Positions 1 through 49,765 of a stretch of DNA of 49,765 nucleotides are shown in pieces. How positions within the stretch are numbered: the stretch's first letter is position 1; every line of letters begins with the position of its first letter. The translations under genes were made by a program, and so were the position numbers. The notes below the pieces were generated by a model. That model saw nothing but the letters and a program-made list of their open reading frames with translations, was not told where the DNA came from and ran no database searches. The stretch spans positions 89,814 through 139,578 of the forward strand of contig SWDH01000027.1 in the NCBI GenBank assembly GCA_005116945.1, in the 5' to 3' direction. This stretch comes from Nitrospira sp. (GTDB lineage Bacteria > Nitrospirota > Nitrospiria > Nitrospirales > Nitrospiraceae).

Positions 1-279
1 AGTTTCTGTAATTTGCACGCGGCGCTCTTTGCCGGGACCGCCCGAAACGGTCAACACACGTTTCCACTCTCGGATCTGATACACCGCCCAGGCAGGAGAT
101 TGGCCCTTAAAATAGGCGTCAGGGTCTTCCCCGCTGACATTGAGAAAGATTGGTTCAGTGAAGCCTTCTTCCAGCACATAGTCGAGAAGACAGTCCGTCA
201 CAAAGCCCGATCCTTGCAGAGACACTTCTGCGAGCATCGTCAGAATGTCTTCTGGATTTTGAATCGTGACCTGATTCAT
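1..279 (-). CDS. Hypothetical protein, C-terminus cut by window edge
   Basis: The reading frame runs from an ATG at 277-279 leftwards off the window edge; 93 codons are visible without a stop. A GGAGGT ribosome binding site sits about 8 bases upstream (287-292), which fixes the start. The protein begins MNQVTIQNPEDILTMLAEV and is mildly acidic with no signal peptide or membrane segment. I do not recognise the family. It is divergent from the next gene at 337, so the two share a short promoter region of under 60 bases. A plus-strand frame over the same bases has no ribosome binding site and is taken as a shadow. Confidence 0.7.
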   Translation of the reverse strand, partial: MNQVTIQNPEDILTMLAEVSLQGSGFVTDCLLDYVLEEGFTEPIFLNVSGEDPDAYFKGQSPAWAVYQIREWKRVLTVSGGPGKERRVQITET

Positions 280-336
280 GAATAGACCTCCACGCCGTTG
301 AATTGTAATGATCCGTTCACTAGGAAGGCAACAGAT

Positions 337-1092
337 ATGACACGTCCCATGACGAAAAGTCGATTCCAAGAAGAACTCTTGCGTATCATGGACCGTAAAC
401 ATCATTGGGCTTGGCCGGCCTTCGCCGACGGAACGGTCACTGTCGATCAGCTCTCACACCACTTCCAACAGGAATACCGTGTCTACGTGCGTGACTTTCC
501 TGTTTTCCTTGCACGCATTCACGGGAACAATCCGCCGACCTCGATCCGTCGAATGCTCGCCGAGAACATTTACGAAGAAGACACCGGTGGGCTCTCTCTG
601 GGAAAATCGCATCCGGAATTATTCCTCACAATGATGGCAGGCCTTGGGTTGTCAGCGCGCGACTTTGACGCAGCACGGCTCTTGCCGGCGAGCCGACGCT
701 ACCGCGCTTGGCTTGACCGTGTCTCGAATAACCGGGACTGGGTCATCGGAGCAGCGGCTCTCACTGTCTTTGTAGAAGGCAGCGTGAAGGATCGCGCCGA
801 AATCGTCGATCCTTCCAAGCCCAAGACCGCCGAGGAAATCGAAACGATCGTCCAGCACCATCCACTGGTGAAGCACTATGGCCTGCCCGTCGATTCCATG
901 GATCTCATTCGGGCCCACCAAATGGTTGAAGCCGGCCACCGGCACGATGCCTATGCCATGGTGGTGAACCATGCCACAACACAGGCTCAACAACAGGCCG
1001 TACTGCGCTGCCTGAAGAAATGTCTGACTCTCTGGCTGGCGTATCGCGATGCCGTCGCCAAAATCTGTGGATTAAAAAAGACTTCACGGTGA
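337..1092 (+). CDS. CADD/PqqC-like heme-oxygenase-fold redox protein
   Basis: 251 aa, matching the all-helical TENA/THI-4, PqqC and CADD superfamily of iron- or cofactor-binding oxygenases. Visible candidate metal ligands are E80/E81, H92 in the SHPEL segment, E147 in the VFVEGS helix, and H194-x3-E198-x2-H201, which resembles the family H-x3-D/E-x2-H pattern. The start at ATG 337 is preferred over an upstream TTG at 298 because AGGAAGG lies 8 bases before it. No signal peptide, so cytoplasmic. Its stop overlaps the GTG start of the next gene, implying translational coupling. Whether it performs CADD-type p-aminobenzoate synthesis or another oxidation cannot be told from sequence. Confidence 0.75.
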   Translation: MTRPMTKSRFQEELLRIMDRKHHWAWPAFADGTVTVDQLSHHFQQEYRVYVRDFPVFLARIHGNNPPTSIRRMLAENIYEEDTGGLSLGKSHPELFLTMMAGLGLSARDFDAARLLPASRRYRAWLDRVSNNRDWVIGAAALTVFVEGSVKDRAEIVDPSKPKTAEEIETIVQHHPLVKHYGLPVDSMDLIRAHQMVEAGHRHDAYAMVVNHATTQAQQQAVLRCLKKCLTLWLAYRDAVAKICGLKKTSR

Positions 1093-1988
1093 GTCGACTC
1101 TATACTGCCACACTATTCTCCTTGTCCCTCTCTCTTCTTGGCATCAACAGTCATCTGGCATCTGCGTTCAGCGCGCCTCTACCCGTCGATATGATACTGG
1201 TTCCTGCGGGAGAATTTCTGATGGGGAATCCGCCAGACAGCGATGGGCTTCCCGATGAACAGCCACAACGTCTTGTGTACCTTGCACCATTCTGGATTGA
1301 TCGCTACGAAGTGACGAATGATGCCTATGCAGGATTTGTCCACACCACCGGACATCGCGCGCCAGCGCACTCGACCCCAGCGTCCACATTGTGGGAACAC
1401 AATGCACCAATATCAGGTATCGGCACCCATCCCGTGGTCAATGTTAGTTGGGAGGATTCCGTGGCGTTCTGCGTCTGGCTGAGCAAGCGTCTACCCACCG
1501 AAGCGGAATGGGAAAAGGCCGCCCGCGGTACCGATGGCCGTCGCTACCCTTGGGGAAACGAGTGGGACTTCAAGAAAGCCAACAGCGCCAGTTATTGGGC
1601 AGGGCGAACCATCGACTTTCAGAGCGGAGCGGACTGGGACGCCTTTTGGATCAAAGGTGAGGGCGCGAAGATTGCCAAAGAGAAGGGCCTCAAGGGGGAA
1701 GTGCTCACCCTGCCGGTCGCCAGCTTTCCAGAAAGTGCGAGCCCCTACGGCCTGTACGACATGGCAGGCAACGTCGCGGAGTGGGTACAGGATTGGTATA
1801 ACCCGAACTTCTACAAAGACGCGCCGCTGTCAGATCCTCAGGGTCCTTCTCGTGGAGCGATCAAAGCGATGCGCGGTGGATCCTGGCTCAAGCCGGCGAT
1901 CAGTCTTCGCACAAGCGACAGAGACTGGGGCACCATGGACAGCCGCCCCAGTGGCACAGGATTTCGATGTGCGATGGACGCCTATTAG
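1089..1988 (+). CDS. Secreted SUMF1/formylglycine-generating-enzyme-fold protein
   Basis: 299 aa starting at GTG 1089, which overlaps the previous stop (GTGA). Residues 1-27 form a signal peptide with a leucine/serine-rich hydrophobic core (LYTATLFSLSLSLLGI), so the protein is exported. The rest is a SUMF1/FGE-sulfatase domain: the opening MILVPAGEFLMG, the RLPTEAEWEKAARG block, YPWGNEW, YDMAGNVAEWVQDW, RGGSW and the closing GTGFRCA. The cysteine pair that binds copper in true formylglycine-generating enzymes just after RGGSW is absent, so sulfatase activation is unlikely. Members without it often serve as structural or non-heme-iron variants. Convergent with the gene at 2002. Confidence 0.85.
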   Translation: MSRLYTATLFSLSLSLLGINSHLASAFSAPLPVDMILVPAGEFLMGNPPDSDGLPDEQPQRLVYLAPFWIDRYEVTNDAYAGFVHTTGHRAPAHSTPASTLWEHNAPISGIGTHPVVNVSWEDSVAFCVWLSKRLPTEAEWEKAARGTDGRRYPWGNEWDFKKANSASYWAGRTIDFQSGADWDAFWIKGEGAKIAKEKGLKGEVLTLPVASFPESASPYGLYDMAGNVAEWVQDWYNPNFYKDAPLSDPQGPSRGAIKAMRGGSWLKPAISLRTSDRDWGTMDSRPSGTGFRCAMDAY

Positions 1989-2001
1989 CGGAAATTTGAC
2001 A

Positions 2002-2691
2002 TCATCGTGGCAGCAGATACTCAACTCGTTCGATCCTCACGACCGGCATGATGATCCCCACACCTTCTTCATCGTGGGAAAAGTCGTAGGCCAGTGACTC
2101 ATCGGGGATAAGCCTCCCCACCATCACGACTTCAATGTCGACTTTTCGGCCGGCCTCGAGCTGTCGGCGAAGGACATCACGGATACTGGGCTCAGGGGTC
2201 ACGACAAGATTACTTGGAACTTCTTCTGGTTTGAATCGGATCACACCCCATCTGGTCGGCGTAAAGATCGGCCCAATGGCCAGGCCAAACCCACCAGCCG
2301 TCGGATCGTATTGCGAGAGTTCCCCCGACCAGAGAAAGACCACCTTCCACTCAAGGGCCTCCTTCCCTGCCCGCTTCGCATCTCGCTCCCGGTTCAGGCT
2401 GAATAATCGCTCGTCGAGACCAGAGTCGCGATGGCCACGGCCGTAGACCCGGCCCCAATCCGGAGGGCTTCCATCCAGTGCATCGAGAAATTGTTCAATC
2501 GAATGAGGGTCGAGCAGAATATGACAATCCGAAGGCAGGATAGTAGGAAGATCCTTGCGTGCAATCGTCAGCAGCGACCTCGTACCGAGTGCATCTTCCG
2601 CCCACCCTTCTCCACCCGTTCCTACGGTCAGAAACAAAACCGTGATGACCCAAAGAGTCCTCATAGCAGACCGCGGAAAAACTTGGTTCAT
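2002..2691 (-). CDS. Exported hypothetical protein
   Basis: 229 aa from an ATG at 2689-2691 preceded by AAAGG about 8 bases upstream. The N-terminus MNQVFPRSAMRTLWV is followed by a hydrophobic stretch ending at GWA|ED, a typical signal peptidase I site, so the product is periplasmic. The open frame extends upstream to 2859, but that extra segment is encoded by a family-1 intergenic repeat (2742-2863) and is unlikely to be translated. The mature protein has alternating hydrophobic strands and no motif I recognise. Convergent with the SUMF1-like gene with only 13 bases between stops. Confidence 0.75.
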   Translation of the reverse strand: MNQVFPRSAMRTLWVITVLFLTVGTGGEGWAEDALGTRSLLTIARKDLPTILPSDCHILLDPHSIEQFLDALDGSPPDWGRVYGRGHRDSGLDERLFSLNRERDAKRAGKEALEWKVVFLWSGELSQYDPTAGGFGLAIGPIFTPTRWGVIRFKPEEVPSNLVVTPEPSIRDVLRRQLEAGRKVDIEVVMVGRLIPDESLAYDFSHDEEGVGIIMPVVRIERVEYLLPR

Positions 2692-2741
2692 ACGTAAAAC
2701 CTTTGGAATATCATAGAATGACGACGACGGCATCAATGGCT

Positions 2742-2863
2742 CAGGATGCTCAAAAAGGCTGTCCAGCAAGACCGCAGCGAGCGAAGAGGCGAGGCGTACG
2801 CTTCGGTACGTTGAGTCTCTGAGCGATGCGAGAACGCCGCTGGCGGACTTTTTCAGCATCCTG
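2742..2863 (+). repeat. Family-1 palindromic repeat, copy A
   Basis: Begins CAGGATGCTCAAAAAGG and ends ACTTTTTCAGCATCCTG, so the termini form an inverted repeat of about 16 bp with mismatches. The interior carries the conserved GAGGCGTACGC/CGGTACGTTGAG segment, itself a small hairpin, and GAACGCCGCTGGCGGAC. It lies 11 bases past the stop of the gene at 2875-3195. Confidence 0.85.
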
Positions 2864-2874
2864 ATGGGGTGAGA

Positions 2875-3195
2875 TCACTCCGTTGCGTTGGAGACAGCCC
2901 GCTCAAAACTCTCGAGGAGGTCAGCAACCGCCCGCTGCTCATCCGTCAGCACACCACATTCGATTAACAGAGCCAGACGAGGAGATGGATCGATGCGGCG
3001 CAAAGCCTGTCTATTGAATCCAGCGGATTCAATAGTTTTTCTGTAGGTGCCCAGCCACGAATCGATGACGGCGCGCAGCCCGGCATCGGCGGGTGTCATC
3101 CGGCCACGCTTGACTTGATCAAGCAACTTGATGAGCGGGTCGGACTGAGAGATCGTAGTAATGGCGCGCTGCAGAGTCTGATCGCCCGATTCCAT
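2875..3195 (-). CDS. Hypothetical protein coupled to FmdB
   Basis: 106 aa, starting at the ATG at 3193-3195, two bases after the stop codon of the FmdB gene, which suggests re-initiation after that gene. It is helical and charged, for example SDPLIKLLDQVKRGRMTPAD, with no signal peptide or cysteine motif. I do not recognise a family. The TTG at 3213 is an alternative start lying inside the FmdB gene. The family-1 repeat immediately downstream may terminate this two-gene operon. Confidence 0.7.
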   Translation of the reverse strand: MESGDQTLQRAITTISQSDPLIKLLDQVKRGRMTPADAGLRAVIDSWLGTYRKTIESAGFNRQALRRIDPSPRLALLIECGVLTDEQRAVADLLESFERAVSNATE

Positions 3196-3197
3196 GA

Positions 3198-3425
3198 TCA
3201 ATTTGTGGAGCAAGAACCGGGGCCGCGCGGGTCACCGCAACTTCCACAGGCGCCTCCACCATTACCCGGCAGCACCCAGCCATCTGTGCCACCGACCCCG
3301 AACGAAGAAATTTGTTTTTCCAATTTCGTGGTCTTGCACTGTGGACAAGCCGCCTGTGTCGAGCCATACACCAACAGCTCGAACCGATGATTGCATTCCC
3401 CGCAGACATATTCGAAGATAGGCAT
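3198..3425 (-). CDS. FmdB-family zinc-ribbon protein
   Basis: 75 aa with the FmdB signature: MPIFEYVCGECNHRFELLV, then CPQC, giving a CxxC...CxxC zinc ribbon (residues 8-11 and 28-31). The tail is glycine-rich and ends in a further CGSC, common in this family. A strong AAGGAG lies 8 bases before the ATG. FmdB proteins were named for regulation of amide-utilisation genes but the function of most members is unknown. First gene of a two-gene unit with the protein at 2875-3195. Confidence 0.9.
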   Translation of the reverse strand: MPIFEYVCGECNHRFELLVYGSTQAACPQCKTTKLEKQISSFGVGGTDGWVLPGNGGGACGSCGDPRGPGSCSTN

Positions 3426-3680
3426 AGCGTATACTCCTTGTTCTGGGAGACATTATAAGATCGGGGCGGTCACTTCGCAATCAGGAGGAGCTTGTCCGAC
3501 ATTGCCTTCGTAACAAGGCGAGTGAGACGCGGCCAGATGAGCGGCGCAAGGTCAGGAAAAACCGGAGGCGTATTCACTGGAATACGTTGTGGTTTTTTTC
3601 TGGCCAAGCACGACGCAGATGGTCGTGGATCATTCGCCGCAGTAGAATGGTTAATGTTGGACAGGCTCCAGAGGAGCCGT

Positions 3681-3953
3681 ATGTACCAAGAAGAAAAAAC
3701 CTTTACCCTTCGATTCAGCCTGGAAGCTTCATTTCCCGACAACTATGAGGGTGAAGAAAACAACCAGGCCTGGGTGCGTGAGTGGGAAGCGCGAATCAAA
3801 CCGGATCTCCTCAAAGTGCTGTTTGAATCATCGCGTCAACACCGGGCCTGGCACGCGCACATACGTAATCGCGGGAAATCCCCCGAGGATGAAGTTGAAA
3901 TCGTTCTTGCACGGGACTTTTCCAAACCCCAAGGATTCAGTCTCTTGCCATGA
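3681..3953 (+). CDS. Small hypothetical protein upstream of HemW
   Basis: 90 aa beginning MYQEEKTFTLRFSLEASFP; GAGGAG lies 4-5 bases before ATG 3681, which favours this start over the longer open frame from 3492. The protein is acidic and rich in aromatic residues, with no membrane segment. Its stop overlaps the ATG of hemW (ATGA at 3950-3953), so the two are translationally coupled. I do not recognise the family. Confidence 0.75.
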   Translation: MYQEEKTFTLRFSLEASFPDNYEGEENNQAWVREWEARIKPDLLKVLFESSRQHRAWHAHIRNRGKSPEDEVEIVLARDFSKPQGFSLLP

Positions 3954-5086
3954 CATCTCCTCTCCTCGGTCTCTACCTCCACATCCCCTTCTGTCGGCAG
4001 CGATGCGACTTTTGCGCCTTCTATCTTGAGATCCATCGCGAACACCGTGCGGAAGCCTTTGTACGTTCCCTCACGCATGAGATCACACTCTCAGCACAAC
4101 AACACCTCGCCACAAACCGGCCCGTCCAATCCGTCTATTTCGGAGGTGGTACACCGACAGCGCTTACCATAACTCAGCTCACCACGATCCTGTCGGAGAT
4201 TTGCACACATCTCTCCCTCACCTCAGACTGCGAGATCACCGTCGAGGCACACCCGTCCACCGTCTCCGAAAAGGATCTTACGCAGCTGTATCAGGCCGGC
4301 GTCACCCGCATGAGTTTTGGCGCAGAGTCGATGGAGGATAGCGACCTCGCCAGAATCGGACGGCCCGGCTCCGTCAGTGAAACCGTCACAGCTGTGGCTC
4401 GTGCCAGAGCCGCCGGATTTACCAACATCAATCTCGATGTGATGTATGGACTCCCGGGCCAACGTCTGGAGAGCTGGCAACGGACACTGGCCCACTGCCT
4501 CGCACTAGCCCCGACCCACCTGTCTTGCTATGCCCTCACCGTCGAAGAAGATACAAGACTTGCCGCCAACATCCAGCGCCAACGAAGTCCAGAACCGGAC
4601 GAAGGTCTTCAGATTGAAATGGACGAAGCGGCCCAACGGATACTCGGCGATGCCGGCTACGAGCGGTATGAAGTGTCGAACTATGCCAAACCGGGATATG
4701 CCTGCCGGCATAATCTGCTCTATTGGACTAATGGCGAATACCTTGGATGCGGCCCGAGCGCACAGTCCTATCTGGACGGAACCAGATTCGGCAACGTCGC
4801 CGATCTCACGGTCTACGAGACAGCACTCACGGCAAGCCGCCTTCCTATTGAAGATCGCACCAGGCTTTCCAATGATGAACAACTCCGCGATGCCGTGATT
4901 TTCGGATTACGCTTGATCCGAGGCATTCCCTCACAGCATCTTCACCGGCATGCTCAAAACTACGGGCATGCCACCGTCACCGCGCAGTTACTCGCGCAAC
5001 AGTTGATCGAAGAAGACGGTGAATATAGCAGACTCTCGGCACGAGGCCGTCTGCACGCAGACACCATCGCCGGCCAGTTGTACTAG
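3950..5086 (+). CDS. hemW: Radical SAM heme chaperone HemW
   Basis: 378 aa, the usual HemW length. The radical SAM cluster motif is C15-x3-C19-x2-C22 in YLHIPFCRQRCDFCAF, followed by the SAM-binding YFGGGTPTAL and the GQRLESWQRTL block typical of the HemN/HemW group. HemW proteins bind heme and transfer it to respiratory proteins. They resemble oxygen-independent coproporphyrinogen oxidase but usually lack that activity, and this protein has the shorter CxxxCxxC N-terminus rather than the longer HemN leader. Cytoplasmic. Starts inside the stop of the preceding small gene. Confidence 0.92.
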   Translation: MTSPLLGLYLHIPFCRQRCDFCAFYLEIHREHRAEAFVRSLTHEITLSAQQHLATNRPVQSVYFGGGTPTALTITQLTTILSEICTHLSLTSDCEITVEAHPSTVSEKDLTQLYQAGVTRMSFGAESMEDSDLARIGRPGSVSETVTAVARARAAGFTNINLDVMYGLPGQRLESWQRTLAHCLALAPTHLSCYALTVEEDTRLAANIQRQRSPEPDEGLQIEMDEAAQRILGDAGYERYEVSNYAKPGYACRHNLLYWTNGEYLGCGPSAQSYLDGTRFGNVADLTVYETALTASRLPIEDRTRLSNDEQLRDAVIFGLRLIRGIPSQHLHRHAQNYGHATVTAQLLAQQLIEEDGEYSRLSARGRLHADTIAGQLY

Positions 5087-5193
5087 CAAGCTGCTGAAAA
5101 AGACAAGCCTGCTCTCGCTAGTGATCACTCCACTCCGATTGACTTTGTCATTGAGTCGGATGGAAACTGAACGCAGATCGCATCGGAGTTGCC

Positions 5194-5403
5194 ATGCCCG
5201 TTAATATGGACCCTGCAAAAAAGCGAAAAAGACAGCCACCCCTAGACACACATTCGTCTCCGCCAGAAAAAGAAACGCCTGTGCTACCACACCTGGCTCA
5301 GTTCGGAAAAGAGACGGAGGAAGATCGGGTGAAGGAACTAGCGGATGCCGAGCAGAAGAATCTCTGGGAGGCCACTGAAGTCATCGATATGGATAAATTC
5401 TGA
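5194..5403 (+). CDS. Small charged hypothetical protein
   Basis: 69 aa, MPVNMDPAKKRKRQPPLDT at the start and EVIDMDKF at the end; a GGAG sits 6 bases before the ATG. Lysine/arginine-rich at the front and acidic at the back, likely disordered in its first half. No recognised domain. It stands alone about 107 bases after hemW and is convergent with the CaX antiporter, with a family-1 repeat between them. Confidence 0.65.
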   Translation: MPVNMDPAKKRKRQPPLDTHSSPPEKETPVLPHLAQFGKETEEDRVKELADAEQKNLWEATEVIDMDKF

Positions 5404-5471
5404 GACGAAGATAACCTCGTGAGACCAGCCAGCCCGGTTTGACTGATCATCTTGTCTATCCGGTTATCTCG

Positions 5472-5596
5472 CAGGATGCTCAAAAAGCCCGCCAGCAAGG
5501 CCGCAGCCGATGAAAGCACCGGAGGCGTAGCCTCTGGGCTACGTTGAGGATGCTTTCGAGGTGAGAACAAAGCTGGCGGGGGTTTTCAGCATCCTG
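5472..5596 (+). repeat. Family-1 palindromic repeat, copy B
   Basis: Starts CAGGATGCTCAAAAAGCCCGCC and ends GGGGGTTTTCAGCATCCTG. The interior has the conserved GGAGGCGTAGCC...GGCTACGTTGAGG hairpin. The right end touches the stop codon of the CaX gene (5597-5599), so it lies between two convergent genes and could act as a two-way terminator. Confidence 0.85.
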
Positions 5597-6670
5597 TCAG
5601 GCGGGCAGGAAGAAAAAGGCGATGGCAAGCATAAGATACACCCCGATTAACATCACTCCTTCCATCCAGTTCGATTCTCCATCCATCGCCACAAAGCCCA
5701 CGATCAGGACCGAGATCGTCACCGCGGCCACCTCGAACGGTGTGAAGATCAGATCCAATGGGGTCCCGAAGAAATAACTGGCAAATACGAGCAACGGGGC
5801 CACAAGTAACGCAATCTGTAGACTCGACCCGACGGCAATACCGTAGGCAAGGTCCATCTTGTTTTTCACGGCTACCAGCACAGCCGTAGAATGCTCCGCA
5901 GCATTCCCGACAAGGGCAACGAGGATGACACCCACAAAGACTTGTGTGAGCCCCAGTTGGTGCGAAGCCGACTCCAACGCTCCCACCAACATCTCGCTCA
6001 TCACGGCCACGAGAATGGTCACCACGGTAAGCACGGTGATCGACGCGCTGCGGGTCCAGGGTTGCTCTCCAAGGTCCGACGCGTTATGGTCTTCCCCAGC
6101 AAATAAGTGACGGTGCGTCTTCAAGCTAAACAATAGGCTTGCGATGTAAATAGCGAATAATACAACTGAAATTGTAAGACTTAGTTTATGTTCGATCGCG
6201 ACACCACGATCGGCGGCAGTAAAATGAAACAGAGCGGGGATAATGAGTCCAACCGCAGCCAGCAGTAGAAGGCTGGCCCCCATTCCGGCAGCGGTCTGAT
6301 TAAATTTTTGCCGTTCGAATTTTATCCCCCCGGCAAACATGGCGGCCCCGAGCACGAGTAAGATGTTGCCCAGAATCGATCCGGTGAGAGAGGCTTTAAC
6401 CACATCGTGCAGACCAGCACGCAGCGCCACCAGGGCGATGATCAATTCCGCCGCATTGCCCAGTGATGCATTGAGCAACGCACCGATACCGGCCCCGACA
6501 TGGGTCGTCAAATGCTCGGTGGCACGGCCCAAGATACCCGCCAACGGAATAATGGCAAGTCCAGCCGAGATAAAGACCAACAGCGGGTCGGCTCGAAGGA
6601 CTTCGAGCGCGACTGTCGCCGGGACAAAGATGAGCAGGTAATCAAGCCACGACGTGAAGAGATATCGCAC
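5597..6670 (-). CDS. CaX-family calcium/proton antiporter
   Basis: About 357 aa with eleven or so hydrophobic segments. It has the two inverted alpha repeats of the Ca2+/cation antiporter family: [13 protein letters not shown] in the first half and [10 protein letters not shown] in the second, each carrying the acidic residue that binds the cation. Inner membrane; exchanges Ca2+ for protons. GTG 6670 is chosen because AGGG lies 7 bases upstream; a TTG at 6676 is also in frame. No operon partner. Confidence 0.9.
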
Positions 6671-6704
6671 GCGCAAACCCTAACATGATCGTGAAACTTT
6701 GTCG

Positions 6705-7385
6705 ATGAATCGACCCCGAGCACCCCACGCCCTGTTCTACCCCTTTCATCTCTGTCACTCAGAAACGTTGACTCGCATCCTGATGCGCTTTGCCACGGTC
6801 CATTTTCGTGATTTCATGGCCTTACAATTGTCCCCTCTGTCTGGGATGACAGCGTTCCAAGATCGAATGGGCATGAGTTTCCCCGATCTCATCGAGTCTA
6901 AACGTCTCGTGCAGGGCTATGACGTCAGTGGACCGCTTTCACCTCCCATGGCAGCCGCCATCGATCGCGACCTGCAAGACCCGCTATGGCGCGCGCGTTT
7001 TCATACGGCGCTGTGCCAAAACCGCCGCCTCCAACGTGGACTATTCGAACCGTCCCACAGTCTTCGCATCGGCGACAGTCTCGTGCCGGGCCCTGCTGCG
7101 CTTTTACGCCTCATGGACGATTCGTTTAGACAACGGGCCTATGACCTCGATCGAGTGAGCGCGCTGTCGATGACACGTCTGAGCCTTGAAGACGGCTACG
7201 ACTGTGAGTATGGAGTCGCCCTCGTCAAGACATCCGCCGCACTTGTGTATACGCAGACGCTTTCGGAAACACACCAGCTCCAGCCGGCAACAGACTCTCC
7301 TGCACATTTTTCTCTGTATGCGCAATCCTGCATCCGAGAGAATCGGTCCAGAATAAACCACCTCATCATTCGAGTAGGCTATTAA
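6705..7385 (+). CDS. Hypothetical protein
   Basis: 226 aa from ATG 6705 (a TTG at 6699 is also in frame). The N-terminal region is rich in His and aromatic residues (HALFYPFHLCHSETL), followed by helical segments. No signal peptide, membrane span or catalytic motif is evident and I do not recognise the family. The gene is divergent from the CaX gene with only about 34 bases between starts, so the promoters must overlap. Confidence 0.65.
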   Translation: MNRPRAPHALFYPFHLCHSETLTRILMRFATVHFRDFMALQLSPLSGMTAFQDRMGMSFPDLIESKRLVQGYDVSGPLSPPMAAAIDRDLQDPLWRARFHTALCQNRRLQRGLFEPSHSLRIGDSLVPGPAALLRLMDDSFRQRAYDLDRVSALSMTRLSLEDGYDCEYGVALVKTSAALVYTQTLSETHQLQPATDSPAHFSLYAQSCIRENRSRINHLIIRVGY

Positions 7386-7418
7386 AAGTTCCTGTCAAGT
7401 CTGCTAGAATTCATCCCC

Positions 7419-7715
7419 ATGCCTGGCACGAACCTTCCCTTCGCCCCTCCAGTCCCGACTGAAATCACCAGCATCGACACAGGTGCTGGGATTGATGCAC
7501 GCGTGATCGTGTTCAACTGCGACTGTCATACCTATGAGCAAGTCATCGCACTCTTTTGCCACTATATTCCCGGCATGAACTCCACGAAAGCCTTTGAACT
7601 CGCATGGAAGGTCGACCATGATGGGGAAGCCATCGTGTTCACAGGCACGCTGGCAGAGGCCGAAGAGATTGCCGCGAATCTGGGAGGCGGGGGGCTACGG
7701 GTAGCCGTACAATAA
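7419..7715 (+). CDS. ClpS-like adaptor protein with altered N-degron pocket
   Basis: 98 aa with the ClpS fold pattern: a proline-rich flexible tail (1-25), then ARVIVFNCDCHTYEQVIAL, a helix, and VDHDGEAIVFTG, ending AEEIAANL...LRVAVQ. ClpS delivers N-end-rule substrates to ClpAP. In E. coli ClpS the substrate pocket uses an Asn-Asp-Asp triad and a histidine in the TVHYEG strand. Here the triad reads N-C-D, and the aligned histidine is Asp with a histidine next to it. Specificity may therefore differ. No clpA lies in the window. Starts 34 bases after the preceding gene. Confidence 0.75.
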   Translation: MPGTNLPFAPPVPTEITSIDTGAGIDARVIVFNCDCHTYEQVIALFCHYIPGMNSTKAFELAWKVDHDGEAIVFTGTLAEAEEIAANLGGGGLRVAVQ

Positions 7716-7726
7716 TCGCAGGCAGG

Positions 7727-8119
7727 CTATTTCTTGTGTTTCCTTGCTGGAGCCTTGACTGATCGAGCTGTTGCCTTTGGCTTTGCTTTTGGCTTCGCGA
7801 TGGTGGAATGCGGTTTGGCTTTCGCGGGTCCACGTTTTTCAGCGAGCTTCGCCTGCTTGAGCTTCGGTGAAGCAGGCTTCTTGCCGTGCCCTCCAGACCC
7901 ACCCTTCACAGGCTTTCCTTCAGCGAGCTGGGCCTGAAGCTTGTGTGTCGCGGATGTCTTATTCATTTTCGTCACCATGTCGCCACTATAGATCCGTACT
8001 TGATAGAGCTCTAACAGTTTACCAATGGCCTTCTGATCGCCTTTCTTCGCGGCATTCAGCAACCGGCGACGATGGTTCATCTCTTCTTCTTCTGTATGGG
8101 AGGCAGCCCGTCGTTCCAT
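7727..8119 (-). CDS. Histone-H1-like lysine/alanine-rich protein
   Basis: 130 aa from an ATG with GAGAGG about 6 bases upstream. Residues 14-55 form an ordered helical head (LLNAAKKGDQKAIGKLLELYQ). Residues 70-130 are a Lys/Ala/Pro-rich tail with repeated AKPKAKPKA and KAPARKHKK, as in bacterial histone-H1-like or AlgP-type proteins that coat DNA. This suggests nucleic acid binding. Convergent with the ClpS-like gene with 11 bases between stops. Confidence 0.7.
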   Translation of the reverse strand: MERRAASHTEEEEMNHRRRLLNAAKKGDQKAIGKLLELYQVRIYSGDMVTKMNKTSATHKLQAQLAEGKPVKGGSGGHGKKPASPKLKQAKLAEKRGPAKAKPHSTIAKPKAKPKATARSVKAPARKHKK

Positions 8120-8380
8120 GTCCGTCCTCTCTTTCTACGTTCACATCAGACACTGAGATGGCGCAGTATATTCGAAATGTTCAATGTTTTCAAGCGTATT
8201 CGATGATGGCCCTATGAGACTAGCGGATGGGATGGAATGAGCAGAATGCACAAAATCGAAGTCTGAGCCTCATCGTTGTCACGCGAGGAAAATCTCCTCG
8301 AGCGCATGCTCATGCTTGTAGCATATTTCGCCTCAAGCGTATAATGCCCATCTATTTTAACCCATGAAGGAGAGTACCTG

Positions 8381-9055
8381 ATGGAACATCAGAAACAGGA
8401 TACGCCCACCGTCGCCGACGATCCGAAAGCCCGCGAGTTACTTCGCCGCGCCTTCGACAATACTGCGCGATGGCAGAAAGACTTTACTGGATTCACGGCT
8501 GACTTGACCGTCAATGTGAACGGGAAGGAAACCAGAGGCCCCGTCATGGTCAAGAGCCCTCGTGAAGTATCGGTCCAACTTGGAGAGCCCGACGTGCAGA
8601 AGTGGGCGCAGGAGCAGCTCGGCATGATCGCCGTTCACCGCGGCCCAAGAACCTTTGAGGAATCGGATGGTAAATACTCATTGACGATGGAAGAGGACGG
8701 GCACCCATTCGGCACGAAACTGAATATTCACGGGTCGAACTCGTTTTATCGCGTCAAAGACCATCGCATCACCCAGATCAATCGCACCATGGCGCACCCC
8801 GGCATGACACCCTTCGCCTTTACGATTAATGTGGAAGAGAGCGCGGTGACCCAAGACCAGAAGAATCTCACGACGAAGTACAGCGTGTACTATTATTCAC
8901 CCACCGACGGGAAGCTGAACAACGTGGAGAGCTTTACCGATACGCATGTACGCATCGGATCTTCGGATTTGCCGGCCACTCGCCGCATCATTACTTACGA
9001 AAATGGTCAGGTGATCGTGAAAAGCTTGACGTTCACGAATCACAAACTGATCTAA
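8381..9055 (+). CDS. DUF3386-family protein
   Basis: 224 aa. The opening ARELLRRAFDNTARWQKDFTGFTADLTV and the YTFEESDGKYSLT-like middle match the DUF3386 family, known from cyanobacteria and a few other phyla, with a lipocalin-like beta-rich fold and no known function. GGAG is 7-8 bases before the ATG. No signal peptide. The next gene starts 2 bases past its stop, so the two form an operon. Confidence 0.8.
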   Translation: MEHQKQDTPTVADDPKARELLRRAFDNTARWQKDFTGFTADLTVNVNGKETRGPVMVKSPREVSVQLGEPDVQKWAQEQLGMIAVHRGPRTFEESDGKYSLTMEEDGHPFGTKLNIHGSNSFYRVKDHRITQINRTMAHPGMTPFAFTINVEESAVTQDQKNLTTKYSVYYYSPTDGKLNNVESFTDTHVRIGSSDLPATRRIITYENGQVIVKSLTFTNHKLI

Positions 9056-9057
9056 CG

Positions 9058-9498
9058 ATGGACTTGCGAAAAGACTTTCCTCGCAGCATGCGCGAAAAGA
9101 TGGCGGGCTATGTCCATCTCGCGCGCATGATCGACAAATGCCGAGCCGCGCTGGCCCGCACCGAGGGAGAATATATTTACCCCTGCCCCATGGATGACCG
9201 GCTCATGGAATTTGCGGGAATCACGGCCGATCAATTCACCGCAGCCGTCAAAGCCAATCCAGCGGATGACGCAGTGGCGAAATGGTTCACACAGGCGGCG
9301 AAGACGCATTCTCCAGCTGAGTTGGACGCATGGAGCCGGATGATGCTGAGTCGTGGACCGAGCACTCCGAAGAAGCAGGAATACTTTAACCAGCTCCGAG
9401 ACGCCGTCGATCCCTCCCGAACCGACCTCACGGCTTGGGCCGATCTACAAGACTTGGAAGAAGGACGCCACGTTCCGAGACAAGAGCCTGTCGCGTAG
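9058..9498 (+). CDS. DUF5069-family protein
   Basis: 146 aa. The segment MAGYVHLARMIDKCRAALA followed by GEYIYPCPMDDRLMEFAGI is the DUF5069 signature. Function unknown. The start is 2 bases after the DUF3386 stop, supporting co-translation. No membrane segment. Confidence 0.82.
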   Translation: MDLRKDFPRSMREKMAGYVHLARMIDKCRAALARTEGEYIYPCPMDDRLMEFAGITADQFTAAVKANPADDAVAKWFTQAAKTHSPAELDAWSRMMLSRGPSTPKKQEYFNQLRDAVDPSRTDLTAWADLQDLEEGRHVPRQEPVA

Positions 9499-9511
9499 CC
9501 GAATCGGAAAT

Positions 9512-9970
9512 ATGAACTTAACAGCAAACGGTATCATCCCATATACCATGGCAAGCCTGTTGCTCCTAGTTCCAGCTCTCGCGGGTTGTGAAACAGGACG
9601 GGCGCTTAACGCCCAGAGCGAGGAATTACGAAACGAGACGACCGTGGGTGTGCCCCTTCCCCCCGGCTGCGCGACTCATACACGTGCACCCTCGGCAGAA
9701 CAAACCCACCTCACCGTCTCCTATCAAGAACCCACCGTGGATAAAAATGGTGCTCGACTCAAAGAGCTTGCCTACACCACCATATACGTGAGCGCGCCTC
9801 ACAAGACTGCCCAGGCCATCCGTGTCTGGACAAACGACCCGAAAGGGGGAGCGACTGTCACGATTCACAACGTTCCAGCCCCAGCTCAGGAACTGAGGCT
9901 CTGCGTCACGGCAACGAATTGGGCAAGACAGGAATCAGAACCTGCACCGCCGACTCAGCCAAGACCGTAG
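9512..9970 (+). CDS. Lipoprotein, fibronectin-like
   Basis: 152 aa from ATG 9512, 13 bases after the DUF5069 stop. The signal peptide ends in a lipobox VPALAGC, so the mature protein starts at a lipidated cysteine. The remainder (LTVSYQEPTVDKNGARLKEL, IYVSAPHKTAQAIRV) reads like a single fibronectin/immunoglobulin-type beta sandwich followed by a Pro-rich tail. A longer open frame from 9353 overlaps the previous gene and is not supported. Third gene of the DUF3386-DUF5069 unit. Confidence 0.75.
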   Translation: MNLTANGIIPYTMASLLLLVPALAGCETGRALNAQSEELRNETTVGVPLPPGCATHTRAPSAEQTHLTVSYQEPTVDKNGARLKELAYTTIYVSAPHKTAQAIRVWTNDPKGGATVTIHNVPAPAQELRLCVTATNWARQESEPAPPTQPRP

Positions 9971-9991
9971 GTTGTGAGGGAACAGACATAG

Positions 9992-10116
9992 CAGGATGCT
10001 GAAAAAGTCCGCCAGCTTCGTTCTCGCATCGTTCAGACCCTCAACGTACCGCCGGGGGTACGCCTTCGGATCTTCACTCGCTGCGGCCTTGCTGGACGGC
10101 CATTTTGAGCATCCTG
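9992..10116 (-). repeat. Family-1 palindromic repeat, copy C (reverse orientation)
   Basis: Reads CAGGATGCTGAAAAAGTCCGCC...GACGGCCATTTTGAGCATCCTG, the reverse complement of copies A, B, D and G. Contains the ACGTACCG/CGGGGGTACGCC internal hairpin. It begins 22 bases after the lipoprotein stop. Confidence 0.85.
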
Positions 10117-10484
10117 CGAGATGGTTCTATTGTTGTACCCTGTCTACAAACCATTGACGTGTTAGGATCACAATCATTGCTTTTTGCGGCCCGCCTAATT
10201 CCATTTAACAAATTTGAAAGAAGCCCGGATCAATCCTCACCAATCGTAACTCACACCAACGGTATCGGATCTTACTCAAAAATCAGCGGTGTCAGTGCAC
10301 GGTCAAGTACGGGTGAAGCGCGGCAAGGCGCACTCCTTGCTCGCCGCAACCCGCGCAATCAGAATGTGTTCACTCGGAATGCCTTCGTGGCGTTATTCAG
10401 AAACTGCTCTATTGCTGGGTCTATTGACCACTCCTCGCTATACTCTTCTCAAGAATACCGCAGTACCGTCCGGATACCGATCGA
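10117..10484. other. Intergenic region, no supported gene
   Basis: About 370 bases between a family-1 repeat and the next gene. Open frames on the plus strand run through it, but none has a ribosome binding site or protein-like composition. I see no tRNA or other RNA gene. It presumably holds the promoter of the gene at 10485. Confidence 0.5.
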
Positions 10485-11273
10485 ATGCCTATGGAAACCA
10501 CAAGCAGTATCGTCCTGCCAGATTTCCTTCCCTACTTACTAGCCATATTCGGTTTACTTGTCCTGTGGCAATACTATCAACTCCGTGTGATGAAGGGCCG
10601 AATCCTGGCCATCGATATTTTCGACCGATCGGGCACCCGCCTGTATCTCTATGTCGTAACCGACAACCTACAGGCATGCGAGGTGTGCCGTTCCGCTCAT
10701 GGAACAGTGTTTCCTCCCAGCGAAGTCATGAAGAACCGGTTCTCGCCGATCAAGGAAACATGCAAGAGTCCAGACCCTTGCATCGGATTCCTCGTCGGAT
10801 TATACGGCGCATGGCCCGAAGCAAACCGGATCGTCGAGCGACTACGATCGTCCCGCAAGCGTGAGCCGATACAGTTGGACGAGGGTGAATTGATGGACAT
10901 GATCCTTGGTCCTTGGGAACGAAGCATCAGCGCCAACACCGACCGGCTCAGTATCTATGTATTGGAAGCTGTCTTGGGAGATTGTTCGAATCCAAAGCCT
11001 GCAATGGATAAATACCGCGAAACGATTGAACATGCGAAGGAGGTTCGACATCTGCCCCTAATCGTGCCAACGTATTTTCGGCTGGTGGAACTCTTGACCA
11101 GGCAGGATCACACAACAGAAGCGCTCTATCTCATCGAGCAGTTCGAGAAACGTTACAAAGAGGGAAAATTGACACCCTACGCGCCGACGGAGAAGCAAGT
11201 AGGTCTCATGAAGACCAAGAAGTCTCATTTGAAAAACGCTATACGATCGATCGCAACCGCCCCAACGGCTTGA
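10485..11273 (+). CDS. Membrane-anchored protein with CxxC..HG motif
   Basis: 262 aa. One N-terminal transmembrane helix (about residues 10-33, FLPYLLAIFGLLVLWQYY) then a cytoplasmic or periplasmic domain. Residues 65-100 contain CEVCRSAHGTVFPPSE followed by C and DPC, a pattern like the CxxC...HG...F segment of Mu gpF-type domains, probably a metal site. The C-terminal half is helical and TPR-like (YFRLVELLTRQDHTTEALYLIEQFEKRY). No ribosome binding site is obvious before ATG 10485, and ATG 10491 is an alternative. Function unknown. Confidence 0.65.
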   Translation: MPMETTSSIVLPDFLPYLLAIFGLLVLWQYYQLRVMKGRILAIDIFDRSGTRLYLYVVTDNLQACEVCRSAHGTVFPPSEVMKNRFSPIKETCKSPDPCIGFLVGLYGAWPEANRIVERLRSSRKREPIQLDEGELMDMILGPWERSISANTDRLSIYVLEAVLGDCSNPKPAMDKYRETIEHAKEVRHLPLIVPTYFRLVELLTRQDHTTEALYLIEQFEKRYKEGKLTPYAPTEKQVGLMKTKKSHLKNAIRSIATAPTA

Positions 11274-11578
11274 ACTATTCTGCGCACGGTTACCTTAAAT
11301 CAGAGGAATGTGGGAGCCATAAAGGGGTCGGGAGTTTTTTATCGGCGAAATATCATCGCTCTTCTATCAACCTTCGCCCTTGACGGCTGGCTAGATGGTC
11401 ACCCACTGCGCGTGGCATCTCAATCTTCAACTTCATTTTCAAGGGTGGCCTGGTTGATCCTCGAATGCGCGCGTCGAACGAGCACATTCTTATCGTGCGC
11501 GTTCCGCGAGGAGGAGGACGACCAGGCTACCCTTCCCACTCTTCTGAGGGCGCGCGCTCCGGGAACAAAGATAGCTTC
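11274..11578. other. Intergenic region with family-2 repeat and fragments
   Basis: No gene is supported in these 305 bases. Besides the complete family-2 element (11441-11534) there are fragments that look like its core: CACTGCGCGTGG at about 11404 and GGCGCGCGCTCCGGGAAC at about 11549. These may be remains of an outer, decayed copy. Confidence 0.5.
11441..11534 (+). repeat. Family-2 hairpin element, copy 1
   Basis: Left arm AAGGGTGGCCTGGTTGATCC pairs with right arm GAGGACGACCAGGCTACCC with few mismatches. The core between holds two direct repeats, TGCGCGCGTCGAACGAGCA and TGCGCGTTCCGCGAGGA, separated by about 11 bases. It lies 44 bases downstream of the cupin stop. Confidence 0.8.
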
Positions 11579-11908
11579 TCATATCCTTGCGCTCGCATTC
11601 GGCGCCACGAACACAAGGACTTTGAGACGTTGGTCCGTGTGATTCTTCACGCCGTGCTCTTCTCCAGCCGGCGCCATCGTCCCCTGCCCCGGACCCAGCA
11701 CCTGCCTCTCTGAACCGACCTGAAATGTGCCTTGTCCTTCAAGCACCAGATAGACTTTATCCTGCTCGCCATGGATATGGCCCTTCTGTTCCTGCCCCGA
11801 CTCAAAGCAGTAGATGTCGCAGAAAAATCGCGGCGACTGAAACATATTATTCTTTTTCATCTTCTCACTGCTAAACTGCTGAAAGTCTGAAATATTTACC
11901 ACTGTCAT
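11579..11908 (-). CDS. Small cupin-domain protein
   Basis: 109 aa from an ATG at 11906-11908 with GAGGAG 7 bases upstream. It is a single cupin barrel: motif 1 appears as G(H)IHGEQDKVYLVLEGQG (metal ligands H-x-H-x4-K/E region), and motif 2 as PAGEEHGVKN. Cytoplasmic. Small stand-alone cupins bind a metal and often isomerise, oxygenate or sense small molecules; the substrate is unknown. It follows the HdrB-like gene by 11 bases and is probably in its operon. Confidence 0.85.
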   Translation of the reverse strand: MTVVNISDFQQFSSEKMKKNNMFQSPRFFCDIYCFESGQEQKGHIHGEQDKVYLVLEGQGTFQVGSERQVLGPGQGTMAPAGEEHGVKNHTDQRLKVLVFVAPNASARI

Positions 11909-11919
11909 GTTCCCACTCC

Positions 11920-12819
11920 TCAAGAAGGTTGCGGATCTGCTCGACGTGGCGTGAGCTTGGCCAAAATGGAATCAACCGAGATCACATGATGCGAGAGTCC
12001 CAAGTCCTTGGCTGGAAGCCCCATTGCCAGACCGAGTAACTGCGGCACATGCAAGATCGGCAAGTGGAGTTCGCGGTTCACCGCACGACCGGCCCGCTCC
12101 TGATAAATATCCAGGCTCATGTGACAGAGTGGACAGGGCGTCACCATAAAGTCAGCGCCCTGATCCTTCGCTTCATTCATATGCGTCCCTGCCATGGCCA
12201 CAGCAATGGCTTCCTTTTCGAGGATGATAGGAAATCCACAACACTTGGTTCTTCCTGCATAGGCCACCGGTTCACCACCGACGGCCTTGATGACACGCTC
12301 GAGGGATTGAGGATTCTCTGGATCGTCGAATCCCAGCTCCCATGACGGACGCAGGATGTAGCAACCATAAAACGGGGCAATGTGGAAGTCTTGCATCGGC
12401 ACGGAGACCAAGGCACCCAGGCGAGCCAGTCCGATATCTCGCACCACAATCCACAACAAATGTTTGACTTGCACATGACCGTGATAGGTGAGCCCTTCCG
12501 GCGCCAGAAAGGCGTTGATGCGATCCAGAGTCCCTGCCTCTGTCTTCAATCGTCGATTGGCTGCGCTCATTACCCCTTGGCAGGTACCGCAGATCGTCAT
12601 GACGTCCAGCCCCAACGCCTCTGCTTGAGCAAACGTCCTGGCATTGAGTGCCAGCGCCATATCAGGGTGCGCTTCCGTCACAACCCCCGCGCCGCAACAG
12701 GCTGCGGCAGCGAGTTCGACGACCTCGATCCCCAATCGGCCGATGATCGCTCTCGTCGATTGATAGAGTTCCGGCGTGGCCCCTTGAGCCGCACAACCGG
12801 GGTAGAGAGCATATTTCAT
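11920..12819 (-). CDS. HdrB-like CCG-domain iron-sulfur protein
   Basis: 299 aa with two cysteine-rich CCG domains. Domain 1 uses C9, C41-C42, C77 and C80 (YPGC, AACCGAG, CGTC). Domain 2 uses C152, C192-C193, C228 and C231 (YGC, KCCGFP, CPLC). Such domains bind the noncubane [4Fe-4S] centres of heterodisulfide reductase subunit B. They also form the SdhC/SdhE-type membrane-associating subunit of some succinate or fumarate:quinone reductases. An SdhB-like gene lies 5.7 kb away on the same strand, so it may partner that protein, but adjacency is lacking. No transmembrane helix. Confidence 0.88.
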   Translation of the reverse strand: MKYALYPGCAAQGATPELYQSTRAIIGRLGIEVVELAAAACCGAGVVTEAHPDMALALNARTFAQAEALGLDVMTICGTCQGVMSAANRRLKTEAGTLDRINAFLAPEGLTYHGHVQVKHLLWIVVRDIGLARLGALVSVPMQDFHIAPFYGCYILRPSWELGFDDPENPQSLERVIKAVGGEPVAYAGRTKCCGFPIILEKEAIAVAMAGTHMNEAKDQGADFMVTPCPLCHMSLDIYQERAGRAVNRELHLPILHVPQLLGLAMGLPAKDLGLSHHVISVDSILAKLTPRRADPQPS

Positions 12820-12829
12820 GGATCTACTA

Positions 12830-13270
12830 TCACGGGAGATGAGACCGGGCTCGTGTGAAAGAATCTCGAAGATCGTCCATCGCGGCGGCTGTTTTCGATT
12901 TCACCTGCTCCCAGGAAGAGGCCGTGGCGGAATGAATATCCTCCACTTTCTTCTGGGCTAATTCTTTTTTCTTTTCTAACTCCCTGATCGCCTTCTGGAC
13001 ATCCGCTTGTGCCTCCACCGATGCATGGGTGACCTGGCCACGCAGCTGCGCGATGCGTAGCTGCATCTCATCCAGTTCGGCCTGAACCTTTCGTTGAAAC
13101 ACCGCTTTCTGTTGAATCGTATAGTCCTTAGTGGCCGTGACCGCCTCCTGAGTTTCCCTGATCACCGTATCACCCGTCACCGGTTTGTCCGATGCGCAGG
13201 CCGAAACGACGGAGAGGGTGAGCAAGCCGATTCCCGCGACTCCGCATAACGTTCCAACAATTCTTTTCAT
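12830..13270 (-). CDS. Coiled-coil lipoprotein
   Basis: 146 aa from the ATG at 13268-13270 with GAGGGAA about 6 bases upstream; the open frame to 13387 lacks such support. The signal peptide MKRIVGTLCGVAGIGLL... ends in a lipobox VVSAC (Cys at residue 25). Residues 40-125 are a long Gln/Lys/Glu-rich helix with heptad pattern (AELDEMQLRIAQLRGQV, AIRELEKKKELAQKKVEDI). Probably a periplasmic coiled coil anchored to a membrane. Its stop is 11 bases before the start of the HdrB-like gene on the same strand. Confidence 0.8.
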   Translation of the reverse strand: MKRIVGTLCGVAGIGLLTLSVVSACASDKPVTGDTVIRETQEAVTATKDYTIQQKAVFQRKVQAELDEMQLRIAQLRGQVTHASVEAQADVQKAIRELEKKKELAQKKVEDIHSATASSWEQVKSKTAAAMDDLRDSFTRARSHLP

Positions 13271-13597
13271 CGAAGTTCCCTCAATCCAACTTGGCTCATG
13301 TGTACGACACGAAGTATAACTTTCACCATGCGAAAAGTCACCGTGCATGGACCGGGGCAGAAGACTCCAAGGAACTGGAATGTTCAAGATACCAGCACGG
13401 CAAGACCACAGCGGAGGTCCTGGCCTGTATCGAGCAGGATAGTGCCGAGACGATGCCGACGCTCATCGAACGAACGATGCATGGGAATAATGTGCTGGGT
13501 CGACGATGGGAGGAAAGACTAGCAGTTTAATGACAACTCTATGACGACATCAAAACGAAGCCGCGTCTGAGGTCACAGATGCGACCTGAATGCCACG
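13271..13597. other. Intergenic region, one doubtful plus-strand ORF
   Basis: A 79-codon plus-strand frame (13291-13530) has a protein-like second half (GKTTAEVLACIEQDSAETM). It lacks a ribosome binding site and would overlap the promoter of the lipoprotein gene. I do not call it a gene; it could be a gene remnant. Confidence 0.4.
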
Positions 13598-13721
13598 CAG
13601 GCTGTTCAGAAAGGCCGTCCAGCAAGGCCGCAGTGGGCAAAGAGGCGATGCGTACTTTCTGCCATACGTTGCGCCTCTGAGCGATGCGAGAACGCCGCTG
13701 GCAGACTTTGTCAACAGCCTG
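13598..13721 (+). repeat. Family-1 palindromic repeat, copy D (diverged ends)
   Basis: Ends read CAGGCTGTTCAGAAAGGCC and GACTTTGTCAACAGCCTG. Both ends differ from the family norm (GATGCTC) at matching positions, so the terminal pairing is kept. The right end abuts the stop codon of the GGDEF-EAL gene. Confidence 0.8.
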
Positions 13722-15854
13722 TTAGCTGGCCTTGCGGAGAGGAGTCGGTTGGAGCATAAGAGCAAACTCGTCTGCCGGCATCGGCCGCCCGAAGAGATGC
13801 CCCTGGGCATAGTCGCACCCTTCCTCTATTAGAGTCGTTCGTTGAGACTCCTGTTCGACCCCTTCGGCGAGCACGAAGAGATTGAGGCTGTGGGCCATGG
13901 CGATGATCGCCCGCACGATCATAGGTGGGCGGGTCTGCGTTAAAATTTCAAGGATGAAGGATTGATCGATTTTCACCCTGTTGATCGGCAAACGATGCAA
14001 ATAGCTGAGCGATGAGTAGCCAGTCCCGAAATCGTCGATGGAGAGTTGTACCCCCATCGTCCGCAATGTCGTCAGCACGGCGATCGATGCATCCACGTTG
14101 CGCATCACAATCGACTCCGTCAATTCCAACTCCAGACAAGCCGGAGTCACGCCTGTCTGCCCGAGCGCCTGTTCCACGACAGACACCAACGTATCGCTAT
14201 GAAACAACGAGTTCGAGATATTCACGGAAATACGCACCGCGATCTTACCGCGCTGCTGCCACTCCTGACTATGACGGCAGGCTGTTCGTAGTACCCACTC
14301 ATCGATCGCTCTAATCAGACCCGTATCCAAGGCAGCCTGCATAAACTCCTCGGGACGCAAGAGCCCTCGCCGGGGATGCTGCCACCGCACCAGCGCCTCC
14401 GCACTGACAATCTTGCCCTCCCGCAGATCAATCTGTGGCTGGTAGAACACCACGAACTCCCCTCGTTCGACAGCGTGGCGCAGCTCCCCCTCCAAGTTCA
14501 ACCGATCATTGGCAGCGGCATTCAGATTATTGGAATAGAACTGAAAGTTATTCCGGCCTTTTTCCTTGGCGTAATACATCGCGCTATCTGCATTCTTCAG
14601 CAAGGCATCGATCGACTCTCCATCAACTGGAAAAATCGCGATCCCCACACTGATGGTAACGAAGATTTCTCGTCCTTCGATCGAGAAGGGATTTGCCATC
14701 GCTTCGACAATTCGGCGTGCGACTGTTCCAGCATCTTGTACATCGCGCAGATTCGTCAGGAGCACGGTAAACTCGTCGCCGCCCAATCGCGCGAGCGAAT
14801 GATTCTCCTCTTTGTCCACAGACCGGCTGACGGAATCGCTGTGACGAACCGACTCGGTCAAGCGCCCAGCCACCTGTTTCAACAGCAAATCCCCGACATT
14901 ATGGCCTAGGGTGTCGTTAATGACCTTGAATCGGTCCAAGTCGAGGAAGAGCACGGCCAGAGTAGAGTGATAGCGGCCGGCATGGGCGAGTGCTTGCGTG
15001 AGACGGTCTTTAAACAACACACGGTTCGCGAGGCCTGTCAGACTGTCGAAATAGGCCAGACGATAAATCTCCCGCTCAGACTGTTTCCGATCGGTGATGT
15101 CTTGAGCCGTCCCGATGATCGTGAGCGCCTGCGATTGCTCGTCGAACAGGGCTTCGGCCTGAAGATGCACAGCAAAATCTGCTCCGTGAGGCAGCACAAT
15201 CCGGTGGTCGATATCGCAGGGCTTTCGTTCGGTGAGAATTTGCCTCAGCGCAACATCGACTCGTTCCCGATCCTCGGCATGGACGACGTGAAGAAACGAA
15301 TCAAGGGTCCCACCGAAATCTTGCGGCCTGATGCCGATCAAACGACAGAGCTCGGACGAGGCGGTAAACCGATTGGTATCGGGGCGCCATTCCCAGTTTC
15401 CGATCTTGGCTATCCGCTGAGCCAACCCAAGGCGTGATTCGCTCTTTCGCAGTGCCTCGAGCGTCTGGCTGCTCCGGAACATGTACTTGACACGGTGACT
15501 GAGAATAGTCGGATTCAACGGTTTCGTGATGAAATCTGTAGCGCCGCGCTCATAGGCCTTGGCGATGGATTCAGTATCGTCGAGAGCCGTCATGATCAGG
15601 ATCGGCACCCGGCTGCCACCCACCAGCTCTCGGAATTTTGCGCAGGCGGTAAACCCATCCATGCCGGGCATCATAATGTCCAAGAGCACGATGTCAGGCC
15701 GGCACTCGATGAATCGCTCAAGGGCTTGCGGGCCATTCTCCGCCTCACACACCTCGTGGCCGGATTGCTCGAGCACCTCACGGACGAAGAGACGCACGAT
15801 CACGTCATCATCTACGATCAGCGCGAGCGGGCATACTCGTTCTGGAACAGTCAT
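13722..15854 (-). CDS. REC-PAS-GGDEF-EAL response regulator
   Basis: 710 aa. Residues 10-125 are a receiver domain with the acidic pocket DDD at 15-17 and phospho-acceptor D59 in VLLDIMMPGMDG. About 145-260 is a PAS/PAC sensor. About 266-440 is a diguanylate cyclase domain with intact LGGDEF. About 455-700 is a phosphodiesterase domain with SAEALVRW and DDFGTGYSS. It could make or break cyclic-di-GMP. A serine/lysine/glutamate insert (SRSVDKEENH) precedes the GGDEF motif. ATG 15854 is 2 bases from the stop of an Hpt remnant and downstream of a PilZ gene, all on the same strand, which points to one cyclic-di-GMP signalling operon. Confidence 0.93.
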   Translation of the reverse strand: MTVPERVCPLALIVDDDVIVRLFVREVLEQSGHEVCEAENGPQALERFIECRPDIVLLDIMMPGMDGFTACAKFRELVGGSRVPILIMTALDDTESIAKAYERGATDFITKPLNPTILSHRVKYMFRSSQTLEALRKSESRLGLAQRIAKIGNWEWRPDTNRFTASSELCRLIGIRPQDFGGTLDSFLHVVHAEDRERVDVALRQILTERKPCDIDHRIVLPHGADFAVHLQAEALFDEQSQALTIIGTAQDITDRKQSEREIYRLAYFDSLTGLANRVLFKDRLTQALAHAGRYHSTLAVLFLDLDRFKVINDTLGHNVGDLLLKQVAGRLTESVRHSDSVSRSVDKEENHSLARLGGDEFTVLLTNLRDVQDAGTVARRIVEAMANPFSIEGREIFVTISVGIAIFPVDGESIDALLKNADSAMYYAKEKGRNNFQFYSNNLNAAANDRLNLEGELRHAVERGEFVVFYQPQIDLREGKIVSAEALVRWQHPRRGLLRPEEFMQAALDTGLIRAIDEWVLRTACRHSQEWQQRGKIAVRISVNISNSLFHSDTLVSVVEQALGQTGVTPACLELELTESIVMRNVDASIAVLTTLRTMGVQLSIDDFGTGYSSLSYLHRLPINRVKIDQSFILEILTQTRPPMIVRAIIAMAHSLNLFVLAEGVEQESQRTTLIEEGCDYAQGHLFGRPMPADEFALMLQPTPLRKAS

Positions 15855-15856
15855 AT

Positions 15857-16156
15857 CTACGCGTGGTCTTTCCCCAGCTCATCGTGCATAGCCTGCCTTA
15901 CCGTCTCTTTGAGCACGCCAAGTCCTGCTATCTTCATCTGGCCTCTTGACACCTTATCCCGCCGGCCCATTGACTCCAAGTCTTTCACGAAATCAGGCAA
16001 GCTCTGAGCCCCAATCATGGCGCTCGACCACTTCAACGCATGTGTCGCCGAAAGAGGACCTTGACATCCTGAAGCATCACCGCTTCACGGATCGTCCGCA
16101 CAGATCTAGTCACGATGTCCAAGAATAACGGGAACGATGATGGAAAGATTGGGTCG
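15857..16156 (-). pseudogene. Frameshifted Hpt phosphotransfer domain
   Basis: No intact frame, but two frames together read as a histidine phosphotransfer domain. The first encodes NDPIF...FLDIVTRSVRTIREAV. After a shift near 16085 the second gives GDAS...ATHALKWSSAMIGAQSLPDFVKDLE and runs to TAG at 15857-15859. The H in THALKWSS is the expected phospho-histidine. The N-terminal 15 or so residues and a start codon are also missing, so this is more than a single sequencing slip. It sits between PilZ and the response regulator, where a phosphotransfer partner would be expected. Confidence 0.65.
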
Positions 16157-16516
16157 TTAGGCAGAACTAGGGGTATCAGCCGTTTGTTGCTCCCGCTGGT
16201 AGGGCTCCAATTCGATCTGCTTCACGATGTCCTGAAGGTGGCTCCATTCTGTCGGAGCAATCACCTCAAACTCAAGGCCAAACTGCCCCTCCCGACTCCA
16301 CCGGACAACTGCGGCCTGAATCTGGATTGGAGGGCAGTGATCAATCGCCTCGATCCGGACCTCCAGAGTAGCTCCTGGCCTCACAGCGATGAGACTCTCG
16401 ATGCGACAACCCCTGATGGAGAGATCCAAGAGGGTCCCCTCTCCACCGACCATGGCAACGGAAGAAAAGGAACTCCTAAATTGAGCGTGAAACCGGAGGT
16501 TTGATCGTTGTTCCAT
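16157..16516 (-). CDS. PilZ-domain protein
   Basis: 119 aa, a single PilZ barrel: N-terminal QRSNLRFHAQFRSSF (basic c-di-GMP-contacting region; the classical RxxxR is weak here) and DLSIRGCRIES (the D/NxSxxG motif). GAGG lies 7 bases before the ATG. It probably binds cyclic-di-GMP and is coupled to the GGDEF-EAL protein downstream. Confidence 0.85.
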   Translation of the reverse strand: MEQRSNLRFHAQFRSSFSSVAMVGGEGTLLDLSIRGCRIESLIAVRPGATLEVRIEAIDHCPPIQIQAAVVRWSREGQFGLEFEVIAPTEWSHLQDIVKQIELEPYQREQQTADTPSSA

Positions 16517-16546
16517 CGTCCGCCTCGCAATTTAAGGTGCCAGGTA

Positions 16547-17998
16547 CTAGCCCTTTATATTGCCGATAGGACGCAATTCCGCAACCTTTTTTGCAATTCC
16601 CGCGCGATCGACCGACTCCACCACTTCAGAAATATTTTTGTAAGCCACGCCGGCCTCTTCCGCGAGGCCCGACATCGACACGGCCTTGACCAGAATGCCG
16701 CGCTGTTTCATCTGCTGCTGCAGCTGCGCGCCATGAACCGTTCGCTTCGCTTGGGCGCGGGACATCGTGCGTCCAGCCCCGTGCATCGTCGATCCAAATG
16801 TATCGCGCACCGCCTGGTCTGTTCCTACCAACAAGTGCGAGCCGGTCTCCATCGATCCACCACAGATGACCGGCTGACCGGTCTGTCGAAACGGTTCTGG
16901 CAGCTCAGGACTCCCCGGCCCAAACGCTCTGGTCGCTCCCTTGCGATGCACGACCAAATCCCCTTCCGAATACCGTTCGACCTTGGCGATGTTATGCGCC
17001 ACGTCATAGACCAACTCCATGCCCAGCGCCTCGGCGGATCGGCCAAACACCGTCGCAAAGGCCTCACGAATCTGATGTGTGATGACCTGACGATTGGCAA
17101 AGGCCGTATTCGCGGCACAGTTCATGGCAGAAAAATACTCCTGCCCCTCGGGAGATCGAAATGGCGCACAGACCAACTGCTGGTCCTTCACCGTAATGCC
17201 GTAGCGACGCATAGATTTTTCAAACACCTTGAGATAATCGCTCGCCACCTGATGGCCGAACCCACGCGAGCCGCAATGCACCATCACCACGATCTGCTCG
17301 TGGCCGGTAATGCCCAGCGTCGCAGCTGTGACCGGATCGTAGATCCGCTCGTTCGAGACCACCTGGACTTCGAGGTAGTGATTGCCGGATCCCAAGGTCC
17401 CCAGCTGGTTGATACCACGTTGGATTGCGTGGTCGGTCACGATCGACGGATCGGCCCCTTCGATACAGCCGCCTTCTTCCATACGGACGAGATCCCGATG
17501 CCACCCATATCCCCGCTCCACACACCACCTGGCTCCACCGGTCATCACACGACGAAATTCCTCCCGTGAGAGTCGAACGAATCCGCTCGCCCCGACACCG
17601 GCCGGCACCTTCCGAAAGAGTTCGGTCATGAGCCGTTCTAAATGAGGCTGCACGTCCGCCAGCGTCAAATCTGTTCGAATCAGCCGCATGCCGCAGTTGA
17701 TATCGTACCCCACACCGCCGGGAGAAATGATCCCGTCCTGCACATCGAATGCCGCAACCCCGCCGATCGGAAATCCATAGCCCCAATGTCCATCCGGCAT
17801 ACAGAGCGCATATCGGCGGATGCCCGGCAGGCAGGCCACATTAGTGACTTGATCGAAGACCCCGGAATCCATGGCCTGAAGAATTTCTCTGGTCGCATAA
17901 ATCCTGGCGGGCACCAGCATGCCGGATTTTTCAGACGGAGGGATTTCCCAAATCTCATCCGTAATCCGATTGACCGTCATGTCGGTGTTGAGACTCAT
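16547..17998 (-). CDS. rtcB: RNA-splicing ligase RtcB
   Basis: 483 aa, typical for RtcB. Visible active-site elements: GGVGYDINCGMRL (D99 and C102, Mn2+ ligands), GSGNHYLEVQ, VHCGSRGFGHQ, VYDVAHNIAK, and HGAGRTMSRAQAK with the histidine that is guanylylated. It joins 2',3'-cyclic phosphate or 3'-phosphate ends to 5'-OH RNA ends using GTP. Archease, its activator, is the upstream gene. ATG 17998 is used; ATG 17980 is possible and neither has a good ribosome binding site. Confidence 0.95.
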   Translation of the reverse strand: MSLNTDMTVNRITDEIWEIPPSEKSGMLVPARIYATREILQAMDSGVFDQVTNVACLPGIRRYALCMPDGHWGYGFPIGGVAAFDVQDGIISPGGVGYDINCGMRLIRTDLTLADVQPHLERLMTELFRKVPAGVGASGFVRLSREEFRRVMTGGARWCVERGYGWHRDLVRMEEGGCIEGADPSIVTDHAIQRGINQLGTLGSGNHYLEVQVVSNERIYDPVTAATLGITGHEQIVVMVHCGSRGFGHQVASDYLKVFEKSMRRYGITVKDQQLVCAPFRSPEGQEYFSAMNCAANTAFANRQVITHQIREAFATVFGRSAEALGMELVYDVAHNIAKVERYSEGDLVVHRKGATRAFGPGSPELPEPFRQTGQPVICGGSMETGSHLLVGTDQAVRDTFGSTMHGAGRTMSRAQAKRTVHGAQLQQQMKQRGILVKAVSMSGLAEEAGVAYKNISEVVESVDRAGIAKKVAELRPIGNIKG

Positions 17999-18005
17999 AT
18001 CAGGG

Positions 18006-18058
18006 ATGGTCTGTCTGGTTTGTCTGGTCTATCTCGTCTGTTTGGTCGATCTGGTCTA
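18006..18058 (+). repeat. Degenerate ~10-bp tandem repeat
   Basis: Between archease and rtcB the sequence is a run of TCTGGTYTGTC/TCTATC-like units (GGTCTGTCTGGTTTGTCTGG and so on), about five periods of near 10 bp. It covers the rtcB leader. On the coding strand it is AGACCAGAC-rich. Confidence 0.7.
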
Positions 18059-18081
18059 TGACGAATTTCTCAGCACTATTC

Positions 18082-18516
18082 TCATACGTCGAGTACTACG
18101 CGCGCCTTCCATCGACCGGCTGTCTGCGTAAGCTCGTAGAGATGTTTCGTGACCGCTTTGACATCGGCATGCAATTCTTGCGTGTCCTGATCCACCAGCG
18201 CACCGATGAGACGGGCACGTAACAGCCAGGTATCATGTTCCTGCGTCAACGTAAGCGGCGCTTTTCGGAAGACCACCCCTGCTGCGTCCTTCCAGTAGAC
18301 CACTTCCGACAACCAATCGAACAACAGCGTCGACGGATCCACATCACTCCGTTCAATCGCACGCTCCCATGTCTCAGCCACGGTGGAAAGGGTCGCCATG
18401 CTCTCAAGCAGCGCCTGCGTCGCGCCGAGAAAGACTTCCTCAATCGACTCTCCCTCGGCCTCGAACCCGATATCGGCCAGAGCAATCTCTTCAAGAAAGC
18501 GAAAGGTCCAGGCCAT
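18082..18516 (-). CDS. Archease, RtcB activator
   Basis: 144 aa matching the archease family: FLEEIALADIGFEAEGESIEEVF (usual HTADIGxxxxG region with the metal-binding Asp), LFDWLSEVVYW in the middle, and DVKAVTKHLYEL near the end. Archease speeds guanylylation of RtcB and broadens its nucleotide use. It is directly upstream of rtcB on the same strand. The first histidine of the usual HTADIG is replaced (EIALADIG). Confidence 0.9.
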   Translation of the reverse strand: MAWTFRFLEEIALADIGFEAEGESIEEVFLGATQALLESMATLSTVAETWERAIERSDVDPSTLLFDWLSEVVYWKDAAGVVFRKAPLTLTQEHDTWLLRARLIGALVDQDTQELHADVKAVTKHLYELTQTAGRWKARVVLDV

Positions 18517-18521
18517 AGCCG

Positions 18522-19478
18522 TTACGTCGGCGGTGTCGCACGCCGCACTCGCTGGATGAGCGCCCGGACCTGGCTCAGCCCAGGGAACGCATGCCCAAAA
18601 GGATTGGGGATTTTCCCTTTGCGCAACATCTTCAGACCCAATGGCAGGATGTGCAGCAGGCCGCGCGGTGCGAATCCGACCACTTTCAGCGGCATGATCG
18701 CTTCATTCAATCGCCCTTGCTGCTCGACCAAGTCGGTAAAGCCAAGGATATGGCGCGCACCACCGGTCGTCGTTAACCCCTGTTCGAGCGAGGCGCGCCG
18801 TAATCGGATGATCGCCTCCATAGGCTTCACATCTTTCGGGCACACTTCCACACAGAAATTGCAGCGCGTGCAGTCCCAGATTCCATGTTCCTCCTGGAGC
18901 ATAGAGAGCCTGGCTCGCGTCGCCGAGGGGGATTCACGCGGGTCAGAAAGGAACCGATCGGCCTTCGCCAATGCAGCGGGACCAACAAACCCTTTCGACA
19001 CTTCATGTACCGTGCACGCTGCCACGCAGGCGCCGCACATGATGCAGGCATCCACATTGTGGAACTGCGGGTTGGCATGTCCATGTGCTTCCGTCTGAGA
19101 AGGTCGAACCGCCGGCACCAGCCACGGATGGACGTCGTGGATCTTGCCCCAGAACGACGTCATATCCACAACCAGGTCTTTGATCACCGGCAAGTTGCGG
19201 AGCGGAGCCACCGAGATATGCCCATGTCGTTCGAGTTCTTTACGAAGGGAGGTGCGGCAGGCCAGCTTCTCACGACCGTTGATCGTCATGGCACAAGAGC
19301 CGCAAATCGCAGAACGGCAGGAATAGCGGAGCGCCATACTCCCATCGCACTCGTTCTTGATGCGAATCAACGCGTCGAGCACCGTCATCCCGCGCCCGAC
19401 ATCGAGTCGGATCTCCTGAGGATGAGGTGTCGAATCGACTTCAGGGTTGAACCGTTGAATCGTGAAGGTAAGGCGCAT
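18522..19478 (-). CDS. sdhB: Succinate dehydrogenase/fumarate reductase iron-sulfur subunit
   Basis: 318 aa. The N-terminal ferredoxin domain has the [2Fe-2S] ligands in SCRSAICGSCAM and a later C. The C-terminal domain has CIMCGACVAAC and CTRCNFCVEVCPKD for the [4Fe-4S] and [3Fe-4S] or [4Fe-4S] clusters. About 60-80 residues longer at the C-terminus than common SdhB. No flavoprotein subunit or membrane anchor gene is adjacent, so partners lie elsewhere; the HdrB-like protein at 11920 is one candidate. Stop is 6 bases from the archease start. Confidence 0.9.
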   Translation of the reverse strand: MRLTFTIQRFNPEVDSTPHPQEIRLDVGRGMTVLDALIRIKNECDGSMALRYSCRSAICGSCAMTINGREKLACRTSLRKELERHGHISVAPLRNLPVIKDLVVDMTSFWGKIHDVHPWLVPAVRPSQTEAHGHANPQFHNVDACIMCGACVAACTVHEVSKGFVGPAALAKADRFLSDPRESPSATRARLSMLQEEHGIWDCTRCNFCVEVCPKDVKPMEAIIRLRRASLEQGLTTTGGARHILGFTDLVEQQGRLNEAIMPLKVVGFAPRGLLHILPLGLKMLRKGKIPNPFGHAFPGLSQVRALIQRVRRATPPT

Positions 19479-19487
19479 AAGAAGCTT

Positions 19488-19550
19488 TCAGCCTTCGACA
19501 GTCAGCCATCAGCGAACTGAACGCTGATCGCTGAGAGCTGATCGCTCATA
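19488..19550. repeat. Degenerate CAGCGATCAGC tandem repeats
   Basis: The spacer between the M24 peptidase and sdhB is built of imperfect repeats of AGCTGATCGCTGAGAGCTGATCGCT and TCAGCCATCAGCG type. It carries no gene. Confidence 0.55.
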
Positions 19551-20696
19551 CTAGCCTAACTCGAAGATCTTCGGATAGTTCGTCAGGTTGCGGCACCCGT
19601 CTTTGGTCACGAGCACCATGTCTTCAATGCGGACAGCGCCCAAGCCCGGATAGTAGAGGCCCGGCTCGACGGTCACCACATGCCCCTCCTGCAGCAGGGA
19701 ACCGGTTCGGCTGATGCGCGGGGCTTCATGGATGTCGAGCCCGACTCCATGGCCAGTGCCGTGAAAGTAGCCTTGCATGCGACCGTTGACGAGGCCGGTC
19801 TTGTAGCCCGCTTTTTCGAATCGGTGGCAGATGCCTTCGTGGATCTTCTGGCCGTCGGCGCCGTCTTTGATCTTCCCAATTGCCTCTTCCTGCGCGTCTT
19901 TGACAATTTGGTAGAGTTTCTTGAGTTCCTGGCTCGGCTGACCACGCACGACGGTGCGCGACATGTCGGCAAAGTAGCGGGTCGTTGCGGAGCGAGGGAA
20001 TACATCGAAGATGATGCTGCGATGCGCCGGCAACGTCCCGCTGCCTTCGTTGTGCGGATCACAGGCCTGTTCGCCACCCGCCACGATCGTATGTTGGCCC
20101 ACGCAATCGGATTCCATGAGCGCCACGTTGATCATTTTCTTGATGCGTTCGGATGTCAGCGGCGCCCCGTCTAACCAGAGCTCCCGCTGCTGAATCGTCG
20201 CGCGGCGGAGCACATCATGAGCCCTGGCCACCGCCTGTTCGGTCGCCCGCTGCGCCGCTTCGATATGGCGCACCTCTTCGGCCGTCTTCATCACCCGTTG
20301 CTCATAGAAGGGATCTTTCTTGGCCTGTACCTGATAGCCGAGTTCTTGAAGTCGGCTGGCATGGTTGAAGGGAAAATTTCCAGGGACGAGTACTTTGGTA
20401 ATCCCCGCTTCGCGCAGCACGGCATGAACAATGTCCACCGCGCCGTGTCCCATGCCGCTTCTGCCCTTCGCTTTCCGTTCGATTTCCGAATAGGAGAGGA
20501 CGCGATCGACGGTAGCCTGGCTCTTGGCGCGATCCATTTCGAGATCGCTCATCACTAGAATCCGTTCTCCTTTAATCTCTAGATAGATAAAGGGATCCGG
20601 GGCCATAAACTTCGTGGCGTAATAGAGATTAGAATCGGTCTCGCTGGCCGCGATAAAGACGGTGGCGCGTTGAGAGCTTTGGGTCAGTGATGCCAT
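19551..20696 (-). CDS. M24B Xaa-Pro aminopeptidase
   Basis: 381 aa. N-terminal creatinase-like domain (to about 150), then the pita-bread catalytic domain. The five metal ligands are visible: D in IIFDVFP, D in FADMSRT, H in HGTGHGVGLDIHE, E in TVEPG and E in RIEDM. It removes N-terminal residues before proline using two metal ions. Shorter than E. coli PepP, closer to the PepQ/YpdF-like group. No signal peptide. Confidence 0.9.
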   Translation of the reverse strand: MASLTQSSQRATVFIAASETDSNLYYATKFMAPDPFIYLEIKGERILVMSDLEMDRAKSQATVDRVLSYSEIERKAKGRSGMGHGAVDIVHAVLREAGITKVLVPGNFPFNHASRLQELGYQVQAKKDPFYEQRVMKTAEEVRHIEAAQRATEQAVARAHDVLRRATIQQRELWLDGAPLTSERIKKMINVALMESDCVGQHTIVAGGEQACDPHNEGSGTLPAHRSIIFDVFPRSATTRYFADMSRTVVRGQPSQELKKLYQIVKDAQEEAIGKIKDGADGQKIHEGICHRFEKAGYKTGLVNGRMQGYFHGTGHGVGLDIHEAPRISRTGSLLQEGHVVTVEPGLYYPGLGAVRIEDMVLVTKDGCRNLTNYPKIFELG

Positions 20697-20736
20697 AGTG
20701 AAGCCGGTCGAAATCTAACATGGGAGGGGGGGTCGG

Positions 20737-23700
20737 TCAAGGCGCGGAGGGAATCAGCTCAGGCACGGTGTCCTTGACGGCCTCTTTTTCTCCGTCAGGC
20801 GTCATCAGATCGATCGGCAGCATGACGGTGTTCTTCAAAATATCGAAGGCCAGTTGCGCGAGTCCCGTGACGCCGGTCGCAAACGACTTGATCGGCAGAT
20901 ACGTGACTTCCGGATCCTCGATGGACCCTTTCACCGAAAACATCGCCGTCGCAAGGCCTTTGCGGTCACCCGCAAAGAGCCGTCCGAAGAGTGGGATCGT
21001 CTTCAGGAATTGTGAATAGGACCCGAACGGGCTGACGGCCCAAACCATATCGACTTGATCGGTCGGGAGATCATAGTTGCCGGCCGCGGTAATCTTCACG
21101 ATCGGACTATCGATGACCAGGTTCTCGGTCTCAAAGAGCCCGTGCTGCACGTGAACCGTCGCGGACACCTTATTATACGGCAACCCCTCTCTCTCCAAAT
21201 CCACCTTGCCTTGGAGTACGGCCGGAAGATTCAAAATACTGATGATTTTCCATACCGCCCGTTCCTGTGATTTAAAGATGCGTCCGTTTTCAAGCAGCAC
21301 ATCCAACTTGCCATCCAATGTGGGATAGAGCCCGTGCGGGTTCTTCCCATGTCCGCGAATCGTTCCCGTCACTCGAGCTTCGCCTGTGATTCCGCGTCCT
21401 TTCTCCCCCGCCAGCTTCAACAGGTCTTCTACCAGCAACCCCGTCGCCCGAACCGCGAGTTCAGCTTCAGCCGGCTGCTTGGGCGGCAATTGCACCACGA
21501 GACGGCCGGCCACCTCACCATTGGCGGATTGGCCTGACACACGATCCAAATCGAGCACGCCGTCTTGAATCGTGATCCGGGCGGCAAGGCTCCCGAACTT
21601 GAGATGCTTGTACCGGCCATGGGCAATCGACGCGGTTGCCTGAACCTTGCTGGTCGCTGCGAGGAATTCAAGAAAATCTCGCATCGGCGACCGTTGGCCT
21701 TTTGGAATGAGAAGATCGAGATCCATCTGATTGGACTCAATCTTGGCGGTAATCGTGGGTTTCGTCGCCAAGTTGTGGACCGTTCCTTCCAACGCGACAT
21801 CGCTATCGAGCAAGCGAAACGAGAGCCGCTTGATCTCCACATCGTTCTTCACAAATTGGACCCGCAAATACAAGTCCTGGATCGGCCCATCGGCTTCCTT
21901 GGCGTTCATCAGACCGTTGTTCAACGCGAGCCACCCCGTGGTCTTCCAGGCTTTCCAATCGGGACCCTTGCCTTTCATGTCGAGCGACAACTCTATATTC
22001 CCCGCCTCAAACCCTCCCTTCGCAATCCATTCCGGCACGCGAGACAGCGACAGCGCGCTGGTCGAAAGCGCGGCATCGATGGAGAACTGCTCACCCAGCT
22101 GAATCTTTCCTTTCACTGGCAATCGAATCGGCGGCACAATCAGTTCAATCTTATCGAGCAAGACCCCAGCCCCCTTAGGAATCATCCCTTCAAATTCCAC
22201 CGTAGCTTGGGCGCCAATCGGCTTTTCGATCAGTCCGGGAAGCGTCACTTTCGATTCAGTCAACACCACTTCGCCCCGGAGATGCGGCGAGAGGGTCGGC
22301 CCGGTTAAGACCACGGCGCCGTTGGCCAACCCTTCGAATGTCCCGGCTGGAATGGCGTGCGAGGGCATCAGCCTGGCCATGTGATCTGCATCGCCCTTGC
22401 CTCGAATTAACAAGTCCTTAAACGCGCTGCCGTTCCCTCCCGTAATGCCACCACTAACCTGTAATTCCAGATCACCCAACCGCCCCGTCACTTGATCGAA
22501 CGTGGTTCCACCTTCCGACAATAGGAATCGCCCTCCTAGCGCCGTCAGCCGTTCCGGCAATACTGGATTGGTCAGACTGACATGCTTCACGATAATCTCC
22601 CCGCCGGCAAAGGTGACGCCATCGGGTTGATTAAGCAGCCCAACCATCCGAAACGTGGGAGCGGCATCACCTTCGACGTCTCGCGAATCGGCGAATACAC
22701 GCGACAGCTGTTCCGACTTGACAGTCTTTGCGAGAAATTGCACCAGATCCGCTGCGGTCATGGTCCCGACCACATCCATTTCGAGCCATGGCCCCGTTTC
22801 CAAAAATGACACGAGCGCCTTGCTCTCCTTCATATGAATCGTGCCATAGAGTCCGTTCAGATTCGAGATCTTGAGACGGCCGGCTTCGACCAGCACAACC
22901 GCCGATAAATCTTTAGCGGGAACATGGCTCTGCCCAATCAGGGCCTGTCCTTGTTTGACGCGAAACTCCCCCGTCAATGATAACTGTGTCCCCTCCACCG
23001 ACGACCCCGTGACGGTCGCAGAAACCATTTCCACGATCCCGTCGATCTCCCGATCCTTGATGACTGCCGGCAGCTGAGGATGAATCCACTCAGCGGGCAG
23101 GGTCTTGAGCAATTGGCTCATCAGGACTGGAGGCGCCGCAACGGTCATGGCAAATGAGGGCTGAGTCGTCAGCAAACCTGAGAGACTTGCTTGGCCGGTC
23201 AGTCGCAGTTGCTCGAGATTCGCGGATAGGTCGGACAAGACGACATCATAGCCTGCGACGCCGGGCACGGCCCGGACATGGCTGTGCCCATTGACAACCC
23301 CTCGCAGTTGCTCTGGAACCGGTCGGGGCCCTAAGAAACCAGCCGCCTCTCGCAGGTCAAGATTGGACGCGTCGAGTGTGCCGTCGAATTGGAGTGTGAT
23401 CGGCAAACCGGAGGAGTCGTCTCTCTCCAAGGTCAGCCGTTGAGCGGTCGTAATGGCCCCTGTGAGGGAAATTGACGAGAGGCCCTTCTCACCTGTGTGC
23501 CCGGCAGAGAGGCGGAGGTCTGCCTCCCCCTGCTCTGCTCTCACGAGCAACGACGCCTCCACCGACTCGAACGTCATCGATCGCGTCCCCTCTGGGCGCA
23601 TGTCGTCGATAACGTCCAACTTCCCGTTCACCAGCGTCGCTTCACGGATCTGGAAAATCCGGCTGATCGTCTGGACGGTATCCGGATCGGCTGCCTTACC

Positions 23701-24093
23701 CTGGGCCACTTGATCGAACAAGTTCCAGTGCCCGGCACGATCACGCCGAAGCGTGAGGGTCGGGTCTTCGATCAGCAATCGCTTCCCCACCACCTGTTTG
23801 CGCAACAGCGGGAGAAACCGCAAGACCAAATCCAGTTTCTTGGCCGATAACAGGACGTGATCGGAGTTCCGATCGTGAATGGCAACCTGCGTCAGCTCTA
23901 ATCGGATGCGAGGGAACAGAACCAGCTTGATGCGGTGCACATCAATCTTTCGCCCAATGCTCTGCTCCAACTGCTGGAGGAAAAAATCCTTGACGTATTC
24001 ATCGCCCGTCAGGTAGTTCGAGAATATAAGAAACGCGCCGCCGCCGATCAGCAGAATCACAATCAGCGCGACAGCGACACGCGTTCGAACCAC
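20737..24093 (-). CDS. AsmA-family (DUF748/AsmA-like) envelope protein
   Basis: 1118 aa. One N-terminal transmembrane helix (5-25, VAVALIVILLIGGGAFLIF), then a long beta-rich periplasmic part with the AsmA start (GRKIDVHRIKLVLFPRIRLEL). The C-terminal AsmA domain is seen as TGEARVTGTIRG and YDLPTDQVDMVWAVSPFG. These RBG-like proteins form long grooves that move phospholipids between the membranes. Starts with GTG and a GGGAG 5 bases upstream. No partner gene in the same unit. Confidence 0.85.
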   Translation of the reverse strand: MVRTRVAVALIVILLIGGGAFLIFSNYLTGDEYVKDFFLQQLEQSIGRKIDVHRIKLVLFPRIRLELTQVAIHDRNSDHVLLSAKKLDLVLRFLPLLRKQVVGKRLLIEDPTLTLRRDRAGHWNLFDQVAQGKAADPDTVQTISRIFQIREATLVNGKLDVIDDMRPEGTRSMTFESVEASLLVRAEQGEADLRLSAGHTGEKGLSSISLTGAITTAQRLTLERDDSSGLPITLQFDGTLDASNLDLREAAGFLGPRPVPEQLRGVVNGHSHVRAVPGVAGYDVVLSDLSANLEQLRLTGQASLSGLLTTQPSFAMTVAAPPVLMSQLLKTLPAEWIHPQLPAVIKDREIDGIVEMVSATVTGSSVEGTQLSLTGEFRVKQGQALIGQSHVPAKDLSAVVLVEAGRLKISNLNGLYGTIHMKESKALVSFLETGPWLEMDVVGTMTAADLVQFLAKTVKSEQLSRVFADSRDVEGDAAPTFRMVGLLNQPDGVTFAGGEIIVKHVSLTNPVLPERLTALGGRFLLSEGGTTFDQVTGRLGDLELQVSGGITGGNGSAFKDLLIRGKGDADHMARLMPSHAIPAGTFEGLANGAVVLTGPTLSPHLRGEVVLTESKVTLPGLIEKPIGAQATVEFEGMIPKGAGVLLDKIELIVPPIRLPVKGKIQLGEQFSIDAALSTSALSLSRVPEWIAKGGFEAGNIELSLDMKGKGPDWKAWKTTGWLALNNGLMNAKEADGPIQDLYLRVQFVKNDVEIKRLSFRLLDSDVALEGTVHNLATKPTITAKIESNQMDLDLLIPKGQRSPMRDFLEFLAATSKVQATASIAHGRYKHLKFGSLAARITIQDGVLDLDRVSGQSANGEVAGRLVVQLPPKQPAEAELAVRATGLLVEDLLKLAGEKGRGITGEARVTGTIRGHGKNPHGLYPTLDGKLDVLLENGRIFKSQERAVWKIISILNLPAVLQGKVDLEREGLPYNKVSATVHVQHGLFETENLVIDSPIVKITAAGNYDLPTDQVDMVWAVSPFGSYSQFLKTIPLFGRLFAGDRKGLATAMFSVKGSIEDPEVTYLPIKSFATGVTGLAQLAFDILKNTVMLPIDLMTPDGEKEAVKDTVPELIPSAP

Positions 24094-24342
24094 TCCTGCT
24101 CCCTGAATCGATCATCCTCGGTGGGAAAACCTTCGCCATTGCTACATAACGTTCATCTTACCCAATCACCTGCGTGAAATCTACGAAGTCTCTGTTTTGA
24201 CAAAGAATCCCCCGTGCCTCCCTATCCGGAGAGGAAACCCTTTCATGATCGAGTCCACCCAACCCGTGCTGCCCAGGTAGAATCTATTCCACAAAAGCTA
24301 TCGTGAGAAAGCGTGTGAGGCGAGCGCCAGCTGATGGGCCGG

Positions 24343-25053
24343 TCAACGCCCGGCTTGCGATGCGAGCGGGCCGGAATCAGTTTTCGTCAGATCGATCACG
24401 AGTTCGTCAGTGGCATTGGCCAACAACATATCCCAGAGACTGTGCTGCTGTGTGACAGTGGCTTCAGCTGGATAGAAGTACAAGTAAAATCCTTTGGCGG
24501 CTGTCGGGCGCATGGGATAGCGGCGATCGTAGATCATTCCATAGGTTGGAATGCCGTAGAGGACCTGCCAATTCCCCAAAATGAAATGCAGGTCCGTGCC
24601 ATGGACATATAATCCGCCTGTGGTGATGATCCGCTTGACAGACGTCTGCGGTTGACTCAGGTAAAATGTCACACGTTCATCCGGTTTGGCTACGGCGAGG
24701 GCTTGTGCAATTTGCCGAGACAACAGCGCCAGTTCTTCGGGGCGAAACGCCGGAACCAGCGGGGCCTCGCCCAGCAGCTTTTTCTGTAGCCAGATCCGAT
24801 GTTCTTTGACCGAGATGCTGCCGAGAATGCGAGAGACATCTTCGGCACGCATCGCCCACGGATGCGCATGTGCACTGGGAAGCCATTCCGGCAACACCGC
24901 TTCGTCGCGCTCAAGCCGAACGTAATTCACCGGATCTTCATAGACAGAACGATAGGGGACCACAGGAATGGCGCAACCGGCGAGCAGCGCACACACGAAC
25001 ATTACTCGTGAAGCGTGAAGCGTGAAACGCAATACGGAAACATGCGGTATCAT
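24343..25053 (-). CDS. Lipoprotein, unknown function
   Basis: 236 aa. Lipobox LLAGC at residues 23-27 with an arginine-containing n-region if translation starts at ATG 25053; ATG 25002 would leave only 9 residues before the cysteine. The n-region RFTLHASRV is encoded by a CTTCACG-type repeat also seen after 25068. The mature part is mixed alpha/beta (SVKEHRIWLQKKLLGEAP, ITTGGLYVHGTDLHFILGN) and I do not recognise it. Confidence 0.7.
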   Translation of the reverse strand: MIPHVSVLRFTLHASRVMFVCALLAGCAIPVVPYRSVYEDPVNYVRLERDEAVLPEWLPSAHAHPWAMRAEDVSRILGSISVKEHRIWLQKKLLGEAPLVPAFRPEELALLSRQIAQALAVAKPDERVTFYLSQPQTSVKRIITTGGLYVHGTDLHFILGNWQVLYGIPTYGMIYDRRYPMRPTAAKGFYLYFYPAEATVTQQHSLWDMLLANATDELVIDLTKTDSGPLASQAGR

Positions 25054-25080
25054 AGAAGTCCCATCTCCCTACGCTTCACG

Positions 25081-25590
25081 TTACTCGCTGATTGTGACTG
25101 TCATCTCGACCCGTTCAAGCGGATTGTCTCGGCCATCCCGCTTCATGTTGACCACCGTATCTGCCACGTCCATCCCACTTACCACTTCACCGAATGCCGT
25201 ATACTGCCAATCGAGGAAGTTCGCATCAGCGACACAGATGAAAAATTGAGAGCCGGCGCTGTCCGGGTCATTCGAACGAGCCATAGAGAGCACTCCACGC
25301 TTGTGCGGTTTACTGTTGAACTCCGCTTTCACCCGATGTCCAGGTCCACCCATCCCGTGCGACGCACGGTCAGCGCTCTTGCTGTTGGGATCGCCGCCCT
25401 GGACCATGAAGCCGGGAATGACCCGGTGAAACGTCGTGCCGTTATAGAAACCTTCCTGGGCTAACTTGGTAAAATTCTTCACATGCCCGGGGGCCACATC
25501 ATGATAAAACCGCAAGACAATCTCGCCCAACTGCGTCCCCTTGCTGCTGATGGAAATGGTGGCTCGTGTCTGTGCTGTCGGCTCTGACAT
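25081..25590 (-). CDS. Cyclophilin-type peptidyl-prolyl isomerase
   Basis: 169 aa, one cyclophilin domain. The catalytic arginine is in FHRVIPGFMVQGGDP, and the other pocket residues appear in SQFFICV and FGEVVSGMDV. No signal peptide, so cytoplasmic proline isomerase. AGAGG lies 4 bases before ATG. It starts 20 bases past the stop of the beta-propeller gene on the same strand. Confidence 0.92.
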   Translation of the reverse strand: MSEPTAQTRATISISSKGTQLGEIVLRFYHDVAPGHVKNFTKLAQEGFYNGTTFHRVIPGFMVQGGDPNSKSADRASHGMGGPGHRVKAEFNSKPHKRGVLSMARSNDPDSAGSQFFICVADANFLDWQYTAFGEVVSGMDVADTVVNMKRDGRDNPLERVEMTVTISE

Positions 25591-25610
25591 CGTCCTCTAC
25601 CCTTTCTTGG

Positions 25611-26699
25611 TTAACGAAAATTGAAGGGCGCCGGAGCGTCCCCTCCCTCAAGACCCTGATTAATAGGATTCCACGTCCGTCCATCGTCGTCGCTTCGGAA
25701 CGCCCCGTCGCTCGTACCGGCATAGAACACTCCCGAACCGGACTCGATCAACACCTGGATGGCCATACTCGTCAAGCCCTTATTGAGCGGCACCCACTGG
25801 CGGCCCTTGTCGTTCGTTCTGAAAATGCCGTGCCCTGTCGCCACAAAAAGCCCCCGGGTGTTGAACACAATCCCGCGAATGGAATCATTCGGGAGTGCCC
25901 GGCTGATGGGCCGCCAGGTGACACCCCCATCGGTACTCCAAAACACACCTCCGTCAAAGGTGCCGGCATAGATGCCACCATCTGAATCAATCGTCAATAC
26001 GCGAATAAAGTTCTCCGTCATCCCTTCGTGGTCTTTGAGTCCTTGCCGCTCACGCACCCACCCGGTGGATCGGGCCTTAAATCGTAAGACCCCTTTCCCG
26101 GAGGTACCGGCAAACAAGGTCCCGTCTGACGAGAGAGCCAATGCATGGACCAGAATGTCGTCCAAACCGGTGGTGACGACCGACCAGCTGTCAGCAGTCA
26201 GCCGATAGACCCCATCGCTCGTCCCTGCGTATACCCCATTATTGATGGCAAGTAGCGCTTTAATTTCTAAACGCTTGAGCCCGCTATTGATCGCCTGCCA
26301 GCTCTTCCCTTGATCACGCGAACGAAACACTCCCCCACGGAACGTTCCAGCATAGATGGCGCCATCCTTCCCCGTCGTGAGCGTCAGAATAAATGGATCG
26401 GTCACGCCCTGGCCAGATTTCGTCCAGTTGACGCCGCGATCCTCACTGCGGAAGAGACCGAGACCGAACGATCCGGCATAGATCAGGTCGCTCCCAACAG
26501 AGGTGAGCGCCTGAATGCTCGTCGCCTGCTGACCAAAGGAGCCGTATTGAAGCTGGTTTTCTCCATGACCAGGCATTGGCTGCAGAGGTGGAGGGACCGG
26601 CGATGGCGCCTGAGTGGCAGCGTCCACGATTCCACCAGCGCCCCCTATCATACTACTCAGTGCAAGCGCTGTAGATATTATCAGAGCCCGAATCTTCAT
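25611..26699 (-). CDS. Secreted YCF48/BNR-type beta-propeller
   Basis: 362 aa. Signal peptide (MKIRALIISTALALSSMIG...VDAAT). The rest is six or seven repeats of about 45 residues with the pattern IYAGT-x-GGVFRS-D-G-W, including Asp-box-like SEDRGVNW, SRDQGKSW, STDGGVTW and SDDDGRTW. This is a sialidase/photosystem-stability-like propeller lacking any evident catalytic residues. Likely an exported binding or assembly protein. Confidence 0.85.
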   Translation of the reverse strand: MKIRALIISTALALSSMIGGAGGIVDAATQAPSPVPPPLQPMPGHGENQLQYGSFGQQATSIQALTSVGSDLIYAGSFGLGLFRSEDRGVNWTKSGQGVTDPFILTLTTGKDGAIYAGTFRGGVFRSRDQGKSWQAINSGLKRLEIKALLAINNGVYAGTSDGVYRLTADSWSVVTTGLDDILVHALALSSDGTLFAGTSGKGVLRFKARSTGWVRERQGLKDHEGMTENFIRVLTIDSDGGIYAGTFDGGVFWSTDGGVTWRPISRALPNDSIRGIVFNTRGLFVATGHGIFRTNDKGRQWVPLNKGLTSMAIQVLIESGSGVFYAGTSDGAFRSDDDGRTWNPINQGLEGGDAPAPFNFR

Positions 26700-26787
26700 C
26701 TATCTCCTGCCCCGTTACCGACTGTGAAAACCATTTCGGTACAGTGGACTTCAGTGGCCACACGTTTAGAACAAGAATAGTCTCCAG

Positions 26788-26973
26788 CAGAACGCTCAAA
26801 AAGGTCGTCCAGCAAGGCCGCAGCGAGAACCTTCCGACTCCTTATACCTCCCTTAAAGGGAGTGGCCCAGGCGGCCCTTTACTGCGCGCATCGAGCGACC
26901 ACTGCTTCATCGTGGGGGCTCTGCGAGCAAGAAGGGCACCTCGCCGCTCCCCGCTCTGTTTTTCAGCATTCAG
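26788..26973 (+). repeat. Family-1 repeat, copy E, with a family-2 element inside
   Basis: Starts CAGAACGCTCAAAAAGGTCG and has the family-1 CCAGCAAGGCCGCAGCGAG. It then switches to the family-2 hairpin (26858-26951) and ends CTGTTTTTCAGCATTCAG. The usual family-1 interior hairpin is missing. The right end touches the tatC stop codon. Confidence 0.75.
26858..26951 (+). repeat. Family-2 hairpin element, copy 2 (nested)
   Basis: Left arm GGGAGTGGCCCAGGCGGCCC pairs imperfectly with right arm AGAAGGGCACCTCGCCGCTC. The core has TGCGCGCATCGAGCGACC and the decayed second unit TGGGGGCTCTGCGAGCA. Nested in family-1 copy E. Confidence 0.75.
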
Positions 26974-27747
26974 CTACCGGACCCGATGCCCCGCCGGCCC
27001 TATCGGCACATCCGGATCAAGCGGCAAACTGACTTCAGTCGGACCTCCTCGCCCGAAGATACGTGCGCCAAGAATGCCGATCTCATACAACACCATCAAC
27101 GGCACAGCCATCAAGAGCATCGTAAAGAGAGTCGCGTCGGGCGTCACGATGGCGGACAGGATCAAAGAGGCCAGAATCGCATATTTCCGATACTTCGCGA
27201 GCACCTGGGCTGAGACCACCCCGACCCGCGCCAGGATAGTGAGCACCAGCGGCAATTCAAACGCGCACCCAAATATCAGGAGAAACTTGACGTTGAAGTC
27301 GATGTAGGTCCCGACACTCAGCTCCGGAGTGACATCGTGATCCATGCCGAAGCTGACGAAGAAATTGATGACGAGTGGGAGAATGACGAAATTGCAAAAG
27401 ATCAACCCGAAGGCGAAGAGCGCCCCTGCCAGCGCGAATAACGGAATGCCCCAGCGTTGTTCTTTGGGAAGCAGCGCCGGCTCAATACACTTCCAACATT
27501 GATAGAAAATAACGGGCAGACTCACCAGGATCGCCGCAAGTAAGGACACTTTGATCGATGCAAACAACGCTTCCGTCGGTCCGTAGAACACCAGTTGATT
27601 GGGGAAAGGACGGTTCAACCAGGCCACCATCTCGCCGGAAAAGGTAAAGCACACCATCAGGGCCACCACAATCGTGGCCCCGATGACGATCAGACGCCTC
27701 TTGATGGTCTGAATATGCGCAGCCAATGGGTTGAGAATCTGTGCCAT
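26974..27747 (-). CDS. tatC: Sec-independent translocase TatC
   Basis: 257 aa with six hydrophobic segments. TatC hallmarks: FYGPTEALFASIKVSLLAAI, FYQCWKCIEPALLPKEQRW (conserved acidic-Pro region that reads the twin-arginine signal), FELPLVLTILARVGVV and TPDATLFTMLLMAVPLMVLYE. Inner membrane core of the Tat exporter for folded proteins. ATG 27747 is preferred with GGGGT just upstream. No tatA/B gene is visible nearby. Confidence 0.93.
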   Translation of the reverse strand: MAQILNPLAAHIQTIKRRLIVIGATIVVALMVCFTFSGEMVAWLNRPFPNQLVFYGPTEALFASIKVSLLAAILVSLPVIFYQCWKCIEPALLPKEQRWGIPLFALAGALFAFGLIFCNFVILPLVINFFVSFGMDHDVTPELSVGTYIDFNVKFLLIFGCAFELPLVLTILARVGVVSAQVLAKYRKYAILASLILSAIVTPDATLFTMLLMAVPLMVLYEIGILGARIFGRGGPTEVSLPLDPDVPIGPAGHRVR

Positions 27748-27795
27748 GACCCCAGTTCTGAGTGCAGAGTGATGCCGGCCCCACACGGATGTCCT

Positions 27796-28038
27796 TCACT
27801 GTGGAGCAACCTGCAGCTCGTGGCTCCGCCAGACACGAATCAGCTCGGCCATCTTGTCTTTCTTCGCCAACTTCTCTTTGTGCAACGCCTTCACGGATAG
27901 CTCTTCAGCCGGAGTCAACACATGGCGTTTCTGCAGTTGAATCAATTCCAAGTCCAGACGGTGATGCGCCTCTTCCAGTGCACGGAATTCGTGGCTGGAC
28001 TGGTGCAGTCGTTCCGCAATCATACTGTCTGTCAGCAT
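27796..28038 (-). CDS. DUF465 (YdcH-like) small helical protein
   Basis: 80 aa with the DUF465 helical hairpin: HEFRALEEAHHRLDLELIQLQK then LSVKALHKEKLAKKDKMAELI. AGGAGGT sits 7 bases before ATG. Function of the family is unknown. Lies between rimI and tatC on the same strand. Confidence 0.85.
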   Translation of the reverse strand: MLTDSMIAERLHQSSHEFRALEEAHHRLDLELIQLQKRHVLTPAEELSVKALHKEKLAKKDKMAELIRVWRSHELQVAPQ

Positions 28039-28060
28039 GTCGCACCTCCTGGTGATGAGA

Positions 28061-28597
28061 TTACTGCCGTGGCGTGATTGGTCCTCCCTCGCGGTGAATG
28101 TCCTGCGCCAAGAGACCGGACTCTGCCGCGATCGGGTCCAGCTCCATCAATACGGCATCTTCTATGGGATTTGTATAGTAGGTTGGGCGGATCGACACGT
28201 CGCGAAATCCAAGATGATGGTAGAGGGCCTGCGCGGCATGGCTTGACGCCCGCACTTCAAGCACCGCGCACCTCGCGGCTTGGGCCAGTCCCATCTCCAG
28301 CGCCTGCATCACCAAGGCCCTGGCGATCCCCTTGCGTCGCATCGACTCGATGACCGCCAAGTTCATCAGCCGTACTTCCTCGAAGACGACCCAGAAACAG
28401 AGGTACCCGACAATCGAGACAGCGCCAACATCGCCCCGCGGCACCCGTTTGGCCAAGAGAAAATGCGCAAAAGGATTGCCACTCAGCTCCGCCTCTAGCA
28501 TTTTGCGCGTCCAGGGGGCCGAGAAGCAAGCTTCTTCGATTTGCAAAATGTCCGGCAACGCCTCGACGGTTGCCGGCTCAATACTCCACTCGCTCAT
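28061..28597 (-). CDS. rimI: Ribosomal-protein-alanine N-acetyltransferase RimI-like
   Basis: 178 aa GNAT domain. Typical RimI opening (ILQIEEACFSAPWTRKMLEAEL), acetyl-CoA loop RRKGIARALV and the closing LYHHLGFRDVSIRPTYYTNP. It acetylates the N-terminal alanine of ribosomal protein S18 in E. coli. Adjacent to tsaB, a pairing common in bacteria. ATG 28597 is favoured by a G-rich site 5 bases upstream; GTG 28603 is also in frame. Confidence 0.88.
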   Translation of the reverse strand: MSEWSIEPATVEALPDILQIEEACFSAPWTRKMLEAELSGNPFAHFLLAKRVPRGDVGAVSIVGYLCFWVVFEEVRLMNLAVIESMRRKGIARALVMQALEMGLAQAARCAVLEVRASSHAAQALYHHLGFRDVSIRPTYYTNPIEDAVLMELDPIAAESGLLAQDIHREGGPITPRQ

Positions 28598-28610
28598 CGC
28601 CACCCCCCGG

Positions 28611-28716
28611 CAGGATGCTGAAAAAATTGATCCATTTCAGGCCGTCGTTCGTACTCGATCATGATTTCCAACACACGAGATATACATCACGAACGACGGC
28701 CTTTTTGAGCCCCCTG
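28611..28716 (-). repeat. Family-1-like repeat, copy F (short, variant interior)
   Basis: Ends CAGGATGCTGAAAAAATTG and CTTTTTGAGCCCCCTG. The interior carries a perfect 13-bp inverted repeat, GGCCGTCGTTCGT and ACGAACGACGGCC, and lacks the usual GTACG hairpin. The right arm encodes the last residues and stop of TsaB. Confidence 0.7.
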
Positions 28717-29466
28717 CCGAGCCTTCATTTTTCGTGCGACCCGCTCTTGACGGAGAGCCACAGGCGAAATCCCCCCGGACTCCTCGTACTTCAGTTCTGC
28801 TGCGGTGCGCTGCACATACAGAGGACTCATGCCGACTCCTGCGTACTCACCTCGCCGGAGCCGTTCAAGTCCCGCCAGCCCGATCGAGACAGCTGAAGGT
28901 TTTATGGAAGATTCAGGCGCCTCGCTCACTGTGATGGTTGGAGAAATAGACGCTCGGATGGCTGACTCTTCAACCGTCCACCCTTCGCCGAATAGGAGGA
29001 CAGATTCACTGAGACTGCTCCCGAGCATATTTGGCGTGCCCACCTGTTCCAACAACACTCGCTCCAAACGATCATCGCTGGTCCAGCGAAACAACGCCCA
29101 GTAGAGCTCCCCACGCCGGCTATTGAGGGTGGGACAAAGAAGCGTTGAGGTTCCTCTGAGATTCCAGGCCATACCCTCCAACGTCGGCACGACCGCCAAG
29201 GGAAGCCGGGTAATCGTTCGAAACCCCAGCAGCGTGGCCAGTCCGACACGAAGTCCCGTGAAAGAGCCGGGACCGATCGACACCACGAGGCCATCCAACT
29301 GTTTGATAGTCAACCCCGTCTCGCCAAACAATCGATCGATCGTCGGCAGCAACAGCTTGGCATGCGATCCAGCCGCATCCTGGTCGTGACGAGCGAGCAC
29401 ACGCGAGTCATCAAGGATCGCCACACTCTGCCATGAGGTTGCCGTGTCGACTGCCAATATTTTCAT
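28687..29466 (-). CDS. tsaB: tRNA threonylcarbamoyladenosine protein TsaB
   Basis: 259 aa, ASKHA fold. MKILAVDTATSWQSVAIL at the start and VSIGPGSFTGLRVGLATLLG are diagnostic. TsaB stabilises TsaD in making t6A37 on ANN-decoding tRNAs. The last 12 or so residues (ARQGAQKGRRS) are encoded by the arm of repeat copy F, so the native C-terminus was probably extended or replaced by that repeat. ATG overlaps the stop of the upstream lipoprotein gene (ATGA). Confidence 0.92.
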   Translation of the reverse strand: MKILAVDTATSWQSVAILDDSRVLARHDQDAAGSHAKLLLPTIDRLFGETGLTIKQLDGLVVSIGPGSFTGLRVGLATLLGFRTITRLPLAVVPTLEGMAWNLRGTSTLLCPTLNSRRGELYWALFRWTSDDRLERVLLEQVGTPNMLGSSLSESVLLFGEGWTVEESAIRASISPTITVSEAPESSIKPSAVSIGLAGLERLRRGEYAGVGMSPLYVQRTAAELKYEESGGISPVALRQERVARKMKARQGAQKGRRS

Positions 29467-30299
29467 CGGAGCGAGGCCTGCGCAAGATCAGTGGCCGTGA
29501 GCGGGAGATTCGGAGTCATCTCGTGAAACGTAACCTGCACGCTACCCTGTCCCCTCCCGTCTTCCAAGAGGATCTTAAACGGCCGCTGCAGGAGCCTATC
29601 GCCGTCGCTTGGCTCGGCCTTCGACTCGCCGATGGTACGGAAGTCCTCATACTGAATCGTCGCTTCCATGGTACCGGACTCTGTGAGCCGGTCTTCCCGA
29701 ACGACATGGAATGCCTGCCGCTCGAACCACAGCTGCCGATGCATAGCAGGCGTCCCGTTGGGAGACGGACCGAAGACATCCAGCCGATAGCGATCCCCTT
29801 CTTCCACGAGGACAACCGTTTCATCTTGTGTAATCTTGCCGGTACCCAATACGCCACCCATGGCCCACACACTCAATTGAAATGGCCGTGCGAGCTTTCC
29901 CATTTCGCTCATGTCGGAAGGATTGCCGGACAGGACACGACCCATCGTCGGGAGTCGCAACCTGAACTGGTCATCTGCCTGCACAAATTCAAAAAGTTCG
30001 GCACCGACCGGGGTGAACCCGCGCAGACGCATGGCGTTCGGACGTCGATAGTACAACGATCCCTCCACCCGTGACGCGATAGGAATGATCCCACCTCGCA
30101 CCTTCGCGCTGAAGAGACCTTTCATTGTCTGAATCGCCGCCTCCCGCTGACTCAGCAACGCCGTTAGCTCCTGCACCGTCGCCTGCTTGAGCTGAACCTC
30201 TTCGCGCGGCGTAACCAGCGTACAACCAGACAACGTAACCAAGGCTAAAGCAAAAAGGCTGAAGGCAAAAAGTCCGACCTCTCCACCCCTTCTTTTCAC
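29463..30299 (-). CDS. LolB/DUF4292-like outer-membrane lipoprotein
   Basis: 278 aa from GTG 30299, with AGGAG about 8 bases upstream. Signal peptide MKRRGGEVGLFAFSLFALAL-type with lipobox TLSGC at residues 22-26. The body (IQTMKGLFSAKVRGG...GSLYYRRPNAMRLRGFTPVGAELFEF) is the half-barrel LolA/LolB fold of the DUF4292 group. These bind lipoprotein acyl chains. The open frame continues to 30461, but that part is the family-2 repeat. Coupled to tsaB by an ATGA overlap. Confidence 0.8.
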   Translation of the reverse strand: MKRRGGEVGLFAFSLFALALVTLSGCTLVTPREEVQLKQATVQELTALLSQREAAIQTMKGLFSAKVRGGIIPIASRVEGSLYYRRPNAMRLRGFTPVGAELFEFVQADDQFRLRLPTMGRVLSGNPSDMSEMGKLARPFQLSVWAMGGVLGTGKITQDETVVLVEEGDRYRLDVFGPSPNGTPAMHRQLWFERQAFHVVREDRLTESGTMEATIQYEDFRTIGESKAEPSDGDRLLQRPFKILLEDGRGQGSVQVTFHEMTPNLPLTATDLAQASLR

Positions 30300-30347
30300 C
30301 TTCGTACTCCTGGCTTTCCCTCTCCTCCCCTCATCCCCCACAGCGGA

Positions 30348-30441
30348 AGAGACAGGTGGATGAGCCTCCACTGCGCGCGTCCAACGAGGGGAGTCCGCGA
30401 CCGCGCGTTGCGCGAGCACAGAGGCTTGTCCGCCTGTCTCT
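30348..30441 (+). repeat. Family-2 hairpin element, copy 3
   Basis: Left arm AGAGACAGGTGGATGAGCCT pairs with right arm AGGCTTGTCCGCCTGTCTCT with two mismatches. The core has TGCGCGCGTCCAACGAGG and CCGCGCGTTGCGCGAGCA. It lies 3 bases past the radA stop. Confidence 0.85.
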
Positions 30442-30444
30442 CCT

Positions 30445-31806
30445 CTACGCCAGTACCACATCTAACGCTTCTCCCACTTCCCTAATGCCGATCAATTCGA
30501 TTCCATCGATGGGATCGAGCTTAGCCAAATTCCGTTCAGGCAACAGACAGCGTGTGAATCCCATCTTTGCTGCTTCACGAATCCTCATCTCAGCCTGACT
30601 GATTGCCCGCACTTCACCGCCGAGCCCCACTTCACCCAACACCAACAATCCCGGCTCAATCGGCATCTCGCGCAAACTCGATGTCACCGCCGCCACAATG
30701 CCCAAATCGATAGCAGGCTCGTCGATATGCATCCCGCCGACGACATTCACGTAGACATCCTGTCCAGACAGATGCATGCCCAGCCGCTTTTCCATGACCG
30801 CGAGCAACAACGAAACCCGATTCTGCTCCACGCCGTTCGCCATTCGTTTTGGCATCGCATAACTTGTGGACGACACCAACGCTTGCAGTTCGACTAGAAT
30901 CGGCCGCGATCCTTCGAGACTGGACACCACGACCGATCCCGTCGTGCGCTGAGAACGTTCCGCCAAAAACAACTCTGAGGGGTTGCTCACTTCCTCCAGC
31001 CCGGAATCTTTCATTTCGAACACGCCAATCTCGTTGGTTGAACCAAAGCGATTCTTCACCGCCCGGAGAATACGAAAACTGTGGCCCTTGTCTCCTTCAA
31101 AATAGAGCACCGTATCGACGATATGTTCCAGCAATCGTGGCCCGGCGATCGCGCCTTCTTTGGTGACATGGCCAATAATAAAGACCGGCACGCTGCTGCG
31201 TTTCGCGTACCACATCAATTGACCTGCCACTTCCTGCACCTGGCTGATACTCCCTGGCGCAGAGGTAATCTGTTCTGTATAGACCGTTTGAATCGAATCG
31301 ACGACCATTGCAGCCGGCTGGATCTCTTGCGCCGCCTTGAGGATTTGTTCAAGAGAGGTTTCTGCCAGGATTAAGAGATTCGGGTGCTCGATGCCGAGCC
31401 GCTGCCCCCGCATCTTGATCTGCCTTGGAGACTCCTCTCCAGAGACATACAGCACCGGTTCTTTCTTAGAAGACAGTCGTGGGAGCGCCTGGAGTAACAG
31501 GGTGGTCTTACCAATCCCCGGATCACCGCCGATCAGGATGACCGAGCCGGGAATGACTCCCCCACCCAACACCCGATCGAATTCACCGATCTGCGTCAGG
31601 CGCCGGTCTTCACCGACGACCTCTATCTCGGCAATCGGCGTCGCCTTGGCCTGTGCCATCTTCATCGCAGCAGGCCGTCCCTTGCCGGTCGGCGCCTGCC
31701 GTTCCTCTTTCATCGTATTCCAGCCACTACAATCCGGACAGCGGCCCAGCCATCGTGGCGACTGGTGACCGCAAGCTTGGCAGGAAAAACTTGTCTTCGC
31801 CCGCAT
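30445..31806 (-). CDS. radA: DNA repair protein RadA
   Basis: 453 aa, full length. Zinc finger C9-x2-C12...C23-x2-C26; Walker A GGDPGIGKT at 93-101; the RadA-specific KNRFG motif; and a C-terminal Lon-like domain (VNVVGGMHIDEPAIDLGIVAAV). RadA is a hexameric branch-migration helicase in recombinational repair. It appears monocistronic, since a family-2 hairpin follows immediately. Confidence 0.95.
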   Translation of the reverse strand: MRAKTSFSCQACGHQSPRWLGRCPDCSGWNTMKEERQAPTGKGRPAAMKMAQAKATPIAEIEVVGEDRRLTQIGEFDRVLGGGVIPGSVILIGGDPGIGKTTLLLQALPRLSSKKEPVLYVSGEESPRQIKMRGQRLGIEHPNLLILAETSLEQILKAAQEIQPAAMVVDSIQTVYTEQITSAPGSISQVQEVAGQLMWYAKRSSVPVFIIGHVTKEGAIAGPRLLEHIVDTVLYFEGDKGHSFRILRAVKNRFGSTNEIGVFEMKDSGLEEVSNPSELFLAERSQRTTGSVVVSSLEGSRPILVELQALVSSTSYAMPKRMANGVEQNRVSLLLAVMEKRLGMHLSGQDVYVNVVGGMHIDEPAIDLGIVAAVTSSLREMPIEPGLLVLGEVGLGGEVRAISQAEMRIREAAKMGFTRCLLPERNLAKLDPIDGIELIGIREVGEALDVVLA

Positions 31807-32038
31807 GAATGAGGAGCCTCAATAAGAAGTATCTGAGACTCATCTTAATGGAAAGCGCTCGCTAAATGAAAGGCGCGGAAAGGGGCAATCAGACCGCTAT
31901 TTGTGCACGGCAGTGAAGGACAATCTGGCCAGTTTACTATGAAAGTACCGGGAAGAGCACGGAAGGGAATTGTTCGATTAGAAGACGAGACGCTCGATGA
32001 CAAGGCAGTTGTTGACGCTCAATTCGCGCCTTATCACA

Positions 32039-33043
32039 TCAACCGTAAAAGCCAAACAAATTGACCTTGCGGTAGGCACTGTTCATCGTCTCCACATCAT
32101 GCTGGAACCAACTCGTCAGCCAGTCCTGATATGCCGCGGCACAATCCTGCGCATCTGCACCGTCGCAAAGGTGGCGAACGGCAAGATGGGCCGCCATCAT
32201 TCCCGACATGATGGCGCGCAAAACACCATGCGATGAGGACGGATCCAGCACCGCCGCAGAATCACCTGCCAGGAAATAGCCTGGCCCAGCCAAGGATTTC
32301 GCTATACGCCATGTAACATCTGCACCCCGCGAAGGTTCGCCTTCGAATCCTCGAAGGCCTTGTGGACGCCACGCTGAGTCAGGCCGGTTCTGCGCTTCGG
32401 TCACGCGAGTCCACTGAAAACAATTCGGGGCTACTTCGGCTATCCAGGTCCATCCATATTGGTCTGCACAAATAGACGGGGTTGGGCCGTCGAAACGGCC
32501 ACTGACATATCCAAAACGCGCAACCAGTTGAGGAGAATACCAGACTATCGGAATATGAAGCTGCCGTGCGAGTGTATGAGCGCCACCGCTGCAATCGATC
32601 ACATAGGTGGCCCGGACAGGTCCGTCGGAAGTCATCACGCCGGCAACCTCATGGGACGCGTTGAGCAACACCCCTGACACTTTGCCTGCCAGAATCTGTG
32701 CCCCACGCGAACGCGCACTGCCGAGTAATCGCTGGTCGAAATCTGCACGTATCGCCTGATAGCCTCGCCATGGCCCATTCGTATCCGTGCCATACGGCAC
32801 GAATTGCATTGCGCCACCCCACCCAGACCATACGCCCAAGTGCCTCACATATCCGGCTGACTGTAGCTGGTGTGCAACACCCAGTCTGGTTAATAGGGGC
32901 TCAACACCAGGATGCAATGTTTCGCCAGGACGAAACCGTGGGAACGGCTTCTGTTCAACGATCGTGACCGGGATCTGCGCATCCAGGAGCATGAGTGCAG
33001 CGGCAGCCCCTGATGGGCCGCCGCCTATGATCACAACCTGCAT
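32039..33043 (-). CDS. LodB-like FAD-dependent oxidoreductase (halogenase superfamily)
   Basis: 334 aa starting at the ATG that shares its A with the upstream stop (TGATG), which indicates strict translational coupling. FAD-binding motif G7-x-G9-x2-G12 at the N-terminus, then FRPGETLHPG (36-45), GWTW at 197-200 (echo of the WxWxIP box of flavin halogenases), and AGDSAAVLDPSSSHG (259-273). The GETLxP and GDS...D-P/L-x-S-x-G motifs are shared by LodB/QhpG-type flavoproteins, which help form the tryptophylquinone cofactor of a partner protein. The partner is probably the 750-aa protein directly upstream. A true tryptophan-halogenase role is the alternative. Confidence 0.82.
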   Translation of the reverse strand: MQVVIIGGGPSGAAAALMLLDAQIPVTIVEQKPFPRFRPGETLHPGVEPLLTRLGVAHQLQSAGYVRHLGVWSGWGGAMQFVPYGTDTNGPWRGYQAIRADFDQRLLGSARSRGAQILAGKVSGVLLNASHEVAGVMTSDGPVRATYVIDCSGGAHTLARQLHIPIVWYSPQLVARFGYVSGRFDGPTPSICADQYGWTWIAEVAPNCFQWTRVTEAQNRPDSAWRPQGLRGFEGEPSRGADVTWRIAKSLAGPGYFLAGDSAAVLDPSSSHGVLRAIMSGMMAAHLAVRHLCDGADAQDCAAAYQDWLTSWFQHDVETMNSAYRKVNLFGFYG

Positions 33044-35295
33044 CACACACGCGACCATACGGTTTGATTCGCCCGTTTGCGAAGTGCCGTGTCCGTTCGT
33101 GGACCGACTAAAAAGACCTGTCGATCTTGAATCGGGAGGAGGCTGCGTCGGAAATCGGTGGGATGGGGCTGCTCAGTGGCCTCCCCTCCAAAAATCGTGT
33201 CGATTCGATAGACCTCACCAGATAATACGGTCGAGCTATCCAATTGTGCACGCTGCAATTCTGGATCCCCCGCACTGACCTTACGGAACGAGACCACGAA
33301 GCGTACGTTACGGTCGCCGCCCACCGTGCTGTAACATTTCGCGATGGCCTGCATCCGTAGTCTGTATTCCTCACTTGATACCTGCGTGGTCAATCGCGGA
33401 GTGAAGCGACCTTCCAAGGCATTCTTGACGTAATCGACATGCAGAAACTTCTCACAATCAAGGAACTCCACACCACCGAACGTGCTCACCTTGGGCCCTA
33501 CCACGCCATCCCACGGAAGTGAGCCCACTTGCCCAATTTCCTCGTCTGTGAGAGGGGACACTGTGGCCCGCAAACCTCTGTTTCCCGTATTCGGCGACAT
33601 GGCTCTGGACGCATCCGGCGCTACGGCAGGCCAGAATGTGCTGAGCGCGGCGCATAACTTGGCATCTTCCGGGAATGGACTCCCCAACCCATAGGCCGCT
33701 AAGTGTTGGACTTGTGCGCCAGGCCCCGGTGTGCGGTCGGTGCTGACATCCCAACCCGGAGCGAAAACCCCGGCACAGTCGTCGGGCAAGCAGGAATGAC
33801 GATCGGCATCAAATGACTGGGGAATCGTGACTCCGGTCGGTGCTGGCCCTAACATTGGAACGACAGCGGAGATGGTCTTTTCCCCAGCGCTAAACCGAAT
33901 TTTGATTTCCGGCATCTGGAGATTCGCGGGAAGCCGCGTGTCGCAGAGTGGTACCGGCGGCACACCCCAAAAGTCGCCAGGAACGCTTTCAAACAATTCC
34001 CGCTGGCCAGCTGAGGTGAAGAAATCAGGCGCCCCGACCAGCGAATAACTGGGAATCACCGTCGGAGCAACTTCCGGTTTCCCGACCAGCGCGGGCACTG
34101 TCGCACTAATCTGGCCGTCTCCCGTGAAGTCGACATAGTGGAGTGCTCGATAATTCCCTCTCGAAACAATGTCGTTCACATCAGGCCTGGCAGGATCATT
34201 ATTCAGATCGATTAACACACCGTTCCGCACCTGCGTTCGGGCATGGACATACGCCGGGGCAGGACGGATTTCTGATCCATTTACTCCTTCATCTTCATCA
34301 GGACCAGGCTCCAGAGCAGCAAAAACTTTCTCTCCAGGCGGAACTCTGTAGGTCAACAACCGTCCATTGACCATCGCGGGCTCTACAAGCCTGGGGTGTG
34401 GCACCGGTATCACAATACCCATCCCCAACGAGGGATCAGTAGACAGTTCCGCAATTCCCGTTGAAAATCGAAACGGCGAAGTGATGGGGACGTTCCTCAT
34501 TCGTAAAGTGCGGGCACGGGTCCGTTGAATCTTGTCGTTATAATGGAAAGTGGACAGCTCGACCTGTAGATTCAGGCCAGTAATACACTCCGTTCCGTTG
34601 AAGAGTTTATGAACCGGAACCCAGAAATCACGAGTGGTATCGCCAGGCCTCGCGCGCATGACTGCGATGTCGCTGCCTTTCTTTTGCACGGCAAGAAAGG
34701 CAGCAAACCGTGCCGGACACACGCGAAAGGCAAAGGGGTCATCGGCAACCTGTGCCTGAAACCCGCGAACTTGTGCATCATATCTAGCAGGCCTTGTGCC
34801 CACGCGTGAAACACCGGTTCGAGAAAACACCATGTCGGCTTGGCGGCGAGTACAGGTATCACGCGCTGGTCGATACTCATACGCAAACAACACTATCGAC
34901 AGGCGTTGTGAACCGGGCAGCCCAGCCTTGGTTTTCAAACTCCCAAGTGTCGGCGGCTGAACGCCAAACACATAATTTTCTACCGTCTCTATTTCTTTAA
35001 GCGTTGGAAACCCGCTGAGACCTGTCGTCACATTGGGAGAGGCCATCGCGTGGTACAGCAGACTATCAGCCGGCGATCCTGCTGTAATCGCTTTAGCCCC
35101 GGAGAGAGAAAAATCGGTAAATCCGGTCACGGTGCGATCAATAGCGGTGAGCGTTTTCGTCAGTTCTGCCTTTAGCGCCGCACTCGTTGGCTTAAGAATA
35201 TCGAGTTGCCCTCCAGTCACGTTCAGCAGCAAGTCACGCCAGCCCGAGGGGGCCAGCCGATCGCAGACGGCTTTCACATCGTCAATCAGTGCCAT
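33043..35295 (-). CDS. Candidate LodA-like cysteine-tryptophylquinone oxidase
   Basis: 750 aa, the length range of LodA/GoxA amino-acid oxidases. No signal peptide, which is also true of LodA. The segment C507-A-G-V-F-A-P-G-W-D-V-S resembles the LodA-family cysteine block (C-x-G-x-F-x-PG-[IW]-[DE]-V). W595 in GSLPWDG could be the quinone-forming tryptophan. Both would be joined in the mature cofactor. Strong AAAGGG ribosome site before the ATG. The overlapping LodB-like gene supports the assignment. If correct, it oxidises an amine or amino acid to an aldehyde or oxo-acid, NH3 and H2O2. The similarity is distant and the substrate is unknown. Confidence 0.55.
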   Translation of the reverse strand: MALIDDVKAVCDRLAPSGWRDLLLNVTGGQLDILKPTSAALKAELTKTLTAIDRTVTGFTDFSLSGAKAITAGSPADSLLYHAMASPNVTTGLSGFPTLKEIETVENYVFGVQPPTLGSLKTKAGLPGSQRLSIVLFAYEYRPARDTCTRRQADMVFSRTGVSRVGTRPARYDAQVRGFQAQVADDPFAFRVCPARFAAFLAVQKKGSDIAVMRARPGDTTRDFWVPVHKLFNGTECITGLNLQVELSTFHYNDKIQRTRARTLRMRNVPITSPFRFSTGIAELSTDPSLGMGIVIPVPHPRLVEPAMVNGRLLTYRVPPGEKVFAALEPGPDEDEGVNGSEIRPAPAYVHARTQVRNGVLIDLNNDPARPDVNDIVSRGNYRALHYVDFTGDGQISATVPALVGKPEVAPTVIPSYSLVGAPDFFTSAGQRELFESVPGDFWGVPPVPLCDTRLPANLQMPEIKIRFSAGEKTISAVVPMLGPAPTGVTIPQSFDADRHSCLPDDCAGVFAPGWDVSTDRTPGPGAQVQHLAAYGLGSPFPEDAKLCAALSTFWPAVAPDASRAMSPNTGNRGLRATVSPLTDEEIGQVGSLPWDGVVGPKVSTFGGVEFLDCEKFLHVDYVKNALEGRFTPRLTTQVSSEEYRLRMQAIAKCYSTVGGDRNVRFVVSFRKVSAGDPELQRAQLDSSTVLSGEVYRIDTIFGGEATEQPHPTDFRRSLLPIQDRQVFLVGPRTDTALRKRANQTVWSRV

Positions 35296-35388
35296 ATGGA
35301 AACCCTTTCACAGTGAATCCAGCGCATGAAGCGCGGCGGCGTTTTAGCTCGCCGCGCTTCGATGCACCGATAGAGAGCGCGAGACAGT

Positions 35389-36462
35389 TTATTCGTAGCA
35401 GGATTTGCTTTCCTCGACATCCTTATCCAATGTGTTGATGCTCACATGTGGCCATCGTATCAGGCCTGGGCAGCAGCCAGGAGGCAATCCATCCCTGCGC
35501 GGGAAGAAATCCAACATGACCAGCTGCAAGTATTGCAGACGGAGCTTCGGATCCCCGTACTTATCTTTCTCCGCCAATTCTTGAATCCAGAATATGGATT
35601 TCATGAAAGCAGCATTGGCCTTGCGCACAACAAAAGGAATATTGGAAATGCCACCCGTCGGAATTGTGCTGTCGACCGAGAGCACTGTAGTCTTGACAAC
35701 ATTCACACCCTGGTTGGCAAGCTCAAGCAGTACATGCGTCGCCGTCGGATCAAATCCAGGGAAACCTGGAGCGGTGACAGTTCCCTTGAATGGATTGGCG
35801 TGAAACTGTTGATACGGGCTTAAGTAGCGGTTAGTGAGAATGTCTTTGCCGTTTTTATCTAAAACGATTTTGCCGTCTTTATCTCTTTCTTTATCTTGAG
35901 AGACCCCCTCCGGCAAGCTATTGATATGGGGAATACATGATGCACCAGCGTGTTCGCTGCTCTGCCCTAAGGCCAGCACCGAATCACCGTGTGGAATCGT
36001 CGCGAGCCGCGCAATATCCAAGCCATCGGTGATCTCATCCTTCATATGAAGCCACAAACCCGGCTCATGATGAATGGGGAGCCCGGCAGGACCAGCCAGC
36101 CCACTGTTGGGAGAATCAGCAGCTGCAACTTGCTGGATCGTCTGCTGATAATCCAACGTAACAATAAACTGATCAGTTTCTGCGGTTGGGGTGCGATCCT
36201 TGTCGACGCCGCGGTTCGGCACATTATTATCCACCAGCCTGAACTCGAGCTGTTCGTTGTATTGGTTCAACAGCAATCGGTAATCGAGAGGACTCGGCGC
36301 GGTCGAAAACGGCAGCGCGATCATGTTCCATCCGCGCCCCTCGCTTTTCCACACACCAGGAAGTAACTTGAGTGGACCAAGAATCGGATCGATCTTTTTG
36401 GGCTTGCCATACTTTCGTGCAGGGTATTTCTTTTTTTCCGGAGCTCGGTCTTGTTCCGCCAT
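35389..36462 (-). CDS. Heme-binding beta-barrel protein (nitrobindin/THAP4-like)
   Basis: 357 aa from an ATG at 36460-36462 with AAGGAGAT 7-8 bases upstream. After a basic leader (KKKYPARKYGKPKK) comes the family opening DPILGPLKLLPGVWKSEGRGWNMI-type segment, then strands such as HHEPGLWLHM, IARLATIPHGDSVLALG and NIPFVVRKANAAFMKSIFWIQEL, closing with WPHVSINTL. This pattern matches bacterial proteins annotated as heme-binding FABP/nitrobindin-like barrels. The HHEPGLW and IPHGDS histidines are candidate heme ligands. A Lys/Asp-rich insertion (DKERDKDGKIVLDKNGKD) interrupts it. First gene of the LodA/LodB-like operon. Confidence 0.65.
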   Translation of the reverse strand: MAEQDRAPEKKKYPARKYGKPKKIDPILGPLKLLPGVWKSEGRGWNMIALPFSTAPSPLDYRLLLNQYNEQLEFRLVDNNVPNRGVDKDRTPTAETDQFIVTLDYQQTIQQVAAADSPNSGLAGPAGLPIHHEPGLWLHMKDEITDGLDIARLATIPHGDSVLALGQSSEHAGASCIPHINSLPEGVSQDKERDKDGKIVLDKNGKDILTNRYLSPYQQFHANPFKGTVTAPGFPGFDPTATHVLLELANQGVNVVKTTVLSVDSTIPTGGISNIPFVVRKANAAFMKSIFWIQELAEKDKYGDPKLRLQYLQLVMLDFFPRRDGLPPGCCPGLIRWPHVSINTLDKDVEESKSCYE

Positions 36463-36671
36463 TGCAATATCTCCTTTTGATATAAGTGAATGAATGTGGC
36501 ACCAACAGATATGCATCTATCCTTACGAGTGAGCATCGTGAACCGCTTGATGAGACAGAAGACAGACTAGTACCTCCTTTCCTTGCTTGAGTCAGTTCGC
36601 GTGGACCGCATCTGAGTCAGGCAGGAGTCGTTCACTGCCAGGCTCTCTTCTGTGATTCTGCGTATGTCAAC

Positions 36672-36687
36672 AGCAAGCTCGATGCCA
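36672..36687 (-). promoter_or_regulatory. Sigma-54 (-24/-12) promoter, heme-binding/oxidase operon
   Basis: Minus strand reads TGGCATCGAGCTTGCT: GG and GC are exactly 10 bases apart as required by RpoN. The predicted transcript would start near 36661, giving a leader of about 200 bases before the ATG at 36462. The same element is conserved in the second copy despite surrounding divergence. Confidence 0.7.
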
Positions 36688-36931
36688 GCATGGGAGCAGG
36701 AGTGTCGAATCATCGGATCACATCCACAATCTCTTTCCTTTCAGCGTTGTACGTATTGCTGAGTAAGAACACACCTGTTACGAGATTTTCCTGATCGCAG
36801 ACGCCTGTATCAAAAGAGATTCATGAGGTGAATCAAATCCGATTCAGCAGACTCGGAAGTTTGTGGCTTGGCGATAGAGAGATGAATGGGGATGACAGGC
36901 GTACATTCACGCAAGCACGTGTCGTCGCTCG

Positions 36932-36957
36932 CGGAACTAGGGAGCCCCCTAGTTCCG
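36932..36957. promoter_or_regulatory. Perfect 26-bp palindrome, copy 1
   Basis: CGGAACTAGGG and CCCTAGTTCCG flank a 4-base loop. About 283 bases upstream of the predicted sigma-54 start site, a position suited to an enhancer-binding activator site. It also fits the CT-N12-AG spacing of LuxR-type boxes, which may be chance. Confidence 0.7.
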
Positions 36958-37079
36958 ATCGAATACAGTGCTGGTGTTTTGAAGTTTAGGCAGGACGGTT
37001 AGGAAGGCAAGAGGCCTTGCGGACTCTGATGTGACGGTGACATGTCTGCCCGTCAATCTGCACACCAGAAACGAAACGA

Positions 37080-37225
37080 TTATTTCAATTCTTTCTTTTT
37101 CTCCTGACCAAACAGCTCGTCGCGAAATCGTGCGGTCGCCAGGCGAGACAGGCGTCCATTACCACGCAAGATGACGCGATAGAGAGCAGCAGGGGATTCA
37201 ATGCGGAGCAGAGCGGACAAGCCAT
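37080..37225 (-). pseudogene. Decayed REP-associated (Y1) transposase remnant
   Basis: From ATG 37225 the frame starts MACPL; a 5-base insertion shifts frame, after which RIESPAALYRVILRGNGR matches the RIExPGALYHVxxRGN start of Y1/REP-associated tyrosine transposases. The frame then runs through RLATARFRDELFGQEKKKELK to TAA at 37080. The catalytic HUH and tyrosine regions are missing, so this is an internal-deletion relic. Confidence 0.55.
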
Positions 37226-37279
37226 GGAGGCGTTCCACCAAAGCTATATCATATTAGAAGATCTGACCCCTATTACGCA

Positions 37280-37310
37280 GCAGCCAGACGGCATAGCCGT
37301 CTGGCTGCTC
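37280..37310. repeat. REP-like perfect hairpin / terminator
   Basis: AGCAGCCAGACGGC and GCCGTCTGGCTGCT form a 14-bp perfect stem with a 3-base loop. It lies 11 bases after the haloperoxidase stop and beside the Y1-transposase remnant, with GGGGTCAGATCT-type sequence between. It could be the REP unit of that element now serving as a terminator; no T-run follows. Confidence 0.7.
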
Positions 37311-37320
37311 CATGTCTTGC

Positions 37321-38784
37321 TTATGGCAGTGGTAGTACTGTGGATTTTTTAGGTGCTTTGCCCATGCCTGCCATAAAGATATCTTCGGCGATTTTGAGCC
37401 CAAGCGGTACCCCGCCGATGTTCTGTTTCACATCGGGCTTACCGTTGGGTTTCAACGCGAACGCGTCGAAGAACCAATGGACACCGAGGTACACACGACT
37501 AAAGCCGTTCTCTTCAATCATTTGCCACAAACCATCGTCGAACTTACGCAAATGTCGCGGGCGCACGTTCCCCTGGTTATCTTGCGTCACACCGTTCATT
37601 TCGTCGGAAACGAACGGTCCTTTATAGACGTCATCTTTTTTACAATCCCCCTTTGGCACCCCGTAGAACAAACGCACCATGTGTAGCGCCGCAGCGCCGA
37701 AGGTTGCGTGGCCTGACGGATACGCGGGAAACGGCGGTGTGAAGTTTTTATCGAAGCGGCCCGTCGCAGGCACATAACTATTGCTATGCGGTGCCCCGAA
37801 CGGCAACCACTCCGGATCACAATCGTTATCGATATTGTCCTTGGCCATCGGTGCCGCAGGGCCCATCGATGGATCATGCTCCCGAATACCGACCACCGGT
37901 CGCCACACATCGTGGATGTATTTTTCTCTCCACGCCAAGATGCCGGCGTCGCCCAACGCTGCATTCACCAACGCAAACAAACGTGCGTTTTGATCGACAT
38001 TGTTGCCCTTGGCCATTGCTACTTCGCGGACAATTTGATTGTACAGGCGCGGCGGCGTACCGAGTTCGCGCGGGCCATCGTAGGCCCAATAGAGTCCGAC
38101 CGCAGTTTCATCCACGGTGCGCTTGCTGTACGTAGCAGGCAACGTCCCCATCAGTTCCGGCGCAATACCCTTGCCACGCACTTGATCAAGTGCGCTCTCG
38201 TACGCTGGACTGCCAATAGTCGGTGGCGCATTGAGTCCAAAGAGCGCCGTGGCGGCGAACAGTTTCGAGTTCTTGCCGTAGAAAGGAGCGTGATAGCCTT
38301 GCCCAGGATTGGCGGGATCGGGCCGGTGACCGCCCGGATGCATCGAGGCGGCATAACCGTTGTCGCTGGGACTGGGATCTGATGCACGGTCAGCCAGCAT
38401 TGCCGCAGCCACTGCCAGCCCGAAAGCGTGCCCTTGAGCAAGGCCGGCACCGCTCAGACCTGCTGCCTGATGAGCCAAATCGAAGTGCGGTTTCTGTCGC
38501 GGGTAGAGTGCGCTCAAGCATGCGTGCGCGGCAGCAGCCACAGCCGCAGCAGCACTGGCCCCAGCCCCAGGACCGGGAGGCAACGACAAGTAGCGAGGCA
38601 AGCTCGCCCCGCCAACTACGCCCGCATGCGCGTCGTACATGGCCAAGTGTACGATCGCCATCGCGCGCGAGCTAAGCGTTGGCCCGCCCTGTTCGGGGCT
38701 CGGTTTGTCGGTGCCGGGGACATTGCTAAAGTCTCGTCGGTTCGCCTCTAATGCCACACCGTTCCAATACAGTATGTGATCCAC
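37321..38784 (-). CDS. Vanadium-dependent haloperoxidase
   Basis: 487 aa, PAP2/haloperoxidase fold. All vanadate-pocket residues known from vanadium chloroperoxidase are present with matching spacing: K288-x6-R295 (EKYIHDVWRP), S357-G358-H359 in FPAYPSGHATF, and R430-x5-H436 (SRVYLGVHWF), H436 being the vanadate ligand. The enzyme uses H2O2 to oxidise halide to hypohalous acid. No signal peptide is evident. Starts with GTG and AGGAG about 9 bases upstream. Monocistronic, with its own sigma-54-type promoter region. Confidence 0.92.
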   Translation of the reverse strand: MDHILYWNGVALEANRRDFSNVPGTDKPSPEQGGPTLSSRAMAIVHLAMYDAHAGVVGGASLPRYLSLPPGPGAGASAAAAVAAAAHACLSALYPRQKPHFDLAHQAAGLSGAGLAQGHAFGLAVAAAMLADRASDPSPSDNGYAASMHPGGHRPDPANPGQGYHAPFYGKNSKLFAATALFGLNAPPTIGSPAYESALDQVRGKGIAPELMGTLPATYSKRTVDETAVGLYWAYDGPRELGTPPRLYNQIVREVAMAKGNNVDQNARLFALVNAALGDAGILAWREKYIHDVWRPVVGIREHDPSMGPAAPMAKDNIDNDCDPEWLPFGAPHSNSYVPATGRFDKNFTPPFPAYPSGHATFGAAALHMVRLFYGVPKGDCKKDDVYKGPFVSDEMNGVTQDNQGNVRPRHLRKFDDGLWQMIEENGFSRVYLGVHWFFDAFALKPNGKPDVKQNIGGVPLGLKIAEDIFMAGMGKAPKKSTVLPLP

Positions 38785-38891
38785 GTGCTCTCTCCTCTCC
38801 TGGTTATGATGCTAGCAACCGGCCAGCGCGGGCTAGACACCTAAGAGTCGCCCACTGCTAGACGCTCTTGTGTAATTCCACTTTCGTCAAT

Positions 38892-38907
38892 AGCAAGCGA
38901 GATGCCA
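38892..38907 (-). promoter_or_regulatory. Sigma-54 (-24/-12) promoter, haloperoxidase gene
   Basis: Minus strand reads TGGCATCTCGCTTGCT, with GG-N10-GC spacing. Predicted start near 38881, leader about 97 bases. The four central bases differ from copy 1 while the consensus positions are kept, which supports function. Confidence 0.7.
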
Positions 38908-39150
38908 GCACGGGAGCAGACACATCAAGTCACTTAATGCACCCTTAATCTCAAGACTTTCAGCGCTATACGTATTGCTGCGTAACAATACACGTGTCCC
39001 GCACATCTCCCGAGCACAGACGCCTGTATCGAAAGAGATTCATGAGGTGAATCAAATCCGATTCAGCAGACTCGGAAGTTTGTGGCTTGGCGATAGAGAG
39101 ATGAATGGGGATGACAGGCGTACATTCACGCAAGCACGTGTCGTCGCTCG

Positions 39151-39176
39151 CGGAACTAGGGAGCCCCCTAGTTCCG
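39151..39176. promoter_or_regulatory. Perfect 26-bp palindrome, copy 2
   Basis: Identical to 36932-36957 and at the same distance, about 282 bases, from its predicted sigma-54 start site. Confidence 0.7.
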
Positions 39177-39345
39177 ATCGAGTACAGTGCCGGTATTTAC
39201 AAATTTAGGCAGGACAATACGGTGGCTAGGAGTATTAGGGAAGATGATGCAAAGACGGCAGCAGACCAGCACAGGCAGGTGAATTTGTCGGGAATGCTCG
39301 TGAGTAAGACGAGTTGGACACTCCCCCCATGCATTGAACGATTCA

Positions 39346-39352
39346 GTTAGGC
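39346..39352 (-). other. attC-like core half-site after AP2 gene
   Basis: Minus strand GCCTAAC (RYYYAAC consensus) starts 2 bases after the stop of the AP2-domain gene, the usual arrangement in integron cassettes. No matching GTTRRRY partner is found in the next 130 bases, so the site is truncated, apparently by the end of the duplicated regulatory block. Confidence 0.45.
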
Positions 39353-39353
39353 A

Positions 39354-39812
39354 TTAGAGGCCACCACTCTTCGTGGCACAGACGAGGCTCAGCTGACGCT
39401 CACGCTCTGCGACGGCCAGACGCTTGGCCTGGCGTTCGCCATAGTAAGAAACCGCGAACTTCCGCTTACGACCGTCGCCTTGCTCGTTGATCCAGGAGGC
39501 CAGCCAAAAGACACGAACGGAGCCCGTCTTTGGATTGTCCAATTGTTCGTATCTGCCGACGCCAGGATTGCCTGATGTATTGTTCCGACGCAGGCGCGTA
39601 CGGACCCAGATGGCATGGGCGTAGGGCGAATATCGGCGAAGCAGTTCGTCTCGATAGGCCTCAGCCGCCTTCAAGGCCTTGCGCTTCCCGCCATAGATGG
39701 CATCGGAGAACGTCTTCACGGCGATGTCGTTATGCCGTTGCACCGTGACCCGCCACGCATGGGTTCGGCTTGCCTCGTGGTCAACGCGGACGATGTTGCG
39801 GGAAGAATTCAT
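39354..39812 (-). CDS. AP2/ERF-like DNA-binding domain protein
   Basis: 152 aa. The C-terminal half has the AP2 pattern: NNTSGNPGVGRYEQ, then VFWLASWINEQGDGRKRKFAVSYYGERQAKRLAV. The N-terminal half (HAWRVTVQRHNDIAVKTFSD, KALKAAEAYRDELL) looks like a second, weaker AP2 unit. In bacteria such domains occur in mobile elements and homing-endonuclease relatives. No nuclease domain remains here. It lies in the integron-like cassette cluster, followed by an attC-type core site. Confidence 0.75.
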   Translation of the reverse strand: MNSSRNIVRVDHEASRTHAWRVTVQRHNDIAVKTFSDAIYGGKRKALKAAEAYRDELLRRYSPYAHAIWVRTRLRRNNTSGNPGVGRYEQLDNPKTGSVRVFWLASWINEQGDGRKRKFAVSYYGERQAKRLAVAERERQLSLVCATKSGGL

Positions 39813-39883
39813 GCTGAAGAGCCTCGACTTCTGGCCATCTCAAGACGTGAGGATATCAACTTATGCTTCTTGGAACATATGCG

Positions 39884-40057
39884 TTAGAAAGCGACGGCGA
39901 CAGCATAAAGCCCAAGCGCAAGGAGCAGCCGCTGTTCAGGGGTGAGTCGTCGGGCTTCGTCTATCTTCCTTTGGGCCAGCATATCGCCAAGCTTACTGGG
40001 ACGTCGCGAAGCACTCCGGCCAGGAGAGGGGAATGTGGCTGTGGGCTTCGCTTTCAT
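39884..40057 (-). CDS. 57-aa small protein in cassette region
   Basis: Starts MKAKPTATFPSPGRSASRR, then a helix KLGDMLAQRKIDEARRLTPEQRLLLAL. The RRLTPEQRLLLAL segment is typical of small cassette or toxin-antitoxin-type proteins, though I cannot name a family. The ribosome site is weak. The stop is followed by CTAACGC and a short imperfect hairpin that may be a degenerate attC. Confidence 0.55.
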   Translation of the reverse strand: MKAKPTATFPSPGRSASRRPSKLGDMLAQRKIDEARRLTPEQRLLLALGLYAVAVAF

Positions 40058-40289
40058 AACACCATCTTACATTGAAACGCCCTGCACGTCACCCTTCAGA
40101 ACGATGACCTTGCAGAGATTCCCCCACCACGACGGAGCTACATTTGTCGCACAACTTGATTGCAGGCGACTACGCTAGGAGAAATAGAATGAGATCGGGC
40201 ACCTCGATAAGTCCATACTCATACCTGCCACCGCTCTCAACCAACCATAGCTATGTAACATCACAAGACGCGACCCCTTTTTTACTTCT

Positions 40290-40379
40290 GCCCAACATTT
40301 GAAGTAGCATACCGCCGAGCATGGCGAGGGAACCAACAAGCGCAGCTTGTTAGTTGTCCTGCTCAATGAACTGTTAGGC
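40290..40379 (-). repeat. Integron attC-like recombination site
   Basis: 90 bp beginning GCCCAAC (RYYYAAC) and ending GTTAGGC (GTTRRRY). The outer arms pair imperfectly over about 20 bases, as in known attC sites. The centre has the stem AACAAGC-GCA-GCTTGTT (40335-40351). It starts 7 bases after the stop of the gene at 40387 on the minus strand, exactly where a cassette attC belongs. Confidence 0.75.
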
Positions 40380-40386
40380 GAAGTTG

Positions 40387-40908
40387 TCATCCTGGCGCGA
40401 CCGACCCTTTGCTAGCTTGGATGCATGGTATCTGGATTTGCCTGAATTCTTGGTCATGCTTGTTGTACTTGTAAACACGACGAAATACGGAAATCGGAAT
40501 TGGGCCGATATGGGCAGCCTCAATGATCGGCAATATATTTCCTCTCAATTCCTCTTTCCAGCGTTCAATAATTGTCTTTCCATCGAAAAAACTATCCTTG
40601 ATCGCCGAACGATCCAATTCAATCCAAATCGACTCATTCCATTTGCAGAAACACGGAACAAATGTCCGCCACATCGAATTCGGATATTTCTCCTCGTATG
40701 TGGCCTGATCAAAGCCCGAGAAATCGAAGACACTCACACCGCCTATGCTCCGTACATACGGATAATGACTAGGCCCGTTCGCAGTCCCCCATCTGTCGAT
40801 ATCAGGGATGGGTGGCTCTGGCAGAATACCGCCGGAGGCCAAGATGCCTTCAAAGCGTTCAACGCTAGTCGTATGCCAGATACCTTCTCTAAGAATTTCT
40901 GGAAACAT
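40387..40908 (-). CDS. Cassette-borne hypothetical protein, possible ADP-ribosyltransferase-like
   Basis: 173 aa. The opening IWHTTSVERFEGILASGGIL resembles the His-containing start of DarT/KptA-type ADP-ribosyltransferase folds. Later segments GPSHYPYVRSIGGVSVFDF and WRTFVPCF are distinctive, but I do not recognise a named family. It is bounded upstream by GTTAGAC (40934-40940) and downstream by a full attC-like site, the structure of a single-gene integron cassette. More AT-rich to the eye than its neighbours. Confidence 0.65.
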   Translation of the reverse strand: MFPEILREGIWHTTSVERFEGILASGGILPEPPIPDIDRWGTANGPSHYPYVRSIGGVSVFDFSGFDQATYEEKYPNSMWRTFVPCFCKWNESIWIELDRSAIKDSFFDGKTIIERWKEELRGNILPIIEAAHIGPIPISVFRRVYKYNKHDQEFRQIQIPCIQASKGSVAPG

Positions 40909-40933
40909 CGCGTTCTCTTGAAAGAAGCAAATC

Positions 40934-40940
40934 GTCTAAC
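40934..40940 (-). other. Cassette-boundary core site GTTAGAC
   Basis: Matches GTTRRRY on the minus strand, 26 bases before the ATG of the cassette gene. The partner half-site upstream is not evident within 150 bases, so this could be an attI-like or degraded junction. Confidence 0.5.
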
Positions 40941-41042
40941 TATAAATTGACTGCTCCAAATAAGACGTGGAGTCCTGGTTTCCTTTCCATGTAACACGCC
41001 TGGGATTTCTTGCCGAAGGCCTGCCAACCCGCATTCAATGGT

Positions 41043-41090
41043 TTACTGCCTGTCCAGCGGTTTATCAAGGCAGCTTATACGCGTCAGCAT
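41043..41090 (-). CDS. 15-codon leader ORF with strong ribosome binding site
   Basis: MLTRISCLDKPLDRQ preceded by GGAGGT 6 bases before the ATG, the best ribosome site in this stretch. It lies 20 bases after a GTTAGAT core site and upstream of the first cassette gene. In class 1 integrons a short ORF in attI assists translation of the first cassette; this could be an analogue. Could also be chance. Confidence 0.35.
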   Translation of the reverse strand: MLTRISCLDKPLDRQ

Positions 41091-41110
41091 AACATCACCT
41101 CCGTGGACGG

Positions 41111-41117
41111 ATCTAAC
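41111..41117 (-). other. Core site GTTAGAT at cluster edge
   Basis: Minus strand GCGTTAGATCC fits the GTTRRRY recombination core. It marks the upstream end of the cassette cluster; no integrase gene lies beyond it in the window. Confidence 0.45.
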
Positions 41118-41133
41118 GCCCGCCCAGCCGTGC

Positions 41134-41214
41134 GGCTAGGAGACCCCTCCACTGCGCGTGTCGAACGAGCACTGTTTCAGCGTGCGCGTTCCACGAGCAG
41201 TGGAGGTTAGCCCT
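41134..41214 (+). repeat. Family-2 hairpin element, copy 4
   Basis: Perfect inner arms CCTCCACTGC and GCAGTGGAGG (41146-41155 and 41197-41206) and a best-preserved core: TGCGCGTGTCGAACGAGCA and TGCGCGTTCCACGAGCA, 10-11 bases apart. Confidence 0.85.
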
Positions 41215-41262
41215 TCGTCTCTTCTCCCCTCTCCACCTTCCATCCTCTAGTGGAAAGAGGTA

Positions 41263-41349
41263 GATGGCTGTGGTGCTCCTCACTGCGCACATCGAGGGAG
41301 CACAGTTTTACCGTGCGCACTCTGGGAGCAGGAGGAGCACCCAGCCATC
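41263..41349 (+). repeat. Family-2 hairpin element, copy 5
   Basis: Left arm GATGGCTGTGGTGCTCCT pairs with right arm AGGAGCACCCAGCCATC apart from one bulge. The core has TGCGCACATCGAGGGAGCA and TGCGCACTCTGGGAGCA. Tandem to copy 4 and 6 bases past the stop of the gene at 41356. Confidence 0.85.
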
Positions 41350-41355
41350 GCACCA

Positions 41356-42204
41356 TCACAACTTCCTTCGCACCTCTTTCCATTCCTTAGCTACCTTCGC
41401 CTTCCGCGGCGCCTCGCCTTTGGCCGGCTCAGGCACCATGACAGCGTCGAGGCGCCGTTGTAGAAACGCTTCGGCAAAGGCCTTCGTGCGCCCCACCCCT
41501 ATTTTGAGTGTCGTCCAGCCGGCAGCATGCAATTCATCGAGTTTCGTTCCCCACGCCTCCGGACTGGGTGGCAACACGATAATATGCCCGACTGGGAACT
41601 TCTGATCCTGGAGCCATTGTCTAGCTTGCGCACTCACCTGGTCGCTGCTGCCCACCGCTTTGTCATTCGCCACCACGTACAGCACGTTGTAGTAAAACTG
41701 TGTGAGCTTACCGAGTTCAGCCGCAGCATCAGGCATCGGGCGTCTACTTTCGGCGTCCTCCATGAGTGCTGCCACCTCCACCGCCATCATCGGACTACGA
41801 TGTTCCCACACCGCCAGATTCGCACCAGCTTCAGGCACCTGAACATTTGAAGCGGCTCCGGCGCGCACAGTGAATGGGATCACCCCCTTGGCCTTCGGGG
41901 TATATGACAAAAGAGCCTGCCCGTCTCTACCAGTCATCCCGGTCGCGGCAACTTGACCGGCAACGTGAAGCTCAATGGGCTCCCCTCCTATGCCGGTCTC
42001 CGCCCGAGAGCCCTTCTGTGTGAGCGTTGCTTCAATAGTGGCTGGCTGGTTAGGAGCAGTGAGGCTATCGTGAACCGTCAAGATTACGGAAGTCTTCTCA
42101 GTAGCCGAAAGATTGGTAGCCGCAGTCAAAAAAATGAGGGCGGTGAAGAAACCGGCCCTGCGGAAAAAACTATTGTGCACTGTGGGATTCAATGTCCTGC
42201 ACAT
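41356..42204 (-). CDS. Exported protein with Ig-like N-terminus
   Basis: 282 aa. Signal peptide (FFRRAGFFTALIFLTAATNLSA). Residues 38-125 form an Ig-like domain (VILTVHDSLTAPNQPATIEATL, LLSYTPKAKGVIPFTVRAG). The C-terminal 140 residues (YYNVLYVVANDKAVGSSDQ, WLQDQKFPVGHIIVLPPS, WTTLKIGVGRTKAFAEAF) look like an alpha/beta HAD-type half-domain without clear catalytic aspartates. No ribosome site is evident at ATG 42204; GTG 42180 is an alternative. Confidence 0.65.
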   Translation of the reverse strand: MCRTLNPTVHNSFFRRAGFFTALIFLTAATNLSATEKTSVILTVHDSLTAPNQPATIEATLTQKGSRAETGIGGEPIELHVAGQVAATGMTGRDGQALLSYTPKAKGVIPFTVRAGAASNVQVPEAGANLAVWEHRSPMMAVEVAALMEDAESRRPMPDAAAELGKLTQFYYNVLYVVANDKAVGSSDQVSAQARQWLQDQKFPVGHIIVLPPSPEAWGTKLDELHAAGWTTLKIGVGRTKAFAEAFLQRRLDAVMVPEPAKGEAPRKAKVAKEWKEVRRKL

Positions 42205-42220
42205 TTAGGAGCACATCAAG

Positions 42221-42345
42221 CAGGATGCTCAAAAAGGCCGTCCAGCAAGGCCGCAGGAAAGTCGAAACCGGAGGCGTACCCTCTTGGGTACGTTGAGGAT
42301 TTCGAGGAGCCGAGAACGCTGCTGGCGGGCTTTTTCAGCGTCCTG
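42221..42345 (+). repeat. Family-1 palindromic repeat, copy G
   Basis: Full-length: CAGGATGCTCAAAAAGGCCG...GGGCTTTTTCAGCGTCCTG, interior GGAGGCGTACCC/GGGTACGTTGAGG hairpin intact. Five bases after it comes the stop of bcp. Confidence 0.88.
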
Positions 42346-42350
42346 GAAAG

Positions 42351-42818
42351 TTAAGCCTTCAGAGCCGCCAACACTTCAGTAACATGACCACCCACCTTAA
42401 CCTTGCGGAAGATTGCCTTCAACTTGCCGGCCTGGTCGATCACAAACGTACTACGCTCGATGCCCCAATACTTTCTGCCGTACATGTTCTTCTCTTTATA
42501 ACAACCGAAGGCCTTCGAGATGGTGGCTTTTTCATCGCTGAGCAATGGGAAGGGCAGATCGAACTTCTTGATGAACTTCTGATGAGACTCTTTGCCGTCC
42601 AGGCTCACGCCGAGAATCACGGCTCCCGCCTTCTTGATCGATATCTCGGCATCGCGAAAGTCACACGATTCCGTCGTACAGCCAGGAGTATCGTCTTTAG
42701 GATAAAAGTACAGCACCACCTGCTTGCCTGTGAAATCTTTCAAGCTGACCGGTTCTCCCGATTGATCGGGAAGTGAGAGGGCGGGAGCTTTGTCACCGAC
42801 TGTGAGTTCCTTTGCCAT
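42351..42818 (-). CDS. bcp: Thiol peroxidase Bcp (peroxiredoxin)
   Basis: 155 aa. Peroxidatic C47 in DDTPGCTTESC with resolving C52 five residues on, the atypical two-cysteine arrangement of Bcp/PrxQ. FRDAEISIKKAGAVILGVS and YGRKYWGIERSTFVID complete the family pattern. Cytoplasmic removal of H2O2 and organic peroxides using thioredoxin. GGGGT lies 8-9 bases before ATG. Confidence 0.95.
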   Translation of the reverse strand: MAKELTVGDKAPALSLPDQSGEPVSLKDFTGKQVVLYFYPKDDTPGCTTESCDFRDAEISIKKAGAVILGVSLDGKESHQKFIKKFDLPFPLLSDEKATISKAFGCYKEKNMYGRKYWGIERSTFVIDQAGKLKAIFRKVKVGGHVTEVLAALKA

Positions 42819-42839
42819 CTTTATGTACCCCTTTTCCTC

Positions 42840-43322
42840 TTAATATCGAGGCCCGCTGCCGGGACCCGACCTGGCACCCCCGGGCCCAAGTGGTTTGTTC
42901 TTTTTTGGAGACTCCGGATCGCCATAGGGGCGAAGCGCGGGTGAGTCCCAGATCACCTGGTCTCCCGGAGCCAGGTTCGCCGCTTCCATAAATTGTTGGC
43001 GCGCTTCCTCAGTGTTGCCCAAGGCATACAAGGCTAAGGCATAGTTATAGCGTGCAGGCCCCGATTGAGGGACCTCGGCCACTGCTTTGGAAAAATACTG
43101 CTTCGCTTCGTCGAATTGCTTCGCATGGTAGGCCAGCGTCCCCTGTTCCGTCAGCGTTATGACTTGCGGCTTGACTCCAGATTCGAGTGCCAATGGGACC
43201 AAGGGCTTCGGTTTGCTCGTCCAGGAACAGGAGACTGATGCGGCGAGCACGAGAATCACCCCGAGCATGGGCAGACATCTTCTTACGCCATGACGCTCCC
43301 GCAGTGGCTCACCCTTTCGCAT
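42840..43322 (-). CDS. TPR lipoprotein
   Basis: 160 aa from ATG 43322, overlapping the end of the DUF507 gene by 14 bases. Basic n-region, hydrophobic MLGVILVLAASVSC with lipobox cysteine, then two TPR units (EQGTLAYHAKQFDEAKQYFSKA, YNYALALYALGNTEEARQQF) and a Gly/Pro/Ser-rich tail. Envelope scaffold-type protein. Confidence 0.75.
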   Translation of the reverse strand: MRKGEPLRERHGVRRCLPMLGVILVLAASVSCSWTSKPKPLVPLALESGVKPQVITLTEQGTLAYHAKQFDEAKQYFSKAVAEVPQSGPARYNYALALYALGNTEEARQQFMEAANLAPGDQVIWDSPALRPYGDPESPKKNKPLGPGGARSGPGSGPRY

Positions 43323-43584
43323 GTTTCCGCGTCTCTTCCTCAAATGTCTTCCGATACAGGACGTCCCATTCCGCACTACCCTCAACGATTCCACGCGAGT
43401 AGGACGCTAATTTCGCTTTGACCTGTCGATCGATGCCTTCTTCTTGTGCCAACTCGAATGCGAGGACCCGCTTGATCTCTTTCAACACCCGCCCCTCGTC
43501 GGCCTGCACGGTCACCAGCGGGCTCTTCTTGACCACTTGAAGAATGACGTGGGAAAGATGGCTAATTTTATCTTCACTCAACAT
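43309..43584 (-). CDS. DUF507 protein 1
   Basis: 91 aa from ATG 43584 with GAGGA about 8 bases upstream. MLSEDKISHLSHVILQVVKK and the closing SAEWDVLYRKTFEEETRKHA match DUF507. Function unknown. Second of two DUF507 genes in tandem, which usually occur as a pair. Confidence 0.82.
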   Translation of the reverse strand: MLSEDKISHLSHVILQVVKKSPLVTVQADEGRVLKEIKRVLAFELAQEEGIDRQVKAKLASYSRGIVEGSAEWDVLYRKTFEEETRKHAKG

Positions 43585-43597
43585 ATCCGGTCCTCGC

Positions 43598-43689
43598 GTG
43601 AAGGGTGATGTGTGACGAGTGATAAGCGCTTCACTAACTTCCAACTATCCCACCACATCACCGATCACTCCTCACTGATCACCCTTCAC
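43598..43689. repeat. Long inverted repeat between the DUF507 genes
   Basis: GTGAAGGGTGAT (43598-43609) and ATCACCCTTCAC (43678-43689) are perfect 12-bp complements, with inner GAGTGAT/ATCACTC pairing. The right arm contains the stop codon of the first DUF507 gene. Confidence 0.75.
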
Positions 43690-43967
43690 AAAATGATGCC
43701 TCGCTCCCGCGCCAACTTATTTTTCACTAGCGTGAACATCCGCTGATAATCCACGTGACCCCGCTCGATGTCTTGTTCGTAGACAGTCAACATTTTCCGC
43801 ACTTCTGCGTTCAAACGATCTTCAACCGACAATTCCTCAAGGATGGCATGATCGATCTGCTCGACGAACGCCTTGCGATCTCCCACCATTGCCACCTGCC
43901 CCTCTTGCTGCAGCTTAGTGGCGAGCGACTCCGAGATGTGGCGGATTCGTTCTTTCGACAGTCTCAT
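43686..43967 (-). CDS. DUF507 protein 2
   Basis: 93 aa. MRLSKERIRHISESLATKLQQEG and HVDYQRMFTLVKNKLARERGI mark DUF507. Its start overlaps the stop of the cyclophilin-like gene (ATGA), so it is translated with it. Confidence 0.85.
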   Translation of the reverse strand: MRLSKERIRHISESLATKLQQEGQVAMVGDRKAFVEQIDHAILEELSVEDRLNAEVRKMLTVYEQDIERGHVDYQRMFTLVKNKLARERGIIL

Positions 43968-44353
43968 GACTCTACTCGGTCAATCCTGATCTTCGGCACA
44001 TCCATCACTCGCCGCAGTACCGAAGCATCCCCGAGAATGCGGCCGATGATATTGACACGGTCGGCCGGAACGGGATCCTGCCCCATGCTCATCGGTGTGC
44101 GACCGAAGAAAATAGCCAGGACCTGCCCTGCTCCCCAGAACGCGACATCGCCGACTTTGACCTGATTGGTTGCGGTCTCTCGATGATCTTTCACCCCGGC
44201 CAGCTTAAAATAGAATTCTTCGCCCCACGTATTAACCGGGCTTTCTACCGGTAAAGCCGCATACACTTCTTGCGCCGTTTTTGTCGACTTGAGTTCCGCC
44301 TCAAGCTGCACGGATCCAACGGTAATGCGAATTTTATTGAGAAGATCAGCCAT
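43964..44353 (-). CDS. Cyclophilin-like fold protein (TM1367 type)
   Basis: 129 aa. KIRITVGSVQLEAEL, then a strand-rich body with NTWGEEFYFKLAG and VKVGDVAFWGAGQVLAIFFGRTPMS, matching the small cyclophilin-like family (TM1367-type), which lacks the isomerase arginine region. Ribosome site is distant (GGAGG 14 bases upstream). Operon with the two DUF507 genes and the TPR lipoprotein. Confidence 0.75.
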   Translation of the reverse strand: MADLLNKIRITVGSVQLEAELKSTKTAQEVYAALPVESPVNTWGEEFYFKLAGVKDHRETATNQVKVGDVAFWGAGQVLAIFFGRTPMSMGQDPVPADRVNIIGRILGDASVLRRVMDVPKIRIDRVES

Positions 44354-44449
44354 GGTGTTCAAGTCTGGCCTCCCGGGGGCCATCGGGTGGAGCCCCACGG
44401 CTTTACAGCCGTGATCCCTTCTGTGTCTTTGGCGGAACCCGCCGAAGCA

Positions 44450-44479
44450 TGTCCTCCTTCGCCAAGGCTTCGGAGGACA
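44450..44479. repeat. Hairpin TGTCCTCC/GGAGGACA
   Basis: TGTCCTCC-TTCGCCAAGGCTTC-GGAGGACA, a stem-loop in the divergent spacer. Confidence 0.6.
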
Positions 44480-44494
44480 CCCGCTGCGCATTCT

Positions 44495-44549
44495 CCACAG
44501 CTTTATCCATCCTCCGTAGCAGTCTACTGCGGAGGACGGGCAGCTGTGG
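44495..44549. repeat. Two-level hairpin in divergent promoter region
   Basis: Outer arms CCACAGCT and AGCTGTGG enclose the near-perfect inner palindrome CATCCTCCGTAGCAG/TACTGCGGAGGACG. It shares CCTCC/GGAGGA with the hairpin at 44450, so both may belong to one repeat family. It lies 50-100 bases upstream of the exonuclease gene. Confidence 0.65.
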
Positions 44550-44607
44550 CTTCCTGCGTAGGCGGGTGAAAACCCTTTCAGGACGCGGACTTTAGCTTGT
44601 TTATTTG

Positions 44608-45444
44608 ATGAAATCAAGGCTACAATCCCTCGAACATATGCTCGCATCATCCTTCGTGCTTCTCAAAGGTATCGGCCAACATTCAGAACGCCGGCTCTGG
44701 CAGGAGGGCATCCTCAGCTGGACGTCATTCATCCAATCTCCAACCCTACCCGGCATCTCCTCGACTAAAAAGGAGTGGTACGACCACGAACTCGCGACCG
44801 CTCAATCACGCTTGGATGCAGGTGACGCGCACTTCTTCGGCGCCTGCTTGAAAAGTCGAGAGCACTGGCGTCTCTTCGAAACTTTTCGCCCCCGCACGCT
44901 CTACTTAGACATTGAAACGACAGGGATGTCCGCGCGCGAGGGGCATGTCACGGTGGTCGGACTCTATCGAAACGGCCACATGACCAGCCTCGTTCGAGGA
45001 GAAACATTAACCGAGGACCGATTGCACGCAGAACTGGAACAGACAGACCTCTTCATTACATTCTTCGGCAGCGGGTTCGATATTCCCTACTTGCAGGCAA
45101 AATTCCCCCGATTGAATTTCAAAAAGCCGCATTTCGATCTCTGCTTCGCGGCGCGCAGACTCGGTTTCCAGGGCGGACTGAAACGCATTGAACAAGATAT
45201 GCACATTACTCGCGAAACCGATGTGATGGGACTCGATGGATGGGAAGCCGTCCGCCTCTGGCACCAGTGGTGCGCGGGAAACGAAGCCGCACGCGATCTA
45301 TTGCTGAGATACAACGCGGCCGACACTCAAAACCTTGAACCGCTCGCAATGCGGCTCTATGACCAGATGGTCGCCCGATTCGGTCCATCTTCTATAGGCG
45401 TTCCACCGACCCGCCGCCAACAGCCGATCGAGGTCGCGCCGTGA
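44608..45444 (+). CDS. RNase H-like DEDDy exonuclease (YprB family)
   Basis: 278 aa. Exo I D101-x-E103 in LYLDIETTGMS; Exo II in FGSGFDIPYLQ; Exo III with Y-x3-D in LRYNAADTQNLEPLA. This is the YprB ribonuclease-H-like domain, proposed 3'-5' exonuclease. The N-terminal 90 residues (FVLLKGIGQHSERRLWQEGI) include a helix-hairpin-like segment. Its TGA overlaps the GTG of the phosphatase gene. Confidence 0.85.
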   Translation: MKSRLQSLEHMLASSFVLLKGIGQHSERRLWQEGILSWTSFIQSPTLPGISSTKKEWYDHELATAQSRLDAGDAHFFGACLKSREHWRLFETFRPRTLYLDIETTGMSAREGHVTVVGLYRNGHMTSLVRGETLTEDRLHAELEQTDLFITFFGSGFDIPYLQAKFPRLNFKKPHFDLCFAARRLGFQGGLKRIEQDMHITRETDVMGLDGWEAVRLWHQWCAGNEAARDLLLRYNAADTQNLEPLAMRLYDQMVARFGPSSIGVPPTRRQQPIEVAP

Positions 45445-46220
45445 CACAATCCCACCAGTGGACCGGGGTCGGTCGAACCGAGACAGGGTATGTTCGCGCC
45501 TCGAATCAGGATGCACTGGCTCTTCTGAACGACTGTGGCGTCTGGATCGTGGCAGACGGAATGGGTGGACACCCGGCAGGAGATGTTGCGGCCAAAACCG
45601 CCGTGGCTGTGGCTACAGAGCGGGCGCGAGCGCGAGCATCCTGGCTGCACGATCACCCACACAGCGCCGCGGAATTCATGACAGATGTGGTGACGAGCGC
45701 CAATCGGAGAATTCATGATCTCATGCTGGAACAGTCCTCCTTGAGAGGGATGGGCACGACCTTCGTCGCCTTGGCCATCACGCCAACACCGATACCGATC
45801 GCCCATATTGCCCACTTGGGAGATAGTCGAGCTTATCTCTATCGGGAGGGACAGCTCAAGCAATTGACGCGCGATCACACCCTCGTTCAACAACTTGTGC
45901 AGCGCGGCTTGATCGATGAAGCCACCGCGCTCGTACATCCTGAACGCCACGTCTTGACCAACGGTTTGGGAATGGGTCGCGATATGCAACCGGAGCTGAC
46001 TTCGATACCGGTCACCCCTCAGGATCTGCTCGTACTCTGCAGCGACGGACTCACGAAAATGTTGACGGATGCAGCCATCGCATCGGTACTCTCCTGCGCG
46101 AACGACGATCCTCACCGGGCCTGCCACGACCTGATCGAGGAGGCGCTGAACAGAGGAGGAGAAGATAATGTGACCGTCATCGTCGTGGCGTCGGAGGTAT
46201 CTGCCGACACGGCAGTTTAG
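45441..46220 (+). CDS. PP2C-type serine/threonine phosphatase
   Basis: 259 aa. Motifs in order: SNQDAL (D24), VADGMGGHPAGD (D39, metal ligands), RGMGTTFVAL, HLGDSRAYLYR, LCSDGLTKML and GGEDNVTVIVV. All metal aspartates are present. Stp1/PrpC-like, likely opposes an Hanks-type kinase located elsewhere. GTG start inside the preceding stop (GTGA). Confidence 0.93.
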   Translation: MTQSHQWTGVGRTETGYVRASNQDALALLNDCGVWIVADGMGGHPAGDVAAKTAVAVATERARARASWLHDHPHSAAEFMTDVVTSANRRIHDLMLEQSSLRGMGTTFVALAITPTPIPIAHIAHLGDSRAYLYREGQLKQLTRDHTLVQQLVQRGLIDEATALVHPERHVLTNGLGMGRDMQPELTSIPVTPQDLLVLCSDGLTKMLTDAAIASVLSCANDDPHRACHDLIEEALNRGGEDNVTVIVVASEVSADTAV

Positions 46221-46312
46221 TCATTGACAAGGCTCTCTCAGCCCTGTAGCCTCAGATTCCAACCAGGTAGTCTTTCCTCCCGTTTCCCTTGGAACCAGGC
46301 CGGAGAATTATC

Positions 46313-47200
46313 ATGCACGTGCTCGTACTGTTTCGACTCATGGTGCTTCTGCTCATCGGAGCAGTATGGTGTGTTCCCACAGCGATGAGTGCGCCCGCAG
46401 ATAACGCCAGCCTCGAAGCCACAGTTCGCGCCCTCGTGCGAGCGAATGCAGAGAAGGATTTGCCTACCCTGTCCAAGCTGATGGCCCACGACGCTGATAT
46501 CGTCAGCTATTCCATCGGGGGCCGAAAATACGTGGGCTGGCCTGAACTTGAACGGGATATGAAAGAGGAGTTTGCCAACGCCACTGCACTCGATCTGCGC
46601 ATCTCCGAACTCAAGGTGTGGTCGAAAGGAGATATCGGGTGGTATACGATGGAACTGGCCTATGGGCGTATTCTCGGCCAAGGACCAGACCAGCAGCGAA
46701 CCGTCTTGCCGTTACGGGAAACCGGCGTACTTGAGCGTCGAAACGGCCAGTGGGTTCTCCTATCCTGGCATGAGTCCTTTCGCACGGTGAGCGACGCGAT
46801 GCCGGTCGATGCTCGAACGAGTGCGGCGACCGCGCACACCGTCGCTTCATCAAACGGCAATAATACTGTCCTTGACTTGAGCGGGGAATGGGACATCCTG
46901 GAAGTGGAGGACGACAAACGTTACCGAGCCACCCTCGACAAAGCCGGCAACGGTCCCTATACCCAGCACGGTGGCCAATTTGTGACCACGAAACTCTCCG
47001 ACCGTCTCTGGCAAGGCACCTGGCAACAGCCCGGCAACGACCGAGAAGGAGGGTTTGAGCTCCTCCTCTCCGATGATGGGACCCAAGCCAAAGGCGTGTG
47101 GTGGTACTCTCGCGTCGGCACTCAGAAGAATATCCCTCCTCGTGAACACGGCGGAACCTATCTCTGGAAACGGTTGACCCCACCACCATCTGCACGATGA
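46313..47200 (+). CDS. Exported SnoaL/NTF2-like protein
   Basis: 295 aa from ATG 46313 with CGGAG 8 bases upstream. Signal peptide (LVLFRLMVLLLIGAVWCVPTA). Residues 36-160 are a SnoaL-like cone (LVRANAEKDLPTLSKLMAHDADIV, GWPELERDMKEEF). Residues 190-295 form a separate beta domain (LSGEWDILEVEDD, LWQGTWQQPGND). Substrate unknown. Confidence 0.75.
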   Translation: MHVLVLFRLMVLLLIGAVWCVPTAMSAPADNASLEATVRALVRANAEKDLPTLSKLMAHDADIVSYSIGGRKYVGWPELERDMKEEFANATALDLRISELKVWSKGDIGWYTMELAYGRILGQGPDQQRTVLPLRETGVLERRNGQWVLLSWHESFRTVSDAMPVDARTSAATAHTVASSNGNNTVLDLSGEWDILEVEDDKRYRATLDKAGNGPYTQHGGQFVTTKLSDRLWQGTWQQPGNDREGGFELLLSDDGTQAKGVWWYSRVGTQKNIPPREHGGTYLWKRLTPPPSAR

Positions 47201-47279
47201 CATCTGCGTATCCCATAGGCGCATACGACCAGCGCTCCGAATATTCGAGCGATCACTTTTTACTTTGGAGGAGTCGACC

Positions 47280-47330
47280 GTGAGTCAGCGTGAATTTAGC
47301 TATGTCCCTGCATCTAAAATTTATTATTGA
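47280..47330 (+). CDS. 16-codon ORF with strong ribosome binding site
   Basis: GTG start, VSQREFSYVPASKIYY, then TGA; GGAGGAG lies 6 bases before it. The ORF is enclosed by the 9-bp inverted repeat CGTGAGTCA (47279-47287) and TGACTCACG (47336-47344). It could be a regulatory leader peptide of the gene at 47437 or the first codons of a deleted gene. Confidence 0.35.
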   Translation: MSQREFSYVPASKIYY

Positions 47331-47436
47331 TTCTATGACTCACGAACTCGTTTTAGTAGTGTTCACTATTGAGCACTTTTTGTGTAAAGAAAATGCTACG
47401 ATGTTGCTCTAGACCGATTTTCAACCCGGAGGTAGT

Positions 47437-48441
47437 ATGCGTCAGGGACTTCTCACTCTGCTCACTAGCATCTGTCTGGTAGCCCCTGCCCTTGCAGACG
47501 GCGGTCATGACCACCATGCGGTTCCGACACTCAAGAATCAAACGACTACGACCGTCACGACTCAAGGCGATGTCGTGACCCTCACGTTCGGTCCTATCGA
47601 CCTCCCGGCCTCTCACGAAGGAGACCTGGCCGCGTCGATGCCCAAACATAGCTTTCAGCTCCCCAAAGATCGGTACATGATCGGATACAAGACTGCGGTT
47701 TTCACCAAAGAAGGGAAGCCCCTGCCCAAGAACTATCTCCACCATATCCTGATGCTCAACAACAGTAAGCCGAGCGTTTCTTGCGACGGTGAACCGCTGT
47801 TCTTTGCAGGAGCTGGACTGGAGATGACCGAGACGCGTTTCCCGGCTGGCTATGGAGTCAAGCTTGCCCAGAGCGACCATCTGATGTCGATCGTCGCGTT
47901 TTACCATAAGGCGCCGGTCACCAAAGATGTCATGGCAACCTTCACCATGTATATGGCACCCGAAGGCACCCAGATCAAAGAGATGGACGTGTATCAGGTG
48001 GGCGTCAATATCGTGTGCTTTAGCAAATTCTCTCAGCGAGGCCCCAATCAGACAGATGAAGGGATTGAGATTAACACCGGGGTCCAGGTCCATCGGGAAC
48101 CGCTCAAGTTTTCAATGGATGGCTGTGTGAAGTTCGCCTATCCCCATGGGCATGACGAACTTCTCATGATCGGGCTGGACAATATGACGAAAAAGCAGAC
48201 CCTGCTGCGCACGGTTCCCGACGTCGACAAGGATGGAACATTTCTCCAGTTTCAACCGCATCAGGTCTATCAGGATAGTCAGGGGTTTCCTGTGACGAAG
48301 GCGGACGACTATGAAATGGTCATGGTCCATCATCATCCGTTACAGAAAAAGGACGCTCAGCATGGGATGGGGAACTACTTATTGTATATGACCCCCGGCG
48401 CTTGCCCTTCGACATCCCCTTCACCGCTCGCACTCAGATAG
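47437..48441 (+). CDS. Exported histidine-rich protein, PHM-like fold candidate
   Basis: 334 aa. Signal peptide ending ALA|DGGHDHH, a His-rich start that can bind copper. The segment LPKNYLHHILMLNNSK with a following Cys, and the later VMVHHHPLQKK, resemble the HHM...HxH ligands of copper type II monooxygenase-like (PHM/DBH) domains. Activity is unproven. Strong ribosome site GGAGG 5-6 bases before ATG. Confidence 0.6.
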   Translation: MRQGLLTLLTSICLVAPALADGGHDHHAVPTLKNQTTTTVTTQGDVVTLTFGPIDLPASHEGDLAASMPKHSFQLPKDRYMIGYKTAVFTKEGKPLPKNYLHHILMLNNSKPSVSCDGEPLFFAGAGLEMTETRFPAGYGVKLAQSDHLMSIVAFYHKAPVTKDVMATFTMYMAPEGTQIKEMDVYQVGVNIVCFSKFSQRGPNQTDEGIEINTGVQVHREPLKFSMDGCVKFAYPHGHDELLMIGLDNMTKKQTLLRTVPDVDKDGTFLQFQPHQVYQDSQGFPVTKADDYEMVMVHHHPLQKKDAQHGMGNYLLYMTPGACPSTSPSPLALR

Positions 48442-48457
48442 ACACCACGCACACCAT

Positions 48458-48487
48458 GGTACCCGCCGTAGAATTATCGCGGGTACC
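48458..48487. terminator. Hairpin after the His-rich protein gene
   Basis: GGTACCCGC and GCGGGTACC form a perfect 9-bp stem with a 12-base loop, 17 bases past the stop. No T-run follows, so it may act as an RNA 3'-end stabiliser or a weak terminator. Confidence 0.6.
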
Positions 48488-48526
48488 GAATCCTGGGTGT
48501 CCCCCCTCCTATTTCTTCGCTGCCTT

Positions 48527-48775
48527 TCAGCGAACACCCTTGAGATCCCGAACGTAGAGCTCGCCTCCTTGCAAGCACCTCGCGAGGTAAACCTTCCCCT
48601 TATTCGTCGGATGTACGGGTGAGGCTCGATGTTGCGGGACGATGTGCTCGTCCATTGGGCAGGACCAGTGGGACGCACAATGTATGTCCACGCACGTGAC
48701 AAAATTTGCCTCAGTGAGGACTATTCGCCTCTCCAGGTCGAAGCACATGCGGTCGTCACACACGTTGAGAGTCAT
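48527..48775 (-). CDS. Possible small Cys-rich protein
   Basis: 82 codons from ATG 48775: MTLNVCDDRMCFDLERRI, then cysteines at TCVDIHCASHWSCP and a plausible ending KVYLARCLQGGELYVRDLKG. The spacing of Cys and His suggests metal binding. No ribosome binding site precedes the ATG, so the call is weak. Confidence 0.4.
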   Translation of the reverse strand: MTLNVCDDRMCFDLERRIVLTEANFVTCVDIHCASHWSCPMDEHIVPQHRASPVHPTNKGKVYLARCLQGGELYVRDLKGVR

Positions 48776-49039
48776 TTCAATCGTCACAATCCGCGCGGCG
48801 GGAGAGCCGAAAAACCTTTTTCTACAATCTGTTAGATGCACCTCTGCCTCCATGAAACATACGCATGATTCCTCACATCATGAATCCTTTCTATGCTTAA
48901 ATGAGATACCCTCCGAATCACCGCCAAAAGGATAAATCTGCTAGCTGAACATACTCTGGCCGTGTATACTCTCATCCGTACATCTTTGAACACATAGAGA
49001 TTTTACATTCCATCTGCCTGTCTGCCAACAGGAGGGACA

Positions 49040-49765
49040 GTGCTCTCGCACTCTCAGGTCGTTATGACAACACACCTTCCGAATACCGACATCCTTCCTC
49101 ATTTGGAACACGAAATCCTGAACGTCGTGACGCAGTTTTCCGCCGAACTTGGAGCGATGACTGACCTGACGGCAATCGGGAATCGGATTATCCAAGAGCT
49201 CTGCCGAGCAGGCGCCACGACACATGGGGCACTGTTTCTACTGGATCGCGAGCACGAATGTTATCGCCGAATCAGCATGATTGGCTCAGTCTCCCCTACA
49301 CTGATGCCACTGACGCTCGCTATGGATCATCCTCTGATCCACCACCTACTGACAACGAACAGGATCATCACACGGGACGATGTGACTGGCGATCTCCAAG
49401 AAGCCGACGCTGGAGGCGGCGCACATGCGGCGATGGAACGCATACAGGTAGCACGCCTTGTGCCTCACTTCATTAAAGACCGCCTCATCGCCTTCTCCCT
49501 CCTCGGCACAGCCATACCCGTCGCCGAGGAAACCGCACGGACTAAATCTGTACTCGCCGCACTCGCACAAATCGCCACAAACGCGCTTGACACGATCGTG
49601 CTTTACGAGGATCTTCACCGTTCACATATGCTCATGAAACGCACGGATCGACTGAAATCCCTTGAAACAATCGCCGGCGGCTTTGCCCATGAAATTCGAA
49701 ACCCACTCACTTCGATCAAAACGTTTATCCAATTGGCTCCACAACGAAAAGATGATCCTGAATTT
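49040..49765 (+). CDS. GAF-domain sensor histidine kinase, N-terminal part
   Basis: 242 codons are visible before the window ends. GTG 49040 follows GGAGGG closely; ATG 49064 is the alternative. Residues 25-190 are a GAF sensor domain (AIGNRIIQELCRAGATTHGALFLLD). From about 215 the HisKA H-box appears: GGFAHEIRNPLTSIKTFIQ, H being the phospho-acceptor. No transmembrane segment in the visible part, so it is a soluble kinase. Such kinases often pair with NtrC-type regulators that act with sigma-54. Confidence 0.88.
   Translation, partial: MLSHSQVVMTTHLPNTDILPHLEHEILNVVTQFSAELGAMTDLTAIGNRIIQELCRAGATTHGALFLLDREHECYRRISMIGSVSPTLMPLTLAMDHPLIHHLLTTNRIITRDDVTGDLQEADAGGGAHAAMERIQVARLVPHFIKDRLIAFSLLGTAIPVAEETARTKSVLAALAQIATNALDTIVLYEDLHRSHMLMKRTDRLKSLETIAGGFAHEIRNPLTSIKTFIQLAPQRKDDPEF

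Follow-up and report, generated by a model that had tools for sequence, protein, structure and literature searches.

The stretch of DNA considered here (hereafter the window) comprises 49,765 nucleotides of a Nitrospira contig and carries, on its minus strand, four open reading frames that were all confirmed by an ORF check, as a sequence-only reading of the same DNA had reported. Three of them make up the FMP-QNP-FAD operon, which begins with the gene of a heme-binding protein (FMP), continues with that of a 750-aa protein, named QNP in this work, and ends with that of a flavoprotein; the fourth encodes a haloperoxidase, an enzyme type with bleach-like products. They are collected in Table 1 along with the elements upstream of them. 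The flavoprotein gene had been recognized correctly, with an end at 33043 that is slightly short of the true one at 33058, and it overlaps the end of the QNP gene. Because a 13-bp hairpin, read from the sequence, lies directly 3′ of the haloperoxidase stop codon, the haloperoxidase gene and the operon look like separate units. A consensus scan for promoters and terminators, one that does not cover sigma-54 sites, gave no excess over chance (5 found versus 4.7 expected, and 7 found versus 7.1 expected).

Table 1. Genes, predicted cofactor site and upstream elements of the locus, with positions in the window
Feature	Position	Strand	Remarks
FAD monooxygenase-like flavoprotein (339 aa)	32039..33058	-	predicted tryptophylquinone maturase of the QhpG/GoxB/LodB kind
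QNP (750 aa), divergent LodA-type	33043..35295	-	predicted quinoprotein oxidase; profile match, D-x3-C-x6-W
QNP predicted cofactor site	Asp544, Cys548, Trp555		alignment onto the LodA cofactor residues
FMP-type heme-binding protein (375 aa)	35389..36516	-	first gene of the operon; NF040572; possible peroxidase-type partner
Sigma-54 -24/-12 element TGGCATCGAGCTTGCT, FMP-QNP-FAD operon	36672..36687	-	strict match
Upstream repeat (276 nt), copy 1	36721..36996	-	89% identical to copy 2
Tandem enhancer TGAATCGGATTTGATTCA / TGAATCTCTTTTGATACA	36806..36846	-	copies start 159 and 136 nt 5′ of the sigma-54 element
Vanadium chloroperoxidase-type haloperoxidase (487 aa)	37321..38784	-	active-site residues retained
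Sigma-54 -24/-12 element TGGCATCTCGCTTGCT, haloperoxidase gene	38892..38907	-	strict match
Upstream repeat (276 nt), copy 2	38940..39215	-	89% identical to copy 1
Tandem enhancer TGAATCGGATTTGATTCA / TGAATCTCTTTCGATACA	39025..39065	-	upstream of the haloperoxidase

Regarding QNP, no sequence match was found in Pfam, NCBIfam or the PDB, the last of which includes LodA and GoxA, and a 77-row profile of its family had no match in the PDB either; LodA_C was not found in the window's genome. A phage origin was considered and dropped, the best PHROG match having an E value of 0.096. In the absence of a direct family match, the assignment to LodA needed a comparison of profiles, for which the reference was built from 14 LodA-family proteins, taken from 15 loci with LodA_C over cut-off. 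The two profiles align with a score of 44.7, compared with 18.95 for the reversed profile and a maximum of 26.7 over 60 column shuffles, which supports the LodA-like call of the sequence-only reading; the hhalign probability is only 31–41%. Two further weak matches, GVARVG (E 0.01) and FWPA (E 0.38), are colinear with the main one, another local match (E 0.11) is not, and the Cys/Trp segment by itself is weak (E 0.13). In a forced alignment PEDAKLC falls on WQADFxxC and FWPA on WWPP. The residues Asp544-x3-Cys548 and Trp555 align with the LodA cofactor residues, an equivalence that depends on a weak local alignment, and the Cys-Trp spacing is 7 in QNP versus at least 11 in the 14 LodA-family members compared.

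The relatives of QNP were gathered as 87 loci, among them that of the window (L001) and two places entered under two names (L003 = L014 and L004 = L009); the QNP gene is in a broken frame in L007 and L016. All 75 rows of the alignment, that is the window and 74 of 80 loci (the alignment omits L011, L014, L016, L025, L028, L034 and the plasmid loci), have the D-x3-C-x6-W motif, as do all 22 loci retrieved without requiring the Cys motif and three plasmid hits. It is also present in L119, which came from a pattern-free profile search and is its sole new match, since L117 and L118 repeat the genes of L070 and L024, respectively; L120 covers just a short fragment. In Pseudomonas, the QNP copies are part of a gene cluster for glycine-betaine and sarcosine.

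For the flavoprotein the top NCBIfam model is QhpG (109 bits, 2e-31; cut-off 240), followed by GoxB (90 bits, 1e-25) and LodB (90 bits, 2e-25; cut-offs 400 each), and the protein is hence below the curated equivalog cut-off of all three; in the PDB it matches flavin halogenases, including CmlS. A QhpG/LodB/GoxB-like gene follows QNP on the same strand in 85 of the 87 loci, and 84 of these 85 overlap QNP or sit at most 191 nt away, with gene starts assigned mechanically. The LodB-like flavoprotein that had been postulated beside the LodA-like gene is therefore a regular companion. As for membership in LodA/GoxA, a sequence match to the family models is missing, and profile-level homology, the conserved Cys, Trp and Asp, and the adjacent lodB-like gene are present, so that QNP looks like a member of a divergent LodA-type clade.

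The product of the leading gene exceeds the cut-off of NF040572, heme_bind_FMP (284 bits versus 150), in agreement with the heme-binding protein proposed earlier; its Pfam match to the heme barrel is weak (E 0.043), and it scores below the cut-off of NF040571, "peroxidase, FMP-type" (74 bits versus 300). In the literature searched, an FMP-type peroxidase was not found as a named family. Peroxidase-type heme proteins of three families recur near QNP in 23 of 83 loci (FMP in 12, PF03098-type in 7, DyP in 4), as would be expected from the coupling of oxidase and peroxidase suggested before, and the tree implies 13 or more gains or losses; the other 60 loci have no recognized peroxidase in the fetched flank, many flanks being short. 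For comparison, Pfam rates in 20 host genomes predict about 0.24 PF03098 and 0.12 DyP genes by chance in 1.2 Mb, figures that are set against counts from home-made profiles, and the FMP count is not independent because some of the counted loci went into its profile. By NCBIfam, the FMP neighbors of L052, L063 and L066 are over cut-off and those of L074 and L084 under. Direct Pfam searches covered two PF03098-type neighbors out of seven and a single DyP neighbor out of four, and genome-wide Pfam matches coincide by coordinates with further ones (L015, L057 and L086; L030 and L056, respectively); the DyP of L087 was detected by the home-made profile only. The peroxidase match in L036, 6.8 kb distant and on the opposite strand, is counted among the 23 and absent from the tree labels. 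Separately, five loci have a cupredoxin-looking neighbor, a domain named by eye (the copy in L050 has no Pfam match). Taken together, QNP may be described as a distant relative of the quinone-cofactor amino-acid oxidases that is nearly always accompanied by a flavoprotein likely to make its cofactor, and in some loci by a peroxidase.

The haloperoxidase matches the vanadium chloroperoxidase of Curvularia (3e-63) and contains a VCPO_N domain (Pfam, 50.8 bits, cut-off 29.3). Lys353, Arg360, Ser402, Gly403, His404, Arg490 and His496, together with Trp350, Asp292 and Phe397, are shared by the two proteins, by positions counted by hand on the printed alignment. The earlier statement that every catalytic residue is present thus agrees with the alignment of the vanadate-binding and catalytic residues. 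As to its company, the gene occurs in none of the 87 fetched QNP loci (four have 1.5-kb flanks only; 56 of the other 83 have at least 3 kb on both sides). Among 295 genomes of the phylum, the QNP oxidase is found in four and relatives of the haloperoxidase in 19 (six of them weak and partial); both are found in one, the window's own, and there alone do they adjoin. The haloperoxidase was consequently rejected as part of a conserved module, and of the four-gene set once envisaged, the oxidase-flavoprotein pair recurs and the haloperoxidase does not.

What the two units have in common is found upstream of them. Sites were sought as GG-N10-GC within the context TGGCAY-N5-TTGCW, upstream of genes, and the whole window has only two strict matches, one before each operon. 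Over 13 loci (206 kb, with L009 and L164 being one place), all ten near-strict sites precede FMP, QNP or haloperoxidase genes. The enhancer pair is present at 11 of 11 sigma-54 sites examined versus 260 of 20,000 random positions, and the nearer copy of the palindrome TGWATC-N6-GATWCA ends 109–121 nt before TGGCA at these 11 sites. The same layout stands before FMP, oxidase or haloperoxidase genes in nine other distinct places: with a haloperoxidase and no oxidase in G214 and G070, and with an oxidase operon and no haloperoxidase in six distinct loci with FMP and in G200 without it. A haloperoxidase copy in G135 is without the layout, and L013 and L016 have no sigma-54 site in the fetched flank. 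Moreover, in the slot between DUF3422 and uvrA the oxidase operon and the haloperoxidase replace each other. The shared control assumed by the sequence-only reading is borne out in the form of sequence signs, namely the 89% repeat and a sigma-54 site with tandem enhancer for each operon, and the two appear to be linked by regulation through one common switch. That reading as a whole keeps its gene pair, its peroxidase theme and these signs, and loses the conserved membership of the haloperoxidase.

Genome-wide, 22 sigma-54 sites were found versus 7 in a reversed control, eight of the 22 with enhancer pairs. Behind the other promoters of this set lie the gene of a PrsR-like activator, with amyloid-like genes close by, the gene of a two-partner adhesin, and a TIR-STAND pair. 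The activator (L196, positions 4102-5535) has a sigma-54 activator domain (2e-70) and scores 483.3 bits with TIGR02915 (PrsR), the top of 74 models, below its cut-off of 502.6; the amyloid-like proteins score below their NCBIfam cut-offs.

Gene pairing, motif conservation, promoter layout and slot exchange are established at the level of the DNA, and from them we infer a cofactor, a peroxide chemistry, a substrate type, a kind of regulator, a location and a role. With a probability of about 0.6, the locus would encode a LodA-type oxidase, its maturase and a heme protein that uses H2O2, in one regulon with a haloperoxidase and serving the surface or matrix of a biofilm. In this model, the flavoprotein would oxygenate Trp555 and help to link it to Cys548, giving cysteine tryptophylquinone; mature QNP would then oxidize an amine or amino acid and pass the electrons to O2, releasing H2O2 and probably ammonia. 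The heme protein (FMP here, and in some other bacteria a peroxidase of the animal or DyP type) would consume this H2O2, and the haloperoxidase, from its separate gene with the same layout, would use H2O2 and halide to make hypohalite. Both units would answer to a putative bacterial enhancer-binding protein that recognizes the TGWATC-N6-GATWCA pairs. Cross-linking or defense by peroxide and hypohalite chemistry, in the matrix or at the surface of the biofilm, seems the most likely role because of the activator near amyloid-like genes, the adhesin and the TIR-STAND pair behind the other promoters; the surface location is conjectural, as the regulon is its only basis.

Other explanations can be weighed on the same data. 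The oxidase operon and the haloperoxidase could be neighbors by chance, their common promoter being a local duplication of no meaning for a pathway. Besides the single genome with both genes, this would account for the repeat copies being near-identical over about 165 nt, beyond the enhancers too, which looks like recent duplication or conversion, and for the promoter stretch: similarity to the G050 operon ends near position 36583, and the window's promoter stretch therefore differs from that of G050. Against it stand the layout on haloperoxidases alone and oxidase operons alone elsewhere and the mutual replacement in the DUF3422-uvrA slot, and we consider it somewhat unlikely.

It is also conceivable, if rather improbable in our judgment, that QNP is a tryptophylquinone dehydrogenase whose electron acceptor, as in quinohemoprotein amine dehydrogenase, would be the heme protein or a cupredoxin in place of O2, and which would make no H2O2. 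QhpG, the maturase of that very dehydrogenase, is the best model of the flavoprotein, a cupredoxin-looking neighbor is known from five loci, and FMP is called heme-binding and stays below the FMP peroxidase cut-off; yet the named peroxidase families PF03098 and DyP recur near QNP, and the profile match points to the LodA-family oxidases. That QNP is unrelated to LodA, with a coincidental Asp/Cys/Trp motif and a flavoprotein acting on something else, would fit the lack of Pfam, NCBIfam and PDB matches, even for the 77-row profile, the missing LodA_C and the hhalign probability of at most 41%. The shuffle and reversal controls, the aligned cofactor residues and the near-constant LodB-like partner argue against it, and we regard it as highly doubtful.

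If the oxidase model holds, a broad uncharacterized clade with its own maturase would join the few known tryptophylquinone enzymes, with a minimal cofactor geometry that is testable, and the suggested rule of an oxidase plus any of several peroxidase types would predict functions for many hypothetical proteins. The sigma-54 regulon would tie peroxide and hypohalite enzymes of a Nitrospira-like bacterium to amyloid-like, adhesin and TIR-STAND genes, which is relevant to the way biofilms and flocs of nitrifiers are held together in water treatment. Only tentatively do we extend this to an as yet unrecognized, cross-phylum class of tryptophylquinone oxidases with a very compact Cys-x6-Trp site, which might repeatedly have acquired unrelated heme peroxidases to use its H2O2 and, in Nitrospira, might be cargo interchangeable with vanadium haloperoxidase under one sigma-54 biofilm/defense switch, giving a regulated peroxide-to-hypohalite chemistry in the nitrifier matrix.

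Among known systems, LodA/LodB (L-lysine epsilon-oxidase) and GoxA/GoxB (glycine oxidase) likewise have an oxidase gene followed by a flavoprotein gene, and their oxidases have Asp-x3-Cys and Trp in the identical order. They differ in that no family model matches QNP, in that its GVARVG motif is displaced by about 140 residues away from the N terminus, and in the Cys-Trp spacing, 65 in LodA (C516, W581) versus 7. QhpG is the top model for the flavoprotein, although under cut-off, and is partnered by QhpC, a small and differently cross-linked subunit, unlike the 750-aa QNP. Tyrosinase-type neighbors, reported for LodA-like operons (PMC4417212), occur near QNP in three loci (L020, L049 and L050), and the catalase-type domains fused to some LodA-like proteins (PMC4417212) parallel its peroxidase neighbors; a 2015 survey found no LodA-like proteins in 19 Nitrospirae or 602 Archaea genomes (PMC4417212). 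The haloperoxidase shares its active-site residues, including Phe397, with the Curvularia enzyme, but is smaller (487 versus 609 aa), with a reduced middle section, bacterial, and preceded by a sigma-54-type promoter. Finally, the PrsK/PrsR-RpoN regulon of PEP-CTERM proteins resembles the Nitrospira set in its sigma-54 promoters with distal enhancer repeats, in a PrsR-like activator that itself lies behind such a site, and in surface- or matrix-type genes. The PEP-CTERM enhancer, as worded in its source (Haft 2006; motif 1, TTTACA, spacer about 63 nt; PMC1569441), differs in sequence and spacing and is not matched by the window-type enhancers, and the Nitrospira set, unlike that regulon, includes redox enzymes among its targets.

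The four minus-strand genes proposed by the sequence-only reading were located as open reading frames (see the table) in a draft genome of 3.39 Mb, 82% complete, which falls in the same family as genomes recorded by name as Nitrospira. The haloperoxidase matches the vanadium chloroperoxidase of Curvularia and retains its active site, as had been claimed, and the FMP-type heme protein (FMP) is over the cut-off of the NCBIfam heme-binding model and under that of the NCBIfam peroxidase equivalog. We put at roughly 60% the reading in which QNP, the LodA-type 750-aa protein, would be a quinone oxidase that needs its flavoprotein (FAD) as maturase and uses O2 as acceptor, its H2O2 would pass to a peroxidase, and the QNP operon and the haloperoxidase would be placed in one matrix/defence regulon; the sequences themselves show the pairing of the genes, the invariant motif, the organisation of the promoters, and the exchange of slots, and the cofactor, the acceptor, the substrate, the regulator, and the location are points that we infer.

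Genes of the two transcription units in the window
Gene	Position	Strand	Place
Haloperoxidase	37321-38784	minus	first in transcription order
FMP heme protein	35389-36516	minus	opens the second unit, downstream of the haloperoxidase
QNP, 750 aa	33043-35295	minus	second unit, after FMP
Flavoprotein	32039-33058	minus	second unit; overlaps the end of QNP

Single-sequence and family searches gave no match for QNP, and its 77-row profile found nothing in the PDB; among 295 genomes from the phylum, 4 carry a relative (the window's own is one), as do 3 among 72,556 plasmid records, and a collection of 84,980 species genomes gave 122 matching stretches, from which the 80 best were retained. When the QNP profile was compared with that of the LodA family, represented by LodA_C matches (15 loci, 14 sequences used), the best local score was 44.7 (E 3e-4, probability 41%), pairing QNP 'DFTGDGxIxA...YSLVxAPDFFP' with LodA 'WxDDxSDGPVxA...AWVxxxPPDYAP', while the controls reached at most 26.7 in 60 column-shuffled versions and 18.95 with the reversed profile. 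Two weaker matches, GVARVG (E 0.01) and FWPAxxPD (E 0.38), are colinear with the best one, and one further match (E 0.11) is not. Forced C-terminal alignment sets PGWD on PGIE, PEDAKLC on QADFxxC, and FWPA on WWPP, and thereby places QNP Asp544, Cys548, and Trp555 at the LodA Asp/Cys/Trp positions; the cofactor residues of LodA are C516 and W581 (PMC4417212 section 7), and an Asp close to the cofactor is known from passages of PMC7876137. Such a score and such aligned residues support the LodA-like character suggested earlier for the 750-aa protein, and the locally weak match of the cofactor segment counts against it.

The Cys-Trp spacing is 7 residues in 75/75 aligned rows. Retrieval used two patterns, one of them including the Cys, and D-x3-C-x6-W is kept in 22/22 loci matching only the other, as well as in L119, a locus from the profile search, and in all three plasmid relatives. 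Because the aligned rows hold a second invariant Trp (Trp595), the quinone Trp of QNP is a presumptive assignment.

A flavoprotein relative lies on the same strand, 3' of QNP, in 85 of 87 loci, and in 84 of the 85 the two genes overlap or lie within 191 nt (starts assigned mechanically), the sole exception being L016, whose QNP frame is broken. No relative was matched in L005 and L007, although a related flavoprotein ORF is visible by eye in the latter. The best named model of the flavoprotein is QhpG, so it may possibly hydroxylate Trp directly, by analogy with that enzyme. Of the four-gene set, whose co-occurrence in other genomes was the check first proposed, this pair recurs and the haloperoxidase does not: our own profiles found it in none of 83 QNP loci, and it adjoins QNP only in the window's genome, which counts against the reading given above.

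The same survey covered 1.2 Mb, with 3 kb or more available to each side in 56/83 loci. It found FMP near QNP in 12 loci, an animal-type heme peroxidase in 7 (6 of these are same-strand genes no more than 2.3 kb away), and a DyP in 4, giving a peroxidase-type neighbour in 23/83; most loci have no recognised peroxidase, which counts against an oxidase-peroxidase pathway. Where named models were run, they bore out the types: two PF03098 and one DyP, with FMP over the cut-off in three and under it in two. Twenty host genomes (127.5 Mb by listed sizes), picked among QNP hosts and several of them for a peroxidase already noticed, hold 25 PF03098 and 13 DyP stretches, rates that predict ~0.24 and ~0.12, respectively, for 1.2 Mb. 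A FastTree tree of 82 QNP proteins implies 13 or more changes between having and lacking a peroxidase-type neighbour. In the phylum, FMP is over the cut-off in 12/295 genomes, but in 3/4 of those with QNP, directly upstream each time; G200, the fourth, is without it. One Nitrospira has a second FMP gene (L010:14442-15527) 3.2 kb downstream of the operon.

Other neighbours are tyrosinase-type (3 of the 83 loci) or cupredoxin-looking (5). The latter are ~370-420 aa long, share a conserved stretch resembling 'HFHGFVTGGRSG', and adjoin QNP-FAD in L049, L050, L052, L056, and L076; the L050 copy has no Pfam family. An unnamed EYCEW-motif family lies within 5 kb of QNP in L005, L013, L033, L036, L056, and L087; three of these loci also contain a DyP peroxidase, and in one case the protein is fused to a subtilase. 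Five Pseudomonas loci (L043-L046, L051) have QNP-FAD flanked by glyA and sarcosine-oxidase genes and, on the opposite side, by genes for glycine betaine monooxygenase (each name was tested on a single copy, from L045 or L051). These flanks hint at glycine or sarcosine as substrate, and GoxA is a glycine oxidase (PMC4417212 abstract). Hosts include the nitrifiers and relatives Nitrospira, Nitrosospira, Nitrotoga, Nitrosomonas, and Anammoxibacter (L008-L012, L014, L020, L021, L049, L076, L085). The contig of L038, labelled as a Nitrososphaerales archaeon MAG, carries QNP-FAD and, close to it, a gene resembling galactose/glyoxal oxidases; this may be a genuine archaeal occurrence or the result of wrong binning.

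A repeat of 276 nt occurs upstream of FMP and, at 89% identity, upstream of the haloperoxidase. Downstream of each copy stands a sigma-54 element, TGGCAT-N5-TTGCT, and the 49.8 kb contain no strict match besides these two, where ~0.1 would be expected with uniform bases. Two TGWATC-N6-GATWCA palindromes start ~136 and ~159 nt before each element, and these four are the only ones in the window scoring at least 11/12. The shared control postulated by the sequence-only reading has a basis in this sequence layout. Both repeats also contain, separate from the enhancer pair, a perfect 10-bp-arm palindrome, GGAACTAGGG-GGCT-CCCTAGTTCC (36933-36956 in the first copy, and its counterpart in the second). 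Thirteen loci from Nitrospira and relatives (206 kb), chosen for containing FMP, QNP, or haloperoxidase, have 10 near-strict sigma-54 sites, and all 10 precede one of these genes: seven FMP (L009 and L164 being the same place, and the L011 site lying at the called start), one QNP (G200), and two the haloperoxidase (G214, G070). The enhancer pair is present at 11/11 sites tested versus 260/20000 random positions. No sigma-54 site was found in the available flank of L013 and L016, and the G135 haloperoxidase is without this layout.

Across the window's genome there are 22 strict sigma-54 sites versus 7 in the reversed control, and 8/22 have enhancer pairs; in L177 the pair lies at another distance, and in L194 it has a weak half. 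The genes downstream of these sites include one for a PrsR-like activator, after which come amyloid genes of FapC/B-, FapD-, and FapF-like type (each scoring below its NCBIfam cut-off), one for a TPS adhesin accompanied by its ShlB transporter, and one for a beta-lactamase-family protein. They also include a defence-like pair (L198:879-6187), in which a TIR-domain gene is joined by one for an nSTAND1-WD40 protein; the sigma-54 site in front of the pair has two enhancer palindromes, both near-perfect, at -92/-115. According to passages of PMC1569441 and PMC9850573, PEP-CTERM genes are under the control, published or predicted, of sigma-54 with PrsR; because the published enhancer differs from the one found here, the PrsR-like protein is a candidate activator only.

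The units also exchange places between genomes. In genus g2, the DUF3422-uvrA interval, whose flanks align on both sides, holds FMP-QNP-FAD (G050, L014), QNP-FAD (G200), or the haloperoxidase (G070). G214, of the window's genus, has the haloperoxidase between the same AP2-domain gene (39354-39812 in the window, where the Pfam match is under cut-off; L161:7357-7824) and a gene that we take to be radA, without FMP-QNP-FAD, whose position is occupied by a 558-aa ORF (L161:10399-12072) with no Pfam match. Similarity of the window's operon to G050 sets in at about 36583, which makes the promoter of the window's operon one of the haloperoxidase type, probably copied locally.

As for known systems, among the open-access papers listed on LodA-like proteins, on tryptophylquinone enzymes, and on Nitrospira with haloperoxidase, none describes this clade or module, as judged by title and abstract start, nor was tryptophylquinone found there together with haloperoxidase; the main text of a Nitrospirales survey (PMC12342949) has none of the terms looked for, and the 2015 LodA survey lists none in Nitrospirae (PMC4417212 section 5). 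The QNP clade is outside the LodA family as current models define that family, and it shares with lodA-lodB the arrangement of an oxidase gene followed by a flavoprotein gene (PMC4417212 section 6).
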